Origin: Halomarina ordinaria
GTDB lineage: Archaea > Halobacteriota > Halobacteria > Halobacteriales > Haloarculaceae
Length of the DNA stretch: 64,000 nt
Reading direction: 5' to 3'
Assembly: GCF_030553305.1 (NCBI RefSeq)
Contig: NZ_JARRAH010000001.1
Span: forward strand, 682,001 to 746,000
Every line of letters starts with the position of its first letter. Within the stretch, counting starts at the first letter, position 1. A program made the translations under genes and the position numbers. Positions 1 to 64,000 of this stretch are shown here, piece by piece. Below the pieces are notes generated by a model that worked only from the letters and a program-made list of their open reading frames with translations, had not been told where the DNA came from and did not search any database.

Positions 1-347
1 CTGATGGCTATCTGGTAGCGACCGTCGTCGATGTCGGCCGCCTTGCCGTAGGCGCGCGCGGCCGTCACGAGGTCGATGACCGTCGTCGCCTCCACGTTGA
101 CCTCGAGGACGTAGTCGCCGGTGATGCGGTTGGTTATCGAGAAGACGCCCGTGGCGCCGGGGCCCATCTCGGGGTCCTGCAGACGGTAGGCGACGTCGAC
201 ACGCGCAGCGTCGAGCGTCTCCCCGGACTCGTCGGTCAGGCGGGTCTCGAACGGCCCCTCAGGGCCGTCGAAGTCGACGGTCACCACCGGCTTGGCGCCC
301 TCCTCCGGACCGGGGTCGACATCGAGGGTGAAGTAATCTCGCCTCAT
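1..347 (-). CDS. DUF5793-like haloarchaeal protein, C-terminus off the window
   Basis: The minus-strand frame from the ATG at 347 reads through to the window edge without a stop (115 codons visible), beginning MRRDYFTLDVDPGPEEG. The visible part is an acidic, beta-rich protein with no recognised catalytic motif. I recall short haloarchaeal proteins of the DUF5793 family with this N-terminus beside gyrA, so the family call is from memory and the function is unknown. It is codirectional with gyrA, 72 bp downstream of the gyrA stop, and may be co-transcribed. The 3' end is missing here. Confidence 0.6.
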   Translation of the reverse strand, partial: MRRDYFTLDVDPGPEEGAKPVVTVDFDGPEGPFETRLTDESGETLDAARVDVAYRLQDPEMGPGATGVFSITNRITGDYVLEVNVEATTVIDLVTAARAYGKAADIDDGRYQIAI

Positions 348-419
348 TTAGAATGGAGTTGGCCAGCCGAGGTGAAGAACGTAACGCCGCAGGGTGGTTT
401 CGCCGGGGGTTCGACGGAC

Positions 420-2927
420 CTACTCCTCGTCGACGGTCGACACGTCGACGGTCGACACGTCGACGCTCGCCACCCAGTCGTCGTCGTCGAGTCGCATGAC
501 GCGCACGCCCTGTGTGTTGCGTCCCTGCTCGGACACCTCACTCGCGTGGGTGCGCATTATCTGACCCCCCTCGCTCATGATGACGAGGTCGTCGTCCTCG
601 CGGACGGTCTTCAGCGCGACGACGTGGCCGTTGCGCGCGTTCGTCTTGATGTCGATGAGCCCCTTCCCGTAGCGCGACTGCTTGCGGTACTCGGAGAGGG
701 GGGTACGCTTGCCGTAGCCGTGCCAGGTGACGGTCAGCAGGTCGCGGTCGTCGTCCTCCTTCGCGCAGACGAGGCCGACGACGGCGTCGCCGTCCCAGTC
801 GCGCCGGTCGGCGAGGTTGTCGGTGCCGACGTTGCTGCCGGTCAGTTTAATGGCGTTGACCCCGCGGGCGCTCCGGCCCATCGCCCGGGCCTCCGTCTCG
901 TCGAAGCGGATGGCCATGCCGGCCTCCGTACCGATGATGACGTCCGACTCGCCGTCGGTGACCGCCACGTCGACCAACTCGTCGCCCTTCTCCAGCGAGA
1001 CGGCGCGGATGCCCGTCGAGAGGATGTTGTCGAACTCGGTGGCGCAGGTGCGCTTGATGTACCCGCCGCGCGTCACCATCGTGAGGAACTCGTCCTCGTC
1101 GACGTCGTCGGTGTTGACGATGGCCGTCACGCGTTCGTCGCTGTCGAGCGAGAGGAGGTTCACCGCCGAGCGCCCCCGGGCGGTCCGACCCATCTCCGGC
1201 AGTTCGTAGGTCTTCAGCTGGTAGACCTGCCCCGCGCTGGTGAAACAGAGCAGGTAGTCGTGGGTGCTCGCCTGGAAGACGGTGCTCACCCGGTCGCCGT
1301 CCTTGAGGCCGGTGCCGATGATGCCCTTCCCGCCCCGGTGCTGGGGGTCGAACGCCGAGAGGGCCATCCGCTTGACGTAGTCGCCCTCCGTGAGCACGAC
1401 TACCATCTCCTCCTCGGGGATGAGGTCCTCGCGGGTGACGGTCCCGGTGTCCTCGACGATGGAGGTCCGGCGCTCGTCGGCGTACTTATCTCTGACCGAC
1501 TCCAGTTCCTCCTTGATGACGCCGAGCAGTTCGTCCTCGTCGCCGAGGATGGTCTCCAGCCGTTCGATTTCGGCCGTGACGTCGTCGTACTCGTCCTCGA
1601 GTTCGGCGGCCTCGAGCGACGTGAGGCTCCCGAGTTGCATCCGGACGATGTGCTCGGCCTGGGGCTGGGAGAACTCGAAGTGCTCGCGCAGTCCCGCCTT
1701 CGCGGCGTCGCGGTCCTCGGACCCCCGGATGAGGTCGACGACGCTGTCGACGTTCTCCAGGGCCTTCAGACGGGCCTCGAGGATGTGTGCGCGGTCCTCG
1801 GCCTCCGCGAGGTCGTGTTCGCTGCGTCGGCGCACCACCTCGCGGCGGTGGTTCACGTACTGTTCGAGCAGTTGCTTCAGGTTCAGCACGCGGGGCTGGC
1901 CGTCGACGAGCGCCAGTGAGATGATGCTGAACGTCCGTTCGAGGTGGTGTTCGAGCAGCTGGTTCCGCACCACGTCGGCGTTCGCGCCGCGCTTCAGCTC
2001 GACGACGATGCGGATGCCGTCGCGGTCGGACTCGTCGCGCAGGTCGCTGATGCCCTCGATGCGCCCCTCGTTGACGTCGCGGGCGATGCGCTCGACGCGC
2101 CGGGCCTTGTTCTCCTGGTAGGGGAGTTCGGTGACGACGATGCGGCGGGCCTCCTCGTCGACCTCCAGTTCGGCGCGCACGCGGAGCTTCCCCCGCCCGG
2201 TCTGGTAGGCGTCGTAGATGCCCTGTCGCCCGACGATGTTCGCCGCCGTCGGGAAGTCCGGCCCCTCGACGAACTCCATCAGGTCGCGGACGGTGCAGTC
2301 GGGGTTGTCGATGAGGTGGACGACGCCGTCGACCACCTCCCCGAGGTTGTGCGGCGGGATGTTCGTCGACATCCCGACGGCGATGCCCGAGGAGCCGTTG
2401 AGCAGGAGGTTCGGCAGCGCCGCGGGGAGCACCGACGGTTCCTCCAACCGGTCGTCGTAGTTCGACTGGAAGTCGACGGTGTCCTTCTCGATGTCGGCCA
2501 GCAGTTCCTCGGCGACGGGCGCCATCCGCGCCTCCGTGTAGCGCATCGCCGCCGGCGGGTCGCCGTCGACGCTCCCGAAGTTCCCCTGGCCGTCCACGAG
2601 GGGGTAGCGAAGCGAGAAGTCCTGGGCCATCCGGGCCAGCGCGTCGTAGATGGAGGCGTCGCCGTGGGGGTGGTAGCTCCCCATCGTGTCCCCGACGATG
2701 TTCGAGGCCTTCCGGTGGCCCGCGTTCGAGGAGATGCCCTCCTCGTGCATCGCGTAGAGGATGCGTCGCTGGACGGGTTTGAGGCCGTCGCGGACGTCCG
2801 GCAGCGCGCGTCCCGCGATGACGCTCATCGCGTAGTCGATGTACGACTGCTCCATCTCCTCCTCGACGCGGACGGGACGGACCTGGTCTGCGACCTCGGG
2901 GACGTCGTCCGGGAGGTCGGTGCTCAT
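420..2927 (-). CDS. gyrA: DNA gyrase subunit A
   Basis: The breakage-reunion subunit of DNA gyrase, 835 residues, introduces negative supercoils together with GyrB. The N-terminal winged-helix/tower domain carries the catalytic tyrosine Y130 in [10 protein letters not shown], and the C-terminal beta-pinwheel carries a GyrA box of the form QHRGGKGI near residue 530. Length is normal for the family. The residue aligned with E. coli Ser83 is Ala91 and the one aligned with Asp87 is Asp95. The extreme C-terminus is a short acidic repeat ([11 protein letters not shown]) encoded by a tandem duplication. It lies 75 bp downstream of gyrB and is probably in the same transcript. Confidence 0.98.
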
Positions 2928-3002
2928 CGTCGCACCTCGTCGGTCGTCGCGGTACTGGGCTCTGCGTTGGTGTGCGTATCCATGGTGTGTCTTCGTCGGA
3001 TA

Positions 3003-4997
<1,995 letters not shown>

Positions 4998-5052
4998 TTA
5001 CGTGTCACGATTTCGCCCGCGAACCGTTCTACTTTCACCGCGCTTGCGCGGA

Positions 5053-5060
5053 GGTTTTAA
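5053..5060 (+). promoter_or_regulatory. top6B promoter TATA box
   Basis: GGTTTTAA, preceded by a GC-rich context, sits about 30 bp before the top6B ATG at 5088, predicting a transcript start within about 5 nt of the start codon. Confidence 0.55.
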
Positions 5061-5087
5061 GCCGGGGGTCACAACGGGGGGACAGGA

Positions 5088-7475
5088 ATGACGTCATACC
5101 AGTCTGAACTGGGTGGCGGCGGCAACGTCGCCGAGGAGCTGGCGAAGGGCCAGCGCGCCATCTCGATAGCCGAGTTCTTCGAGAAGAACAAGCACATGCT
5201 CGGTTTCGACAGCGGGGCGCGCGGGCTCGTCACCGCGGTCAAGGAGGCGGTCGACAACGCCCTCGACGCCACCGAGGAGGCCGGCATCCTCCCGGACCTC
5301 TACGTCGAGATCGCGGAGGTCGGCGACTACTACCGCCTCGTCATCGAGGACAACGGCCCCGGCATCACCAAGGCACAGATACCGAAGGTCTTCGGGAAGC
5401 TCCTCTACGGCTCTCGGTTCCACGCCCGCGAACAGTCGCGCGGCCAACAGGGTATCGGTATCTCGGCTGCGGTCCTCTACTCGCAACTCACCAGCGGCAA
5501 ACCCGCGAAGATAACCTCCCGGACGCAGGGCGACGCCGACGCGCAGTACTTCGAACTCATCATCGACACGGACGCGAACGAACCCGAGATATCGGTGGAG
5601 TCGACCACCTCGTGGGAGCGCCCCCACGGGACGCGCATCGAACTGGAGATGGAGGCGAACATGCGCGCTCGCCAGCGGCTCCACGACTACATCAAACACA
5701 CCGCGGTCGTCAACCCCCACGCCCGCATCGAGTTCCGCGAACCGGAGGAGCACCTGAAGTTCGAGCGCGCGACCGACCAGTTGCCCGCCGAGACCGAGGA
5801 GATACGCCCCCACCCCCACGGCGTCGAACTCGGGACGCTCATCAAGATGCTGGGTCGGACCGACTCCTACTCCGTCTCGGGGTTCCTCCAGTCGGAGTTC
5901 ACCCGCGTCGGCCAGAAGACCGCCGACAACCTCCTCGAGAGCTTCCGCGACCAGCACTTCGGCCGGGAGATGAGCTGGGAACCGCCCCGGGCGGGCGTCG
6001 ACGCCGACGTCGAGGCCCGGGTGGCGGAGGCGGTCAACGGCAAGGGGCAGGCCGCGACCGAGGCGTTCGCGAGCGCCGTCGCCGACGTACTCTCGGAGCG
6101 AAGCCGCGTCGCGCACCACGAACTCGTCACGGTCGTGGCGGACGCGGCCGAGCGCACGGCCGAGGAGACGGGGACGGCCTTCGGCGAGACCGTCCGCGAG
6201 AACGCCGTCGCGGCCGCGTGGGAGGCGCTCACCGCCGACCGGGAGGCCGACCTCTACCGCCTCGTCGACGAGGTGACGACCAGCCGGAAGGACGACGCCG
6301 CCGTCGAGGCGCTCGCCCGGCGCGTCGCGACCACCTTCGCCAACGACGAGGACGGCCGCGACCGGGTCACGCGCGAGACGCTCGCCGCCCGCGTCGGCCG
6401 GGCCGCCGAGCGGACGAAAGAGCGCGACGACGTGAGCTTCGGCGATACCGCCCGCGAGAACGTCGTCGAGGCGGTCTGGGGCGTCAGCCGGACGGTCCCC
6501 GACGACGTCCCGCCCGTGCGGGAGGTGGCCGCCGACCGCGACACCGCGAGCGACCTGCTGGAGGCGATGCGGGTGACGGACATCCTCTCGCCGCCGACGG
6601 ACTGCCTCGCGCCCATCACCGACGAGTTGCTGGAGGAGGGCCTCAGAAAGGAGTTCGACGCCGACTTCTACGCCGCGGCGACCCGCGACGCGGAGGTCCA
6701 CGGCGGCGACCCGTTCGTCGTCGAGGCGGGCATCGCCTACGGCGGCGACCTGAAGGCGGAGGGGCAGGTGGAGGTCCTCCGCTTCGCCAACCGCGTTCCA
6801 CTGGTGTACCAGCAGGGCGCCTGCGCCATCACGACCGTCGTCAAGGACATCAACTGGCGCAACTACGGCCTCGACCAGCCGGGGGGCAGCGGGATGCCGA
6901 ACGGTCCCGCCGTCCTCATGGTCCACGTCGCCTCCACGAACGTCCCCTTCACCAGCGAGTCGAAGGACGCCGTGGCGAGCGTCCCGGCCATCGAAGACGA
7001 GATAGAACTCGCGCTGCGCGAGGCGGCGCGCGAACTGAAACGGTACCTGAACAAGCGCCGCTCGCTCGAACGTCGCCGTCACAAACAGGACGTCATCGCC
7101 GAGATACTCCCCCAGATGGCGGAGAAGCTCTCCGCAGTCACCGGCCGCGACGACCTCGTCATCGAGGACTCGCTGGCGCGCATCATGAACAACGTCCTCG
7201 TCGAGCGCGAGGTCGGCGACGGCCGCGTCAGGGTCGTCGTGAACAACTACTCGGAGACGAACGCGGACCTCGAGGTGACCGACATCCTCACCGCCGACCC
7301 CGGCGACCTCGACGGCGCGCAGGTCGTCCCGATGGACGGCGAGTGGTTCGTCAAGTGGAACCCGACCGTCCCGAGCGGCGACCGCGCCGTCCTCGAGTAC
7401 GACGTGAACGGCGACGCCGACTTCGACATCTCCGTCGAGGGCGTCGAGGCGGCGAAACTCACCATCAACGCGTAA
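5088..7475 (+). CDS. top6B: DNA topoisomerase VI subunit B
   Basis: The ATPase subunit of the archaeal type IIB topoisomerase, 795 residues. The GHKL domain has the N-box [10 protein letters not shown] (Asn56), G1 IEDNGPGI (88-92) and G2 RGQQGIGIS (119-127); the transducer domain has the conserved switch lysine in SESKDAVAS. It is much longer than the 530-620 residue Sulfolobus and Methanosarcina proteins because of an acidic helical insert at about residues 305-490, between the ATPase and transducer parts. That insert contains two copies of a roughly 37-residue module sharing AAERT, FG.T.REN and a downstream A.W. It forms an operon with top6A (3-nt gap). Confidence 0.97.
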
Positions 7476-7478
7476 CCA

Positions 7479-8585
7479 ATGAGCTCAGACACACCGACGA
7501 ACCCCCAGGACGAGACCGCGAGAGAACAGCTCATCGACCTCGCCGCGGAGTTCTACGACCAGTTCGCCCGCGGCGAGGTGCCGTCGATGCGTATCCCCAC
7601 CCGGACGAAGTCGAACATCGAGTACGACGAGGAGCAGGGCGTGTGGGTCTACGGCGACCGCCACTCGACGCGCTCGGCCAACTCCGTCGGCGGTGCCCAG
7701 AAACTCCTGAAGGCCATCTACGTCATCGACTTCCTGCAGAACCAGCTCGAGGAGAACCGCTCGTCGACCCTGCGTGAGCTGTACTACCTCAGCGAGTCGT
7801 GGGACTTGGACGCCGCGCAGTTCAACACGCAGGACGAGTCCAACAGCCTCATCGAGGACCTCGAAATCGTCTCCGAGGTGAAGCGCGAGGACTTCCACAT
7901 GCGGCCCGAGGAGTCCGGCGCGAAGGTGATGGGACCGCTGCGCATCCGCGAGCAGACCAACCGGGGCGACCGCGAGATACACTGTCAGGACGACGTCGGG
8001 CAGGGCGGCTACCAGATACCCAACAACCCCGACACCATCGAGTTCCTCGACCACGACGCCGACTTCGTCATGTGCGTCGAGACCGGCGGGATGCGCGACC
8101 GCCTCGTCGAGAACGGCTTCGACGAGGACTACAGCTGCATCGTCGTCCACCTCGGTGGCCAGCCGGCACGGGCGACCCGCCGGCTGACCAAGCGCCTGCA
8201 CGACGAACTCGACCTGCCGGTGACGGTGTTCACCGACGGCGACCCGTGGTCCTACCGCATCTACGGGTCGGTGGCCTACGGCTCCATCAAGTCCGCGCAC
8301 CTCTCTCGGTATCTCGCCACGCCCGAGGCGAAGTTCATCGGCATCCAGCCGAGCGACATCGTGGAGTACGACCTGCCGACCGACCCCCTGAGCGACTCGG
8401 ACGTGAACGCGCTGGAGTCGGAGCTGGAAGACCCCCGCTTCCAGACGGAGTACTGGACCGAGCAGATAGAGTTACAGCTCGACATCAACAAGAAGGCCGA
8501 ACAGCAGGCGCTCGCCGCCCGCGGTCTGGACTTCGTCACCGACACGTACCTCCCCGAGCGCCTCGACGCGATGGACATCGCCTGA
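7479..8585 (+). CDS. top6A: DNA topoisomerase VI subunit A
   Basis: The DNA-cleaving, Spo11-like subunit, 368 residues, forms the A2B2 enzyme with Top6B. The 5Y-CAP winged-helix domain carries the catalytic tyrosine at about Y103 in RELYYLSES, and the TOPRIM domain has VETGGM and [13 protein letters not shown], the metal-binding acidic residues. Length is typical. The ATG lies three bases after the top6B stop, so translation is probably coupled. Confidence 0.97.
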
Positions 8586-8623
8586 GTCGCCGGGGACGGA
8601 CCGTCCGCGCGACGTGAACTGAG

Positions 8624-8629
8624 CTTTTT
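8624..8629 (+). promoter_or_regulatory. T-tract: top6A terminator and TATA box of the next gene
   Basis: GAGCTTTTTG lies 38 bp after the top6A stop and about 28 bp before the ATG at 8654. It fits both an archaeal oligo-T terminator and a TATA element for the following small gene. Confidence 0.4.
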
Positions 8630-8653
8630 GTCCGTACTCCACGACCGGGAGCC

Positions 8654-8893
8654 ATGGGCATGGACGGCTGGACCCGCCGGCGCGACCTTGAGGGCGGCAA
8701 GCAGGTCTGCATCTGGCTGGAAGAGGAGGGGACCCGCGAACTGTACGTCGAGGACGGGAGCTACAAGGGCGACCCGTACGCCGTCTGGGTGTACGACGAC
8801 GCGACCGACGAGTGGACCGACCTCGGCGAGTTCGAGGCCGTCGAGGTGGCGGTCGACCGCGCGATGGAGTGGGCCACCGCGGACGCGGGGTAG
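8654..8893 (+). CDS. small acidic haloarchaeal protein of unknown function
   Basis: 79 residues, rich in Trp, Asp and Glu (MGMDGWTRRRDLEGG, DEWTDLGEFE), with no recognised domain, signal peptide or membrane segment. A second in-frame ATG two codons later is an alternative start. It has haloarchaeal codon use and its own T-rich promoter element at 8624-8629, and it converges with the MBL-fold gene 19 bp away. I do not recognise a function. Confidence 0.65.
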   Translation: MGMDGWTRRRDLEGGKQVCIWLEEEGTRELYVEDGSYKGDPYAVWVYDDATDEWTDLGEFEAVEVAVDRAMEWATADAG

Positions 8894-8912
8894 TTCACCC
8901 AGGTGCAGTGGC

Positions 8913-9659
8913 CTACCGTTCGTCGAGGACGACCGGCACCCCGCGTCCCGCCGCGTCGGCCGCGAAGGCGCCGGAGTCGGCCTCCAGCGCCGCGAACGTG
9001 TTGTAGTGAATCGGGAGGACGAGGTCGGGTGCGAGCGTCTCCGCCAGCGTCGCGGCCCCGTGGCGGTCCATCGTGAACGACCCGCCGATGGGCGGGACGA
9101 GGAGGGTCGGGTCCTCCGCCTCGTGGTCCGGGAGCACGTCGGAGTCGCCGGTCCAGAGCACCTCCTCGCCGGCCATCGAGAGGGCGAAGCCACAGCCGAA
9201 TCCCTCGGGGTGGTACGGCTCGCCGTTCTCGCGGGTGTGTGGGCCGTCGGGGTCGTTGGAGGCGGTGACGGCACGGACGTTCGCCCCGTCGACGGCGACG
9301 CTCTCGCCGTAGCCGACGCGCTCGGTCCGGGGGAACGCCTCGACGGGGGCCACGTCCCGGGAGATGGTCGCGGCGTCGACGGCCTCGTAGGCGACGACGA
9401 GCGTGTCCTCGGTCGCGACGCGCTCGATGCCGTCGGAGTCGTAGTGGTGGTCGTGGGTGACGCAGACGAGGTCCGCGTCGTGGGGTGCGTAGTCCTCGCC
9501 GGGCGGGTGGGCGACCCCCGGGGTGTCGGGTTCCCACTCGCCGGTGAGTACGCCGTAGCGACCGGGGTCGAGGTACGCGACGAACCCCTCGTCCGTCTCG
9601 ATGCGGAGGGTCGCGTAGCCGAGCCAGTCGAGCGTCAGGTCGCGGTAGTGGACGGTCAT
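8913..9659 (-). CDS. MBL-fold metal-dependent hydrolase
   Basis: A 248-residue metallo-beta-lactamase fold protein. The metal motif is VTHDHHYDSDG, with further ligands likely in TGDSD and the C-terminal PIHYNTF. The overall pattern (LDWLGYATLRIE at the N-terminus) resembles the UPF0173 / UlaG-like branch of hydrolases, whose substrates are mostly unknown. It is cytosolic, with no signal peptide. A T-run at 9686-9691 on the coding strand can serve as its TATA box. Substrate cannot be inferred from the neighbours. Confidence 0.85.
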   Translation of the reverse strand: MTVHYRDLTLDWLGYATLRIETDEGFVAYLDPGRYGVLTGEWEPDTPGVAHPPGEDYAPHDADLVCVTHDHHYDSDGIERVATEDTLVVAYEAVDAATISRDVAPVEAFPRTERVGYGESVAVDGANVRAVTASNDPDGPHTRENGEPYHPEGFGCGFALSMAGEEVLWTGDSDVLPDHEAEDPTLLVPPIGGSFTMDRHGAATLAETLAPDLVLPIHYNTFAALEADSGAFAADAAGRGVPVVLDER

Positions 9660-9685
9660 CCCGTCGGGCTACGGGGTGACGGGGC

Positions 9686-9691
9686 AAAAAA
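9686..9691 (-). terminator. T-tract after the XRE-CBS gene, also a possible TATA box
   Basis: Minus strand GGCCGCTTTTTTGCCCC falls 19 bp after the stop of the XRE-CBS gene and about 27 bp before the MBL hydrolase start, so it may terminate one gene and help initiate the next. Confidence 0.4.
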
Positions 9692-9709
9692 GCGGCCGCC
9701 GGAACCGCG

Positions 9710-10255
9710 CTACTGCAGGTGGACGGCGACGTCCGCCTCGGTGATGATGCCGGCCATCTCGCCGCGCTCGATGACGATGACGGCGTCGTGGTGGTCGAGG
9801 TGGTTGTCTATCTCGTCGAGCGTAGCGTCGCGGGTGACCGTCGTGATGGACTCGCGCATCGCGTCGGCGACGGGGAGTTGCCCCAGCCCTTCCCCCTCGT
9901 CGACCTGGCGGATGTCGCTGTTGCTGATGATGCCGACGGGGTAGCCGTCGTGGACGACCGGGAGTTGCGAGTAGCCCTCCTCGCTCATCACGTCGATGGC
10001 CTCCCGGACGCTGTCGTCGGGGGCGATGGTGGCGACGGGGGCGTGCATGATGTCACTCGCCCGGAGGATGTCGCCCTCGGCGGCGTCCAGCGCGCCCACG
10101 ATTCGCCGGAGCGTCGAGAGGCGCGGGTCGACGTCGTCGCCCTCGATACGGGCGATGAGGGGCTGGGAGACGCCCGCGCGGTCGGCGAGTTCGCTCTGCG
10201 TGAGGGACAACTCCGTCCGACGTTCGCGGAGGTCCTCGGGAGTCGGCAGTTCCAT
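9710..10255 (-). CDS. XRE-family HTH regulator with two CBS domains
   Basis: 181 residues. An N-terminal Cro/C1-type helix-turn-helix (about 8-60, LSLTQSELADRAGVSQPLIARIE) is followed by paired CBS domains (about 65-120 and 123-181; VGIISNSDIR, AGIITEADVAV). CBS pairs bind adenine nucleotides, so this looks like a DNA-binding protein sensing energy charge or a nucleotide messenger. This architecture is common in archaea. The gene is followed by a T-tract. Target genes are not evident. Confidence 0.9.
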   Translation of the reverse strand: MELPTPEDLRERRTELSLTQSELADRAGVSQPLIARIEGDDVDPRLSTLRRIVGALDAAEGDILRASDIMHAPVATIAPDDSVREAIDVMSEEGYSQLPVVHDGYPVGIISNSDIRQVDEGEGLGQLPVADAMRESITTVTRDATLDEIDNHLDHHDAVIVIERGEMAGIITEADVAVHLQ

Positions 10256-10315
10256 GCCGGGGGATAACTATCGCTCATACTTGTTTCTACCGCTGGAGAG
10301 CGGGGTGAAATCCCC

Positions 10316-11914
10316 CTACGCCTCGCGGACGGGGCGCTCGCGACGGCGTCCGCGGTGGAGGCTCCGCTGGAGGCGCTCGCGGAGCGTCCGGGCGAGGTCG
10401 GTCGCGGTGGCGCGGTCGACGTCGAAGACGGTCGCGTCGGTCGACCCGAGGCGGGCGGAGCTGGCGGTGTCGACGACGACGTTCGCGAGGCCGAGGCGTC
10501 GCTGGAACACGCTCGCCCGCACCTGCACCGTCTGGAGGCGGTCGTAGGGGACGAGATAGGTCGCGCGTCGCCAGAACCCGCTCCGCACGACCACGTGGTC
10601 GTCCGCGAGGGCGTAGCCGCGGTTGACCCAGGTGTAGTGCGCCGCCAGCGGAACGACGGGGAGGAGCGCGAGCGGGAGGTACCAGAGGGAGAACCCGTCG
10701 ACGGCCCACGCCGCGAGCGTGGTAAGAAGCGTCGCGCCGAGGACGGCGAGCAGGCCACGGGCGGCGTAGCGCCGGCGTGCCCGTTCCGGGAGCGGGTCGA
10801 GTGCCGGCTCCTCGACGCCTTCGAGGCGCCGCGCGAGGGTCGTCACGCGCTCGCGGTCGGCGAGCGGGACGACCGACTGGTTCCCCTCCTGGGCGGCCTG
10901 CTGGGTGCCGTAGCCGGCCGTCTCGACGGCGAGACCGGCGTAGCCGAGGCGCCGTGCGAGGGGGTTCTCCGTGACGGCGACGGTCTGGACCTTCGACAGC
11001 GGGACGCTCCCGCTGTAGCGGCTGAACAGCCCCCGTTCGTACACCAGGTCGTCGTCGAGCCGTCCCAGTCGGAAGCCGTAGTAGCCGACGACCGTCAGCG
11101 CGGCGCTGGCGAGCCACGCGACGACGACGGTCGGGACGAGCGAGACCAGCGCGAGGACGACGAGCGCGTCGGGCGAGGCACCCGCGAGACTCCGCGGGCC
11201 GCCGACGGGCGCGGCCAGCGAGAGGGCGAGGGACCGGACGAGCGGGCCGACCGGCGAGAACACGAGGAACAGCGGGGCGGCGAGCGCCCCCGGACGGAAG
11301 GAACTGGCCGCGAGGACGGCCAGTTCCCGCGTCGTCAGTTCGAACAGGTGCGTCGGGACCGTCTCGTGAAACGTATCGTCCCCGGCCGCGGCTGTCCCGT
11401 CGGGGTAGTCGCGCTCGTCGGGGGGTTCGCCGACGTCGCCGTCGGTCCCGGCGGCGCCGTTGGCGGTCGGTGCGACCGTGTCGCGGGCCCGCCGTCTGAC
11501 CTCGGTTCGCAGGCGTTCGGCCTCCGTCTCGCTCACGAAGTCGAAGACGGCCTCCGTGCTACCGCCGCCGGCCGTCTCGACGCGGACCACCGCGAGGCCG
11601 AACGGTCGTTTGAACAGGCCCTGGACGACGTCGACGTTCTGGACGCGCCGCAGCGGTATCTCGCGTTCCTGGCGACCCACGACCCCCGAGGCGACGTCGA
11701 GGGTGTCGTCGGTGAGTTCGTAGGTGAACCGGAGGTAGGTCGCGAGGCCGTAGGCGGCACCGAGCAGCGCGAGGAGCGGTCCGAGGACGAACACGAGGCC
11801 GACGTCGGTCCCGACGGTCCCCGCCGCCATCCCGCCGAGGAAGAAGCCGACGGCACCGGCGTTGAACCCGTAGCGAACGGCCCGAACGACGGCGGTCAGG
11901 GGGTGGAGCCTCAC
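10316..11914 (-). CDS. PH-domain (bPH2) membrane protein, YdbT-like
   Basis: 532 residues from a GTG at 11914 (VRLHPLTAVVRAVRYGFNAG). A longer open frame exists upstream but would run into the partner gene. The protein has hydrophobic pairs near the N-terminus, in the middle (around 205-270) and near residues 370-410, each followed by a soluble bPH2 module marked by lines such as RQEREIPLRRVQNVDVVQG and RYSGSVPLSKVQTVAV. Three modules are visible. The GTG overlaps the TGA of the YdbS-like gene by 4 nt, so the two are translationally coupled, as in bacterial YdbS-YdbT pairs. Role unknown, probably envelope-associated. Confidence 0.85.
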   Translation of the reverse strand: MRLHPLTAVVRAVRYGFNAGAVGFFLGGMAAGTVGTDVGLVFVLGPLLALLGAAYGLATYLRFTYELTDDTLDVASGVVGRQEREIPLRRVQNVDVVQGLFKRPFGLAVVRVETAGGGSTEAVFDFVSETEAERLRTEVRRRARDTVAPTANGAAGTDGDVGEPPDERDYPDGTAAAGDDTFHETVPTHLFELTTRELAVLAASSFRPGALAAPLFLVFSPVGPLVRSLALSLAAPVGGPRSLAGASPDALVVLALVSLVPTVVVAWLASAALTVVGYYGFRLGRLDDDLVYERGLFSRYSGSVPLSKVQTVAVTENPLARRLGYAGLAVETAGYGTQQAAQEGNQSVVPLADRERVTTLARRLEGVEEPALDPLPERARRRYAARGLLAVLGATLLTTLAAWAVDGFSLWYLPLALLPVVPLAAHYTWVNRGYALADDHVVVRSGFWRRATYLVPYDRLQTVQVRASVFQRRLGLANVVVDTASSARLGSTDATVFDVDRATATDLARTLRERLQRSLHRGRRRERPVREA

Positions 11915-12378
11915 ACGCCGTCCTCCGGTTCGCTCTCGGTGGCGAGTTCGCGCAGGCGTCCCTGCAGGGCGCGGGCGCGGTCCGGTTCGAGGCCGGGGAC
12001 GGTCACGTCGGCGCCGCGGGACCCGGCCGTGTAGACGACGACGCTCGCGAGGCCGAGGGCGCGCTCGACCGGGCCGCGCTGGGTGTCGACGTGCTGGACG
12101 CGGACGTAGGGGACGGCGCTCTCGACACGTGTGAGGACGCCACGTTCGAGGTAGAGGGCGTCGTCCTGGACGTCGTAACGCCAGACCCGGTAGTGCAGGA
12201 GCGCGCTTCCGACGCCGAGGAGGGCGAGGCCGAGGCCGACCGCCACGCCGAGCGCCGGCCCTCCCGGTAGCGAGAGGAGGAACCGGTCGACGGCGACGGC
12301 GCCCGCGCCGAGCGTGACCGCCCCGACGAGCGAGGAGAGGGCCCACGCGACGCGGACCCGCGGGTGGAGGGCGTGCAT
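11911..12378 (-). CDS. PH-domain (bPH2) membrane protein, YdbS-like
   Basis: 155 residues with two N-terminal membrane segments (about 10-30 and 40-60) and one bPH2 module containing LERGVLTRVESAVPYVRVQHVDTQRG, the same pattern seen three times in the downstream partner. It is the first gene of a two-gene operon with a 4-nt overlap. The single-domain plus multi-domain pairing matches YdbS/YdbT. The function of the family is not settled. Confidence 0.85.
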   Translation of the reverse strand: MHALHPRVRVAWALSSLVGAVTLGAGAVAVDRFLLSLPGGPALGVAVGLGLALLGVGSALLHYRVWRYDVQDDALYLERGVLTRVESAVPYVRVQHVDTQRGPVERALGLASVVVYTAGSRGADVTVPGLEPDRARALQGRLRELATESEPEDGV

Positions 12379-12427
12379 ACGAGTAGAACGGTCCGCCCGA
12401 CCGGCAAGTCGTTTGTGGTTCGCCGTC

Positions 12428-12784
12428 TCAGTCCTCCTCCTCGTCGAGTTCGAACGTCTCGATGACCTTGAGCGGGACGTCGCGGAGGGCGCCGCCGATC
12501 TCGCTCTTGGCGATGCGCTGGGCGTGTTGCTCGCCGTCGGCGTTGAACACCTTCATCTCGAGGAGGAGGCCGACGAGCGCGGTGTCGGCGGCGATAAATG
12601 CCGAGTCGAACGTCTCCCCGCAGGCGGGACAGGGCGTGCCGCCGACTTCGACCTCGACGTAGTCCATGTCCCGCTGGTTCAGTCGTTTGCCCGCCTCGCT
12701 GACGGCGACGCCGATGGCGTCGTCGATGGCACCGACGTCTCGGACCAGCCACGCCGCCTCCATGGCGACCAAGTAGTTCGTCAT
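12428..12784 (-). CDS. UPF0212 / DUF555 protein (copy 1)
   Basis: 118 residues, a conserved euryarchaeal family of unknown function. A CPACGE motif about half-way suggests a half zinc site; VGLLLEMKVFNADGEQHAQRIAKSEIG is the family core, split here only for description. It is followed by an acidic tail. A second, more distant copy is present at 57353-57778 with CPHCD at the same place. It is monocistronic, downstream of an inverted repeat at 12858-12872. Confidence 0.88.
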   Translation of the reverse strand: MTNYLVAMEAAWLVRDVGAIDDAIGVAVSEAGKRLNQRDMDYVEVEVGGTPCPACGETFDSAFIAADTALVGLLLEMKVFNADGEQHAQRIAKSEIGGALRDVPLKVIETFELDEEED

Positions 12785-12857
12785 ATTCCCCCTCGTCGCT
12801 CGGCGCTATCGGGCTTTGTGGTTTGGCGGCGTCGGCGCGCACGTCACCGCGATTCAT

Positions 12858-12872
12858 CCGATAACTTATCGG
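12858..12872. promoter_or_regulatory. perfect 15-bp inverted repeat
   Basis: CCGATAACTTATCGG consists of 7-bp arms around a single C. It lies in the 265-bp divergent gap, 74 bp upstream of the UPF0212 gene and about 180 bp before the small membrane protein gene. It could be an operator, and no regulator is identified. Confidence 0.35.
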
Positions 12873-13013
12873 GATACTGTCGAACTCCTCGGAGCCGGTT
12901 ACATCCATCCCGCGACACGTTTCCACTCCGGTTGTGGCGGACACAAATCGACTTGAATCGACAGACGGGGACGTTGTGGGTTCCGGTACCGTGCCATCGC
13001 GTGCGCCACAACG

Positions 13014-13021
13014 CTTATTAC
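13014..13021 (+). promoter_or_regulatory. TATA box for the 61-residue membrane protein
   Basis: CTTATTAC about 29 bp before the ATG at 13050 predicts a leaderless transcript and supports this short gene as real. Confidence 0.5.
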
Positions 13022-13049
13022 ATACCATGGTGCTGACACCGAGTATCAG

Positions 13050-13235
13050 ATGGTGTTCGAACGGTTGCGGTCGCTGACGCTGCTCGCCCTGTACCAACTC
13101 GCGCTGTTCGTGGGGCTGATGCTCCTCCCCGTCGCGATGGTCGCCCGCCGGGTCGGCCTGCCGTTCCTCCCGGTCCACCGGGTGGTGACCCGCCTCGGCG
13201 ACGCCTACGAGCGGTCTACGGAGCTTCTGGAGTAA
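13050..13235 (+). CDS. small membrane protein of unknown function
   Basis: 61 residues with one long hydrophobic stretch (about 9-30, LLALYQLALFVGLMLLPVAM) followed by a basic region and a short amphipathic C-terminus (RVVTRLGDAYERSTELLE). A TATA box lies 29 bp upstream. It sits 50 bp before the proteasome beta gene on the same strand. I do not recognise a family. Confidence 0.7.
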   Translation: MVFERLRSLTLLALYQLALFVGLMLLPVAMVARRVGLPFLPVHRVVTRLGDAYERSTELLE

Positions 13236-13258
13236 GCGCGCGGTCGACCGAAGGGGTG

Positions 13259-13266
13259 CTTTTATC
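13259..13266 (+). promoter_or_regulatory. psmB: psmB promoter TATA box
   Basis: CTTTTATC lies 20 bp before the GTG/ATG cluster at 13286-13292. The spacing favours a leaderless start at the second ATG (13292). Confidence 0.5.
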
Positions 13267-13285
13267 AGCGCAGGACGGGTAGCGG

Positions 13286-14008
13286 ATGGTAATGAACCGC
13301 CAGAACCAGTCGGCGTTCGACTTCGACCGGCGTGACTACGAGGTGCCCATCTACGAACCCGAGGTGGGGTCGCTGCCCGACCTCTCCGGCAAGGACGCGG
13401 AGAAGGTCAACCAGACCGGGACCACGACGGTCGGTATCACGACCACCGACGGCGTCGTCATCGCGACGGACATGCGCGCCTCGCTCGGCGGCCGGTTCGT
13501 CTCGAACAAGAACGTCCAGAAGGTCGAGCAGATTCACCCGACCGGCGCGCTCACCCTCGTCGGGAGCGTCGGCGGCGCCCAGTCGTTCATCCGGTCGCTG
13601 CGCGCCGAGGTGAACCTCTACGAGTCGCGCCGCGGCGAACCCATGAGCATCAGCGCGCTCGCCACGCTCGCGGGGAACTTCGCCCGCGGCGGGCCCTTCT
13701 TCGCCATCAACCCCATCCTCGGCGGCGTCGACGACGAGGGGCACCACGTCTACTCCATCGACCCCGCCGGCGGCGTCATGGAGGACGACTACACCGTCAC
13801 CGGGTCGGGCCTCACCGTCGCCTACGGGACGCTCGAACGCGAGTACCGCGAGGGGCTCTCGAACGACGAGGCGAAGCAGGTCGCCGCGAGCGCCGTCAAG
13901 GCCGCCGTCGAGCGCGACACCGGCTCCGGCAACGGCGTCTTCCTCGCGGAGGTCACCGACGAGGGCGTCGACATCAACGGCCACAAGGACTTCGACGAGG
14001 TCCTGTAG
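13286..14008 (+). CDS. psmB: 20S proteasome beta subunit
   Basis: The catalytic subunit of the proteasome, which degrades unfolded or tagged proteins inside the alpha-beta barrel. Up to 240 residues; the ATG at 13292 (MNRQNQSAF) is equally possible and better spaced from the TATA box. The autocatalytic cleavage site is TG/TTTVGI, leaving Thr46 as the N-terminal nucleophile after removal of a propeptide of about 43-45 residues. The catalytic Asp and Lys lie in TDMRAS and the following strand. The alpha subunit gene is far away at 47651. The propeptide differs from the Haloferax one but the mature part is conserved. Confidence 0.96.
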   Translation: MVMNRQNQSAFDFDRRDYEVPIYEPEVGSLPDLSGKDAEKVNQTGTTTVGITTTDGVVIATDMRASLGGRFVSNKNVQKVEQIHPTGALTLVGSVGGAQSFIRSLRAEVNLYESRRGEPMSISALATLAGNFARGGPFFAINPILGGVDDEGHHVYSIDPAGGVMEDDYTVTGSGLTVAYGTLEREYREGLSNDEAKQVAASAVKAAVERDTGSGNGVFLAEVTDEGVDINGHKDFDEVL

Positions 14009-14107
14009 ACGCCTCCCGCCGCACCGCGGACCGTTCTCCTGCCGTGAGTTCTCCCGATACCTGTACGTAGAGCGATAGCTTTGTCCACGGCCGTCGTCCC
14101 CCTCCAC

Positions 14108-14542
14108 ATGACTCGACACGTACTCGTCGCCTACGACGGCTCGCCGCTCGCGGACCGCGCCCTCCGCTTCGCCACCCACGAGTTCCCCGACGACGAGGTG
14201 ACCGCGCTCTACGTGGTCGACCAGGAGCGCGACCCGACGGCGATGAGTGGATGGGGGAACGACCCCCACGAGTGGGAGGACTGGCTGGAAGCGGAACGCG
14301 ACCTCGCGGCGGGCCTGTTCGAGCGCGCCGAGAGGGTCGCGAGCGAGGAAGGAGGGAGCGTCCGGACCGCGGCCGCGGTCGGTCGGGTCCACGACCGGGT
14401 CGTCCAGTACGCCGCGGACCACGACGTCGACGTGGTCGTCGTGGGGACGCACGGCCGGTCGGCGGCCCGGAAGGCGCTGCTCGGGAGCGTCGCGGAGACG
14501 GTGATTCGAGAGTCGCCCGTGCCGGTCGTGGCGGTCAGGTAG
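14108..14542 (+). CDS. universal stress protein UspA family
   Basis: 144 residues from the ATG at 14108 (MTRHVLVAYDGSPLADRAL). It has the Usp Rossmann-like fold with the C-terminal ATP-binding signature VVGTHGRSAARKALLGSVAETVIRES near residues 107-132, matching the G-2X-G-9X-G(S/T) pattern of ATP-binding Usps. Cytosolic. It converges with purM, 10 bp apart. Confidence 0.93.
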   Translation: MTRHVLVAYDGSPLADRALRFATHEFPDDEVTALYVVDQERDPTAMSGWGNDPHEWEDWLEAERDLAAGLFERAERVASEEGGSVRTAAAVGRVHDRVVQYAADHDVDVVVVGTHGRSAARKALLGSVAETVIRESPVPVVAVR

Positions 14543-14552
14543 CGCAGCGCGG

Positions 14553-15569
14553 CTACGAGAGGGTCAGCCCGGCCACCTCGACGGTCCCCACCTCGCCGTC
14601 GGCCTCCTCGACGGTCCCGATACGGCGGCCCTCCTCGGTCGCCTCGACGAGGGCGTCTGCGTCCGCGGGCGAGAGCGCGGCGACGAAGCCGGTGCCCATG
14701 TTGAACGTGCGGTACATCTCCTCGCGGTCGACGTTCCCCTCGCTCGCGACGAACTCGAAGACGGGGTTCGGGTCGAAGGGGTCGTCGACGACGTAGTCGT
14801 GTGCGCCCATCCGGAGCAGGTTCGTCCAGCCGCCGCCGGTGACGTGGGCGGCGGCGCGCGCGTCGTGCTCGCGCAGGGGAGCGAGCAGGTCGGTGTAGAT
14901 CCGCGTCGGTTCGAGCAGCACCTCCCCGACGGTCTTCGACTCGTCGAGCGGGAAGGCGTCCGTGTAGTCGTGGTTCCGGGTGGCGGCCTGCCGGGCGAGG
15001 GTGAGGCCGTTCGAGTGGATACCGCTGGCGGGGAAGCCGACGAGCGCGTCGCCCGCCTCTGCCTCGCCGGGGAACAGCGCATCCTTCGGCGCGAGGCCGG
15101 CGCAGGTCCCCGCGAGGTCGAGGCCCTTCACCACGTCTGGCATGACGGCCGTCTCCCCGCCGACGAGCGCGACGTCGGCCTCGGCGGCCCCCGTCGCGAG
15201 GCCCGTCCCGACCTGCTCGGCCACGTCGTCGTCGGGGACGTCGACGGCGATGTAGTCGACGAAGGCGACGGGTTCGACGCCCGCCGCGACGAGGTCGTTG
15301 ACGTTCATCGCGATGCAGTCGATGCCGATGGTCGAGAAGTCGCCGAGCGCCTCGGCGACGAGGAGTTTCGTCCCGACGCCGTCGGTGGCGAGCGCGAGGT
15401 AGCGGTCGCCGATGTCGACCAGCCCCGCGTAGTCGCCCTCGAACTCGCCGACCGCGCCGACGAGCGCCGCCGTCGCCGCCTCGCTGTCGGCGATGTCGAC
15501 GCCCGCGTCCGCGTAGGTCAGCCGCTCCTCGTCGTCCTCGCTCCCGTCGGTCCCGGCGTCCTCGCTCAT
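14553..15569 (-). CDS. purM: phosphoribosylformylglycinamidine cyclo-ligase
   Basis: AIR synthetase, the fifth step of purine synthesis. 338 residues from the ATG at 15569 (MSEDAGTDGSEDDEERLTY); the open frame upstream belongs to shadow sequence over the protease gene. Family signatures seen are ATDGVGTKLLVA, DCIAMNVNDL, GGETAVMPD, FPASGIHSNG and HVTGGG. An acidic N-terminal extension is halophilic in style. purD, the second enzyme of the pathway, is elsewhere in this window at 23523. Confidence 0.96.
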   Translation of the reverse strand: MSEDAGTDGSEDDEERLTYADAGVDIADSEAATAALVGAVGEFEGDYAGLVDIGDRYLALATDGVGTKLLVAEALGDFSTIGIDCIAMNVNDLVAAGVEPVAFVDYIAVDVPDDDVAEQVGTGLATGAAEADVALVGGETAVMPDVVKGLDLAGTCAGLAPKDALFPGEAEAGDALVGFPASGIHSNGLTLARQAATRNHDYTDAFPLDESKTVGEVLLEPTRIYTDLLAPLREHDARAAAHVTGGGWTNLLRMGAHDYVVDDPFDPNPVFEFVASEGNVDREEMYRTFNMGTGFVAALSPADADALVEATEEGRRIGTVEEADGEVGTVEVAGLTLS

Positions 15570-15613
15570 GGCCGAGAGCGCGGGAGGGGTGGGGAAAAGT
15601 GCGTCGGAAGGGG

Positions 15614-16228
15614 CTAGAACCCGGTGCCGACGAACACGAGCGAGAACAGCGCTAGCCCCGCACAGACGACGAACGAGAGGGCGAACACGAGGGAGTTCCA
15701 GCTGAGCACCTTCCGACCGTCGAGCGGACCGAAGGGGATCATGTTGAACCCGGCGAGGATGAGGTTGATGGTGACGCCGAGTTGGCCGACGCCGACGAGT
15801 GGCCCCACCGCGAGCAGGGGGACGAACAGGCCGGCGAGGAGGACGTTCGTCGCCGGACCGGCCAGCGCGATGAGTCCGACCTGCCGGGAGGTGACGGGTC
15901 GCCCGCCGTGGTAGACGGCGCCGGGGGCGGCGAACAGGAACCCCGCGAGCCCCGCCCCGATGGCGAGCGCGAGCATCCCGTAGTCGGCGCGGAACTCGGC
16001 GAGCTGACCGAAGCGAACCGCGACGACCTTGTGCGCGAGTTCGTGGAGCAGGAAGCCGATGCCGACGGTGAGCATACTGACGACGAGCGTGTCGGCCGCC
16101 TGAAGCGGGGCGACGCTCCCCGAGAGCAGGCCGAAGGCGAGGCGTCGGTCGAGGAAGAAGGTGAACGCGACGCCGAGCGCCAGCCACGCCGCGACGAGGT
16201 CGACGACCTCCCGGGGGCTGAAGCGCAT
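15614..16228 (-). CDS. site-2-protease-like membrane metalloprotease (M50)
   Basis: 204 residues with about six hydrophobic segments. The zinc motif HELAH (His62, Glu63, His66) is in one segment, and the second motif NMIPFGPLDG (Asp170) supplies the third ligand. This is the minimal intramembrane protease core without a PDZ domain, so it probably cleaves membrane-bound regulators or signal remnants. Its ATG immediately follows the stop of the TraB-like gene, so the two are co-transcribed. The substrate is unknown. Confidence 0.9.
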   Translation of the reverse strand: MRFSPREVVDLVAAWLALGVAFTFFLDRRLAFGLLSGSVAPLQAADTLVVSMLTVGIGFLLHELAHKVVAVRFGQLAEFRADYGMLALAIGAGLAGFLFAAPGAVYHGGRPVTSRQVGLIALAGPATNVLLAGLFVPLLAVGPLVGVGQLGVTINLILAGFNMIPFGPLDGRKVLSWNSLVFALSFVVCAGLALFSLVFVGTGF

Positions 16229-17938
16229 TCAGCGGAACCCTCCGAGGAGGAGGTCGACGCTGTTTCGCGCCCCCTGGAGCATGAGGTCCGCCACCTCGCC
16301 CGCGGTGGAGATGCCCTGCCCGCTGAACAGCGCGGGGAGGAGGACGAACGCGAACAGGAAGCTCGCGACGGTGCTCCCGATGTTGGTGAACGCGACGACG
16401 AGGATGAGCTTGAACAGCGGCACCTGTCGGAGGTCGCGCAAGAGGTCCTCCAGCGGGCGCTCCTCGTCCTTCAGGAGTTCGTTGAGCGTCCCGATGTCCG
16501 CGACGTTGACCGACGTGTAGCGCAGTTCGACGTAGCCGGCGAACCAGCCGGGTGCGAGCAGCGGGTTGAGGCTGGTGAGCCAGGCGACGGCGCCGCCGAC
16601 GAGCGCGCTCAGGTTGTGGGCGCCGGCGATGCGCGCCAGCGCGAAGGCGAACGCCCCGTTGACGAGGAACCACGCGCCGAACAACTGGAGGAGGAACGTG
16701 TCGCGGACGCCCGCCATCCCGATGAGGACGAAGAAGACGAGGAACCCGAGGGTGAACAGGTAGCCGACGAGTTTGTACGGCGAGAAACGTCTGGTCTTCT
16801 GGACGCCCGTCAGCGACCCCATCTCGGGGAGCGTCTCCGGCCGGTCGAGGTAGCGTTCGATGCCCTCCCGGTGGCCCGCGCCGACGACGGCGACGACGGA
16901 CTTGCCCTGTTCGCGGAGGCCGACGAGTTTGTGGGCGATGAAGGCGTCGCGCTCGTCGATGAGCGCCTCCGCCCCGCCGGGGGAGAACCGGCGGAACTCC
17001 TCCATCATGACGCTCACCACGTCGCTGTCGGTGAGGTCGCTCATCTCCAGTTGCTCGGCGTCGGGCTCCTCGACGCTGGCGTCGAGCGCCATCCCGAGGA
17101 GCGTCCCGATACCCCCGAGGACGGCGATACCGACGCCCACGCCGAGCGCGAGCGTCGTCGCGCCCCGCCCGAGCGAGACGAACGCGTCGGGGGAGAGGTC
17201 GAGTGGACCGACGACGAGGCCGCCGGTCAACCAGAGGCCCATCCCGGCGAGGACGCCGAGGCCGAGGCTGACGGCGAGGCGTTCGGCGAGGCCGCCGGGC
17301 AGGAGCGACCCCGCGAACGCGAGGAGCGCGAGCGCGATGCCGGCGCCGACGACGAGCGCGCCGACGGCGCCAGCGGCGGAACCGAGCGAGGCCGCGGCGG
17401 CGTCGAGGCCGAGCGTTCCCGCGCCGAACGTCCCGAGGAGGACGCCCACGAGGAGGCCGACGGTGGCACCGACGGCGGCGCCGACCTGTGGGGGCGGTGC
17501 GACGCTCATGACGAGGCCGCCCATCAGCGAGACCTTCTCTCTGCCCGTGAGGCGCGCCCAGAAGCGCTGAATCGTGACCTGGATGTCGCGGTCGACGAGC
17601 GCGATGCCGAGGCCGAGTCGCTCCGCCGTCTCGACGGCCGCGAGCATGTCGGCGCCGGGCGTGATGTCGAACTCGTCGCCCATCCGCGCCTGCACGTAGG
17701 AGAGCACCCAGTACGCGAGGAACTGAAAGACGGTGTTGCCGTGGAGGAGGTCGCTCGCGTCGAGGTCCTCGGGGCCGTCGCCGCGCAGTTGTCGATATCG
17801 CCCCTCGTCGAGTTCGACGGCGACGACGTCGGGGCGCTCGGCCTCGATGGCGTCCTCGACTTCCTCGACGCTCTCCGCGGAGACGTGGGCCGTGCCGACG
17901 ACCGTGACGGACCCCCGCTCCGGGGCCTGCTCACTCAT
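16229..17938 (-). CDS. TraB-family protein with C-terminal membrane domain
   Basis: 569 residues. The N-terminal TraB/PrgY-type domain (about 10-280) has VVGTAHVSAES, VELDEGRY and, around residue 350, VVGAGHREGIERYL, the conserved GTxHV and GxGH elements of the Tiki/TraB fold, whose bacterial relatives inhibit peptide pheromones and whose eukaryotic Tiki members are proteases. Between and after these elements are many Gly/Ala-rich membrane segments. Operon with the downstream S2P gene suggests linked membrane proteolysis or signalling; that link is inference. Confidence 0.88.
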   Translation of the reverse strand: MSEQAPERGSVTVVGTAHVSAESVEEVEDAIEAERPDVVAVELDEGRYRQLRGDGPEDLDASDLLHGNTVFQFLAYWVLSYVQARMGDEFDITPGADMLAAVETAERLGLGIALVDRDIQVTIQRFWARLTGREKVSLMGGLVMSVAPPPQVGAAVGATVGLLVGVLLGTFGAGTLGLDAAAASLGSAAGAVGALVVGAGIALALLAFAGSLLPGGLAERLAVSLGLGVLAGMGLWLTGGLVVGPLDLSPDAFVSLGRGATTLALGVGVGIAVLGGIGTLLGMALDASVEEPDAEQLEMSDLTDSDVVSVMMEEFRRFSPGGAEALIDERDAFIAHKLVGLREQGKSVVAVVGAGHREGIERYLDRPETLPEMGSLTGVQKTRRFSPYKLVGYLFTLGFLVFFVLIGMAGVRDTFLLQLFGAWFLVNGAFAFALARIAGAHNLSALVGGAVAWLTSLNPLLAPGWFAGYVELRYTSVNVADIGTLNELLKDEERPLEDLLRDLRQVPLFKLILVVAFTNIGSTVASFLFAFVLLPALFSGQGISTAGEVADLMLQGARNSVDLLLGGFR

Positions 17939-18004
17939 TGCTACTGGCTATCCGTTCAGCCTTCATACCAGTGTCGCCGTCGGTACGCCGCCCGACGGGC
18001 GGCG

Positions 18005-18283
18005 TTACTCGACGACGACCGACCCGGCGCTGTCGACGACGAAGGTACGGTCCTCGTAGTCGAGGACGACCGCTCCGTCGGGTCGGCAGGCGCCGTTGAA
18101 CCGGGGGGCGAACAGCGCGTCCAGGGCGTCGGGGTCGACGACGTCGTACAGGGTCGCGGGCGCGTCGTCACCGAGGGTCTCCTCCATCGCGTAGACGAGC
18201 AGTTCCGCGAGGTCGTCGTCGCCGACCGTCACGTCGACGCTCGTGGGGCTGTACTCCATGTGTGATGGGGCGTTTCGGGACAT
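18005..18283 (-). CDS. HalOD1 output-domain protein
   Basis: 92 residues from the ATG at 18283 (MSRNAPSHMEYSPTSV); a second ATG at 18259 is also plausible, while the GTG at 18394 lies too close to the TATA-like element at 18409-18421. The core LYDVVDPDALDALFAP is the HalOD1 signature, a small haloarchaeal domain thought to act as a signalling output module. It stands alone. Divergent from the thioesterase gene. Confidence 0.8.
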   Translation of the reverse strand: MSRNAPSHMEYSPTSVDVTVGDDDLAELLVYAMEETLGDDAPATLYDVVDPDALDALFAPRFNGACRPDGAVVLDYEDRTFVVDSAGSVVVE

Positions 18284-18408
18284 GCGCTGTGGGTTGTGTC
18301 GCACGGCGGGCCTCCCGACGGGCGGGAGCGAGACGTGGAGCGCCACGGTGCCCCCCTGGCCGTGGGAGGCCACACCACGCCGTACGACCGACACCGATTC
18401 TTAGCACT

Positions 18409-18421
18409 CCTGATATATAAA
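18409..18421 (-). promoter_or_regulatory. AT-rich promoter of the HalOD1 gene
   Basis: Minus strand AATTTATATATCAGG, in a locally AT-rich patch (18400-18460), is a good TATA element. It predicts a transcript start near 18390 and a leader of about 110 nt to the chosen ATG, unusually long for a haloarchaeon. Confidence 0.45.
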
Positions 18422-18486
18422 TTTTCGAGTTAATCACGTAATCAAAGTATACATCGTCTGAAACCATTTCGGTCGCCGAACCCGTC

Positions 18487-18494
18487 GCTTAACC
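18487..18494 (+). promoter_or_regulatory. thioesterase gene TATA box
   Basis: GCTTAACC ends 22 bp before the ATG at 18517, consistent with leaderless transcription. Confidence 0.45.
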
Positions 18495-18516
18495 CCCTCG
18501 GCCGCGACGCGGGAGC

Positions 18517-19002
18517 ATGGACCCGGTGCCGCTCGCGTCCTCGTACACCGAGATGACCGAACTCCTGTTGCCCAACGACACGAACAACCTCGGCCGCGCG
18601 CTCGGGGGCGCCGTGTTGAACTGGATGGACATCTGCGGGGCCATCGCCGCGATGCGCTTCGCCGGCAACCAGGTCGTCACGGCGTCGATGGACCACGTCG
18701 ACTTCATCTCCGCCATCGAACTGGGCGAGGTGGCGGTCGTGCGTGCGTACGTCTTCTCGACGGGCCGCACCAGCCTCGACGTGAAGGTGGACGTCCACGC
18801 CGAGAACCCGCGAACCGGTGACCCGGACCGCGAGACGACGAGTTCGTTCCTCACGTTCGTCGCGCTGGACGAGACGGGCACGCCGACCCCCGTCCCCGAC
18901 GTGGCCTACGAGACGGACGACGAGCGGTGGCTCCGCGAGGAGGCGGTCGAGGAACGCCGCGCACAGTTACAGCAGGTGGCGGACCGACTGGACGAGGTAT
19001 AG
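18517..19002 (+). CDS. acyl-CoA thioesterase, hotdog fold (YciA/BFIT-like)
   Basis: 161 residues. The motif NNLGRALGGAVLNWMD with GAIAAMRFAG and TASMDHVDF is the acyl-CoA hydrolase hotdog signature. The enzyme hydrolyses acyl-CoA to fatty acid and CoA; substrate range is unknown and haloarchaea do not rely on fatty-acid membranes, so a role in degradation or CoA recycling is likely. It converges with the cysteine synthase gene with a 1-bp gap. Confidence 0.9.
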   Translation: MDPVPLASSYTEMTELLLPNDTNNLGRALGGAVLNWMDICGAIAAMRFAGNQVVTASMDHVDFISAIELGEVAVVRAYVFSTGRTSLDVKVDVHAENPRTGDPDRETTSSFLTFVALDETGTPTPVPDVAYETDDERWLREEAVEERRAQLQQVADRLDEV

Positions 19003-19003
19003 G

Positions 19004-19993
19004 TCAGTCGAACATCCCGGTCGACATGTAGCGCTCGCCGCTGTCCCAGAAGACGGTGACGACGAGCGGGCAGTCGCCCGCGCCGCCGTCGGGACGGACG
19101 ACGGGGCGCTGCTGGGAGGGCTGGTCGGGTTCGGGCGCCTCGGGGCCGTCCGGGCAGTCGGCGTCGCCGTCCGCGAGGCGGGCCGCGACCCGACGGGCGG
19201 CGAGGTTCGACGCGCCGGAGGACTGCCCGACCAGGATGCCCTCCTCGCGGGCGAGACGGCGACACTCCGCCTCGGCGGCGTCGACGGTCACCGTCTCGAC
19301 GGAGTCGACCAGGTCGACGGCGAGGTTCGGACTGAGGAAGCCCGGGCCCATCCCCTGGAAGTCGTCGTGACCGCCCTCGCCGGTGGAGATGACGGCGTTG
19401 TCCTCGGGTTCGACGGCGACGACCTCCATCTCGGGAAACGCCTCGCGCAGGCGGCGGGCGATACCGGAGAGCGTCCCGCCCGTGCCGACGCCGGCGACGA
19501 GCGCGTCCACGTCCCGGTCGCCGACCTGGTCGAGTATCTCCTCGGCCGTCGTCCGGTAGTGGGCCTCGGGGTTGGCGGCGTTCTCGAACTGGCGGAGCTG
19601 GACCATCCCCTCCTCTTCTTCGAGTTCGTCGGCGCGGTCCTTCGCCTCGGAGATGTCGCCGTCGACGAGTTCGATGTCGGCGCCGTAGGCGCGCATGATG
19701 CGTCGGCGCTCGGGCGACATCGAGGAGGACATGACGATGGTCATGTCGTAGCCCTTCGCGGCGGCGACCATCGCCAGTCCGATGCCGGTGTTTCCGCTGG
19801 TGGGCTCGACGAGGCGGTCGCCGGGCGAGAGTTCCCCCGCGCGTTCGGCGGCCTCGACCATCGCCAGCGCCGGGCGGTCCTTCGCCGACCCGCCCGGGTT
19901 CTTCGACTCGACCTTCGCCGCCACCGTGGCGCCGGGCGGCGAGGCGACCCGGACGAGCGGCGACCCGATCGTGTCGAGGATGGAGTCCTTCAT
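19004..19993 (-). CDS. cysK: cysteine synthase family protein (PLP-dependent)
   Basis: 329 residues from the ATG at 19993 (MKDSILDTIGSPLVRV). Fold-type II PLP enzyme making cysteine from O-acetylserine or a related activated serine. PLP lysine is K38 in GGSAKDRPA; the phosphate and substrate loops are PTSGNTGIGLA and GVGTGGTLSGIA. Unusual: a Pro/Asp-rich, Cys-containing insert of about 33 residues (about 274-307) interrupts the C-terminal region just before the final VVTVFWDSGERYMST, which is normally continuous. Paralogues such as cystathionine beta-synthase-like enzymes cannot be excluded. Confidence 0.9.
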   Translation of the reverse strand: MKDSILDTIGSPLVRVASPPGATVAAKVESKNPGGSAKDRPALAMVEAAERAGELSPGDRLVEPTSGNTGIGLAMVAAAKGYDMTIVMSSSMSPERRRIMRAYGADIELVDGDISEAKDRADELEEEEGMVQLRQFENAANPEAHYRTTAEEILDQVGDRDVDALVAGVGTGGTLSGIARRLREAFPEMEVVAVEPEDNAVISTGEGGHDDFQGMGPGFLSPNLAVDLVDSVETVTVDAAEAECRRLAREEGILVGQSSGASNLAARRVAARLADGDADCPDGPEAPEPDQPSQQRPVVRPDGGAGDCPLVVTVFWDSGERYMSTGMFD

Positions 19994-20092
19994 GCGAGCG
20001 AGTTCCGCGGCGACGAGTAAAGACGTGGCGGACGCCGTCCCCGAGGGCACCCGACCGCAACAGGTATTTCACTCGCGCCGAGAGCACGTGCC

Positions 20093-20524
20093 ATGAGCGC
20101 GAGTGGCACGGTATCGGAGACCTACCTGGCGGCGCTCCAGCACGACCTCGCCGGGGTGACGGACGAGGAGACGCTCGTCGGGGTCGTCAGGCGCCCGACG
20201 CGGTGGTTCCTCGGGAGCGTCGACGAGAACTACCCCGAACTCGGCCCGCCGCCCGAACTCCTCGACGCCGTGCGCGCCCACCGCGACGACTACCAGACGC
20301 GCGGGCTCTGTGAGGAGGGCGCCCACAACGCCGCCTGGGAGGACACCGACTTCGAGGAGCGCTACCGCGACCACCTCGAGAGTACGCCCGAGGCCGGCGA
20401 GGCGCTCGCGGCGCTCGCGGCGCGGGTCCGCGACGGCGAGGACGTCGTACTGGTCTGTTTCGAGGGAGAGGGGAAACGCTGTCACCGTCACTTGCTGCGA
20501 GAGGAACTCGAAGCGGCGCTGTGA
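20093..20524 (+). CDS. DUF488 family protein
   Basis: 143 residues. The C-terminal VVLVCFEGEGKRCHRHLL matches the DUF488 signature, a small alpha/beta fold of unknown role that may have phosphatase-like or thiol chemistry because of its Cys/His motif. The N-terminal part (TYLAALQHDLAGV, TRWFLGSVDENY) fits haloarchaeal members. It is divergent from cysteine synthase and precedes the thioredoxin gene by 72 bp. Confidence 0.8.
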   Translation: MSASGTVSETYLAALQHDLAGVTDEETLVGVVRRPTRWFLGSVDENYPELGPPPELLDAVRAHRDDYQTRGLCEEGAHNAAWEDTDFEERYRDHLESTPEAGEALAALAARVRDGEDVVLVCFEGEGKRCHRHLLREELEAAL

Positions 20525-20596
20525 GGGGCTGTACTCGTTCGTGAACCACGCCCGAGAACGGGGGCGTTAAGCCGCCGGCGACGAGACGTTTCGACC

Positions 20597-20974
20597 ATGA
20601 ACCTGGAGACGATGTCGCCCAACCCGGTCTGGTCGCCGGACGCCTACGAGGAGACCGTCGAGACGCTCCGCGAACACGACGACGTGACCTACAAGGTGTG
20701 GGGTGGCGACTGGTGCAAGGACTGCCGGGCGCAACTGCCCGACTTCGCCGCCGCGCTCCACGCGGCCGACGTCTCCGAGGACCGTATCGAGGACTTCGCG
20801 GTGGAGAAGGAGGACGACGGGAGCAAGGTCGGTCCGCAGGTCGAGGCGTACGACATCGAGCGCATCCCGACCGTCGTCGTCGAACGCGACGGCGAGGAAC
20901 TCCTCCGGTACGTGGAGTCGGCCGACCGCCCCGCGGCCGTCTACGTCGCCGACGCGCTCGACGAGCGCTCGTAG
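20597..20974 (+). CDS. thioredoxin-fold protein with CKDC motif
   Basis: 125 residues. Redox motif WCKDC (Cys40, Cys43) near the start of the thioredoxin fold and cis-proline in RIPTVVV. Cytosolic, no signal peptide. It is likely a disulfide reductant; the partner reductase could be the TrxB-like enzyme at 62908, though that is inference. Monocistronic on the plus strand after DUF488. Confidence 0.9.
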   Translation: MNLETMSPNPVWSPDAYEETVETLREHDDVTYKVWGGDWCKDCRAQLPDFAAALHAADVSEDRIEDFAVEKEDDGSKVGPQVEAYDIERIPTVVVERDGEELLRYVESADRPAAVYVADALDERS

Positions 20975-21043
20975 TCGGTCGAAACGGGGCCCTGCCCGCG
21001 CAAGCCGAACCCACACCGCCGAGCCGCCAGTCCTCCCGTCCGG

Positions 21044-21511
21044 GTGAATCGGATGCAGGAACGCGACGACGACGATAGGACCGAGTCGGTCGGACGCGCT
21101 CGCGAGGCGGTGCGGTCGCTGTCGCGCTACGACCTGCTGTTGCTCGCCGTTCCGGGCGCGTTCGCGGCGGCAGTCGCCGTCTGGTACGTCACCGCCGTCC
21201 CGCTCCACGGCACGCTCGCCGGCGCGTCGCTCGTCGGCTGCTGTGTCGTCGGCGAGGGGGTGTTCCGAAACCCGCCCGAGCGCGATTCGACGCCCCCTAC
21301 CGCTCGCGCCACGCCAGTGCGTTCTCGATGTTCGTCCGCGGGGGCGAACACGCGAACCCCTCACAGAGGTACGCGGTCGGCGCGCCGTTCTCGGCGTCGC
21401 GCGACGCCCACAGGGGCGGCGCCGACGCGAGACCCAGGGCGTCGAGCCAGCCGTCCAGTCCGTCGGGCGTCGGCGGACGCGGGGCGAGCAGGCGACGCGG
21501 GAGGTAGGTAG
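21044..21511 (+). CDS. possible small membrane protein with doubtful 3' end
   Basis: The first 85 residues or so look like a real gene: acidic/basic N-terminus (start at GTG 21044 or ATG 21053, MQERDDDDRTESVG), then two hydrophobic segments (LLLLAVPGAFAAAVAVWYV and LAGASLVGCCVVGEGVF). After about residue 85 the composition turns Arg/Thr-rich, and the frame overlaps the 3' end of the opposite-strand SPATA20-like gene by 215 bp. The true protein may end near 21300, which would need a frameshift or sequencing error. Low certainty. Confidence 0.4.
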   Translation: MNRMQERDDDDRTESVGRAREAVRSLSRYDLLLLAVPGAFAAAVAVWYVTAVPLHGTLAGASLVGCCVVGEGVFRNPPERDSTPPTARATPVRSRCSSAGANTRTPHRGTRSARRSRRRATPTGAAPTRDPGRRASRPVRRASADAGRAGDAGGR

Positions 21512-23399
21512 TCGCGAGTCGGTCGCGCCACGCGGGCGGCCACCCGTCTGCGGCGACGGTGAGTTCGACGTGTCCCGCGGTGTACTCGTCCGCCGCGAGC
21601 GCCAGCGACGCGTGCTGGAGCGGGTCGCTCTCGAGTCGGCCACCGTGCGTCTCCAGGACGCCCTCGGCGACGGCCTCGAACCCCTCCTCCGGGAAGAAGC
21701 CGTCGAGCGCGAGCAGCAGCGAGGCGGCGACCCCCGCGCTGGAGGGCGTCGACTGGTCGGTGAGTTCCTGCGGACGCGCGACGAGCGACTCGCCGCTCGC
21801 GGGCGTGAAGTAGAGCGTCCCGCGCTCCTCGTCCCAGAACTCGCGGACGGTGGCCCGGGCGAGGTCGCGGGCGAACGCGAGGTGTTCGACCTCGCCGGTC
21901 GCCTCGTAGCAGTTCAGCGCGCCGCGCCCGAGGAAGGCGTAGTCCTCCAGGTAGCCGGCGATGGCGGCGTCGCCGTCCTTGTACCGACGGGTCAACGTCC
22001 CGTCCTCCTCGTCCCAGAGGTGTTCCCTGACGAACGCCAGGGCGTCGGTCGCGGCCTCGGCGGAACGGTCCTCACAGACGAGCGCCCCCTCCGCGAACGC
22101 CGATATCATCAGCCCGTTCCAGCCCGCGAGCACCTTCTCGTCGCGCGGTGGGCGCTCGCGCTCCCCGCGCGCGTCGGCGACGGCGTCCTCGGCGGCTTCG
22201 AGGTTCTCCCTGACGGCCGCCTCCGGGAGGTCGAAGCGCTCGGCGAGGTCGTCGACCGTCGCGGAGACGGTCAGGACCGTCGTCCCCTCCTCGAAGTTGC
22301 CCGACTCCGTGACGCCGTAGTAGGCACAGAAGAGGTCGGCGGCCGTCTCGTCGTCGACGGCGTCGTGGACCGCCTCGGGCGTCCAGACGTAGAACGTCCC
22401 CTCCTCGCCGCCGCTCCGGGCGTCGAGCGTCGAGAAGAACCCCCCCTCGTCGTGGGTGAGTTCGCGCTCGACGAACCCGAGCGTCTCGCTCGCGACGTGC
22501 CGGTAGCGCGCGGTCCCGGTCGCCTGGAAGCCGGCGAGCATCGCCCGGACGAGTTCAGCCTGGTCGTAGAGCATCTTCTCGAAGTGCGGGACGGTCCACG
22601 ACCGGTCGGTCGTGTACCGGTGGAAGCCGCCGCCGACGTGGTCGTAGAGCCCGCGGTTCGCCATCGCGGCGAGCGTCTCGCTCGCGACGTCGCGGTAGAC
22701 CTCCCTCCCGGTGCGGTCGGCCGCCCTGAGCAGCACGTGGACGCGGCCGGGGTGGGGGAACTTCTGTCCCCGGCCGAACCCGCCGTGCTCCCGGTCGGCG
22801 CCGCGGACGGCCGCCTCGGCCGCCCGTTCGAGCAGGCCCTCGTCGGGCGCGTCGCCGGGGCCGTCGGGGACGGACTCCAGTTCGTCCTCGATGGCGCGGG
22901 TCCACTGCTCGGCGCGCGTGCGCATCTCCTCGCGGTCCTCGGGGTCGTTCCACGAGCCGGCGATGTCGGTGAGCAGGTCGCGGAAGCCGGGCATCCCGCG
23001 TTTCGGCTCCGGTGGGAAGTACGTCCCCACGAAGAACGGTTTCCCCTCGGGCGTGAGCCACGCCGACAGCGGCCACCCCGCGTTCCCGCGGACCATCTGG
23101 CAGATGTTGATGTAGAGGCTGTCGAGGTCCGGACGCTCCTCGCGGTCGACCTTGATGGGGACGAACTCCTCGTTGAGCACCTCGGCGACGGCCTCGTCCT
23201 CGAAGCTCTCCTCGGCCATCACGTGACACCAGTGACACGCCGAGTAGCCGATGGAGAGGAAGATGGGGACGTCCCGCTCGCGGGCCTCTGCGAGGGCGTC
23301 CTCGTCCCACGGCTGCCAGTCGACGGGGTTGTCCGCGTGCTGTCTGAGGTACGGACTCTCCTCCTCGTCGAGTCGGTTGCGGCCGGCGGCGTCGGTCAT
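21297..23399 (-). CDS. thioredoxin-domain (DUF255 / SPATA20-like) protein
   Basis: 700 residues. The N-terminal thioredoxin-like domain has GYSACHWCHVM (Cys55, Cys58) within NPVDWQPW...PIFLSIGYS; the rest is an alpha/alpha-toroid resembling glycoside-hydrolase or epimerase folds (DHVGGGFHRYTTDRSWTVPHFEKMLYDQAEL split in two here for reading). This is the YyaL/SPATA20 family, whose biochemical role is unresolved. Length and motifs are complete. Monocistronic; its start faces the purD promoter region. Confidence 0.93.
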   Translation of the reverse strand: MTDAAGRNRLDEEESPYLRQHADNPVDWQPWDEDALAEARERDVPIFLSIGYSACHWCHVMAEESFEDEAVAEVLNEEFVPIKVDREERPDLDSLYINICQMVRGNAGWPLSAWLTPEGKPFFVGTYFPPEPKRGMPGFRDLLTDIAGSWNDPEDREEMRTRAEQWTRAIEDELESVPDGPGDAPDEGLLERAAEAAVRGADREHGGFGRGQKFPHPGRVHVLLRAADRTGREVYRDVASETLAAMANRGLYDHVGGGFHRYTTDRSWTVPHFEKMLYDQAELVRAMLAGFQATGTARYRHVASETLGFVERELTHDEGGFFSTLDARSGGEEGTFYVWTPEAVHDAVDDETAADLFCAYYGVTESGNFEEGTTVLTVSATVDDLAERFDLPEAAVRENLEAAEDAVADARGERERPPRDEKVLAGWNGLMISAFAEGALVCEDRSAEAATDALAFVREHLWDEEDGTLTRRYKDGDAAIAGYLEDYAFLGRGALNCYEATGEVEHLAFARDLARATVREFWDEERGTLYFTPASGESLVARPQELTDQSTPSSAGVAASLLLALDGFFPEEGFEAVAEGVLETHGGRLESDPLQHASLALAADEYTAGHVELTVAADGWPPAWRDRLATTYLPRRLLAPRPPTPDGLDGWLDALGLASAPPLWASRDAENGAPTAYLCEGFACSPPRTNIENALAWRER

Positions 23400-23490
23400 G
23401 GGTACCGGTACGCCACACGGCGACTAAAGCGCCCGCCTCTCCCTCGAACGTAGGCACGAACGTGTATTCCTTCCACCGCTGAAAGAGCAA

Positions 23491-23499
23491 CCTTTACAC
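23491..23499 (+). promoter_or_regulatory. purD: purD promoter TATA box
   Basis: CCTTTACAC lies about 28 bp upstream of the purD ATG at 23523, indicating a leader of only a few nucleotides. Confidence 0.5.
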
Positions 23500-23522
23500 T
23501 TTCGTGCGCTCCGGGTTCGGGC

Positions 23523-24806
23523 ATGTCAGAGACCGTGCTGCTGGTCGGCGGCGGCGGCCGCGAACACGCCATCGCGCGCGCGCTGGCCGACGATTGCGCG
23601 CTCTACGCCTGCGCGAGCAACCGTAACCCCGGCATCGCGCGCCTCGCCGACGGCGTCGAACAACTCGACGAGACCCACCCGGACGCGGTGGTCGCCTACG
23701 CCGAGGAGGTCGGCGCGACCCTCGCGGTGGTCGGTCCCGAGGCGCCGCTGGCGGCGGGCGTCGCGGACGCGCTCGCGGATTCGGGCGTCTTCCCGTTCGG
23801 GCCGCACGCCGAACAGGCCCGCATCGAGACGGACAAGGCGTTCCAGCGGCGGTTCATGCGCGAGCACGACATCCCCGGCTGTCCCGACTTCGAGACGTTC
23901 GACGATATGGAGCGGGCCTGCGAGTACGTCGACGCCTCCGACGGCGACCTGGCGGTGAAGCCGACGGGCCTCACCGGGGGGAAGGGCGTCACGGTGACCG
24001 GCGACCAGGTGACGAAGGAGGAGGCGAAGGCCTATCTCAGGGAGGAGGGGTACGACCGCGTCGTCCTCGAGGAGCGCCTCGTCGGCGAGGAGTTCACCGT
24101 CCAGGCGCTCGTCGCGAACGGCGAGGTGCGCACCGCGCCCGCCGTCCAGGACCACAAGCGCGCCTACGAGGGCGACGAGGGGCCGAACACCGGCGGGATG
24201 GGCAGTTACAGCGACGCCGCCGTCGCGCTCCCGTTCATGACCGAGGACGACTACGACGACGCCGTGGCCATCATCGAGGCTACTGTGGAAGCCCTCGACG
24301 ACTACACGGGCGTCCTCTACGGGCAGTTCATGCTCACCGCGGCGGGCGTGAGCGTCGTCGAGTTCAACGCCCGCTTCGGCGACCCCGAGGCGATGAACAC
24401 CCTCCCCGTCCTCGAGACCCCGTTCCTCGACGTGCTCGTCGCCGCGCGCGAGGGCGACCCGCTGCCCGAACTCGCCTTCGACGCCAGAGCGACGGTGTGT
24501 AAGTACGCCGTCCCGGCGGGCTACCCGACGGACCCCGAGGCGGGCGCGCGCATCGAGGTGGACGAGGAGAGCGCGGGCGACGCCCTGCTCTTCTACGCCA
24601 GCGTCGACGAGCGCGAGGACGGTCTCTACACCACCACCTCGCGGTCGTTCGCCGTCGTCGGCGTCGCCGACTCCATCGCCGAGGCCGAGACCATCGCCGA
24701 GGACGCCCTCGCCGCCGGCGAGGAGGGTCTCCACGTCCGCCACGACATCGGCACCGACGCGCTCGTCCAGCGGCGCATCGAGCACGTCGAGGAACTGCGC
24801 GGGTAG
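23523..24806 (+). CDS. purD: phosphoribosylamine--glycine ligase
   Basis: GAR synthetase, second step of purine synthesis, 427 residues. ATP-grasp enzyme with N-terminal LLVGGGGREHAIARAL, central VKPTGLTGGKGVTV and the signature FNARFGDPEAMNTLP. Complete and normal length. Not in an operon with purM, which lies 8 kb away on the other strand. Confidence 0.97.
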   Translation: MSETVLLVGGGGREHAIARALADDCALYACASNRNPGIARLADGVEQLDETHPDAVVAYAEEVGATLAVVGPEAPLAAGVADALADSGVFPFGPHAEQARIETDKAFQRRFMREHDIPGCPDFETFDDMERACEYVDASDGDLAVKPTGLTGGKGVTVTGDQVTKEEAKAYLREEGYDRVVLEERLVGEEFTVQALVANGEVRTAPAVQDHKRAYEGDEGPNTGGMGSYSDAAVALPFMTEDDYDDAVAIIEATVEALDDYTGVLYGQFMLTAAGVSVVEFNARFGDPEAMNTLPVLETPFLDVLVAAREGDPLPELAFDARATVCKYAVPAGYPTDPEAGARIEVDEESAGDALLFYASVDEREDGLYTTTSRSFAVVGVADSIAEAETIAEDALAAGEEGLHVRHDIGTDALVQRRIEHVEELRG

Positions 24807-24872
24807 GTCACGCTCCGGTGGGGACGACGCGACCCCCACGGGTTCAAGCCGACGCTCTCCCTACCCTCGCAG

Positions 24873-25379
24873 GTGAGCGACGACACGCGCCGTCACGACC
24901 GGTTGGAGCGGGTCCCGACGCCGGGGCCGCGCAACTCGCTGCGGGGCTGGACCGACGCGAAGTCACCCCTTCGCGTGATGGTGAACTACGTCTTCGTCCT
25001 GCTCGCGCGACTCGCGCCGAGCCTGCGCCTCCGCTCGTGGGCGCTGCGACGCATCGGCGTCACCGTCGGCGAGGGGGTCTCGTGGGGGCTGGAGGCGACG
25101 CCGGACGTGTTCTGGCCCGAGCGCGTCACCCTGCGCGACGACTGTATCGTCGGCTACGACGCCGTCCTGCTCTGTCACGAGTTCCTTCAGGACGAGTACC
25201 GTCTGGGAGCGGTCGAGATCGGCGAGCGAGCGATGGTGGGCGCGCGCGCGACGGTCCTCCCGGGCGTCACCGTCGGCGCCGACGCGCAGGTGGCGGCCAA
25301 CTCGCTGGTCACGGAGGACGTCCCACCGGGAGTGACCGTCGCGGGCGTGCCCGCGCGACCGGTCGAACGCGACGAGTAA
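24873..25379 (+). CDS. acyltransferase with left-handed beta-helix
   Basis: 168 residues from a GTG at 24873 (VSDDTRRHDRLERVP). The C-terminal half shows hexapeptide turns (AMVGARATVLPGVTVGADAQVAANSLV) and ends VPPGVTVAGVPARPV, typical of the maltose/galactoside O-acetyltransferase group. The N-terminus has one hydrophobic stretch (LRVMVNYVFVLLARLAP) that may contact the membrane. Substrate unknown, possibly a sugar or lipid precursor. It converges with mscS. Confidence 0.85.
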   Translation: MSDDTRRHDRLERVPTPGPRNSLRGWTDAKSPLRVMVNYVFVLLARLAPSLRLRSWALRRIGVTVGEGVSWGLEATPDVFWPERVTLRDDCIVGYDAVLLCHEFLQDEYRLGAVEIGERAMVGARATVLPGVTVGADAQVAANSLVTEDVPPGVTVAGVPARPVERDE

Positions 25380-25402
25380 CGCGACCGGAAGCGTCGAGGG
25401 GG

Positions 25403-26188
25403 TCAGTCCCGGACCCTGACGATGCCCGACTGGAAGACGAGGTGGTTGGGGACGATGAACTCCGCGCCGTCGTCCTCGACGTAGGTGACGAAGACGCCGA
25501 CCTCCTGGACGATGCCCTGTCGCCCGTCGACCTCCACCTGGTCGCCGATGCCGTAGGGCTGGGTGAGCAGGAGGAAGACGCCGGCGGCGGCGGCGGGGAG
25601 GACGTCCCGGAGCGCGAGCGCGGCGAGGACGACGACGGCGAAGAAGTACCCGCCGAGGAGGACGAGGAGCGCGGCCACGGGCAGGCCGAGCGTCGCGAGC
25701 GCGACGACGAGTGCGATGTAGATGACGCTGTACTTGACCCCGAGCGGGAGGACGTTCACCTCGGTGAGTTTCACCCCGCGGAGCCGTTCCCTGACCACGA
25801 GTTCGACCTTGTCGGCGACGATGAGGCCGACGATGAGCACCAGCACGGCGGCGAACACCCGGGGGATGTAGCTGACGAACGCCATCAGCGAGAGGCGCGT
25901 CTCGAGGAACCCTTCGAGTTCGAGGGCGGCGCCGATGGTCGCGAGGTAGATGAACAGCGTGACGAGCGTGGCGACGAGACCGACCGTCGAGGTGCCGAGG
26001 CGCTGGGCCGCCCGCTCGAAGGCCGTCCCCTCGACGGCCTCGGGGACGCCGGTGGCGACGAGCAACCGGCGCGTCAGTCGCCCGACGAGGAAGCCGAGCG
26101 CCAGCCCGAACAGCAGGACGAGGATGGGGACGAGCGACTCCGAGCCGAGCCGGACCACCTCGCGCGCGAACTCGCGCACCTGGAGCAT
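25403..26188 (-). CDS. MscS-family mechanosensitive channel
   Basis: 261 residues. Membrane segments at about 15-38, 62-90, 103-130, 145-165 and 168-200, followed by a short MscS beta domain (QPYGIGDQVEVDGRQGIVQEVGVF...EFIVPNHLV). The Gly/Ala-rich pore helix is around LLVLLGGYFFAVVVLAALAL. It lacks the long C-terminal cage of E. coli MscS. It starts 1 bp after the dacZ stop, so the pair are one operon; c-di-AMP and turgor control are plausibly linked (inference). Confidence 0.92.
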   Translation of the reverse strand: MLQVREFAREVVRLGSESLVPILVLLFGLALGFLVGRLTRRLLVATGVPEAVEGTAFERAAQRLGTSTVGLVATLVTLFIYLATIGAALELEGFLETRLSLMAFVSYIPRVFAAVLVLIVGLIVADKVELVVRERLRGVKLTEVNVLPLGVKYSVIYIALVVALATLGLPVAALLVLLGGYFFAVVVLAALALRDVLPAAAAGVFLLLTQPYGIGDQVEVDGRQGIVQEVGVFVTYVEDDGAEFIVPNHLVFQSGIVRVRD

Positions 26189-26189
26189 C

Positions 26190-27011
26190 TCAGTACTCCT
26201 CCGGGTCGAGTTCGAATATCAGTTCGCCGCCGCTGAACGCCCGGACGAGGCCGTCGCTCTCCGAGAGGACGATGGCGATGGCGTTCGTGTCGCGGGTGAT
26301 GGCGCCGGCGGCCATGTGGCGCGTGCCGAGACCCTTCGGGATGTCGACGCCCTCGGCGGAGGGTTCGAGGTAGCGGTAGGCGGAGACGATCTTCCCCGAG
26401 TCGCTGATGACGAACGCGCCGTCGAGCCGCGAGAACTCCTTCAGCATCACGGTCACGATGGGGTCGCCGACGTGGACGTGGGACTTCTCGAAGGGGTTGT
26501 ACGACAGCGAACGGGACTTGTTCATCACCTTGCCGGCGTCGCCGACGACGAACAGCGCGCCGACGGGCTTGCCCTTCTGGCCCTTGCGCCCGAGTTCGAT
26601 GACCACGTCGAGGACGTCCCGGATGACCTCCGGTTCGGCCCGGGAGTTGGTGAACAGGTCGTAGACGCCCGAGTGGGCGAACTCGCCGACCCTGACGCGC
26701 GTCACCGTGTCGATGGTCTCGTCGAAGAGCTTCGTCGCGCAGGCGACGCTGTCGCCCTCCTCGACGTACCCCCGGTCGAGCGCGCCTTCCAGTCCGAAGC
26801 GGATACGCTCGGTCACCTCGGCGAACGCGAGAGGGAGTTCGACGAACTGTGCCGCGTCGACGGTGTTGTCGAGTGCGACGACGACGGCCTCCGCGTCGTC
26901 CGATTCCTCCGATTCGACGAACTGGTCGTACGTAGAGGCGCTCGGTGAGAAGAGAAACACGACGTCGACACCCTCAACGATGCCGTCCAGCAGGTCACCC
27001 AGCGCAGACAT
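26190..27011 (-). CDS. dacZ: diadenylate cyclase (DacZ-type)
   Basis: Makes c-di-AMP from two ATP. 273 residues from the ATG at 27011 (MSALGDLLDGIVEGVDV). The C-terminal DAC domain has both catalytic motifs, DGA at 197-199 (SRLDGAFVISDSG) and RHxAA at 231-235 (GTRHMAAGAITR). The N-terminal part resembles a pyruvate-kinase-like or nucleotide-binding domain found in euryarchaeal DacZ. c-di-AMP homeostasis is tied to osmotic balance in Haloferax. It leads an operon with a mechanosensitive channel. Confidence 0.94.
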   Translation of the reverse strand: MSALGDLLDGIVEGVDVVFLFSPSASTYDQFVESEESDDAEAVVVALDNTVDAAQFVELPLAFAEVTERIRFGLEGALDRGYVEEGDSVACATKLFDETIDTVTRVRVGEFAHSGVYDLFTNSRAEPEVIRDVLDVVIELGRKGQKGKPVGALFVVGDAGKVMNKSRSLSYNPFEKSHVHVGDPIVTVMLKEFSRLDGAFVISDSGKIVSAYRYLEPSAEGVDIPKGLGTRHMAAGAITRDTNAIAIVLSESDGLVRAFSGGELIFELDPEEY

Positions 27012-27033
27012 ACTTCGTACCTCCGAGGAGTAC

Positions 27034-27043
27034 GTCAAAAACC
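27034..27043 (-). promoter_or_regulatory. dacZ promoter TATA box
   Basis: Minus strand AGGTTTTTGA lies 23-32 bp before the dacZ ATG, predicting a start site within a few bases of the codon. Confidence 0.5.
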
Positions 27044-27179
27044 TTTGTGAACGACGTTCGCACGTCTGACATGCGTACGACGCGAGCAGGGAGTGTCGGT
27101 TCGCGCAGCGAGAGCGGTCGGAGACCGGGTAGCCGAGGGTAATCTCGCCACGAGTGGGGGGAATAGCAGATGGTACCGC

Positions 27180-27476
27180 TCAGGAGAACGTCGCCCAGTT
27201 GACGAGCACGAACGCGACGGCGAGGGTGAGCGACACCGTCACGAAGCCCGCGGCCGCGGCGGTACCGCTCCCGGCCGGGAGTCGGAGGAGTCGTCGTCCC
27301 GTCGTCGACGCGACGAGGACGGCACAGCAGAGTGCCCCGCCGATGGCCGCGACCCAGAGGCCGCCGAGGACCGACGCCCCGACGAGTGTGAGGCCGAAGA
27401 GGGAGACGAGGAGACCGAGGGTTCCGACGACGACGCCGGCGAACCCGTCGAACCACGGATGAACGTCCGAATTCAT
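27180..27476 (-). CDS. small membrane protein of unknown function
   Basis: 98 residues from the ATG at 27476 (MNSDVHPWFDGFAGVV). Three hydrophobic stretches (about 10-35, 38-57, 72-95; GTLGLLVSLFGLTLVGASVL, AAAAGFVTVSLTLAVAFVLV). No charged catalytic motif. Divergent from the J-domain ferredoxin gene, whose promoter lies within 140 bp. Family not recognised. Confidence 0.7.
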   Translation of the reverse strand: MNSDVHPWFDGFAGVVVGTLGLLVSLFGLTLVGASVLGGLWVAAIGGALCCAVLVASTTGRRLLRLPAGSGTAAAAGFVTVSLTLAVAFVLVNWATFS

Positions 27477-27584
27477 GCGCGCAGTAACGACAGCTGAGAT
27501 GGTATCTCTTGCGAGCGATGGGGTCGCACCCGACATCGCTCGGGAGGACGCCGACGGGACCGGTGACGTTGCCGGGGGGAGAGG

Positions 27585-27592
27585 ATTTTATG
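27585..27592 (+). promoter_or_regulatory. TATA box of the J-domain ferredoxin gene
   Basis: ATTTTATG lies 24-31 bp upstream of the GTG at 27616 and is the main reason for choosing this start rather than the in-frame ATG at 27475. Confidence 0.55.
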
Positions 27593-27615
27593 TCCCCGAT
27601 TACCTATCGGTACGT

Positions 27616-28323
27616 GTGGAGTCCCCGTCCGACGTTCTAGGGATAGACACCGAGGCAGACGATGAGGAAGTCGAACGTGCGTACCGCAGACGGGTCCTCG
27701 AGGCCCACCCGGACCACGGCGGGTCCGCCGCGGAGTTCCAGCAGGTCCGGCGCGCCTATCGACGACTCCAGGACGGCGAGGACCCGGCCGCGCTGGACGT
27801 CGAACTCGACGGCGACGCGGCCGACACCGACTCGGAGCGCGACGCGACCGGGGAGGAAGACGACGGTGACGGGGAGAGCGACGACGAGAGCGAGGAGGTG
27901 GGCGTCACCGTGGAGTACCTCAACTACGAGGTGCTGCGGGACCACGGCTGGGAGTTGAACGACGACGACCTCTTCGAGAAGGCGGCCGCCGCCGACCTCG
28001 ACCCGGCCGACCACGGCCAGTTCTCGGTCCACCCCTCCGACTACCTCCTCGAATCCGCCGAGGAGTGCGGGTTCACCTGGCCCTACGCCTGTCGCGGCGG
28101 CGCCTGTAGCAACTGCGCGGTCGCCGTCGTGGAAGGCGAGATTCCGATGCCGAGCGGTCACATCCTCCCGCCGGAGATGATAGACCGCGGCATCCGCCTC
28201 TCGTGTATCACCGCGCCCATCACCGAGAACACGAAACTCGTCTACAACGTCAAACACCTCCCCGGCCTCGACGAACTCCGGTTGACGCCGAGTCGGTTCG
28301 ACCAGTCGCACCTGAACGACTGA
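27616..28323 (+). CDS. J-domain / 2Fe-2S ferredoxin fusion
   Basis: 235 residues from a leaderless GTG. Residues 3-55 form a compact J domain (SPSDVLGIDTEADDEEVERA, HPD at 31-33). An acidic linker (about 60-95) leads to a halophilic plant-type ferredoxin starting VTVEYLNYEVL, with cluster ligands Cys159, Cys164, Cys167 (CRGGACSNC) and Cys197 (LSCI). The ferredoxin half carries the usual acidic insert. The J domain would recruit or stimulate Hsp70 (DnaK), perhaps for cluster delivery; this is inference. It lies at the left edge of the accessory stretch. Confidence 0.9.
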   Translation: MESPSDVLGIDTEADDEEVERAYRRRVLEAHPDHGGSAAEFQQVRRAYRRLQDGEDPAALDVELDGDAADTDSERDATGEEDDGDGESDDESEEVGVTVEYLNYEVLRDHGWELNDDDLFEKAAAADLDPADHGQFSVHPSDYLLESAEECGFTWPYACRGGACSNCAVAVVEGEIPMPSGHILPPEMIDRGIRLSCITAPITENTKLVYNVKHLPGLDELRLTPSRFDQSHLND

Positions 28324-28434
28324 CAAAAAGAGATAGACGGTGACGAAGCATCACGTCGCGATTGCGAAATAGAGCGAAAATCGTTCTACAGACAGTAGAC
28401 TCATGTCCTTGCAAGAAAGTCTACACATCACCGA

Positions 28435-28983
28435 ATGTCGGAGGAACCGGATTGGGCGATAGTTCTGGCTGCACTTCACGAAGCGCAAAGAGCCGCCGAT
28501 AACTCGGTTGCGTTTCCGAGTAGCATCAAGAAGAGACGGAGGATGTCTGGGGACTTGGTTGATACGTTGCAAAAATCCACGGACCTGACAAGCCATGAGG
28601 TGCGTGGCGCCCTCGACTATCTGAGAAGAACGGGGCTAGTTGACATGTCGCCGATTTTTAATCGGGGAGGGGTTCAGGGAGACGAGGCGGAATTTATTTC
28701 TGGAGGATTGACCGAGAAGGGCTTCGCAGTAATTCATGAACGGCAGATGAGGGAGCAGCGACACAAGATTGTTGAAGAGCAAAAAGACGCGAATAAGGTA
28801 TTGACAAAACTCACGTTCGTGTTGGTGGTAGCTACAAGTATACAGGCGCTTTCGGCTTTGTTTTCCGTGCACCAATCGATTGACTCCACGAACATTGCAT
28901 TCTCATTGGTGATTGGTACTGCGGTAACTCTGGTATTAGTGGTTCTATTTTATATTCTGCTGTTTGCACTCTCTGAGCGATGA
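28435..28983 (+). CDS. hypothetical protein: winged-helix-like N-terminus, two membrane segments
   Basis: 182 residues; codon use and base composition are clearly more AT-rich than the neighbours, a sign of transfer. The N-terminal 90 residues resemble a winged-helix module (TSHEVRGALDYLRRTGLVDM and a beta-wing-like GLTEKGFAVIHE). A charged coiled helix follows (about 95-118), then two membrane segments at about 122-142 and 155-179. No homologue recognised. It may be a membrane-tethered regulator or part of a defence/mobile module. Start by ATG, the only upstream option close to a TATA-like sequence. Confidence 0.7.
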   Translation: MSEEPDWAIVLAALHEAQRAADNSVAFPSSIKKRRRMSGDLVDTLQKSTDLTSHEVRGALDYLRRTGLVDMSPIFNRGGVQGDEAEFISGGLTEKGFAVIHERQMREQRHKIVEEQKDANKVLTKLTFVLVVATSIQALSALFSVHQSIDSTNIAFSLVIGTAVTLVLVVLFYILLFALSER

Positions 28984-29090
28984 AAGTAGGTGTGGTTATT
29001 TGCACATTCTCAAAGTGTAAAATGGATATGGTTTTCTCTCCCGGACTGTGAACAGAAACCTTCATCAGCGGGTCCGGACATTCGCCGGGC

Positions 29091-30233
29091 GTGCAAATCT
29101 CTAGCGTAGAGGCGATTCCGATTCACCGCGAGCTGGACGAGCGAATCGCCATCGCGCAGAAGTGGATATCGAGCCGGGAGTACTGTCTCGTCAGGGTCAC
29201 GACCGACGAGGGCGTCACCGGGTGGGGCGAGTGCTGGGGGCCGGTCGCCGGCAACCGCGAAATCGTCGAGGAGTACGTCGCACCCTGGCTGGAGGGCCGG
29301 GACGTGCGGAACGTCGAGCAGATTCACGACGACCTCGTGTTCAAGCTGACCGGGTCGTACCACTCCTACACCCCGGCGAGCGTCGTCGGCGGGGTCGACA
29401 TCGCCCTCTGGGACGCCTACGGCAAGTCCCTCGGTCTGCCCGTCTCGGACCTGCTCGGCGGGCGCCGTCGCGACAGCGTCCGGGCGTACGCGACCGGTCA
29501 CTTCTGGACCGAGGTCGACGACTTCGAGACGCTGAAGGAGCGGGTCGTGGCGGAGGCGACCGGGCACGTCGACGCCGGCTTCGACGCGCTGAAGAACAAG
29601 ATCGGCTTCCAGCGCCACCCCGACTTCCCGTGGGGGTGGCGCGAAGACGTCGAACTCGTCGCCGCCATCCGCGAGGCCGTCGGCGACGACGTCCGCCTGA
29701 TGACCGACGCCAACCACGCCTACGACCTCGCGACGGCCCGCCGGGTCGGCGAGCGACTGAGCGACCTCGGCGTCTACTGGCTCGAAGAACCCGTCCGCCC
29801 GCACGCCGTCGACAACTACGCGCTGCTCAACCGGGAACTCGACGTCCCGCTGGCGGGTGGCGAGTGCTGGGCGTTCGAACACGAGTTCGCGCGCGTCCTC
29901 GACGCCGGCGCCGTCGGCGTGACCCAGCCGGACGTGACGAGCGCGGGGGGACTCACCTCGACTCGGCGCGTCGCCACGCTCTCGGACGCCCACAACGTCC
30001 AGTGCATCCCCCATGTCTTCGGCAGCGCCGTCGCGCTCGCCGCCAGCCTCCAGGTGCTCGCGACCATCCCCGGCGAACCGATGCTCGAGTTCGACCGCAC
30101 GCCCAACCCCATCCGCGACGACCTGGCGGTCGACCCGGTCACGAACGACGGGAACTCGGTTCCCATCCCCGACGCTCCGGGCATCGGTGTCGACGTCGAC
30201 CCCGACGTGCTCGACTCGTTCCGGATGGACTGA
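29091..30233 (+). CDS. mandelate racemase / muconate lactonizing enzyme family protein
   Basis: 380 residues from a GTG at 29091. Enolase superfamily: N-terminal capping domain to about residue 125, then the barrel with KNK at 168-170, metal ligands Asp206 (TDANHAYD), Glu232 (LEEPV) and Glu258 (GGECW), and a likely catalytic His near 303 (CIPHVFGSAV). This set fits sugar-acid dehydratases of the MR subgroup; exact substrate unknown. GC-rich and typical for the host, although flanked by atypical DNA. No sugar catabolic neighbours are seen. Confidence 0.9.
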   Translation: MQISSVEAIPIHRELDERIAIAQKWISSREYCLVRVTTDEGVTGWGECWGPVAGNREIVEEYVAPWLEGRDVRNVEQIHDDLVFKLTGSYHSYTPASVVGGVDIALWDAYGKSLGLPVSDLLGGRRRDSVRAYATGHFWTEVDDFETLKERVVAEATGHVDAGFDALKNKIGFQRHPDFPWGWREDVELVAAIREAVGDDVRLMTDANHAYDLATARRVGERLSDLGVYWLEEPVRPHAVDNYALLNRELDVPLAGGECWAFEHEFARVLDAGAVGVTQPDVTSAGGLTSTRRVATLSDAHNVQCIPHVFGSAVALAASLQVLATIPGEPMLEFDRTPNPIRDDLAVDPVTNDGNSVPIPDAPGIGVDVDPDVLDSFRMD

Positions 30234-30301
30234 CCTCGGTGACGAGTGCGTCGTCCGGGGCGATGTCACAGTCCGTAAGCGAGTTGGGATATCGGGGTTC
30301 C

Positions 30302-30379
30302 ATGGGTTCTCGGACACTCCTACTTGATGCGAATGCGTTCCTCCTATCGCTCCGAAACCACTTTGGCTCGCGACTATAA
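30302..30379 (+). pseudogene. possible PIN-domain gene start, truncated
   Basis: A short frame encodes MGSRTLLLDANAFLL followed by SLRNHFGSRL and a stop. The L-L-L-D-A-N-A start is the classic first strand and catalytic Asp of archaeal PIN-domain nucleases (VapC or FCF1-like). Only 25 residues remain, so this is at most a remnant; a chance match is possible. Confidence 0.35.
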
Positions 30380-30390
30380 CCCTGTACATC

Positions 30391-31041
30391 ATGTCTGATG
30401 TTGGGCGATGGGTTGTCTGGGGTCTTCTCCCGTCCGTAATCGGCGGAATCCTCCTCAACGCTGTCGTCCCCTTCGACTCGATCAACAGCGAAGTCTTCGC
30501 CGTCGTACTTACCGACCCGATACTGCGAACCGGCGCGTTAACCGTAGTGCTCATTGCTCCCGTGTACTTCGGCGTGAGCTACATCATCGGGGTCGTTTCC
30601 TCGCTCGTAGACCGGCGGCGAGAGATTCAGAAAAGTAACTCACCGGGAGCATTCAGTGTCCCGTCACGTCCAAGTAAGCTGATTTGGCACGGTGTCATCC
30701 GACAGTACGGTGCGGACTGGTACGTGACGTTCGGTGAACGGCGGCGCGGCAGTACACGGTACGCGTACATCGAGAAGGGGGCGTGCTGCCCGAACTGCCA
30801 GACTGAGATGCTCCGCCGGAACAAAACGAAATTCGTCGTGTTCAAGCGACGCGTGTGGTTGTGCCCCCAGTGCGAAACGGTCGTTGACCGGCCGAAAGAG
30901 ATGCTATTCGAGGAGAAACGCGGAGTGAAGAACGTCGTCGAGAAGCATGTGCTGGCGGCATTATCAACCGATAATTCGCAGGAGTACATCGAGTCGGTGG
31001 ATGGGCTCGATACGGGACAGTGGGGGCGAGGATTCCCTTGA
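30391..31041 (+). CDS. hypothetical membrane protein with zinc ribbon
   Basis: 216 residues: two N-terminal membrane segments (about 8-28, 44-70; VVWGLLPSVIGGILLNAVV, TGALTVVLIAPVYFGVSYII), then a soluble basic domain with a zinc ribbon, CCPNCQ and CPQCE, at about 131-167. No known family. Composition is intermediate in GC. The C-terminus is acidic. Such membrane-zinc-ribbon proteins are scattered in haloarchaeal mobile regions; function cannot be stated. Confidence 0.65.
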   Translation: MSDVGRWVVWGLLPSVIGGILLNAVVPFDSINSEVFAVVLTDPILRTGALTVVLIAPVYFGVSYIIGVVSSLVDRRREIQKSNSPGAFSVPSRPSKLIWHGVIRQYGADWYVTFGERRRGSTRYAYIEKGACCPNCQTEMLRRNKTKFVVFKRRVWLCPQCETVVDRPKEMLFEEKRGVKNVVEKHVLAALSTDNSQEYIESVDGLDTGQWGRGFP

Positions 31042-31393
31042 TTGTGAGGGACTGCTGACAAACGGCCGGTCACCATCAAGACTATCGAGTATCGGGGTCC
31101 CGGGCCCGTCGCGCACTTCTCAGACACAGTGATCGACTACACACGTGAGCTGCTCCCACGCTGCAGTCCCGGAAACGGTCTGGTTAGGCGCGGTAGCGTA
31201 CGTCCTGAAGAAACTGTGAGGCCGATGGAAGTTGATGCTCCGGTACATTCACCACGAGTCTACGAACGAACTCGGTAACTGGATGAGTATGATCTAAGAA
31301 TCGGAGAAAGTCTAGAGATTAGCGTTAACTTCAGTGACCCGATTTTCTGAACCACCGGTTACATTACAATAGCCGGATAAGTCGGAGGAACGT
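31042..31393. other. 352-bp intergenic stretch in the accessory region
   Basis: No convincing gene. One plus-strand frame is broken by TGA at 31216 and continues to TAA at 31295; it contains fairly protein-like segments (SHAAVPETVWLGAVAYVLKKL is split by the stop region, then LMLRYIHHESTNELGNWM) that could be eroded coding sequence, but I cannot name a family. The 3' end is AT-rich (31300-31390) and probably carries the promoter of the next gene. Confidence 0.3.
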
Positions 31394-32128
31394 ATGATCG
31401 GAGCAGACAATCAAACATGTGACACTGACACAAACAGTGATGAGTTTTGTCTCGCCGAATTCATCGATGATAGATCCTCGCTGTTCGGCACAATGGGCGT
31501 GTTCGTCGCCGTCGCCGCGTACCTCTCACGAGCACAACCCGGACCGATAACGGATGCTGAATTGATGCTGAAAGCCGGGTACACTGCTTCGCTTGGACTC
31601 GCGTTACTCATACTATTCCTTATCTACTGGTCGATGCGGAACGAATTCGGGACGTGGACTGACCTTCGCCGCGCGCACATGCAACTCCATAACTGGACGT
31701 TGACTGTTTTCACCGGTTTCACCGGGCTGTTAATCCTCTCAGTCACGCACTTGGTCACACTGAACGACCCAGTGGTGTTCCTGCTCCTCCTCACTGGCAC
31801 GGCAGTGTTCAGTCTTATAGCGTTCACGAGCGTAGTATACGGGGTCGGTCGCCGAGTTCCTCGCTCCCCGTTGTGGCGGATACCGACGATGTTCGTCGTG
31901 TGCTCGGTCGTCTTGGCGGTGTCGGCCTACGTTCGGAATCAGTACTTAGCTGGGATTGAAATTACCACGATTCAGGATCTGACGTTCGCTGACCCGGTCC
32001 CGATCGTGTTGATGCTCACGATGGTGATCGTCGCTACGATTCAATCACTCGCCGCGGTCAGTCTCATCGCTACGATCCTCGGGATTCCGATCGTTGCTAT
32101 CGACAAGATTCGTGGTGTTTCCCCGTAA
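31394..32128 (+). CDS. hypothetical multi-pass membrane protein
   Basis: 244 residues with about six hydrophobic segments (for example SLFGTMGVFVAVAAYL, LALLILFLIYWSM, TVFTGFTGLLILSVTHLV, FLLLLTGTAVFSLIAFTSVV, MFVVCSVVLAVSAYV and the C-terminal pair). The acidic N-terminus is soluble. No motif recognised. Lower GC than the core genome, immediately left of the tRNA-Leu attachment-like repeat, so a resident of the accessory stretch. Function unknown. Confidence 0.65.
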   Translation: MIGADNQTCDTDTNSDEFCLAEFIDDRSSLFGTMGVFVAVAAYLSRAQPGPITDAELMLKAGYTASLGLALLILFLIYWSMRNEFGTWTDLRRAHMQLHNWTLTVFTGFTGLLILSVTHLVTLNDPVVFLLLLTGTAVFSLIAFTSVVYGVGRRVPRSPLWRIPTMFVVCSVVLAVSAYVRNQYLAGIEITTIQDLTFADPVPIVLMLTMVIVATIQSLAAVSLIATILGIPIVAIDKIRGVSP

Positions 32129-32144
32129 GACCGCATCGGGTGAG

Positions 32145-32166
32145 TGCGTGGGACCGGATTCGAACC
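32145..32166 (-). repeat. partial copy of the tRNA-Leu 3' end (attachment-site-like)
   Basis: 22 bp identical at 21 positions to the first 22 bp of the tRNA-Leu at 32244-32265 (one C to T change), covering the discriminator, acceptor strand and T-loop. It lies 99 bp to the 3' side of the intact tRNA. After the copy the sequence differs. This is the arrangement left by integrases that recombine into tRNA 3' ends. Confidence 0.6.
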
Positions 32167-32243
32167 CCGGTCGCTCGCGTCGCTCGCTCCCTGCTTCGAA
32201 TCCGTTCGTAACCCATTCGCTGCTCACGTCGTTCGCAGCAGAA

Positions 32244-32327
32244 TGCGCGGGACCGGATTCGAACCGGCGGACTCCTACGAGACAGCGTCCTAAGCGCTGC
32301 GCCGTTTCCTGGCTTGGCTACCCGCGC
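32244..32327 (-). tRNA. tRNA-Leu (UAG)
   Basis: 84 nt including discriminator A. Acceptor stem GCGCGGG/CCCGCGC; anticodon stem CAGCG/CGCTG enclosing the loop CTTAGGA with anticodon UAG; a class II variable arm; T arm CCGG-TTCGAAT-CCGG. The CCA tail is not encoded. Codons CUA (and wobble) are read. No intron seen. The tRNA 3' end faces the accessory stretch. Confidence 0.93.
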
Positions 32328-32411
32328 GCACCTCCACCTACCGCGATGCGTACAAAGAAGGTGTCGCTCCGGGGCGCAACCCCTATGCGCTCGCGGCGTA
32401 CAGGTTCGAAC

Positions 32412-32720
32412 ATGTTCCGCGCGCGCGACCAGGTCGAGAACGAGGAGTGGCTGACGACGCTCGAACGGACGGCCGACCGCCTCGACCTGGGGGCCGCGGC
32501 GCGCTCGCGTGCGACCGATCTCTTCCTCTCGACGCTCCCCGAGGCCGAGCGTTCCAAGCGTGCGACGCTCGCCGCGAGCGTCTACGTCGGCGCGCTCATC
32601 GAGGGCGACCGGCGCTCGCAGGGCGACGTGGCGGCCGCCGCCGACGTCTCACGGTTGACGGTCCAAAAGCGGTGGAAGGAACTCATCGAGGAGGCGGGGT
32701 TACGACGGCCGAACTGGTGA
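32412..32720 (+). CDS. TFB-like single cyclin-fold protein
   Basis: 102 residues from the ATG at 32412 (MFRARDQVENEEWL). It matches one cyclin repeat of transcription factor B, ending with the HTH-like ADVSRLTVQKRWKELIEEAG, comparable to the ISEVTIRNRYKELLE tail of the full TFB at 58421. There is no zinc ribbon, B-reader or second cyclin repeat. It could modulate promoter recognition or be a DNA-binding remnant. Small haloarchaeal proteins of this kind are annotated as TFIIB family. It is close to the tRNA and reads away from it. Confidence 0.82.
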   Translation: MFRARDQVENEEWLTTLERTADRLDLGAAARSRATDLFLSTLPEAERSKRATLAASVYVGALIEGDRRSQGDVAAAADVSRLTVQKRWKELIEEAGLRRPNW

Positions 32721-32739
32721 GCGCCGCGCTCACCGTCGC

Positions 32740-33243
32740 TCAGCGTCCCTGTTCGTGGGGGGCCGGTCGACCGGACGCCTCGGGGGTGCGGTTGCCGTGT
32801 TCGTCTATCTCGCCGCGGACGATGCGCGTCGAGGAGATTCGCTCGCCGTCCTCGGCGGGGACGTGGTCGACGACCACGACGTCGAGCGGGTCGAGGCCCT
32901 TCGTCGCCCGGATGTCGTTGACCTCCTGGGCGCCGCGGGTGGTCTCCGGCGAGACGACGAGGTAGTCGAAGTCGGGTTCCTCCGTGGCGATGCCGGTGGG
33001 TTCGTCGAGGCGACGTATCTCGAACTCGCGGTCGTGTCGCTCCGCGAGCGGCGCGAGTTCGCGCTTCAGCGCCGCGTGGCGCTCCTCGTAGGACTTGACG
33101 TGGCGTTCCTCGTTGCGCGTCTTCGGTGCCAGTTCGTCGCTGGTCAGGCCGACCGTGACGTCACCGAGTTCGAACGCCCGCTCGAACAGTGCTCGATGGC
33201 CGTCGTGCACCGGATCAAACGTCCCCCCGAGCGCGACATTCAT
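32740..33243 (-). CDS. coaD: archaeal phosphopantetheine adenylyltransferase
   Basis: 167 residues from the ATG at 33243 (MNVALGGTFDPVHDGHRALF). Transfers AMP to 4'-phosphopantetheine in CoA synthesis. Nucleotidyltransferase motifs are GGTFDPVHDGH at the start and ISSTRIVRGEI near residue 142; YLVVSPETT is typical of the archaeal PPAT group. The frame upstream of 33243 is shadow sequence. It is 62 bp downstream of a winged-helix gene on the same strand. Confidence 0.93.
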   Translation of the reverse strand: MNVALGGTFDPVHDGHRALFERAFELGDVTVGLTSDELAPKTRNEERHVKSYEERHAALKRELAPLAERHDREFEIRRLDEPTGIATEEPDFDYLVVSPETTRGAQEVNDIRATKGLDPLDVVVVDHVPAEDGERISSTRIVRGEIDEHGNRTPEASGRPAPHEQGR

Positions 33244-33305
33244 ACGTGCGCCGAGGGCCGCACCCGGCTTATGCCTTCGGCTCTCGTCATCCGGGGACGT
33301 GTCGC

Positions 33306-33800
33306 TCAGTCGTCGTCCGCCGTCTCCTCCGCGGGCCGCTCGACGGTGATGCGGACCGGGCGCGCGTCGCTCCGGCGGTCCGCGAGCGCGTCGTCGAGGT
33401 TGAACACCGTGTTCAGTTCCTCCTGGACGTCCCCGACGATGTCCGTGACGAGGTCGTTCGGGGCGATGGCGACGTACTCGTAGGGGTTGTTGCCCGCGCC
33501 GGCGGACTCGCGCTTGCGTCGGTGGACCTTCCCGTCGTCGTTCAGTTCCGCGAGCGCCTCGCGGACCGTACTCGGGTAGAGTCCCGTCCCGTCGGATATC
33601 TCCTCGCTCGTCGAGTTGGGCCGCTCGCGGAGGTAGATGTAGATGCGGGCGCGCGTCTCCGTGTCGAGGACCCACGTGAGCAGGTCCACCAGTCCGTCGT
33701 CGAGCGTCTCGACGGCCCTGTCGGCCTCCGATTCGAGCCGCTCGCGGACGCTTCCGTCTCGGACGCCCGTGGCGTCCTCGTTCTTGTCATCCGTGGACAT
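33306..33800 (-). CDS. winged-helix transcriptional regulator
   Basis: 164 residues. A central winged helix (about 38-100) shows ETRARIYIYLRERPNSTSEE, then DGTGLYPSTVREALAELNDDGKVHRRKRES, the recognition helix and wing. The N- and C-termini are acidic. The C-terminal part (NPYEYVAIAPNDL) is common to haloarchaeal HTH proteins of the ArsR/TrmB kind. Strong T-rich promoter at 33832-33842. Targets unknown; neighbours coaD and gshA are candidates. Confidence 0.85.
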   Translation of the reverse strand: MSTDDKNEDATGVRDGSVRERLESEADRAVETLDDGLVDLLTWVLDTETRARIYIYLRERPNSTSEEISDGTGLYPSTVREALAELNDDGKVHRRKRESAGAGNNPYEYVAIAPNDLVTDIVGDVQEELNTVFNLDDALADRRSDARPVRITVERPAEETADDD

Positions 33801-33831
33801 GGGTTGAGTGTAACCGATGCCTAGGAATTAG

Positions 33832-33842
33832 TCAATAAAAAT
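33832..33842 (-). promoter_or_regulatory. promoter of the winged-helix gene and T-tract after gshA
   Basis: Minus strand GATTTTTATTGAC lies 32-42 bp before the ATG at 33800 and 7-17 bp after the gshA stop, so it may end gshA transcription and start the regulator. Confidence 0.5.
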
Positions 33843-33848
33843 CCTCGC

Positions 33849-34952
33849 TTAGAGGCGGAGCGACTCACACAGCGCGTCGAACCCCCGTTCGCGCAGGAGA
33901 CGACGCTGTCGGGTGGCGCCGCTCTCGGCGTCGTACACCCGGCGGACGCCGTCGACGCCGAGGCGGTCGCAGGTCCGGTCGACCGCCTCCCCGAGGGTGC
34001 AGGTCCCCTCGCAGTCGCGGTCGATGAACGACGCCTCGTGCCCCCAGCGCATCGCGCGCCACTTGTTCTCGTCGAGCGTCTCGCGGCGGTGCTGGAACCC
34101 CGCCCGGCGGTGACGGCTCTCCGCCCACGGGTCGGGGTGGTCCTCGTAGCGCTCGGCGAGGTCCGTCACGAGCGCGTGGACGTACTCGACGAACGCGAGG
34201 ACGTGTTCCCGGTCGGCCTGCCCGTCCGGCGTCCGGACCTCGACCGTCCCGTGGCCGGAGTGAGGCCGGACGTCGTACCACAGTTCCCCGCGGTCGCTGA
34301 TGGAGTCGGTCTCGACCATCAGCCGTTCGAGTTCGAGGTACTCCGCGAAGGAGTCGAACGCCGTCGGCATCCCGGTGTTCGGCAAGCCCTCGAATACCTT
34401 CGCCCGCGCGGAGGCGAGGCCGGTGTCGTAGCCGTCCCAGAACGGCGAGTTCGCCGAGAGCGCGAGCATCACGGGGAGGTGCCAGCGCAGTTCGTTCGCC
34501 ACCCAGGTCGCCTTGTCCGCGTCGTCGACGCCGACGTGGACGTGCAGGCCGGCCGTCGTGTTCCGGTGCTGGGGGTACTGGATGCGCTCCAACTGGGTGC
34601 GGTAGCGCGGTTTCTCCGCGTGTTCGAGTTCGCGCCAGGTGGCCGCCGGGTGGAGGCCCGCCGCCGCGACGCCGTAGCCGTGGGCCTCGGCGTGGGCGAC
34701 CAGCGCCTCGCGCACGTCGCGGAGGGCCGTCCGCGCGTCCGAGAGGGAGTCGAGCGTCGGCGTCTGCGTCTCGATGACGCACTTGAATAGTTCGTGGTCG
34801 AGTCGGTCGCGGAGCACCGCCGGGGGGTCCGTCTCGTAGACGAGTTCGTCCGTCCCGGAGGTGGGCCGTCCGCGCTCGTCGACGACGAAGAACTCCTCCT
34901 CGATGCCGAGCGTCCCCATCCGGTCGAACGCGTCGGCGGACCCCAGTTCCAT
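33849..34952 (-). CDS. gshA: glutamate--cysteine ligase (GCS2 type)
   Basis: 367 residues. Joins glutamate to cysteine, giving gamma-glutamylcysteine, the main low-molecular-weight thiol of haloarchaea. GCS2 motifs: [10 protein letters not shown] at the start, [41 protein letters not shown] and NKWRAMRWG. Normal length. Its TATA box is 34975-34982. A second GCS2-family member lies at 43913. Confidence 0.94.
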
Positions 34953-34974
34953 ACCCCACCTGCCCCTCCCGGCG

Positions 34975-34982
34975 AGTAAACC
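34975..34982 (-). promoter_or_regulatory. gshA: gshA promoter TATA box
   Basis: Minus strand GGGTTTACTCG lies about 25-30 bp before the gshA ATG, consistent with leaderless transcription. Confidence 0.45.
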
Positions 34983-35036
34983 CTTACTCTCTGTCCCCGC
35001 CCGACAGCCCCGGCGGCCGTCGGGAAAAGGGTCGGG

Positions 35037-35573
35037 TCAGCCGCCGAACTCGGCCTCGGTGACGCGCACGTGGAGCGTCTCCTCAACGTCGCGGAGGTCG
35101 TACTCCGGCAGGGTCGGTCCCGTCCGCGTGACGTACATGGGTTCGACCGGGCGGAGGAGCCCCCCGTCCGTCTCCCTTCCCACGCTCTCTCCCTCGCCAT
35201 CTCCCACGCTCTCGTCGTCGTCCCCAGCCGCGTCGGCCGCGCGCGCCAGCCCGTACACCTTCAGGTAGGTGCCCGACTCCTCGGGGACGACGCTCCCCTC
35301 GCGGATGGCGCCCGCGAGCGCGCGAGAGAGCCACTCCGTCTCGCTCACGGAGGGTTCGAGGACGAGCGCCGCCTCCGCGAACCGCACGAGGTACCAGTTG
35401 AGGTCGTTGAGCAGCGAGACGGCGCTCCCGAGGCTGATGGTCTCGACGGCGACGCTGTTCTCGAACGGCCGCTGGAGCCGGTAGGTCGAGAGCGCCTCGC
35501 GGGAGGTCTCGCGGGAGAGCAACTCGTAGCGCAGGTCGCAGTCCTCGTTCCCGACGAGACAGACCGTGGTCAT
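35037..35573 (-). CDS. DUF5804-like haloarchaeal protein
   Basis: 178 residues beginning MTTVCLVGNEDCDLRYELLS. The pattern RYELLSRETSREALSTY with LLNDLNWYLVRF recalls DUF5804, a haloarchaeal family without assigned function. A Gly/Asp/Glu-rich linker (about 115-135) separates two parts. Soluble. It sits 68 bp upstream of gshA on the same strand, with gshA having its own promoter. Confidence 0.7.
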   Translation of the reverse strand: MTTVCLVGNEDCDLRYELLSRETSREALSTYRLQRPFENSVAVETISLGSAVSLLNDLNWYLVRFAEAALVLEPSVSETEWLSRALAGAIREGSVVPEESGTYLKVYGLARAADAAGDDDESVGDGEGESVGRETDGGLLRPVEPMYVTRTGPTLPEYDLRDVEETLHVRVTEAEFGG

Positions 35574-35903
35574 GCGCCTACTGGACGCAGGCGCGGCAAA
35601 GCGGTTTCGTTACGCGACGTTTCGAGCAGCGGGCGTCTGTGGAGCGGTGCCGGGGAAACGGCGAGAGGTGGGTGAGTTGGTCACCCGGGGAGGAGGTCCG
35701 AACGACGGTCGCCCCACGGACGAGCGGAACGGAAGTGCCGTCCTGCGGACGCTCCGGGTCTGCGGTCGTTTCCGGTCCGCTCGGAACCGCGTCGCGGTTG
35801 CGGGAGCCTGCGAGGCGCTTCGCGTCTCACGACGTCGGTGGATCAGCGAGAGGTGAGCGAGCGCGACGGAGTCGTGCGCGCGATTCCCGCCCGGAACGGT
35901 GGT
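35574..35903. other. 330-bp GC-rich gap without a gene
   Basis: Lies between the metK 3' end and the DUF5804-like start. I see no coding frame with plausible composition. One hairpin is present (35670-35686, GGGTGA / TCACCC around GTTGG). No clear TATA box for the gene to the left. Confidence 0.4.
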
Positions 35904-37109
35904 TCAGAACGTGGTCAGTTCGCCGTCGATGACGCGCTCGGTGATGGAGGTGACGTCCGACAGTTCGCGGTCGACGACGGCGGCCACCTCCGCCTCGATG
36001 TCGGCGACGTCGACGCCGTCCTCGGTGACGAGCGCCGCGTCGGCGACGTGGGGGTCGTCGATGGGCTTGCCGATCTGCGAGAGCAGTCGGACGCGTATCT
36101 CGCGGATGCCGTCGACCTCCGCGACGACCGACTCGGCGATGTCGGTCGAGAGGAGGTTGTATATCTTCCCGATGTGGTTGACGGGGTTCTTCCCGCTGGT
36201 GGCCTCCATGCTCATCGAGCGGTTGGGGGTGATGAGGCCGTTGGCGCGGTTACCCCGCCCCACGCTCCCGTCGTCGCCCTGTTCGGCGGAGGTGCCGGTG
36301 GTGGTGAGGTAGATGGCGCCCTCCTCGTAGCTGTCGGCGGTGTTGACGTGGACGGCCACCTCGCGGTCGGTGTACTCGCTCGCGAGGTCGGCGACGAACT
36401 CGCGGACGGCGTCGACGGCGTCGCGGTAGTCGTCCATGTCGTCGACGTAGGCGTCGACCATGGCGGCGGCGACGGTCACGTCGATGCGGTCGTCCTCGCG
36501 CTTGCCCATCACCTTGATGTCCTGGCCGAGTTCGGGGTGGTCGCTGCCGTACGAGCCGGTGAGCCGTCGCTCGGCGTTCAGGACGATCTCCTCGGTCTCG
36601 GTGAGCGGCGCGTGGCCGACGCCGAAGCTCGTATCGTTGGCCATCGGGACCGACCGTCCCTCGTCGCCGAAGACCTCCTGGAGGTCGCCGGAGCCCTCGC
36701 CGAGTTCCACGTCCACGACGACGTCGGTGCCGAACTCCAGTTCGGGGAAGTGCGCGTCGACGTACTCGCGGGCGGCGCGGAGGGCGATGGTCTCGGTCGG
36801 TATCTTCGTCCCCTCGTACTCCTTGGTCGCGCGGCCGACGATGAGGAGGTAGATGGGGGCGATAGTCTCGCCGCCGGAGAAGGCGGGGGCGGCCGAGCCG
36901 GCGACGAGCTGCGTCTCGTCGGTGTTGTAGTGGAGGACCGTCCCGACGCGGTCGAGGTACTCGCGCGCGAGCGCCTGCGAGACGTGTTCCGCGATACCGT
37001 CGCAGATAGAGTCGGGGTGGCCGAGTCCCTTCCGCTCGACGATCTCGACCTCCTGGTCCTCGACGGCGAGCCCGGCCATCGGCTCGACGCGAATGTTGCG
37101 GTCGGTCAT
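35904..37109 (-). CDS. archaeal S-adenosylmethionine synthetase
   Basis: 401 residues. Archaeal-type MAT (AdoMet synthase) forms SAM from methionine and ATP. Motifs include [30 protein letters not shown] (here [19 protein letters not shown]), and [20 protein letters not shown]. Distinct in sequence from bacterial MetK. Complete. TATA at 37134-37144. It supplies SAM for the methyltransferases elsewhere in the window. Confidence 0.96.
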
Positions 37110-37133
37110 TGTCCGTCGTTCACCGCCTCCGGA

Positions 37134-37144
37134 GGTATAACTTA
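37134..37144 (-). promoter_or_regulatory. SAM synthetase promoter TATA box
   Basis: Minus strand GTAAGTTATACC lies about 25-35 bp before the ATG at 37109. Confidence 0.45.
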
Positions 37145-37174
37145 CGGAAACCTCGAACGGTCGAAATATTCCTA

Positions 37175-37714
37175 TCAGTTATCTCCGAGGAGGAGTTCGA
37201 GGTACGACGTACGCAGCTGGTCGTCGGGGTCGAGACCCAGGTCCCGACAGCGTTCGAACACGCCCTCGCGGGTCGCCTCGACCGCCCCCTCCGCACACTC
37301 GCGCTCGATTTCGACGAACTGTCCGAGGTCGGTCACCTCGTCGAGGACGACCGTGTAGCCGTCGAGCGAGTAGACCCGACGGCGTTTCTCGACGGTCGCG
37401 ACCGGCGTGAAGCCGAGCCGGTCGAGGACCGCTCCCATCGTCTCCCCGTCGTCGACGCCCGTCTCGAACTCCGCTCGGGTCTTCGAGTCGCCGTCGACCA
37501 GCGGCCCCTTGTAGGTGATGCGGGCGGCCTCCTCGCCGTCGGCGGGGGTCTCGCGTCGGATACGGAGCGCCTCGTCGGTCTCACCGAAGGCCCGGTGAGG
37601 GGCGTCGTAGTAGGTGTCGGCCTGGTCGACGGTCACCTCGTGGACTGCGCGGTCGTCGAGTCGCTCGCGGAGTCGGTCGTGGTCCGCGCGGAGCTTCACC
37701 TCCACTTCGTACAT
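37175..37714 (-). CDS. cyaB: CYTH-domain protein (class IV adenylate cyclase / triphosphatase)
   Basis: 179 residues from the ATG at 37714 (MYEVEVKLRADHDRL). The ExExK motif EVEVK and the basic/acidic strand set (RIRRET, ARITYKGP, EKRRRVYSL, VEIERE) define the CYTH tunnel fold, which binds triphosphates with divalent metal. Archaeal members are annotated as class IV adenylate cyclases, but many are triphosphatases, so the reaction is uncertain. Divergent from the FKBP gene. Confidence 0.9.
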   Translation of the reverse strand: MYEVEVKLRADHDRLRERLDDRAVHEVTVDQADTYYDAPHRAFGETDEALRIRRETPADGEEAARITYKGPLVDGDSKTRAEFETGVDDGETMGAVLDRLGFTPVATVEKRRRVYSLDGYTVVLDEVTDLGQFVEIERECAEGAVEATREGVFERCRDLGLDPDDQLRTSYLELLLGDN

Positions 37715-37794
37715 ACCGGGGGCGCGCGGCGGAGGGGCAAAAGCGGTCCGCACCGGACCGTGGTACGCCGGCACACCCGGCTCTTCGAAACGTG

Positions 37795-37802
37795 GTTATT
37801 AA
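37795..37802 (+). promoter_or_regulatory. FKBP gene TATA box
   Basis: GTTATTAA lies about 30 bp upstream of the ATG at 37829. A purine-rich GGGAGGAGG between them could act as a Shine-Dalgarno site, though the predicted leader is only about 5 nt. Confidence 0.45.
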
Positions 37803-37828
37803 GGGCGCTTCGGGAGGAGGTGTGTGAC

Positions 37829-38803
37829 ATGAGCGACGAACCCGAGGAGACTGAGCACGAGCAGACCGAGGCCGAGGAGGCCGAGACGGCCGAGGCCGAC
37901 GGACTGCAGGACGGCGACTTCGTCCGCCTCGCCTACACCGCCCGCACGGTCGAGGGGGACCAGCTCGTCGACACGACCGACGAGGAGGTCGCGGACGAGG
38001 AGGGCATCGACACCGAGGAGCGCGCGTTCGAACCGCGCGTCATCGTCCTCGGTGCCGGCCACATCTTCGACGCCGTCGAGGACGACATCGTGGGCAAGGA
38101 GGTCGGCGACAGCGGCTCCGTCACCGTCCCGGCCGCCGAAGCCTTCGGCGAGTACAACCAGGAGGAGGTCAAGACCGTCAGCGCCGACAAGATACCCGAG
38201 GACGACCGCTACCCCGGCGCGCAGGTGCAGGTCGACAACCAGCAGGGGTACCTCGAGACCATCATCGGCGGACGCGCCCGCGTCGACTTCAACCACCCGC
38301 TCGCGGGCGAGGACATCGAGTACGAGTACGAGGTCGTCGACGTCGTCGAGGACACGCTCGACCGCGCGAAGGGGCTGTTCGGCATGTACCTCGACGCGGA
38401 CCTCGAGATGTCCGTCGAGACCGACGAGGTCGAGGAAGAACAGCTCGTCGAGTCCGACGAGGACGAGGAGGACGAGGAGGACGAGGAAGACGAGGACGCC
38501 GAACCCGAGTACGAGACCGTCACCGTCGAGAAGGAGACGCTCTACGTCGAGGCGACCCCGCAGCTCTCGTTCAACCAGCAGTGGATGTTCCAGAAACAAC
38601 AGATCGCGCAACAGATCATGGACCAGGTCGGTCTCGACCGCGTCATCATCCAGGAGACCATCGAGGACCAGGCCGCCGGCATGGGTGGCATGATGGGCGG
38701 TATGGGTGGCATGGGCGGTATGGGCGGCGGCGACCTCGAAGCGGCGCTCGAGGAGGCCGACGTCGACGCGGACGACATCGTCGACGAACTCGACGAGGAG
38801 TAG
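37829..38803 (+). CDS. FKBP-type peptidyl-prolyl isomerase with Gly-Met tail
   Basis: 324 residues from the ATG at 37829. SlyD-like archaeal FKBP: acidic leader (about 1-25), catalytic FKBP core with insert-in-flap chaperone domain (DGDFVRLAYTA, ILGAGHIFDAVEDDIVG with VPAAEAFGEYNQEEV and VDFNHPLAGEDIEYEYEV). Beyond about 200 it has an acidic DEEDEE run, a further conserved domain (ATPQLSFNQQWMFQKQQIA), and at about 283-301 a tract of GGM repeats like those at GroEL or thermosome C-termini. Cytosolic chaperone-isomerase. Confidence 0.93.
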   Translation: MSDEPEETEHEQTEAEEAETAEADGLQDGDFVRLAYTARTVEGDQLVDTTDEEVADEEGIDTEERAFEPRVIVLGAGHIFDAVEDDIVGKEVGDSGSVTVPAAEAFGEYNQEEVKTVSADKIPEDDRYPGAQVQVDNQQGYLETIIGGRARVDFNHPLAGEDIEYEYEVVDVVEDTLDRAKGLFGMYLDADLEMSVETDEVEEEQLVESDEDEEDEEDEEDEDAEPEYETVTVEKETLYVEATPQLSFNQQWMFQKQQIAQQIMDQVGLDRVIIQETIEDQAAGMGGMMGGMGGMGGMGGGDLEAALEEADVDADDIVDELDEE

Positions 38804-38848
38804 AGAGAAAAGCGGGGGTGGCCGGCGTGCCGTGGGCCCCCCCGAACC

Positions 38849-39172
38849 TTACGCGGAACTTCCTTCCAGTACGCGGGCGGTGCGCTCTTCGAGGACTACG
38901 TCCGTGTCGTCGAGACGACGCCGCACCGTCGCGGCGTCGCGGTCGTACTCGATGACTCCGGCGGCGGCCAGCTTCGGCAGGTGGACGTGAGCGAGGGTGA
39001 CCTCGACGGAGTCCGGGTCGACCGACCCTGAACCCATCACCAGCTCGCGCGCGATTACCTGGCTTGCGAGGGCGTCCACCGACACCGGTTCGCCGGCGCG
39101 CTCGTCGAGGTACGAGAGCACGTACCGACGGCGGTGGTTCGTCAGTAGTCCGGTGGTGGCGTCGTCCATCAC
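38849..39172 (-). CDS. DUF7344-like winged-helix protein
   Basis: 107 residues; starts at ATG 39172 or the next codon. LLTNHRRRYVLSYLDERAG followed by HVHLPKLAAAGVIEYDRDA is the winged-helix pattern of haloarchaeal DUF7344 regulators. A TATA box flanked by an inverted repeat sits just upstream at 39196-39211. Likely a transcription regulator; effector unknown. Confidence 0.82.
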   Translation of the reverse strand: MMDDATTGLLTNHRRRYVLSYLDERAGEPVSVDALASQVIARELVMGSGSVDPDSVEVTLAHVHLPKLAAAGVIEYDRDAATVRRRLDDTDVVLEERTARVLEGSSA

Positions 39173-39195
39173 GAATCACTTGCATCAGGAGCCCC

Positions 39196-39211
39196 CAGGG
39201 TTATAGCCCTG
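39196..39211 (-). promoter_or_regulatory. TATA box inside an inverted repeat
   Basis: CAGGG TTATAG CCCTG: perfect 5-bp arms surround the TATA element, about 25-39 bp before the DUF7344-like start. A protein bound here would block TBP, so this is a candidate operator, perhaps self-regulatory. Confidence 0.4.
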
Positions 39212-39288
39212 TGAGTACGTTCTGCACGGTCCCGCGGAGTTTCGGACCGTTTCACACCGCTCCCGTCCGGTGGTTCGGGGGTTAACTA

Positions 39289-39304
39289 TCGCAACGAGTT
39301 GCGA
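39289..39304. promoter_or_regulatory. 16-bp inverted repeat
   Basis: TCGCAAC GA GTTGCGA, perfect 7-bp arms, lies in the 244-bp gap between the 3' end of the RecA-like gene and the start of the DUF7344-like gene, about 115 bp downstream of the former stop and upstream of the latter. Could be an operator or an RNA hairpin. Confidence 0.3.
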
Positions 39305-39416
39305 GGTGTAACGATATCCTTGCAGCGCGAACGTCGCCCCGTCGCCCCTCGAACCGGACGAGGGCGAGGGAGTCGACGGAACCGGCTCGTGGTAAGGGGC
39401 GCCGAATCGGTCGGAT

Positions 39417-40043
39417 TCACGCGATGTCGCGGCTGGTGTCGATGGCCACGCGCTCGGCCAGTTCGAGTTTCACGACGTCCGAGAGCGCCCGCCCGCCACG
39501 GAACTTCGGGACGGTCAGGCGGTTCTCGATGGTGTCGCTGCCGACGTGCGTCTTCAGGTCGAACACTACGTCCGCCATGTGTCTGGTCGTGTCTCGACCT
39601 GGCGGTACGTCGTGGCCCGCGAGACAGTAGAGGACGGCGAGTCCACCGGTGTTCGAGAGGTGGTTCTGGAGGTCGTTGAGGAAGTTGCGGTAGCGGTCGG
39701 GGTCGCACCGTTCGAGGACGTCCGCCGGGTCGACGATGAGGTTCGACGCCTCCGGAAGCGCGCCGACGAGTTTCGCCGTGTTGTCGAGGGGGGCGTCGCC
39801 GGTGACGTGTCGAACGGTCGGTTCACCGGCGTGCGCCGGCGAGGTGCGGATGCTCGCCTCGACGGCGGCCTCCGTCCGCCCGAGGGTGACGTAGAGCGTC
39901 CCCCGGGTCGCCGAGAGCTCGTGGAGGAGGAGCTCCGCCTGGCTGGCGGGCTGCGCACAGAGGGCGACGGTGCTCCCGGCGGGGATGCCGCCCCCGAGCT
40001 TCCGGTCGAGCACCTCCACTCCCGTTCGCAGTCGTCCCTCCAT
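39417..40043 (-). CDS. RecA/RAD55-like protein with degenerate Walker A
   Basis: 208 residues from the ATG at 40043 (MEGRLRTGVEVLDRKLGGG). The start resembles KaiC/RAD55 ATPases (GVEVLDRKLGGGIPAGSTVALCA), but where GxxGxGK[ST] is expected there is QPASQAE, so the P-loop lysine is lost. The rest of the fold seems kept (NLIVDPADVLERC as Walker B-like, TIENRLTVPKFRGG near the end). Such haloarchaeal proteins (DUF7504-like, from memory) are thought to be regulatory. It follows a MinD-like gene and has an inverted repeat near its promoter. Confidence 0.8.
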   Translation of the reverse strand: MEGRLRTGVEVLDRKLGGGIPAGSTVALCAQPASQAELLLHELSATRGTLYVTLGRTEAAVEASIRTSPAHAGEPTVRHVTGDAPLDNTAKLVGALPEASNLIVDPADVLERCDPDRYRNFLNDLQNHLSNTGGLAVLYCLAGHDVPPGRDTTRHMADVVFDLKTHVGSDTIENRLTVPKFRGGRALSDVVKLELAERVAIDTSRDIA

Positions 40044-40050
40044 AACTATC

Positions 40051-40070
40051 CGAGAAAGTAATGTTTCTCG
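40051..40070 (-). promoter_or_regulatory. perfect inverted repeat in the RecA-like gene promoter
   Basis: CGAGAAA GTAATG TTTCTCG has 7-bp perfect arms and lies 8-27 bp before the ATG, overlapping the expected start of transcription. A TATA-like run (TATACGTAT on the minus strand, 40071-40079) is just upstream. Candidate operator. Confidence 0.45.
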
Positions 40071-40089
40071 ATACGTATAGCTATTCTGG

Positions 40090-40740
40090 TCAGGGTAGAT
40101 GCGATGTGAAACGTTCCGCGAGTCGTCGGTATGCGGCCCGTACGGCGTCGTTCTCTCGCGGTGACGTCGCCGGCGGGATACGGGCGCGGACGGGACACCC
40201 GAGCAGTCGGTCGACGCCCGCTGGGGGTGTCCGACAGCGGGTGAGCGCCGAACCGAGGGGTGGGGTGTCGAGCGCCCGCGCCATGGCTGCGCTCTTGGCC
40301 GCGTCGCGGAGGGCGGCCGGGGTGGGCGTCGAGACGACGAGCGCCGTCCGTGCGCACGCGAGCGGGACGGCGGTACCGGTCCCCGCACCGGCGGGACAGT
40401 CGACGACGACGGGGACGTCCGCGCGTGCGACGCGTGCGAGCGCCCGTCGGAGGGTCGCGTCCGAACACCGCCCCGTCGAGACGACGGTGACGCCGGCGCA
40501 GTCGGGGGGTGAGCGACCCGCACGGTCGAGGGGGACGCCCGCGGCGAGTGCCTCGACGCCCCGACTCGGGGTCGCGGCCGGGTCCGCCGGCGTACAGCCT
40601 GCGAGTCGGGCGAGGTCTGGCATCTCACGGTCGGCGTCGACGACGACCGCCCCTCCCTCCGCCCGGGCGAGCGCCTCCGCGACGCCGAGTGCCGTCGTCG
40701 TCTTGCCGACGCCGCCCTTCCCGCCGGTGACCGCGAGCAT
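40090..40740 (-). CDS. MinD/ParA-family ATPase
   Basis: 216 residues. Deviant Walker [13 protein letters not shown] at 8-19, switch I/II regions [12 protein letters not shown] and VVVDCPAG. It is shorter than typical MinD (about 240-260) and lacks a recognisable membrane-binding tail. Haloarchaea have several MinD paralogues that position surface structures such as archaella and chemoreceptors. It lies immediately upstream of the RecA-like gene, possibly a functional pair. Confidence 0.88.
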
Positions 40741-40825
40741 GGGCGCTCTGGCCCCCTCTCCCTACAAGAACCTTCGCCGGACGGGTCCGAGGGATTCAAG
40801 CCGTTCGGTGTCACCGGTGCAACTG

Positions 40826-41731
40826 ATGCGGCACGACCATCTACTCAGCGCGAACCAACTCTCGCGGGACGACATCGAGGCCGTGCTCGACCGTGCCGCG
40901 ACCATCGCCGACGACCCGCCGGACCACGCGGACGACGTCCTCGCCCTGCTGTTCTTCGAGCCGAGTACGCGGACGAAGATGAGCTTCGACACCGCGATGA
41001 AGCGCCTCGGGGGCACCACCGTCGACATGGGGTCGGCGGAGGCCTCGTCTGTCAAGAAAGGCGAGACGCTCGCGGACACGGTGCGCGTCGTCGAGGGATA
41101 CGCGGACGCCATCGTCCTCCGCCACCCGAGCGAGGGGGCGGCGAAGATGGCCAGCGAGTTCGTCGACGTCCCGGTGGTCAACGCGGGCGACGGCGCGGGG
41201 CAACACCCGAGCCAGACCCTGCTCGACCTCTACACCATCCGGGAGAACGCGGGGCTCGACGACCTCACCATCGGCATCATGGGCGACCTGAAGTACGGCC
41301 GGACGGTCCACTCGCTGGCGAGCGCGCTCACGAACTTCGACGCCCGCCAGCAGTTCATCAGCCCCGAGAGCCTCCGTCTCCCCCGGTCGGTGCGCTTCGA
41401 CCTCCACGAGGCCGGCGCACAGGTCAGAGAACACACCGACCTCGCGGAGGTGCTCCCGGACCTCGACGTGCTCTACGTGACGCGCATCCAGCGCGAGCGG
41501 TTCCCCGACGAGAACGAGTACCGGGCCGTCGCAGGCCAGTACCGCATCGACGAGGCCACCCTGGCGGACGCGAGCGACGACCTCACCGTGATGCACCCCC
41601 TGCCGCGCGTCGACGAGATCGCGCCGGACGTCGACTCGACTCCCCACGCGACGTACTTCGAGCAGGCGCACAACGGGGTGCCCGTCAGGATGGCGCTGCT
41701 CTCGGCCCTCCTCGGGGGTGAGGACCGATGA
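40826..41731 (+). CDS. pyrB: aspartate carbamoyltransferase catalytic subunit
   Basis: 301 residues from the ATG at 40826 ([16 protein letters not shown]). Carbamoylates aspartate, second step of pyrimidine synthesis. Motifs are [15 protein letters not shown] for carbamoyl phosphate, [14 protein letters not shown] and HPLPRVDEI. Normal length. The stop overlaps the pyrI start (ATGA). Confidence 0.97.
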
Positions 41732-42180
41732 GCGACGACACGCTCCGGGTCGCCAAGATACGCAGCGGGACGGTCATCGACCACGTCCCGGGCGGGCAGG
41801 CGCTGAACGTCCTCGCCATCCTCGGCATCGACGGGTCGGCCGGCGAGGCCGTCAGCGTCGGCATGAACGTCTCCAGCGACCGCCTCGGCCAGAAGGACAT
41901 CGTGAAGGTCGAGGGTCGGGAACTGAGCCAGGCGGAGGTCGACGTCATCTCGCTCATCGCACCGGCCGCCTCCATCAACATCGTCCGGGACTACGAGGTC
42001 GTCGAGAAGAACCGCGTGGTCCGCCCCGAGCGCGTGACGGGCGTGCTCACCTGCCCGAACCACAACTGCATCACGACCGGGAACGAACCCGTCGAGTCCG
42101 CCTTCGACGTCCTCGACGGCGGCGTCAGGTGCGCCTACTGCGACACCATCCTCCGAGAGGACATCGCGGCCCACCTCTGA
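41728..42180 (+). CDS. pyrI: aspartate carbamoyltransferase regulatory subunit
   Basis: 150 residues. Allosteric nucleotide-binding N-terminal domain ([21 protein letters not shown]) and C-terminal zinc domain with four cysteines, CPNHNC and CAYC. Starts within the pyrB stop (4-nt overlap), giving 1:1 translation. Binds CTP/ATP by analogy with E. coli. Confidence 0.97.
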
Positions 42181-42198
42181 CCTCACTCACGGGGAAAA

Positions 42199-42207
42199 GA
42201 ATATAAC
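42199..42207 (+). promoter_or_regulatory. TATA box for a 22-residue ORF
   Basis: AGAATATAA lies about 25-30 bp before the ATG at 42230, exactly as for leaderless haloarchaeal genes. Confidence 0.45.
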
Positions 42208-42229
42208 GGTTCGAGAAGAGAGTCGGACG

Positions 42230-42298
42230 ATGCAGAAGAGCGTACTCGCGTTCGTCGCACTGCTCGCCATCGCCGTCGCGTTCTACGCGAAGCGATAG
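42230..42298 (+). CDS. 22-residue single-span microprotein candidate
   Basis: A short frame, MQKSVLAFVALLAI continuing AVAFYAKR, then TAG. It is one hydrophobic helix with a basic end, preceded by a well-placed TATA box (42199-42207) and followed by a stable GC hairpin (42319-42333). It has no SD site, consistent with leaderless translation. Could be a membrane-embedded regulator of a neighbour such as the pyr enzymes' transport partners, but there is no direct evidence. Confidence 0.5.
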   Translation: MQKSVLAFVALLAIAVAFYAKR

Positions 42299-42318
42299 TC
42301 GAACTCCCCCGCTTCTCC

Positions 42319-42333
42319 GCCCCCTCCGGGGGC
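42319..42333 (+). terminator. GC-rich hairpin after the microprotein ORF
   Basis: GCCCCC TCC GGGGGC: a six-base-pair stem with a three-base loop, 21 bp after the TAG. No T-run follows, so termination is only a suggestion. Confidence 0.25.
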
Positions 42334-42382
42334 ACCGTCGACCCGCGAGCGACGCGTCGGTGCCGAATGGTCCGCAGTGAGG

Positions 42383-42418
42383 GCACACGACTACCGAACG
42401 GCACACGACTATCGAACG
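42383..42418 (+). repeat. tandem 18-bp repeat upstream of a TATA box
   Basis: GCACACGACTACCGAACG is repeated immediately as GCACACGACTATCGAACG (one difference). The second copy ends about 5 bp before the TATA-like CCACTTAGG (42423-42431) of the gene at 42453, the position of archaeal activator sites. Confidence 0.6.
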
Positions 42419-42452
42419 AACCACTTAGGCGTGCCCCGACGCATCTCTCGGT

Positions 42453-43280
42453 ATGTACGGTGTCGTCACGCGGAACCCGCCGGAACTGGAGTGGCCGGAG
42501 TTCGACAGGGCGTTCTACGAGGCGAAGGACGTCTCCGGGCGCGCCTCGGAACCCGTCTCGGGGGCCGTGAACATGGTGTCGTGTTTCGCCGACAACGCCG
42601 CGACGCGGGCGAACCCCGACCTCCTCCCGGTGAACGACGAGGGGGACCCCGCCACCCGCGAGCGGACGTACTTCGACTGGTCGTACGTCTGTCCCACCCA
42701 CGACGCCTACCGCGAGGGGTTGCTCGAGACCATCGAGGACTGCGCCGCCGTCTCGCCGGACGTCCGCCTCGACGACGTGGGCTTCCCCCGTCCCGAGTAC
42801 TGTTTCTGTGAGCGGTGTCAGAGACGGTTCGCCGAGAGCGGCTTCGAGGACCGCTTCGCGTGGCGCGCGCACGTCATCGAGGAGTTCGTCGCCGAGGCCA
42901 GGAAGCGCGTTCCGGGGCGACTGCACCTGACGCTGTACCCCGACCCCTATCCCGGTCACCTCTCGGAGCGCTCGGGCGTCGACCCCGCCGCCCTCGACGA
43001 GTACGTCGACGAGTTCGTCGTCCCCATCTACGACATGGCCTACTCGACGACGTACTGGCTGGAGGTCATCGCCACGGGGTTCGTCGACGAACTGGTGACG
43101 CCCTTCTCCATCGAACTGTACGCCGTCGACGTGGACCTCGACCGCCTCATCAAGGCGATGGAGGTGGCCGACGTCTACTGCAAGGACGTGCTGTTCGGCT
43201 ACGACGCCGGGACCGCGCGCGCCGCCCTCCGCCGGATGGACGCCGACGCTCGCGAGGGTGAGAGGTTCGCCCCGGAGTAA
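42453..43280 (+). CDS. conserved protein, TIM-barrel/glycosidase-like, unknown function
   Basis: 275 residues beginning MYGVVTRNPPELEWPEFD. Features are a conserved Trp/Tyr-rich segment (RTYFDWSYVCPTHDAYREG), a Cys cluster FCERCQRRF around 120, and barrel-like strands (RLHLTLYPDPYPGH, FVVPIYDMAYSTTYW, LVTPFSIELYAVD). The overall layout resembles putative glycoside hydrolases in the alpha-amylase/DUF4015 type, but no catalytic acid pair can be assigned. Leaderless promoter with a tandem repeat upstream. Confidence 0.7.
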   Translation: MYGVVTRNPPELEWPEFDRAFYEAKDVSGRASEPVSGAVNMVSCFADNAATRANPDLLPVNDEGDPATRERTYFDWSYVCPTHDAYREGLLETIEDCAAVSPDVRLDDVGFPRPEYCFCERCQRRFAESGFEDRFAWRAHVIEEFVAEARKRVPGRLHLTLYPDPYPGHLSERSGVDPAALDEYVDEFVVPIYDMAYSTTYWLEVIATGFVDELVTPFSIELYAVDVDLDRLIKAMEVADVYCKDVLFGYDAGTARAALRRMDADAREGERFAPE

Positions 43281-43307
43281 CGGTTCGGGACCGTTCGTTT
43301 CGTTCAG

Positions 43308-43490
43308 CTACTGCTCGGGACCGTGAACGACGGGGAACTCCGTCCCGCACTCGTCGCACGGGGTCGGCGTCGTCTCCAGGTCCGGCCGGGCCGAGGCGTC
43401 GGCCTCCGACCCGACGAACCGCCGCCCCGCCGGGAGCGAGACGTACGTCGCCGCTCCACAGGCCGGACACGTCACGCTCACGAGTCCCAT
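43308..43490 (-). CDS. small zinc-ribbon protein
   Basis: 60 residues with CPACG near the N-terminus and CDECG near the C-terminus, a classic two-knuckle zinc ribbon (VSVTCPACGAATYVSLPAG and TPCDECGTEFPVV). Small CPxCG proteins like this are abundant in haloarchaea and several affect motility, biofilm or stress. It converges with the 275-residue gene. Function unassigned. Confidence 0.75.
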   Translation of the reverse strand: MGLVSVTCPACGAATYVSLPAGRRFVGSEADASARPDLETTPTPCDECGTEFPVVHGPEQ

Positions 43491-43912
43491 CGCTCACCCC
43501 GCCGTCCGATGTCACTCATCGGCGGGGGTACGCGAGGTGGGGACAAGAGGGCTCGCCCGCCGGGAGGGTCGGCTCGCTCGCACGACCCGTCCAGTAACGA
43601 TAGCTTAACTGGCTTAGAGCGCTTAGTGTTCTAAGAAGAAGAGTGTGGACGGCCGACCGTCGCCACGGCACGGTCCACGCACGCCCCTTTGGTCGCGACG
43701 ACGGACGACCGCCACGCGCGCGGCCGAACGCTCCGTGAAACCGTCGAGAAAGTATAAACGGGCCTGTGGTCTGGTGAAGGACAGGATAGGACAGTCGACG
43801 GGGTGGGTCGGCACGGCGCCGGTTCGACCCACACGGAACGCGAGTCGACGGCGTGCGCGACCCTCCGGCACTCTCCTTTCGGGCGTCGACGCCCGGCCCT
43901 GCGGTGATTACG
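43491..43912. other. 422-bp intergenic region before the second GCS2 gene
   Basis: No convincing gene. It contains an AT-rich patch with CTTAG/CTAAG inverted arms (43609-43638), a TATA-like AAAGTATAAA at 43749-43758, and a 14-bp palindrome GGGCGTCGACGCCC at 43877-43890. If the TATA box is used, the leader to the ATG at 43913 is over 120 nt, long for this organism, and may fold. The stretch has high GC and no ncRNA family recognised. Confidence 0.35.
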
Positions 43913-44974
43913 ATGAAGATAGGACTCGAAGTGGAATACTGGCTGATAGACGGACGGGGTGAACTGGTCGACGTTCCGCCAGACCTCGTCGCGGCGAACG
44001 AGCACCTGGTCGAGGAGTTCGTTCCGCCGCTGCTGGAGATACAGACGCCGCCCGTCTCCTCGCTGTCGGCCCTCGAATCGACCCTCCGTGAGGTCCTGGA
44101 GACGGCCCTGATGCTCGTTCACGACTACGACTGTCGGCTCGTCCCGCTCGGGTCGCCGCTCGCCAGCGAGTCCCTCCCCATCACCAGCGAGCGGGGGCGC
44201 CTCCTCCAGCGCATCTACGGCGACGAACTCGAGTACGCGAAACACTGCGCCGGGACGCACGTTCACTTCGACAAGGGGAACGTGACCCGACAGCTCAACC
44301 TGCTGACGGCGCTCGACCCGGCGCTGGCGCTCGTCAACTCCTCGCCGTACTTCAGCAACAGCCAGGTGGCGAGTTCCTCGCGCGCCGCGGTCTACCGCTA
44401 CGAGGCCCACCGGCAGTTCGCACGGTATCGCGACCTCTGGGACTACGTCGAGGACCGCGAGGAGTGGGACGAACGGGTGGCCGAACACCACGCGGACCTC
44501 GGGCGCATGGCCGCCGAGCGCGGCGTCCCTCGCGACCGCTTCGAGCGGTACTTCTCGCCCGACGACGCCGTGTTGACGCCCGTGCGACTCCGCGAGCGCT
44601 CGCCGACGGTCGAGTGGCGCGCGCCGGACGCCGCCCTCCCGAGTCAGACGCTCCTGCTCGTCGCGGACGTCCTCCGACTGCTCGAGCAGACCGACCACAA
44701 GGAGGTCGTGGTCGGTGACACCGGCGTCTGGGCCGACCGCATCGGCGTCCCGTCGTTCGCGGAACTCCAGGAACTGAGCCGCGAGGCCATCAGCGAGGGG
44801 GTTCGCTCGGTGCGCGTCCAGGACTACCTCTTGCGGATGGGCTTCGACGTGGCCCGGTACGACCCCATCGCCGAGCGCATCGAGCAGAACTGGACGATAC
44901 CCCGCGAGCGGGCGCTGGAGATTCGACGGCAATACGCCGACGAACTGGAGGCGGACGTCGCCAGCCTCGGGTGA
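43913..44974 (+). CDS. GCS2-family glutamate-cysteine ligase-like protein
   Basis: 353 residues from the ATG at 43913 (MKIGLEVEYWLIDGRGELVDV). It shares the glutamate-binding start (GLEVEYWLID vs [10 protein letters not shown] of GshA), the histidine motif CAGTHVHFDKGN and NSSPYFSNSQ, and a basic/aromatic set (RERSPTVEWRAPDA), but diverges from GshA in the C-terminal third. Members of this branch are ATP-grasp-like or glutamine-synthetase-like ligases with unknown substrates. It may make another gamma-glutamyl or amide bond. Confidence 0.87.
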   Translation: MKIGLEVEYWLIDGRGELVDVPPDLVAANEHLVEEFVPPLLEIQTPPVSSLSALESTLREVLETALMLVHDYDCRLVPLGSPLASESLPITSERGRLLQRIYGDELEYAKHCAGTHVHFDKGNVTRQLNLLTALDPALALVNSSPYFSNSQVASSSRAAVYRYEAHRQFARYRDLWDYVEDREEWDERVAEHHADLGRMAAERGVPRDRFERYFSPDDAVLTPVRLRERSPTVEWRAPDAALPSQTLLLVADVLRLLEQTDHKEVVVGDTGVWADRIGVPSFAELQELSREAISEGVRSVRVQDYLLRMGFDVARYDPIAERIEQNWTIPRERALEIRRQYADELEADVASLG

Positions 44975-44993
44975 CCGACTCGGCGAATCACTC

Positions 44994-45001
44994 CCTTTTT
45001 G
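44994..45001 (+). promoter_or_regulatory. TATA box and T-tract after the GCS2 gene
   Basis: CCTTTTTGTT lies 20 bp after the GCS2-like stop and about 27 bp before the ATG at 45025. Confidence 0.45.
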
Positions 45002-45024
45002 TTCCACCCTCGGGTATCTCGGGC

Positions 45025-45213
45025 ATGGCATTCGACGAAGACGACCGCGTCGTCCTGCACGACCAGCACAGCGACTACGACGGCCAGACGGGCACGGTGA
45101 CGCAGGTCATCGAGAACATGTTCGGCGACGCCACCTACACGGTGAGCTTCGAGGACGGCCAGGAACAGGGCGTCCCCGAGGACTCCCTCGAGGCCGTCGA
45201 GGACGAGGAGTAG
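45025..45213 (+). CDS. small acidic beta-barrel-like protein (DUF1918-like)
   Basis: 62 residues from the ATG at 45025 (MAFDEDDRVVLHDQHSDYDG). Strand-rich pattern QTGTVTQVIENMFGDATYTVSFEDGQ recalls SH3-like DUF1918 or KOW-type folds. It directly precedes the COG1325 gene by 7 bp. Unknown function, possibly nucleic-acid binding. Confidence 0.65.
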   Translation: MAFDEDDRVVLHDQHSDYDGQTGTVTQVIENMFGDATYTVSFEDGQEQGVPEDSLEAVEDEE

Positions 45214-45220
45214 GCCGTCG

Positions 45221-45646
45221 ATGTCGGGCGTCCCGTTCCACTACGTCGACCTGCAGGCGTTCGCCTACGCGACGGAGGACGAGCGGCGCGTCGAGGACGC
45301 CCTCCGGACGTTCCTCCCCGAGGAGTTCGCCGTCGAGCGCGTCGAGAACGTCGGCCACCACGGCGACCCCATCGTCGTCCTCTCGGCGCGCGTCGAGCGC
45401 GCCGACGACGTGCGACACGTCCTCTCGACGCTGGCGACCTCGGCCGACCTGGAGACGGTGCTCGACCAGCTCGACCGGCGCGTGACGGACAACTGCGAAC
45501 TGTACCTCTACCTCGACAAGCAGTCGGCCTTCCGCGGCGACGTCGAACTCGGCGCCGGCCTCTCCTTTCGCGCGAAGGTCGAGGCCTATCCCGCGAAGAA
45601 GGACGCCGCCGTGGCGAACGCCCGCGAGACGCTCGCCGACCTCTGA
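45221..45646 (+). CDS. COG1325-type RNA-binding protein (predicted exosome-associated)
   Basis: 141 residues. Strand/helix pattern FHYVDLQAFAYATEDERRVEDALRTF...DRRVTDNCELYLYLDKQSAF is that of the archaeal COG1325 family, predicted to bind RNA and to associate with the exosome by genomic context. The neighbours (Rpp30, Pop5, proteasome alpha, SBDS) match the archaeal RNA-processing/proteasome superoperon. It starts only 7 bp after the small acidic gene. Confidence 0.85.
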   Translation: MSGVPFHYVDLQAFAYATEDERRVEDALRTFLPEEFAVERVENVGHHGDPIVVLSARVERADDVRHVLSTLATSADLETVLDQLDRRVTDNCELYLYLDKQSAFRGDVELGAGLSFRAKVEAYPAKKDAAVANARETLADL

Positions 45647-45730
45647 GTCCCCACGGATAATCTCACCGTTGTCGTGAGCGTCCCGCCTCACTCTCCGGCT
45701 AACTAACTCCCCGGCCGTGGAGGGCGCAGT

Positions 45731-45796
45731 GACCGCCGCGCGGACCGGGACGGACGGTCCACGCGACGGCGGTCCCGGCGTGGCCCGGCACGCCGG
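45731..45796. ncRNA. two contiguous GC hairpins upstream of the Rpp30 gene (structured RNA candidate)
   Basis: Hairpin 1, 45731-45774: arms GACCGC plus CGCGCGGACCG, loop GGACGGA, arms CGGTCCACGCG plus GCGGTC, one mismatch and a 3-nt ACG bulge. Hairpin 2, 45775-45796: CCGGCGTG / CACGCCGG around GCCCGG, perfect. They abut with no spacer, in the 201-bp gap between the COG1325 gene and Rpp30, ending 51 bp before the Rpp30 ATG. Pairing is symmetric on both strands, so strand is not determined. No RNA family recognised. Confidence 0.5.
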
Positions 45797-45847
45797 ATTC
45801 TTCGGCGAGAACACAACGGTCAAACCGGCCACGGGTGAACGACGGGT

Positions 45848-46543
45848 ATGTACGAGGCCGTCCACGCCCGCCCCGACGGTGAGAGCACCGTCGCCCGCAT
45901 GGCGCTGACGGCGGCCGAGCAGGGGTACGAGGGCGTCGTCGTCCGCAACCACGGCGACGCCCCCGCACACTACGACCCCGAGTCGGCCGCCGAGGCGTCC
46001 GGCATCGACGTCGTCGACGCCGTCGAGGTGCGCGCCGAGGACCGCTCGCGGGCGTCGTCATTCGTCGAGCGCCACCGCGAGCGCCGGACGCTCGTCTGCG
46101 TCCACGGGGGGGCGCTCAACCGCCTCGCGGTCGAGGACGAGCGCGTCGACGTCCTCGCCCACCCGATGCGCGACGGCGACGTGAACCACGTCCTCGCGCG
46201 GGCGGCCGCCGACAACGGCGTCCGACTGGAGTTCGACTTCTCTCGGGTGCTCAGGGCCGACGGGGGCGAGCGCGTCCGGGCCATCGCCGGCCTCCGGAAA
46301 CTCCGCGAACTCGTCGAGAAGTACGACACGCCTTACGTCGTGAGCGCCGACGCGCGCAGTCACCTCCACCTCCGTGCCCCCCGCGAACTCGTCGCCGTCG
46401 GCGAACTCTGCGGGTTCGCCCCCGAGCAGGTGCGCGAGGGGGGACGCGAGTGGGGGCGACTGGCCGCCCGGAACCGCGAGCGACGCTCCGATTCGTTCAT
46501 TGAGCCGGGGGTCCGACGTGGCAGGTATGAAGAGACCGATTGA
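45848..46543 (+). CDS. rnp3: RNase P protein component 3 (Rpp30)
   Basis: 231 residues. TIM-barrel protein subunit of archaeal RNase P, needed with Pop5 for pre-tRNA 5' processing. Typical segments are GYEGVVVRNHGD, the HGGALNRLAVEDERVDVLAHP stretch and RSHLHLRAPRELVAVGELCG. It starts the RNase P/proteasome cluster and overlaps the following methyltransferase by 17 nt. A structured region lies 50-120 nt upstream. Confidence 0.93.
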   Translation: MYEAVHARPDGESTVARMALTAAEQGYEGVVVRNHGDAPAHYDPESAAEASGIDVVDAVEVRAEDRSRASSFVERHRERRTLVCVHGGALNRLAVEDERVDVLAHPMRDGDVNHVLARAAADNGVRLEFDFSRVLRADGGERVRAIAGLRKLRELVEKYDTPYVVSADARSHLHLRAPRELVAVGELCGFAPEQVREGGREWGRLAARNRERRSDSFIEPGVRRGRYEETD

Positions 46544-47168
46544 GGAGCACGCGGCGCGCTTCGACGAGGTGGCGGGCGAGTACGACGACACGCAGAACCA
46601 GACCGACGAGTACCGGGCCTGCGTCTCGCTGGTCGTCGACTACGCCGACCCCGGCCCCGAGGACGTCGTCCTCGACCTCGGCTGCGGGACGGGGGCCATC
46701 GGCCTCGCGCTCGCCGACCGGGCGAAGCGCGTCGTCGGCCGCGACATCAGCGAGGGGATGATGGAACGGGCCCGCGAGAAGGCCGCCCAGCGCGGCCTCG
46801 ACAACGTCGAGTTCGGCGAGGGGAGCTTCCGCGACCCGAACGTCGACGGCTCCGTGGACGTCGTCGTCTCGAACTTCGCCATGCACCACCTCGGCGACGA
46901 GGAGAAGCGCGAGGCCATCGACGTCGTCGCGGGGTTGGGTCCCCGACGGTTCGTCCTCGGCGACGTGATGCTCTTCGGCGAGGCCGACCCCGAGTCGCCG
47001 CTGTACAGCCCGGAGGTCGACGACCCGGCGACCGTCGGCGTCCTCGCCGACGCGCTCACCGACGCGGGGTTCGCGCTCACGGCCGTCGAGATGGTCCACG
47101 AGCAGTTCGGCGTCCTCGTGGCGGAACGGGCGACCGGCACCGGCGACAGCACCGGGGACGGCCGGTAG
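46527..47168 (+). CDS. class I SAM-dependent methyltransferase
   Basis: 213 residues from the ATG at 46527, 17 nt inside the Rpp30 gene. Methyltransferase motif I VLDLGCGTGAIGLALADR, post I VVGRDISEGMMERA, motif II VDVVVSNFAMHHLGDEEK. The substrate is unknown; its place between two RNase P protein genes suggests an RNA or ribosome-related target, an inference. It abuts the Pop5 gene with no gap. Confidence 0.9.
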   Translation: MKRPIEEHAARFDEVAGEYDDTQNQTDEYRACVSLVVDYADPGPEDVVLDLGCGTGAIGLALADRAKRVVGRDISEGMMERAREKAAQRGLDNVEFGEGSFRDPNVDGSVDVVVSNFAMHHLGDEEKREAIDVVAGLGPRRFVLGDVMLFGEADPESPLYSPEVDDPATVGVLADALTDAGFALTAVEMVHEQFGVLVAERATGTGDSTGDGR

Positions 47169-47648
47169 ATGCGCCACCTCCCGAAGCACCTCCGGCCGCG
47201 CTGGCGGTACCTCGGCGTCGGGCTGGAGGGGTGGCCCGACGCGACGGTCGACCGCGGGGCGTTCCAGCGCGACCTGTGGTACGCGGCCCAGAACCTCGTC
47301 GGCGACGTCGGCAGCGCCGCCCTCGACCTGACGGTGTACGGCTTCGCCTTCGAGGACGGCGTCGGCCACGCCGTCGTCCGGGTCCGTCGGGGGGAGGTCG
47401 AGCGGGGGCGGGCGGTGCTCGCCTGTCTCGCCGAGGTCGACGGCCACCCCCTCCGGGTGACAGTCCGTGGCGTGGGCGGGACGGTCCGAGCCTGCGAAGA
47501 AAGGTATATACGGCGCCCGCGGGAACTTTCCGAGGAGAACACCGTCGCGTTCGAGAGCGCCGAGCGACCCGCAGTCGTGCGGGGCGACCGCGTCGACGTG
47601 CGGGTCGACTCGGGGTTCGCGGGGGCGACAGGACACGATCTCACCTAA
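47169..47648 (+). CDS. rnp2: RNase P protein component 2 (Pop5)
   Basis: 159 residues. Ferredoxin-like RNA-binding fold: MRHLPKHLRPRWRYLGVGLEG start and [24 protein letters not shown] centre are characteristic of haloarchaeal Pop5, the partner of Rpp30. The C-terminal extension (FESAERPAVVRGDRVDVRVD) is longer than in hyperthermophiles. It starts directly after the methyltransferase stop, and psmA follows after 2 bp. Confidence 0.92.
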   Translation: MRHLPKHLRPRWRYLGVGLEGWPDATVDRGAFQRDLWYAAQNLVGDVGSAALDLTVYGFAFEDGVGHAVVRVRRGEVERGRAVLACLAEVDGHPLRVTVRGVGGTVRACEERYIRRPRELSEENTVAFESAERPAVVRGDRVDVRVDSGFAGATGHDLT

Positions 47649-47650
47649 CG

Positions 47651-48394
47651 ATGCAGGGTCAAAGTCAACAGCAGGCCTACGACCGGGGGATAACCATCTT
47701 CTCCCCGGACGGACGGCTCTATCAAGTCGAGTACGCTCGCGAGGCCGTCAAACGCGGGTCCGCGAGTATCGGTGTGCGAACGAGCGACGGCGTCGTCCTC
47801 CTCGCAGACAAGCGCATCAGCTCTCCGCTGCTGGAGGGTTCGAGCGTCGAGAAACTGCACAAAGCCGACGACCACATCGGCATCGCGAGCGCCGGCCACG
47901 TCGCCGACGCCCGTCAGCTCATCGACTACGCGCGCCGACAGGCACAGATCAACCAACTGCGCTACGGCGAACCGATCAGCGTCGAGACGCTGACGAAGGC
48001 CGTCACCGACAACATCCAGCAGTACACGCAGGTCGGCGGCGCCCGCCCGTTCGGCGTCGCGCTCATCATCGGCGGCGTCGACGACACCGGCACCCCCCGG
48101 TTGTTCGAGACCGACCCCTCGGGGACGCCCTACGAGTGGAAGGCGCTCGCCGTCGGCGCGGACCGCAACGACATCGAGGACCACCTCAAGGAGCACTACG
48201 ACGAGGAGATGGACCTCGACGCCGGCGTCGACCTCGCGCTCAGCGCGCTCGCGTCGGTCTCCGAGGAGGGACTCCGACCCGACGGCCTCGGCCTCGCGCT
48301 CGTCGACGCCGAGACCGACCAGTACCGCGAACTCGGCGAGGCCGAGATCCGCGAACACCTCGAAGCCCACGACCTCCTCGCCGACGAGGAGTAA
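47651..48394 (+). CDS. psmA: 20S proteasome alpha subunit
   Basis: 247 residues. Forms the outer rings and gate of the proteasome. N-terminal gate motif AYDRGITIFSPDGRLYQVEYA and EAVKRGSASIGVRTSDGVVLLADKR are diagnostic. Acidic C-terminus ending DLLADEE. Co-transcribed with the RNase P genes (2-bp gap). The beta partner is at 13286. Confidence 0.97.
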   Translation: MQGQSQQQAYDRGITIFSPDGRLYQVEYAREAVKRGSASIGVRTSDGVVLLADKRISSPLLEGSSVEKLHKADDHIGIASAGHVADARQLIDYARRQAQINQLRYGEPISVETLTKAVTDNIQQYTQVGGARPFGVALIIGGVDDTGTPRLFETDPSGTPYEWKALAVGADRNDIEDHLKEHYDEEMDLDAGVDLALSALASVSEEGLRPDGLGLALVDAETDQYRELGEAEIREHLEAHDLLADEE

Positions 48395-48462
48395 CCCCCT
48401 ACGGCGCGGCCCGGTCTTCTCACCTCGTCTCGACGCACAGGACACTCGCCGCCGAAGAAACA

Positions 48463-48471
48463 CACATAACG
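48463..48471 (+). promoter_or_regulatory. SBDS gene TATA box
   Basis: CACATAACG lies about 25-30 bp before the ATG at 48493, so the SBDS gene has its own promoter in addition to any read-through. Confidence 0.45.
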
Positions 48472-48492
48472 GGGCGGGCGGTACAATCCCCC

Positions 48493-49218
48493 ATGATATC
48501 ACTCGACGAAGCCGTGACGGCGCGGCTCGAGTCGCACGGTGCGCGGTTCGAGGTGCTCGTTGACCCCGACGCGGCACTGGCCATCAAGCGAGGCGAGTTC
48601 GACGGCGAGCTAGAGGAGGTCATCGCCGCCGAGGACGTCTTCGAGGACGCCTCCCGGGGGGACCGGCCCGCCGAGACGGACCTGGAGGACGTCTTCGGGA
48701 CGACCGACCCCATGGAGATCATCCCCGAGGTCATCGAGCGCGGCGAGATACAGATAACGGCCGACCAGCGCCGCGAGATGCAAGAACAGAAGCGGAGACG
48801 GCTCATCGACACCATCGCGCGCAACGCGGTCAACCCGCAGATGGACGACGCCCCCCACCCGCCCGAGCGCATCGAGCGCGCGCTGGAGGAGGCGGGGTTC
48901 AGGGTCGACCCGATGACACCCGTCGAGAACCAGGTCGACGACGCGCTCGACACTCTCCGTCCGGTCATCCCCATCCGCTTCGACGAGGTGGTGATGGCAG
49001 TGCGCGTGCCCGCCGAGTACGCCGGCAGCGCGCAGGCGCGCATCCGACAGTTCGGCGACCTCCAGCGCGAGGAGTGGCAGAGCGACGGGTCGTGGGTCGG
49101 CGTCCTCGAGTTCCCGGCGGGCCTCCAGAACGAGTTCTACGACCTCGTCAACGAGACGTCGAGCGGCGAGGCCGACACTCGCGTCGTGAAGGACGAGGAC
49201 GAACTGAGCACGCGCTGA
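48493..49218 (+). CDS. SBDS-family ribosome maturation factor
   Basis: 241 residues from the ATG at 48493 (MISLDEAVTARLESHGARFEV). Archaeal Shwachman-Bodian-Diamond protein: FYSH domain with VLVDPDAALAIKRGEF and VIAAEDVFEDASRG, central helical domain (ADQRREMQEQKRRRLIDTIA) and C-terminal ferredoxin-like domain. Involved in 50S maturation, with archaeal EF-2. Clusters with RNase P and proteasome genes as in other archaea. Confidence 0.94.
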   Translation: MISLDEAVTARLESHGARFEVLVDPDAALAIKRGEFDGELEEVIAAEDVFEDASRGDRPAETDLEDVFGTTDPMEIIPEVIERGEIQITADQRREMQEQKRRRLIDTIARNAVNPQMDDAPHPPERIERALEEAGFRVDPMTPVENQVDDALDTLRPVIPIRFDEVVMAVRVPAEYAGSAQARIRQFGDLQREEWQSDGSWVGVLEFPAGLQNEFYDLVNETSSGEADTRVVKDEDELSTR

Positions 49219-49257
49219 ACGGAGTGAGGGAGACTGAAGAAGGGCGAGGGTCGTCGG

Positions 49258-49578
49258 TCACCCGGCCTTGAACCCGACGAGGAAGCCCGCGGCGAACCCG
49301 CCGGAGACGGAGGCCGTCGAGAGGAGCGAGGTCACCCACGATGGGGGCGCCCCCGAGGCGGCGACGTCCCCGACGTCGAGCAGTCCGGCCGTCAGCCGGT
49401 CCCAGTCGACGACGAGGAGCTGCTGCGATTCGAGGTACTTGAACAGCGCCAGCTGGACGCCGACGAGGACGGCGACGAGTTTGGTCAGTTTCTTCGCGGC
49501 GAACCCCGTGACGGCGCCGACGACGCCGCCCGTGCCCACGTCGAGACCCAGCTGGGCCGCGTTTAGTTCTACGCTCAC
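49258..49578 (-). CDS. FUN14-domain membrane protein
   Basis: 106 residues. Three hydrophobic segments with Gly-rich turns (GTGGVVGAVTGFAAKKLTKL, LVAVLVGVQLALFKYLES, SVSGGFAAGFLVGFKAG) match archaeal/bacterial FUN14 proteins, small membrane proteins of unknown function related to mitochondrial FUNDC1. Converges with SBDS, divergent from hflX. Confidence 0.87.
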   Translation of the reverse strand: MSVELNAAQLGLDVGTGGVVGAVTGFAAKKLTKLVAVLVGVQLALFKYLESQQLLVVDWDRLTAGLLDVGDVAASGAPPSWVTSLLSTASVSGGFAAGFLVGFKAG

Positions 49579-49626
49579 GTGATTCTCTCAGAATCTTATA
49601 GGTAATCACTCTTTCGCCGGCCCGGA

Positions 49627-49635
49627 AGTTAAATA
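49627..49635 (+). promoter_or_regulatory. hflX: hflX promoter TATA box
   Basis: AGTTAAATA lies about 25-33 bp upstream of the GTG at 49660, supporting that start over the GTG at 49656 in another frame. Confidence 0.5.
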
Positions 49636-49659
49636 GGTGGCTGACCTACCCGCGCGTGA

Positions 49660-50976
49660 GTGACTGGCACAGAGCGAGACCCCGACGGAGCGGTTATCGC
49701 GAAGCGAGCCGACAGCGGCGCGCCCGACACCGGAGAGATACGCGACCTGGCCCGGGCGGCGGGCTATCGCGTCGCCGGCGAGGTGACCCAGACCCGGAAG
49801 GAGGACCCCGCGCTCTGTCTCGGCGAGGGGAAGGTCGACGAACTGGCGAGGCTCGTCCGCCGGACGGAGGCGGCCGCCGTCGTCTTCGACAACCGCCTCG
49901 GCCCCTACCAGACGTACAACCTCGGCACGCGACTGCCCGACGGCGTCGAGGTACTCGACCGGTTCCGCCTCATCCTCGACATCTTCGGCCAGCGCGCGCG
50001 GACGCGAAAGGCACAGTTGCAGGTCGAACTCGCGGAGTTGCGCTACGAACTCCCGCGCGTCGAGGCGAAGGTGAGCCTCGCCCGACGCGACGAGCGCCCC
50101 GGCTTCATGGGCCTCGGCGAGTACGACGAGTCGCGCGAACGCGACATCAAGTCGCGCATCAGTCGCATCCGCGAGGAACTCTCACAGATAGAGCGCGACG
50201 AGGAAGACCGCCGCGAGCGTCGGCGCGAGTCGGGGTTCGACCTCGTGGCGCTCGCGGGCTACACCAACGCCGGGAAGTCCACCCTCCTGCGCCAACTCGC
50301 CGCCGACCTCGACGTCGACGAGAACGAGGGGCTCCACCCGGACCTCGACACCACCGCCGAGTCGCGCGACCGGCTGTTCACCACCCTCGGGACGACCACC
50401 CGCCGGGCGGACATGGACCGGCGCGACGTCCTCGTCACCGACACCGTCGGGTTCATCTCCGACCTGCCCCACTGGCTGGTCGAGTCGTTCAAGTCCACGC
50501 TCGACGCCGTCTACCGCGCGGACCTGGTCCTCCTCGTGGTCGACGTGAGCGAACCGATCGAGGACATCCGCGAGAAGGTCGTCACCAGCCACGACACGCT
50601 GTACGAACGCAACGAGGCGCCCATCGTCACCGTCCTCAACAAGGTCGACCGGGTGCCGGAGGAGGACGTCGAGGAGAAGGCCGCCGCGCTCTCGGCGCTC
50701 GCGCCGTACCCGGTCGCGGTGAGCGGGACGGAGGGCACCGGCGTCGAGGACCTCCTCGACCGCATCGACCGCGAACTCCCGCCGTACGAGCACGAGCGCC
50801 TCGTCCTCCCGATGAGCGACGAGACGATGAGCCTCGTCTCCTGGATTCACGACAACGCCAACGTCAACGACGTCGACTACGGCGAGCAGGTCGTCGTCGA
50901 CTTCGAGGCCCGCCCGGTCGTCGTCGAGAAGTCCCGGGCCCGTGCGAACGACCTCCCCGCCGTCGCCGAGTCGTAG
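49660..50976 (+). CDS. hflX: HflX-type GTPase
   Basis: 438 residues from a leaderless GTG. N-terminal HflX nucleotide-binding subdomain and coiled-coil (AELRYELPRVEAKV) followed by a TRAFAC GTPase: G1 GYTNAGKSTLL, G3 DTVGFISDLPHWLVESF, G4 NKVDRVP. Binds 50S ribosomal subunits, rescues or recycles stalled ribosomes in bacteria. Complete. C-terminus has a small extra domain. Confidence 0.96.
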   Translation: MTGTERDPDGAVIAKRADSGAPDTGEIRDLARAAGYRVAGEVTQTRKEDPALCLGEGKVDELARLVRRTEAAAVVFDNRLGPYQTYNLGTRLPDGVEVLDRFRLILDIFGQRARTRKAQLQVELAELRYELPRVEAKVSLARRDERPGFMGLGEYDESRERDIKSRISRIREELSQIERDEEDRRERRRESGFDLVALAGYTNAGKSTLLRQLAADLDVDENEGLHPDLDTTAESRDRLFTTLGTTTRRADMDRRDVLVTDTVGFISDLPHWLVESFKSTLDAVYRADLVLLVVDVSEPIEDIREKVVTSHDTLYERNEAPIVTVLNKVDRVPEEDVEEKAAALSALAPYPVAVSGTEGTGVEDLLDRIDRELPPYEHERLVLPMSDETMSLVSWIHDNANVNDVDYGEQVVVDFEARPVVVEKSRARANDLPAVAES

Positions 50977-51016
50977 TCCCGACCGCTTTTTGACGCCCTC
51001 GCGCGACCCTCCGAGC

Positions 51017-51607
51017 ATGTCCTACGACCTGCGGCCGACCGAACGGGAACTGAGCGAGGCGCGCGCGCTCGTCACCGTCGCCCTCGACGCCTGCGAGCGC
51101 GAACTCACCCTCGACGGGCCGCTCTCCGTCGCGCTCGGGTGGAGCGACAGCGCCGCCGTCACCGAGGCGTTCGGCGGCGTCGACGGGACCTGCTACCCCG
51201 AGCGCGAGGTCCAGCTGTCGTTCAACGCCGGCGTCGAGGGGTGGGCGGACGCCGTCGGACCCACCGCGGCGCGACTGTACGGCGAGGCGTGGCTACGCGA
51301 GCGTATCGAACACGCCTCCTTTCGCTGGCAACACCTGCTCGTCCGGGCGGCCGGCGAGCGCCTCGCCGACCGCACCGACCCCGACGGCCCTCGCCCCTGG
51401 CGGGAGGCCGACGCACAGACGCTCACGGAGCGCTGGACCGCGCTGAGCGAGTCGCTCGGTTCCTCGGAACCGCTCGTCGTGGACCGGGCGCTGGGTGGCG
51501 TCGCGGCGGCCGTGGGCGAGGAGCTCGTCGAGCGCCAGGGCTTCGAGGGATTGGCGGAGTGCACGCGCTCGGACGTCCTCGCGGCGGGCGAGGCGGCGCT
51601 ACGGTAG
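51017..51607 (+). CDS. haloarchaeal protein of unknown function
   Basis: 196 residues from the ATG at 51017 (MSYDLRPTERELSEARALV). Mostly helical, Ala/Arg/Glu-rich, with conserved-looking segments FNAGVEGWADAVGPTAARL and RIEHASFRWQHLLVRAAGERL. The spacing recalls DUF2268-like peptidases but there is no HExxH motif, so I do not assign one. Converges with moaC (9-bp overlap). Confidence 0.7.
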   Translation: MSYDLRPTERELSEARALVTVALDACERELTLDGPLSVALGWSDSAAVTEAFGGVDGTCYPEREVQLSFNAGVEGWADAVGPTAARLYGEAWLRERIEHASFRWQHLLVRAAGERLADRTDPDGPRPWREADAQTLTERWTALSESLGSSEPLVVDRALGGVAAAVGEELVERQGFEGLAECTRSDVLAAGEAALR

Positions 51608-52099
51608 CTCGCGCTTCTCCTTCGTGACGACGCGGACGGCCTCGATGCGCGTTCCCGGGTACTGGCCATCCGCGTCCTTCTCCGCGGCCTTCACCATGTC
51701 CCAGACGACGTTCAACCCCGTGGTGACGCCCTCCAGCGCCTCCATCTCGCAGCCGGTCTTGCCCGTCGTCTCCACGGCGACTTCGAGGACGACGCGGTCG
51801 TCGCGCACGTCGAAGGCGGTGTCGACGTTCGTGATGGGTATCTGGTGGCACATGGGCACCGTCTCCCAGGTGTGTTTCACCGCCTGAACCGCACCGACGC
51901 GGGCGGTGGCGAGGACGTCCCCCTTCTCGACGGCGTCGGTCCGGATGGCCTCGACCGTCGAGCGCGAGAGGTGAATCTCGCCGGCGGCGACCGCCCGCCG
52001 GGCGGTGTCCGGTTTGGCCCCCACGTCGACCATCTGGACGTTCCCCTCCTCGTCGGTGTGGGTCAGGTCCTCCGACGACCCGTCCGACTCGTCACGCAT
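51599..52099 (-). CDS. moaC: cyclic pyranopterin monophosphate synthase
   Basis: 166 residues from the ATG at 52099 (MRDESDGSSEDLTH). Converts the MoaA product to cPMP in molybdopterin synthesis. Signatures are VPMCHQIPITNVDTAF and GKTGCEMEALEGVTTGLNVVWDM with the catalytic acid/Lys in AAEKDADGQYP. The start overlaps the Nnr stop by 8 nt, so they are translationally coupled. Confidence 0.95.
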   Translation of the reverse strand: MRDESDGSSEDLTHTDEEGNVQMVDVGAKPDTARRAVAAGEIHLSRSTVEAIRTDAVEKGDVLATARVGAVQAVKHTWETVPMCHQIPITNVDTAFDVRDDRVVLEVAVETTGKTGCEMEALEGVTTGLNVVWDMVKAAEKDADGQYPGTRIEAVRVVTKEKRELP

Positions 52100-53534
52100 C
52101 GCGCTCACCCCACACGGCCCGCGGGATAGCCTCCAGCAGGTCGGAGGCGAGCAGGCCGTCGCCGTGGTCGGCTTCGAGCAGTTCCGCGGCCCGCCCGTTG
52201 ACGTAGGGGGCGACGCAGGCGGCGTCGAAGGCGTCGTGCGTGGCGAGCATCGCGGCGGTGACGCCCGCGAGCGTGTCGCCCGTCCCGCCGACGGTCATCC
52301 CCGGGGTGCCGGCCCGACAGACCCGGGTGCGCTCGCCGTCGGAGACCACGTCGTCCTTCGCCTTCGCCAGTACGACGTGTCCGAGGTCGGCCGCGAATCC
52401 TTCGACCTCACCTAGGTGGTCGCGCAGGTCGTCGACCTCGGGGCCGCCCATCTCCGCGAGTTCGTTGCGGTTCGGCGTGCAGACCAGCGTCGCGTCCGTC
52501 TCCACCTCGGGGACGACGGGGAGGGCGTCGGCGTCGACGACGACGCGCCCGTCGAACGACGCGAGGAACTCCCGCGCCGCGTCGAGCGTCTCGTCCGCGC
52601 TCCCGAGGCCGGGACCGAGGACGACGACGTCGTCGTGGTCGGTCGCTGTTCGGACGAGGTCGTCGACGTGCTCCGGCGTGAGGCGCTCCCCCTCGTAGGG
52701 CTGGACGATGAGGTCCTCGGCGTAGGCCTGTATCGGCGTCTTCACCGACTCGGGTACGGCGACGAACGAGAGGTCGGCACCGGCCCGGAGGGCCGCCTGT
52801 CCCGCCAGCGCCGGTGCACCGGTGTAGGGACCGCCCCCGACGACGAACACCCGGCCGGCGTCACCCTTGCTCGCGTTCGGGTCGCGACGGATGGACCGCA
52901 GGTCGCCGGGGCCGACGAAGCGCTCGGCGGCCGGCGGGATGCCGATGTCCGCCACCGTCACCTCGGCCGCGAGGGCGTCGAGGCCCGGCTTCGCGTCGTG
53001 GAACGTCACCACGTGGTCGGCCTCGACGGCGACGCCCGCCGCCTCGCCGGTGTCCGCGTCCACGCCGGAGGGGACGTCGACGCTCACGACGACGGCGTCG
53101 GTGGCGTCGATAGCTTCGACGGCGCTTCGCTCGGGGTCGCGTGGCGCGCCGCTCACGCCGGTCCCGAGCATCGCGTCGACGACGAGGTCCGGGTCGCCGA
53201 GGTCGAGCGCCCGCGAGTCGCGTACCTCGCGGGCGTCGTACTCGCACTCGACGAGGGCGTCCCAGTTCTCGCGGGCGATGTCGGTGGTGATGCTCTCCGG
53301 ACGACCGAGGAGGTGGACGGTGACGTCGTAGTCGTCGAGGAAGCGGGCGGCGACGAACGCGTCGCCGCCGTTGTTCCCGCGGCCGGCGACGACGGCGACG
53401 GCCGCGCCGGGGTCGACGAGTTCGCGGACCCGTCGGGCGACGGCGTTCCCGCTCGACTCCATGAGCTGTTTCCGGGGGACGCCGAGGGCGGCGGCGTTCT
53501 CGTCGACGGCGGCCATCGTGGCGCTCGAAATCAT
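52092..53534 (-). CDS. nnr: bifunctional NAD(P)HX epimerase/dehydratase
   Basis: 480 residues. N-terminal epimerase (YjeF_N) with GRGNNGGDAFVAARFL and VDVPSGVDADTG; C-terminal ADP/ATP-dependent dehydratase with GPGLGSADETLD and GTPGMTVGGTGDTLAGV. Repairs hydrated NAD(P)H. Fusion of both halves is normal in many prokaryotes. Upstream partner of moaC with an 8-nt overlap. Confidence 0.95.
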   Translation of the reverse strand: MISSATMAAVDENAAALGVPRKQLMESSGNAVARRVRELVDPGAAVAVVAGRGNNGGDAFVAARFLDDYDVTVHLLGRPESITTDIARENWDALVECEYDAREVRDSRALDLGDPDLVVDAMLGTGVSGAPRDPERSAVEAIDATDAVVVSVDVPSGVDADTGEAAGVAVEADHVVTFHDAKPGLDALAAEVTVADIGIPPAAERFVGPGDLRSIRRDPNASKGDAGRVFVVGGGPYTGAPALAGQAALRAGADLSFVAVPESVKTPIQAYAEDLIVQPYEGERLTPEHVDDLVRTATDHDDVVVLGPGLGSADETLDAAREFLASFDGRVVVDADALPVVPEVETDATLVCTPNRNELAEMGGPEVDDLRDHLGEVEGFAADLGHVVLAKAKDDVVSDGERTRVCRAGTPGMTVGGTGDTLAGVTAAMLATHDAFDAACVAPYVNGRAAELLEADHGDGLLASDLLEAIPRAVWGERDA

Positions 53535-53627
53535 GTGCCGCGCTTCGACCGGCGCTGGATTAAGCGTGTGGGCGACGGCGAGGCGGACGGACGAGGTGAC
53601 CCCGGACGTCGGGGTGGGTGTGGCTGT

Positions 53628-54101
53628 TCAGTACGTCGCCCGGTACTCCTCCTGCAGGCGTTTCCCCGTGACGTAGGCGTCGTAGACGCCGTACGCCCAC
53701 ACCACCGGGACGGCGAGGAAGCCGACGAGGACGACCAGCGAGAACGTCGCGGCGAGGAACGCGACGAAGACGACGATACCCTTCCCGACCTCCTCGTTGA
53801 CGAGCTGGCCGAGGCCGGGGAGGAAGAACGACGCGGCCGCCGCGACGATAGCGCGGTTCTCCGCGACGAACGCCGAGAGGTCGGCGGTCGCAGACCCCGG
53901 CGGCGAGCGCTGACGGACGCCGCAGTGCGGGCAGATCTCCGCGGCCGCCTTTATCTCCTCGCCGCACGTCCGACAGTAGGCCGTCGGGGTGCCCACGTCG
54001 TCGGTGCGGACGTTGACGCCGCACTCGGGACAGACGTCGGTGTCGTCCGGGAGGTCGGTACCGCAACTCCGGCAGTACGTGTGGTCGGTGAGAGTCGACA
54101 T
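53628..54101 (-). CDS. zinc-ribbon membrane protein
   Basis: 157 residues: N-terminal double zinc ribbon with CRSCG, CPECG, CRTCG and CPHCG (residues about 9-60), then two or three membrane segments (FLPGLGQLVNEEVGKGIVVF and AATFSLVVLVGFLAVPVVWAYGVYDAY) ending GKRLQEEYRAT. The NeevGKG-type loop and TM pair resemble a TM2-type or DUF5683-type domain. Role unknown. Confidence 0.85.
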   Translation of the reverse strand: MSTLTDHTYCRSCGTDLPDDTDVCPECGVNVRTDDVGTPTAYCRTCGEEIKAAAEICPHCGVRQRSPPGSATADLSAFVAENRAIVAAAASFFLPGLGQLVNEEVGKGIVVFVAFLAATFSLVVLVGFLAVPVVWAYGVYDAYVTGKRLQEEYRATY

Positions 54102-54157
54102 GGTGAGTCACCTGAGCAACACCGTAGACGCCCTTATCGCTGGCGGTGGTCGAGCCC

Positions 54158-54433
54158 TCAGCGACGGACCGAGAAGCCGTCTTCGCCCTGCAGGTCCCCG
54201 TACTCCACCTCGACGTCCTCGACGCGGGCGAGGTCGCTCCCCGTGTGACACCACTCGACCATCGACTCGACGGCGTCCTCCCGGCCCTCGAACACGGCCT
54301 CGACGCGGCCGTCGTCGAGGTTGCGGACCCAGCCGTCGACGCCGCGTTCGCGGGCGGCGCGCCGGGTCGAGTCGCGGTACCAGACGCCCTGGACCTTCCC
54401 GGAGACGAAGACGTGTGCGCGTGTCCCATCCAT
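54158..54433 (-). CDS. acylphosphatase
   Basis: 91 residues. VSGKVQGVWYRDSTRRAA contains the catalytic Arg, and GWVRNLDDGRVEAVFEG with Asn is the second signature. Hydrolyses acyl phosphates. Complete. T-run at 54458-54464 may serve as terminator for the arsC-like gene or as its own TATA box. Confidence 0.95.
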   Translation of the reverse strand: MDGTRAHVFVSGKVQGVWYRDSTRRAARERGVDGWVRNLDDGRVEAVFEGREDAVESMVEWCHTGSDLARVEDVEVEYGDLQGEDGFSVRR

Positions 54434-54471
54434 GCTTCCGGCTCCGACGGGGTCGGAGAAAAAAGTGCGTG

Positions 54472-54897
54472 TCAGTTCCCGTCGGCGGCCACCTCGTCGA
54501 ACAGGTCCCGGACGCGGCGCGCTATCTCGTCGCGTATCTCCCGGACGCGCTCGGGGTCCTCCCCGTCGGGGTCGGCGAGCGCCCAGTCGCGGACGTCGAC
54601 GCCCGCCGCGTCGCCGAGGTCGAGGGTCGAACAGCCCATCGTGGCGACGTAGTCACAGGTACGCAGTTCCTCGGTCGATATCTCGCGGGGCGTCGTCGCC
54701 GAGAGGTCGAGGCCTTCCTCGCGCATGACCTCGACCACCTCCTCGTGGACGTGGTCCGCGGGGTGGGTGCCGCCGGTGAGTATCTCCCAGTCGAGGCCGC
54801 GCGCCGCTCGTTCTCGGTTCGCGAACGCGGTCGCCATCTGCGAGCGACCGGCGTTCTGGACGCACACGAACGCGAGCCGTGGTGTGTCGGTGGACAT
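54472..54897 (-). CDS. arsC: low-molecular-weight phosphatase / arsenate reductase (ArsC-like)
   Basis: 141 residues. LMW-PTP fold with P-loop CVQNAGRSQMA (Cys12 in the numbering of this protein) and additional Cys at VATMGCSTLD, the pair used by thioredoxin-coupled ArsC for arsenate reduction. Its location 270 bp from arsR-arsM supports arsenate reductase over protein phosphatase. Halophilic acidic tail. Confidence 0.88.
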   Translation of the reverse strand: MSTDTPRLAFVCVQNAGRSQMATAFANRERAARGLDWEILTGGTHPADHVHEEVVEVMREEGLDLSATTPREISTEELRTCDYVATMGCSTLDLGDAAGVDVRDWALADPDGEDPERVREIRDEIARRVRDLFDEVAADGN

Positions 54898-55136
54898 GGG
54901 TCTGTGTCAGGGGGTAGGCGTCGAGGGTCGGCCGTCGCCGTGAGGGGACGGTCGTCCGATACTCGACCCAGTCGAGACCACGCGGATAAGCCTACCGGAC
55001 GGTCTCTCGATAGGACTCGCGTTCCCACCGTAGCCGTCGGGAGCGCTCGTGAGACGCCCGGTAGCCGAATCGAACGTCGCTCGTGTCGCCCCTCACGCCA
55101 TCACCACGGTCGCGGACGCCGACCTGCGCAACAGAT

Positions 55137-55172
55137 ATATTAGCGTACGCTAATATTAGAAATCGCTAATAT
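55137..55172 (+). promoter_or_regulatory. arsR operator: 20-bp palindrome plus a half-site
   Basis: ATATTAGCGTACGCTAATAT is a perfect 20-bp palindrome (55137-55156); a further CGCTAATAT half-site at 55164-55172 reaches the ATG itself. The palindrome contains the TATA-like GATATATTAG, so a bound repressor would block TBP. Confidence 0.75.
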
Positions 55173-55533
55173 GGAATCCTCGATGGACCCGGACGGCGAC
55201 ACGAGCGAACCCGGGTGCTGTGGCGCGAGCCACGAGCTCCCCGAGTCGGCGCTGGCGGCGGACGTGCGAGTGTTGTCGGCGCTCGGCAACGCGACGCGCT
55301 ACGAGGCGCTGCGCATCGTGGCGGGGAGCGACGACGGCGTCTGCGTCTGCGAACTCCAGCCGAGTCTCGGCGTCGGCCAGAGCGCCGTGAGTCAGGCGCT
55401 CTCGCGGCTCTACGAGGCGGGGCTGGTCACCCGACGCACGGAGGGACGCTGGCGGTACTACTCGGCGACCCCGCTCGCCCGGCGACTGACCGACACCCTC
55501 GACGAGGTGCGCGAGCGCGAGGAGGAATCGTGA
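55171..55533 (+). CDS. arsR: ArsR-family metal-responsive repressor
   Basis: 120 residues. Winged helix with GNATRYEALRIVAGSDDGVCVCEL: the CVC pair is the usual alpha3 metalloid-binding site; the recognition helix VGQSAVSQALSRLYEAGLVTRR follows. N-terminal CC pair (PGCCGASHE) may add ligands. Adjacent palindromic operator indicates autoregulation. Forms an operon with arsM. Confidence 0.93.
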   Translation: MESSMDPDGDTSEPGCCGASHELPESALAADVRVLSALGNATRYEALRIVAGSDDGVCVCELQPSLGVGQSAVSQALSRLYEAGLVTRRTEGRWRYYSATPLARRLTDTLDEVREREEES

Positions 55534-55564
55534 GCGAGAACGGGAACGCGGAGAGAGAGAGGGA

Positions 55565-56359
55565 GTGGAGAACGCGGACGACCACCGACGAATCGTCCGC
55601 GAGCGGTACGCGAGCATCGCGTCCGAGCGAAGCGGGTGTTGCTCCGACGACGGCTGTTGCGACTCGGACGAGAGCGAGGGAGAACCTGGGAGCCGACACC
55701 TCGGCGACACCGAAGAGGACCTGAACGCCGTCGCCGACGGTGCGGACCTCGGCCTCGGCTGTGGGAACCCGACGGCGCTCGCGGCCCTCTCGCCGGGCGA
55801 GCGGGTCCTCGATATGGGGTCGGGTGCCGGTTTCGACTGCTTCCTCGCCGCGCAGGCGGTGGGGGAGGAGGGCCACGTCGTCGGCGTCGACATGACCCCC
55901 GAGATGGTCGAACGCGCCCGCGAGAACGGCGAGGAGAACGGCGCGACGAACGTCGAGTTCCGCCTCGGCGAGATAGAACACCTGCCGGTCGCCGACGGGA
56001 GCGTCGACGTGGTCGTCTCGAACTGCGTCGTCAACCTCTCGCCGGCGAAGGAGCAGGTGTTCGAAGAGGCGTTCCGGGCGCTCGCACCCGGGGGACGAGT
56101 GGCCATCTCCGACGTCGTCCGGACCGCCCCGATACCCGAGTCGGCGCGCCGGGACCCGGCGTCGCTCTCGGCGTGCGTCGCGGGCGCGGAGACGGTCGAC
56201 GTGGTGGCGAACCTGCTCACCGGGGTGGGGTTCGAGGACGTCCGAATCGAGCCGAAGGCGGAGAGCGAGCGGTTCATCCGCGAGTGGGACGACGACCACG
56301 ACCCGAGCGACTACCTCGTCTCGGCGACCGTCGAGGCGCGTAAGCCGGTCGAGAGCTAG
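55565..56359 (+). CDS. arsM: arsenite methyltransferase
   Basis: 264 residues from a GTG at 55565. SAM-dependent: motif I VLDMGSGAGFDCFLAAQ, post I VVGVDMTPEMVERA. ArsM cysteines are seen in the N-terminal GCCSDDGCC, in VVSNCVVNLSP, and in LSACVAGAET, sufficient to bind As(III). Methylates arsenite. It is 31 bp after arsR, same strand, so co-regulated. Its stop overlaps the convergent glycosylase gene by 4 nt. Confidence 0.94.
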   Translation: MENADDHRRIVRERYASIASERSGCCSDDGCCDSDESEGEPGSRHLGDTEEDLNAVADGADLGLGCGNPTALAALSPGERVLDMGSGAGFDCFLAAQAVGEEGHVVGVDMTPEMVERARENGEENGATNVEFRLGEIEHLPVADGSVDVVVSNCVVNLSPAKEQVFEEAFRALAPGGRVAISDVVRTAPIPESARRDPASLSACVAGAETVDVVANLLTGVGFEDVRIEPKAESERFIREWDDDHDPSDYLVSATVEARKPVES

Positions 56360-57270
56360 ACCGACCCGCCCGTTCTGAGGTAGAAGAAGACGTAGGTCTG
56401 GGCGTAGCCGGCGTACTCGCCGCCGAAGCGCTCGCGGATGGCCCGGGAGGTCTCCCTGTAACTCCCCCGGTCGCACTCCGGGTAGTGGTCCGCGATGGCG
56501 GTACGAATCCACGTGTCGAGCGGGACGGCTTCGAGGAAGCCGAGCGAGAACAGGAGGACGCAGTCGGCCACCTTGTCGCCGACGCCGACGAACCGCGTGA
56601 GGTAGTCGCGGGCCTCCTCGTAGGGGAGGTCCGCGGCGGCGAGCGGGTGGGCTTCACCGTCGGCGACCATCTCGGCGGTGCGGGCGACGTAGGGCGCTCG
56701 ATAGCCGAGTCCGAGTTCGCGCAGACGTTCCTCGGTCGCCTCGGCGAGTTGGTCGGGTCGGGGGAAGGCGTAGTACGTCTCGCCGTCGAACGCGACGGGG
56801 TCGCCGAACTCGCGGGCGAGGCGGGTCTGCATCCCGTGGATGCGCGCGACGCGCATCTGCGCCGAGCAGATGAACGAGACGAGCGTCCGGAAGGGCGGGT
56901 CGCGCACGAGGCGCATCCCGCGGTAGGCGTCGTAGGCGGCCGCGAGCAGGGGGTCATCCGGCGTCCGCGCCACGATGGCGTCCAGGTCGTCGTCCAGTCG
57001 GAGCAACTCGACGAGGTGGTCGTGGGCGTCGACGCTCGACGCCCACTCCAGGCCGCCGTCGAACTGCCGGGCGCGGACCACCGCGGGGTCGTCGCCCGTC
57101 ACCGTCTCCGGGAGGACGGTGTAGTACCAGGCGTCCCCGCCGTGGGCGAGTTCGTCGTCGTACATCCCTCCGTCCTCCCGCGACCACGTGTAGGTCTGTC
57201 CGCTCTCGACGGTGGCCTGGAGGTCGAACCCCCCGGCCAGCGCGGCGAGCGGTATCCGCCCGGTTTCCAT
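56356..57270 (-). CDS. ogg: 8-oxoguanine DNA glycosylase (OGG1 family)
   Basis: 304 residues from the ATG at 57270 (METGRIPLAALAGGFDLQAT). HhH-GPD enzyme removing 8-oxoguanine: N-terminal beta-domain (ESGQTYTWSREDGGMY), helix-hairpin-helix with catalytic Lys in FVGVGDKVADCVLLFS and Asp in AVPLDTWIRTAI. Complete. Base-excision repair in the cytosol. It converges with arsM. Confidence 0.92.
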   Translation of the reverse strand: METGRIPLAALAGGFDLQATVESGQTYTWSREDGGMYDDELAHGGDAWYYTVLPETVTGDDPAVVRARQFDGGLEWASSVDAHDHLVELLRLDDDLDAIVARTPDDPLLAAAYDAYRGMRLVRDPPFRTLVSFICSAQMRVARIHGMQTRLAREFGDPVAFDGETYYAFPRPDQLAEATEERLRELGLGYRAPYVARTAEMVADGEAHPLAAADLPYEEARDYLTRFVGVGDKVADCVLLFSLGFLEAVPLDTWIRTAIADHYPECDRGSYRETSRAIRERFGGEYAGYAQTYVFFYLRTGGSV

Positions 57271-57352
57271 CACGCGGACCGACGGGTCGGCCGCGCTTCC
57301 CGGTTACGACTCGGGGCGAACCTTCATGACACCCCACGAGAAAGCCCATGGT

Positions 57353-57778
57353 ATGGAGTGTCGTGTCGCCGTCGAGGCTGCCGTCCCGGTGTACGACGTC
57401 GCGTCCGCCGACGAGGCGGTGCGCATCGCCATCTCGAAGACCGGCGACATGCTGAACCCCGACCTGAACTACGTCGAGATATCGATGGGGAGTCGGGCGT
57501 GTCCGCACTGCGACGGGGACCTCGACCCGGCGTTCGTCGCGGCCGACGAGGGACTGGTCGCCCTCGAACTGGAGATGACGGTGTTCAACGTCGAGGACGA
57601 ACAGCACGCCTCGCGCATCGCGCGCAAGGAGATCGGCCAGCGGATGCGGAAGATACCGCTCGACGTGGTGCGCGTCACCGTCGTCGAGGAGGAGACCGAA
57701 GACGAAGCCGGCGACGAGGAGGAGACGAGCGCGGACGACGGCGACGCGGCGGGCGAGAGTCGTGACTCGTCGTCGTAA
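57353..57778 (+). CDS. UPF0212 / DUF555 protein (copy 2)
   Basis: 141 residues from the ATG at 57353 (MECRVAVEAAVPVYDVAS). It keeps the family core LNYVEISMG, CPHCDGDLDPAFVAADEGLVALE, EMTVFNVEDEQHASRIARKEIG, with a long acidic tail of about 30 residues that copy 1 lacks. Function unknown. Monocistronic; promoter region faces the OGG gene. Confidence 0.88.
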   Translation: MECRVAVEAAVPVYDVASADEAVRIAISKTGDMLNPDLNYVEISMGSRACPHCDGDLDPAFVAADEGLVALELEMTVFNVEDEQHASRIARKEIGQRMRKIPLDVVRVTVVEEETEDEAGDEEETSADDGDAAGESRDSSS

Positions 57779-57802
57779 CTGTTAGTGGGGGCCGCGAGAG
57801 AA

Positions 57803-58039
57803 TCAGTCGGCTGCTGCGGAGACGGGCTGTTCGTCGACCACATCTATTTCGCCAGTTATGCCTTTGGCGAGCGCGAAGACGGCCTTCTTGTGTTCGGTCT
57901 TGGACTTGTGGATAGACGTCGGGCGAACCCCCAGTTCGTCGTACGCCGTGTGGTCTATCGGGGAGTCGGTCCGTTCCTGACAGTGGTCTCGTACCTGTGC
58001 GAGTAGGCCATGAAGGTGAATGAGCTCCTGCTTCTTCAT
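57803..58039 (-). CDS. UPF0058 family protein
   Basis: 78 residues from the ATG at 58039 (MKKQELIHLHGLLAQVRDHC). Small helical archaeal family of unknown function, typically 80-90 residues, with the conserved KKQELIHLH start and the IHKSKTEHKKAVFALA core. A TATA box at 58066-58073 supports the start. A strong inverted repeat lies about 115 bp further upstream. Confidence 0.9.
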   Translation of the reverse strand: MKKQELIHLHGLLAQVRDHCQERTDSPIDHTAYDELGVRPTSIHKSKTEHKKAVFALAKGITGEIDVVDEQPVSAAAD

Positions 58040-58065
58040 GCTCAGCACTCGATAACGACTGGGGG

Positions 58066-58073
58066 CATATAGT
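58066..58073 (-). promoter_or_regulatory. UPF0058 gene TATA box
   Basis: Minus strand ACTATATG lies about 27-34 bp before the ATG at 58039; a textbook position. Confidence 0.55.
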
Positions 58074-58152
58074 ATTACCCTGAGTACCGTTAGCACGTTC
58101 CTGCAGGCCGATGCGTTAGCCGGTCACGTGGCCGAATTCGATATGGTTGAGC

Positions 58153-58178
58153 GTAATCGGTAGTTAACCACCGATTAC
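58153..58178. promoter_or_regulatory. inverted repeat with 9-bp perfect arms
   Basis: GTAATCGGT and ACCGATTAC enclose AGTTAACC (8 bp). It lies between the 3' end of the zinc-ribbon gene (17 bp away) and the UPF0058 promoter. It could be an RNA hairpin ending the zinc-ribbon transcript, although no T-run follows, or a regulator site. Confidence 0.5.
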
Positions 58179-58195
58179 ACGGAGGAGAGGGACCG

Positions 58196-58378
58196 TCAGC
58201 TCAGTTGCTTCAGCGTGTCGAGGTCGTGTTCGGTCCGCGCGAACTCGGCGGTGCGTCGGGTCGCGTGACAGTTCGGGCAGTGATACATGTCCTTGTGTTC
58301 GGGGAGGTCACGGGGGGCGGATTCCCACTGTTTACCGCACTCGGGACACAGCAACCTGACGTACGTTTCGGGCGGCAT
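58196..58378 (-). CDS. small zinc-ribbon protein (DUF7836-like)
   Basis: 60 residues from the ATG at 58378 (MPPETYVRLLCPECGKQW). CPECG and CPNCH, separated by about 21 residues (ESAPRDLPEHKDMYH), make a single zinc finger. The C-terminus is helical and acidic (EHDLDTLKQLS). It directly follows tfb on the same strand, suggesting a transcription-related role, inferred from location only. Confidence 0.82.
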   Translation of the reverse strand: MPPETYVRLLCPECGKQWESAPRDLPEHKDMYHCPNCHATRRTAEFARTEHDLDTLKQLS

Positions 58379-58420
58379 GCCCCGACGTGCGCTGGCCACC
58401 CACAAAAACCTTGAGACGTG

Positions 58421-59404
58421 TTAGAGTGCCGCAGTGACTTCGCTCGCTTCGAGCAGTTCCTTGTACCGGTTGCGGATGGTCACCTCGGAGATGTTCGCCA
58501 CGTCGGAGACCTGGCTCTGGGTGACCTTCTCGTTCGAGAGCAGCGCCGCGGCGTAGATGGCCGCCGCCGCCAGCCCAACCGGCGACTTCCCGCTCAGCAG
58601 GCCGGCCTCGCGGGCTCCCTTCAGCAGTTCGCGCGCGCGGCGTTCGACCTCGTCGCTGAGGTCGAGGTCGCTGGCGAAGCGCGGGACGTAGCTCTCGGGG
58701 TCCGCCGGCTTTATCTCGAGGTTGAGCTGTCGGACGACGTAGCGGTACGTCCGGGTGAGCTCCATCTTGTCGATGCGCGAGACCATCGTCACCTCGTCGA
58801 GGCTGCGGGGGGTGCCGGCCTGCCGGGCGGCGGCGTAGACGGCGCTCGTCGCGACGCCCTCGATGGACCGCCCGGGGAGGAGGTCCTCGGCGAGCGCGCG
58901 CCGGTAGATGACGCTGGCGGTCTCCCGGACGTTCTTCGGGAGGCCGAGGGCGCTCGACATCCGGTCGATTTCCCCGAGCGCCTGCTTGAGGTTGCGCTCC
59001 TTGGAGTCGCGCGTGCGGAAGCGCTCGTTCCACGTGCGCAGCCGCTGCATCTTCGCGCGCTGGCGGCTGGAGAGCGCCCGTCCGTAGGCGTCCTTGTCCT
59101 GCCAGCCGATGTTGGTCGACAGCCCCTTGTCGTGCATCATCTTCGTGGTAGGGGCGCCGACGCGCGACTTCTGGTCGCGCTCGGCGGAGTCGAACGCGCG
59201 CCACTCCGGGCCGCGGTCGATGCTGTCCTCCTCGACGACGAGGCCGCAGGCCGAACACACGGTCTCGCCGTGTTCGGTGTCCGACTCCAGGCGGCCGCCG
59301 CACTCCGGACACGTCGTCAGGTTCTCCGTCTCGGTCGTCTCGGTCGTCTCCGTTCGTTCCGTCGTCGTCTCGTCGCTGTAGGTTCGTATGGTCGTATCGG
59401 GCAT
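58421..59404 (-). CDS. tfb: transcription initiation factor B (TFB)
   Basis: 327 residues. General factor that bridges TBP-DNA and RNA polymerase. N-terminal zinc ribbon (CPECGG...CSACG), B-reader/linker (RGPEWRAFD), then two cyclin repeats, the second ending VANISEVTIRNRYKELLEA. A short Thr/Glu repeat (TERTETTETTETE) precedes the ribbon and is a likely slippage expansion. Promoter with TATA at 59486-59496 and a leader of about 55 nt, unlike the leaderless majority. Confidence 0.96.
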   Translation of the reverse strand: MPDTTIRTYSDETTTERTETTETTETENLTTCPECGGRLESDTEHGETVCSACGLVVEEDSIDRGPEWRAFDSAERDQKSRVGAPTTKMMHDKGLSTNIGWQDKDAYGRALSSRQRAKMQRLRTWNERFRTRDSKERNLKQALGEIDRMSSALGLPKNVRETASVIYRRALAEDLLPGRSIEGVATSAVYAAARQAGTPRSLDEVTMVSRIDKMELTRTYRYVVRQLNLEIKPADPESYVPRFASDLDLSDEVERRARELLKGAREAGLLSGKSPVGLAAAAIYAAALLSNEKVTQSQVSDVANISEVTIRNRYKELLEASEVTAAL

Positions 59405-59485
59405 TGTGGTGGTGAGGTAGGGTCGCTGTGGGGCGGAGAAAGAGAGAGGCCCACAGGTCGCTCTTCACTCTCAGTTAGCGCGTAA

Positions 59486-59496
59486 ACTATTTAAAC
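59486..59496 (-). promoter_or_regulatory. tfb: tfb promoter TATA box
   Basis: Minus strand GGTTTAAATAGTTT is a strong TATA element about 82-92 bp upstream of the ATG at 59404, which implies a leader of roughly 55-60 nt. Confidence 0.5.
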
Positions 59497-59645
59497 CTGT
59501 CGCCGGCTGGCCTTCGCGAAAACCGGACGACTGCGGCGGGTTTCGTCGACACCGACGCCCTGGGAGTGGTCCGCCACGACCGTGATATATCATGTATAAG
59601 AGTTTCGCCCTGCCGGACGGATGCCGCCACGTCTTTGTATCACCT

Positions 59646-59660
59646 GTTGGTACCACCAAC
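59646..59660. promoter_or_regulatory. perfect inverted repeat before the symporter gene
   Basis: GTTGGT ACC ACCAAC, 6-bp perfect arms, lies 29-43 bp upstream of the GTG at 59689, overlapping the expected core-promoter position. A candidate operator. Confidence 0.4.
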
Positions 59661-59688
59661 TCATGGCACTGTCGAGTGGTGGTGAGCG

Positions 59689-61239
59689 GTGGTAGACAGC
59701 GGGGTCGCGCTCGCGGCGACGGTCGTGGTCGTCGTCGCGACGGCAGCCGTCGGTATCGTCGCGGGGCGCCGTGGAATCGCGACCGTCGAGGACTTCATCT
59801 CGGCGCGAAACACCGTCGAGCGGGGGTCGCTGACGGCGACCATCGTCGCCTCGAGCATGGGGGCGTGGATACTGTTCTCGCCGGCGGAGGCCGGCGCCGC
59901 CTTCGGCGGCATCTCCGCCGTCGTGGGGTACGCCGTCGGGAGCGCCGTCCCGCTCGCGGTCTACGCCTTCCTCGGGCCGCGGATTCGACGCCTCATCCCG
60001 GCGGGCCACAGCCTCACCGAGTACGCCTACGTCCGCTACGGGCCGACGATGTACGCGTTCGTCCTCGTCATCAGCGTCGCGTACATGTTCGCGTTCCTCG
60101 CCGCCGAGATGACCGGCATCGCCCGGGGACTCCAGGTGGTCGCGGGCGTCCCCCTCTGGCAGACGGCCCTCACCATCGGCCTCGCCGTCGCCTGCTACAC
60201 CGCCTACGGCGGCCTCAAGGCGAGCGTCCTCACCGACGCGGTCCAGACGCTCGTCATCCTCCCGCTGCTCGCGGTCGGGTTCGGGGCCGCCCTCCTCTCG
60301 CTCGGCGGCGCGCGGGCCATCCACGCGGAGGTGGTCGCGACCGACCCGACGCTGCTCGACCCCGGCTTCGCCGGCGGCGTCGAGTTCGGTATCTACGTCG
60401 TCGTCGCCATCCTCGCCGCCGAGATGCTCAACCAGGCGTGGTGGCAGCGCATCTACGCCGCCGCCGACAGCGGCACCCTCAGGCGCTCGTTCCTCGTCGC
60501 CGCCGTCGCCGTCGTGCCGATGGTGTTCCTCGCCGGCCTGTTCGGCCTGGTCGCTCGCGGTCGCGGGGTCGGGACGGACCAGGCGAGCGAGGCGTTCTTC
60601 GTCGTCGTCGGGGACGCGTTCGCCGACCCCATCGTCCTCGCGGTGGTCGTCCTCGCCGTCCTCCTGGTGACGAGCAGCGCCGACACGCTGTTCAACGCCA
60701 TCGCGAGCGTCGTCACCGCCGACCTGCCCCGACTCGTCGCCATCGAGGGCCGCGCGCTGACGCTCGCCGCCCGCGTCCTGACCGTCGTCGTCGCCCTCGC
60801 GAGCACGTTCGTCGCAGCACAGGGCTACAGCGTCCTCGCGGTCTTCTTCGTCGCCGACCTGCTCGCGACGGCGACGTTCGTCCCCCTGCTCGCCGGCCTC
60901 TACTCCCGGCGGCTCACCGGCGGTGGGGCACTCGTCGCCGGCGTCGGCGGCCTCCTCGTCGGCGGGGCGCTGTTCCCCCTGACCCCCCCGACGCTCCAGG
61001 TGCTCCCGCTCCCGGCGACGTTCTTCAACGCCTTCATCGGCGCCGCGACGGTCTCCCTCGCACTGACGCTCCTCGCGGCGCTCGTCTCCGGGGCGCGCTT
61101 CGACCTCGGGCGCCTCGACCGGGAGATCGCACGGCTCGACGACCCCACGGCGAACGCGGACGGAGGGCGACTCCGGAGCGACGGGGGGTCGACGGCGACG
61201 GCTCCGGCGGACGGTGACGAGGAGGGAGAGCGATGCTGA
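59689..61239 (+). CDS. sodium:solute symporter (SSS family)
   Basis: 516 residues from a GTG at 59689. About 13 membrane segments; SSS-type elements include the N-terminal GRRGIATVEDFISARN, GLKASVLTDAVQ and the sodium-site-like segment LLVTSSADTLFNAIASV. Soluble acidic C-terminal tail of about 40 residues. Probably imports an organic solute with sodium; substrate unknown. Overlaps a 40-residue membrane ORF by 7 nt. Confidence 0.92.
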   Translation: MVDSGVALAATVVVVVATAAVGIVAGRRGIATVEDFISARNTVERGSLTATIVASSMGAWILFSPAEAGAAFGGISAVVGYAVGSAVPLAVYAFLGPRIRRLIPAGHSLTEYAYVRYGPTMYAFVLVISVAYMFAFLAAEMTGIARGLQVVAGVPLWQTALTIGLAVACYTAYGGLKASVLTDAVQTLVILPLLAVGFGAALLSLGGARAIHAEVVATDPTLLDPGFAGGVEFGIYVVVAILAAEMLNQAWWQRIYAAADSGTLRRSFLVAAVAVVPMVFLAGLFGLVARGRGVGTDQASEAFFVVVGDAFADPIVLAVVVLAVLLVTSSADTLFNAIASVVTADLPRLVAIEGRALTLAARVLTVVVALASTFVAAQGYSVLAVFFVADLLATATFVPLLAGLYSRRLTGGGALVAGVGGLLVGGALFPLTPPTLQVLPLPATFFNAFIGAATVSLALTLLAALVSGARFDLGRLDREIARLDDPTANADGGRLRSDGGSTATAPADGDEEGERC

Positions 61240-61355
61240 CGACCCTCTCGCCGCTCGCGTTCGCGCTCCTCGCGTGGGGGTCGGTCGCGCTCGTCCTCGG
61301 GGTGTTCGCCTACGAGGTGTACGAACTGCTCGGCGAGTGGCGCCTCAGACGGTGA
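61233..61355 (+). CDS. 40-residue membrane protein, symporter partner candidate
   Basis: Starts inside the symporter 3' end (7-nt overlap), MLTTLSPLAFALLAWGSVAL then a short second part VLGVFAYEVYELLGEWRLRR. One membrane span with a basic C-terminus. The overlap indicates translational coupling. SSS transporters in other prokaryotes are paired with small membrane proteins such as DUF3311 or DUF485 types, but I cannot match this to a named family. It overlaps the convergent DUF357 gene by 11 nt. Confidence 0.6.
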   Translation: MLTTLSPLAFALLAWGSVALVLGVFAYEVYELLGEWRLRR

Positions 61356-61629
61356 AGAGGTGGCCCTCATCGGGCACGTCGAACAGTCCGAGGCGGGCAC
61401 CGGCGTCGAGCCACCCGTGCCCGTAGGAGAAGGAGGCGAGGGCGTTCACGAGGTCGCCCTGTTCGCGGAAGTGTCGACCGTCGTCGAGGTAGGAGGCGGC
61501 CATCTCGCGGTACTCGGCCGCCGCGTCGGCGAGCGGCGACCCCTCGGGGACGGCCACCGAAGCGGCGTCGAGCGCCTCCGACAGCAGGCGCTCGTAACGG
61601 TCGGTCTTCTCTGCGAGGTCTGCGGCCAT
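61345..61629 (-). CDS. DUF357 domain protein
   Basis: 94 residues. Helical hairpin protein: LAEKTDRYERLLSEALDAA, EYREMAASYLDDGRHFREQG and LVNALASFSYGHGWLDAG, the last being the DUF357 signature seen in archaea. Unknown function. Same strand as and 52 bp downstream of the aminotransferase. Confidence 0.88.
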   Translation of the reverse strand: MAADLAEKTDRYERLLSEALDAASVAVPEGSPLADAAAEYREMAASYLDDGRHFREQGDLVNALASFSYGHGWLDAGARLGLFDVPDEGHLFTV

Positions 61630-61681
61630 GGTGGGAGGGCGAGACGGGAGGGCAAAGCGGTGGCGACTCCGCCGGCTCGAC

Positions 61682-62782
61682 TCAGAGCGCGTCGAGGAGC
61701 GCGTCGACGTCGCCCGGCGTGTTGAACACGTGCAGCGACGCTCGCACCGCGTCGGGGTAGGGGAGCGACCGGACGACGATACCCTCGCTCGCGAGCCGTT
61801 CGACGGTCGCTTCCGGGTCGTCGACCGTGAACGTGACCAGCCCCGACTCCGGGTCGGCGGGACTGAGACAGCGCTCCCCGAGCCCCTCCTTCAGGCGGTC
61901 GGTCAGCGCGGCGATGTGGGACTCGACGGTCTCCATCCCCAACTCGTCCAGCAGGTCCATCGCGGCCTGCAGCCCGACGTAGGGGGCGGGGTTGGTCGTC
62001 CCCACCTCCAGGCGGGCGGCGCCGGGCTTGAGCGACGGTTCGGCGGCGTCCGGGTCCTCGACGCTCCGGTAGCCCACCATCGCCGGCTGGAGGTCCCCAC
62101 ACACCTCCTCGCGGACGTGGAGGAAGCCCGCTCCCCACGGCCCGAGCAGCCACTTGTGGCCCGCGCCGGCGGCGAAGTCGGCACCCCACTCCGTCACGTC
62201 GACGTCCGTCTGGCCGGGCGACTGCACCGCGTCGACCAGCACCAGCGCCCCCGCGTCGTGGGCGATATCGACGAGGTCGGCCACGGGGAGGCGCGTCCCG
62301 TGGCTCCAGGTGATGGAGTTGAAGCAGACGAGGCGGGCGTCGGCGACGGCGTCCTTGTAGGCGTCGCGGTCCACTCGCCCGCCCGCCGTCTCGAGGACGC
62401 GCGTCTCGACGCCCTTCCGTTCGAGGTTCCACCACGGGAGGACGCCCGCCGAGTGTTCGAGGTCCGTGCGGACGACGACGTCGCCCGGTTCCCACTCGAC
62501 GCTCGCCGCGACGCGGCTGATGCCGTCCGCCGTCGAGTGGGTGAGCGCGATTTCGGCTGGCGACGCGCCGAGGAAGGCGGCGACGCGTTCGCGGGTCTCC
62601 TCGAACGCCTCGAAGGCGGCGGGGTAGGCGCCTTCGCCGGTCGGCGCTTCGGCCTCGTGGTAGTGGACGAACTCCGTCGTCGCCTCGATGGTCGACTCCG
62701 GGCAGGGGCCGGAGGCGCCGGTGTTCAGGTAGACGCCCTCCTCGAGTGCGGGAATCGACGTGCGCAGGTCCTCGGGGTCCAT
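61682..62782 (-). CDS. aminotransferase class V family protein (PLP)
   Basis: 366 residues from the ATG at 62782 (MDPEDLRTSIPALEEGVYLN). Fold-type I enzyme of the NifS/isopenicillin-N-epimerase-like group: LNTGASGPCPEST, VLVDAVQSPGQTDVDV and the PLP lysine in AAGAGHKWLLGPWG. No conserved catalytic cysteine loop of a cysteine desulfurase is apparent, so an amino-acid epimerase or lyase is more likely. Substrate unknown. Confidence 0.88.
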   Translation of the reverse strand: MDPEDLRTSIPALEEGVYLNTGASGPCPESTIEATTEFVHYHEAEAPTGEGAYPAAFEAFEETRERVAAFLGASPAEIALTHSTADGISRVAASVEWEPGDVVVRTDLEHSAGVLPWWNLERKGVETRVLETAGGRVDRDAYKDAVADARLVCFNSITWSHGTRLPVADLVDIAHDAGALVLVDAVQSPGQTDVDVTEWGADFAAGAGHKWLLGPWGAGFLHVREEVCGDLQPAMVGYRSVEDPDAAEPSLKPGAARLEVGTTNPAPYVGLQAAMDLLDELGMETVESHIAALTDRLKEGLGERCLSPADPESGLVTFTVDDPEATVERLASEGIVVRSLPYPDAVRASLHVFNTPGDVDALLDAL

Positions 62783-62907
62783 GCCCCGACCTGCCACGGC
62801 CGGCGGCGTCAACGTTCCGACTCCCTCCGGAGTCGTCACCGAACGCGAGTGTGCGCCGGGCGTACTCGTGCGCAAGCTACAAACACCGCCGAGGGTGTAT
62901 CTCGTGT

Positions 62908-63954
62908 ATGACCGACGCCACCCACCGACGCCTCCTCATCGCGGGGTCGGGTATCGCGGGCCTCAGCGCCGCCATCTACGCGGCGCGGTCGAACAACGAC
63001 CCGCTCGTCCTCGAGGGGACCGAACCCGGCGGCCAGCTCACCCTCACCACCGACGTCGCCAACTACCCCGGCTTCCCCGAGGGCATCGGCGGCCCGGAAC
63101 TCGTCCAGAACATGCGCGAGCAGGCCGAGCGCTTCGGGGCGGACGTCGAACACGGCGTCGTCGAGGACCTCACCCGTCCCGAGACGGACGGGCCCTTCCG
63201 GGTGGAACTCACCAACGGCGACGTCTACACCGCCGACGCGGTCATCGTCGCCTCGGGGGCCAGCGCGCGCACCCTCGGCGTCCCCGGTGAGGACCTGCTG
63301 ATGGGCTACGGCGTCTCCACCTGCGCCACGTGCGACGGCGCGTTCTTCCGCGGCGAGGACATGCTCGTCGTCGGCGGGGGCGACGCCGCCATGGAGGAGG
63401 CCAACTTCCTCACGAAGTTCGCCGACACCGTGTACGTCGTCCACCGCCGCGAGGAGTTCCGCGCCGAGGACTACTGGGTCGACCGCACGATGGAGCAGGT
63501 CGAGGCGGGGAACATCGAACTGCTGCGCAACACGGAACTGCTCGAGATTCACGGCTCGAAGGAGGCGGGCGTCGAGCACGTCACCCTCGCCAGTCACCCC
63601 GAGGGCCACCCCACCGACCGCCTCGACGACCCCGCCACCGAGGAGTTCGACTTCGACGTGGGTGCCGTCTTCCTCGCCATCGGTCACACGCCGAACACGG
63701 ACTTCCTCGCCGGGACGGGCGTCGACCTCGACGCCGACGGCTACCTCCGCACGGAGGGCGGGCGCGGCGGCGGCCAGACTGCGACGGGCGTCCCCGGCCT
63801 CTACGGCGCGGGCGACGTCGTCGACCGCCACTACCAGCAGGCCGCCACCGCCGGCGGCATGGGCGTGATGGCCGCCCTCGACGCCGACGACTACCTCGAC
63901 GACCTGGACCGCGTCGAACAGGCCGAACCCGCGACCGCCGAATCGGACGACTGA
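62908..63954 (+). CDS. trxB: thioredoxin reductase-like flavoprotein
   Basis: 348 residues from the ATG at 62908. FAD-binding GSGIAGLSAAIYAAR, redox CATCDG (Cys139, Cys142), NAD(P)-binding VVGGGDAAMEEANFL, and C-terminal GVPGLYGAGDVVD. Reduces thioredoxin or a related small dithiol protein. Longer acidic tail than bacterial TrxB. It may serve the CKDC thioredoxin at 20597. Complete. Confidence 0.93.
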   Translation: MTDATHRRLLIAGSGIAGLSAAIYAARSNNDPLVLEGTEPGGQLTLTTDVANYPGFPEGIGGPELVQNMREQAERFGADVEHGVVEDLTRPETDGPFRVELTNGDVYTADAVIVASGASARTLGVPGEDLLMGYGVSTCATCDGAFFRGEDMLVVGGGDAAMEEANFLTKFADTVYVVHRREEFRAEDYWVDRTMEQVEAGNIELLRNTELLEIHGSKEAGVEHVTLASHPEGHPTDRLDDPATEEFDFDVGAVFLAIGHTPNTDFLAGTGVDLDADGYLRTEGGRGGGQTATGVPGLYGAGDVVDRHYQQAATAGGMGVMAALDADDYLDDLDRVEQAEPATAESDD

Positions 63955-64000
63955 GCGCGTCCCGACGACGTCGACGGCACCGACGGTACGGCCCCCCTCG
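63955..64000. other. window edge after trxB
   Basis: 46 bases of GC-rich sequence following the trxB stop; nothing recognisable. Confidence 0.2.

Follow-up and report, generated by a model that had tools for sequence, protein, structure and literature searches.

The region upstream of rnp3, the gene for the RNase P p30 protein, contains two abutting hairpins that probably constitute a small, structured and independently transcribed non-coding RNA gene, restricted to one haloarchaeal genus. The element occupies the same position in every species of this genus that was compared, the distance between its first hairpin and an upstream TATA-like box is constant and promoter-like, its pairing is kept, and it is confined to the genus. 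The reading as an RNA gene is built on comparative sequence analysis.

The locus and its neighbouring genes

The window, that is, the whole 64-kb stretch of DNA that was analysed, carries on its + strand, in this order, a gene for a PF01877 RNA-binding protein (45221..45646, Pfam E 2.4e-29), rnp3 (45848..46543, +; Pfam PF01876, E 1.3e-38), a methyltransferase gene, Rpp14, and the gene for the proteasome alpha subunit. The gap separating the PF01877 gene from rnp3 is 201 nt in the window and 201-321 nt in 8/8 species of the window's genus, which were compared as clade A (L067, L068, L069, L070 and L074) and clade B (L071-L073). In a tree built from the PF01877 protein, the clade-B species form one group (92/95), and the genus as a whole is not resolved. 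Among the sampled genera of the family, relatives that have the PF01877 gene beside rnp3 mostly show overlapping or abutting genes (TGATG) and otherwise a spacing of at most about 60 nt, and in the remaining sampled genera another gene is the upstream neighbour of rnp3. The 201-321-nt gap is thus special to the window's genus. The genes for RNase P RNA and SRP RNA are both located elsewhere in the genome, which rules out these two identities for the element. As a side observation, rnp3 in G002 (C4:40114-40801) matches as two segments that overlap (residues 1-143 and 135-229), a pattern that a frameshift or a misassembly would give.

The fold of the two hairpins

The preliminary description reported a hairpin with a 17-bp stem directly abutting a perfect 8-bp hairpin, and a density of pairing well above that of the surroundings, both of which are borne out. 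Folded as the + strand, the 5' hairpin, P1 (45731..45774), has 17 pairs arranged as 8+3+6, a 7-nt loop, and bulges of 1 nt and 2 nt, both on the 3' side. The terminal hairpin, P2 (45775..45796, +), reads CCGGCGTG-GCCCGG-CACGCCGG, with 8 perfect pairs enclosing a loop of 6 nt, and the spacer between the two hairpins is 0 nt. The MFE of 45731-45796 is -49.1 kcal/mol, compared to -36.5 +/- 3.2 for dinucleotide shuffles (z -3.88, 0/200 shuffles as good), and 0/2907 segments of 66 nt, tiled every 22 nt across the whole 64 kb, match this fold. With 20 nt of flank added on each side, z drops to -2.1 for the whole stretch, and the signal is therefore confined to the two hairpins. Perfect 8-bp hairpins alone are not unusual, as there are 60 matches in the 64 kb (overlapping ones included), and P2 is consequently notable only by its conservation.

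Conservation of structure within the genus

Folded individually, all five clade-A species form P1 directly followed by P2 (z -2.6 to -4.6). P2 is almost invariant among them, and its pattern occurs in five genomes of the genus at this locus only. The three clade-B species form P1, then a second hairpin or branch, and then a terminal hairpin (z about -1.6 to -3.2, the fold of L071 being weak at -1.55); the loop of this terminal hairpin, CUGGUCGCAC, is invariant, and its stem letters differ by species. Position, the TAACTA box discussed below and P1 are common to both clades, and because the terminal hairpins differ, the homology of the 3' half is uncertain between them. The distance from the start of P1 to P2 is 42-47 nt among species, with differences that are not multiples of three, indicating that the region is not coding. 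Several further features were also observed: CCTGTCATG lies a short distance 3' of the CUGGUCGCAC hairpin in clade B, this distance being longest in L071, the CUGGUCGCAC loop motif has one further occurrence at G002 C1:37401, and L070 and L074 carry, 3' of P2 and before the rnp3 promoter, several tens of nt of extra GC-rich, hairpin-forming sequence that L067-L069 lack.

P1 keeps 63/64 pairs over the 8 species, compared to about 52 after strands are swapped between species (swapped 3' strands give a mean of 6.55 of 8 per pairing). The observed total is reached by 4/40,320 permutations, a result that lends support rather than proof, the strands having been aligned by hand and relatedness ignored. 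A covariance model, R1, was built from four clade-A sequences with L069 left out. Its four rows show in P1 the changes A-U to G-C and C-G to U-A on both sides of the stem and one C-G to U-G, and in P2 one C-G to U-G (in L068), and 29/500 column shuffles reach the observed compensatory score. The small number of compensatory changes reflects the existence of only 8 genomes. The G-U pairs in P2 of L068 and in P1 of L070 would become A-C on the opposite strand, and they favour the + strand as the RNA strand. The preliminary description had named compensatory changes in related genomes and conservation of position as checks on the element: with the reservation that the genomes are few and the test ignores relatedness, compensatory changes are found as for a small RNA gene, and the element lies in the same gap in 8/8 species of the genus.

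R1 recovers the held-out L069 at 46.7 bits. Among 146 genomes of the family only the five clade-A species fall below E 0.01, and among 293 genomes drawn from the order the window's own genome alone matches at E 0.01. Weak matches in other genera (L095-L109, E 0.04-0.4) were rejected as chance, the loci that were read lying in long open frames and having no TAACTA upstream, so that the 146 family and 293 order genomes yield no convincing match outside the genus. An Rfam scan of the window returned tRNA-Leu alone, with no family above the gathering threshold at the element, and the literature that was searched contained no study of rnp3 promoters, nor any description of a comparable conserved, structured sRNA from haloarchaea.

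Promoter-like sequences on either side of the hairpins

A TATA-like TAACTA box (45700..45705, +) lies 31 nt before P1. It is the sole TAACTA in each of the orthologous intergenic regions, and P1 begins 31 or 32 nt downstream of it in 8/8 species, with an intervening sequence that varies among them and is not conserved. The TAACTA box may match the sense sequence of 23S helix 69. Its placement is promoter-like, being where a TATA box would belong for an RNA starting with P1: 30 tRNA genes of the same genome have an AT content of 67-77% at -31 to -27 relative to the 5' end and carry AA at -36/-35, and in the RNase P RNA gene the TATA-like CTTAGG starts about 32 nt before the 5' end. The spacing is thus as expected for a small RNA gene's own promoter element in 8/8 species, with a box sequence and BRE that are non-canonical. 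A BRE-like GAA is found in only 4/8 species, at 12 nt versus 6-8 nt for RNase P RNA and SRP RNA, and TAACTA does not fit the haloarchaeal TATA consensus TTWT (PMC4983044). TAACTA was rejected as a common TATA box of this genome, since the 64 kb contain only five copies, and the rest serve no obvious RNA gene on the + strand. Elsewhere in this genome, outside the window, thirteen tRNA matches, some of them low-scoring, lie on one strand within 2.3 kb (C1:2547804-2550038), an array like those found in mobile elements or viruses.

The probable promoter of rnp3 is a second TATA-like sequence, AACGGTCAAA (45815..45824, +), which sits 3' of the hairpins and 5' of the rnp3 ATG. Its AACNGTCAA motif is conserved in 8/8 species and is also present in L031, which belongs to another genus. 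In the window, the first base of its GTCAAA is 29 nt before the ATG, a spacing as expected for a leaderless haloarchaeal gene.

Alternative explanations

The hairpins had been placed in the leader region of rnp3, where they might act as an attenuator or as an RNase P feedback site within the 5' leader of the mRNA. The element does adjoin rnp3 on the same strand, and read-through from TAACTA into rnp3 would put the hairpins in a 117-nt leader. However, the hairpins are separated from the ATG by the conserved, promoter-like AACNGTCAA, which stands at leaderless distance. The rnp3 mRNA therefore probably has no leader, with the hairpins upstream of it, in keeping with the 72% of protein-coding transcripts that are leaderless in H. 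volcanii (PMC4983044). Moreover, P1 lies anywhere from 117 to 209 nt before the start codon, and rnp3 is present in other genera without the element. A regulatory site in an rnp3 leader is, therefore, improbable, and the placement in a leader is not supported. Of the roles suggested in the preliminary description (attenuator, feedback site or small RNA), the small RNA is backed by position, spacing and compensatory changes, and no evidence ties the element to the function of RNase P.

The main rival to a small RNA gene is that the hairpins form the 3' UTR end of the PF01877 mRNA, where they would terminate the transcript or mark it for processing and so insulate the promoter of rnp3. This fits the position of the hairpins and the pyrimidine-rich trailer after P2, ATTCTTC (45797..45803, +), which is similar to the trailers that follow tRNA genes in this genome and may mark a 3' end. 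Haloferax volcanii offers a precedent: 503 of its termination sites have hairpins upstream of them, and a single hairpin that was put to the test ended 59% of transcripts (PMC7237163). The trailer contains no run of at least five T after P2, as a T-stretch intrinsic terminator would. What makes this explanation unlikely is that it accounts neither for TAACTA at a fixed 31-32 nt nor for why P1, beyond the last hairpin, is kept in every species. Conservation could also act on the DNA itself, given that P2 is a near-perfect inverted repeat of conserved sequence, as in an operator palindrome or a mobile repeat. Yet the 201-bp stretch has one copy in the window's genome, which excludes a repeat or mobile element, and the P2 pattern is found at one locus in five genomes; P1 changes in sequence while its pairing stays, and the G-U change in one arm of P2 keeps RNA pairing but breaks DNA symmetry, so that a DNA-level element is very improbable.

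A candidate small RNA gene

As a small RNA gene, the element would probably be transcribed from the TATA-like box at 45700, starting at or near 45731, the first base of P1. The transcript would run through P1 and then P2 and would probably end in the pyrimidine-rich stretch past P2, yielding an RNA of about 70-75 nt in the window's species and of >100 nt in the three species of clade B. Downstream of it, the rnp3 operon would start from its own promoter and with a leaderless mRNA. The most likely role, as we infer it, is that of a trans-acting or protein-binding sRNA, in which the terminal hairpin may also give 3' stability. A bolder proposal, which we consider quite improbable, is a new structured RNA class of one haloarchaeal genus that binds a protein, possibly a subunit of RNase P or the adjacent PF01877 RNA-binding protein, via the loop of its terminal hairpin and links the expression of the RNase P-proteasome operon to it.

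The element resembles the intergenic sRNAs of Haloferax volcanii, about 540 of which have been reported (PMC4983044), in being small and intergenic, with its own (here predicted) start site and no assigned function; it differs in being known from conserved structure and spacing in the genus alone, with no Rfam match. Like the haloarchaeal double-hairpin H/ACA guide sRNA (PMC2584109), it is intergenic and has two hairpins, but its long P1 stem has no guide pocket and there is no ACA box at the required spacing. An H/ACA guide RNA was accordingly rejected: the inspected folds do not show the internal pocket, K-turn or K-loop and ACA box of such a guide (the P1 bulges of the window's species are only 1-2 nt), and Rfam gives only tRNA. 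Like haloarchaeal hairpin terminators (PMC7237163), it places a stable hairpin and a following pyrimidine-rich stretch between two same-strand genes, but it has, in addition, a second conserved hairpin, the start of which keeps a constant distance to a TATA-like box.

Known intergenic transcripts of haloarchaea number in the hundreds, and those that are functional are hard to tell apart without structural conservation. The conserved position, promoter-like spacing and pairing make this locus a good candidate for a functional RNA, one that arose or was kept in a single genus, between two genes that lie close together in many relatives.
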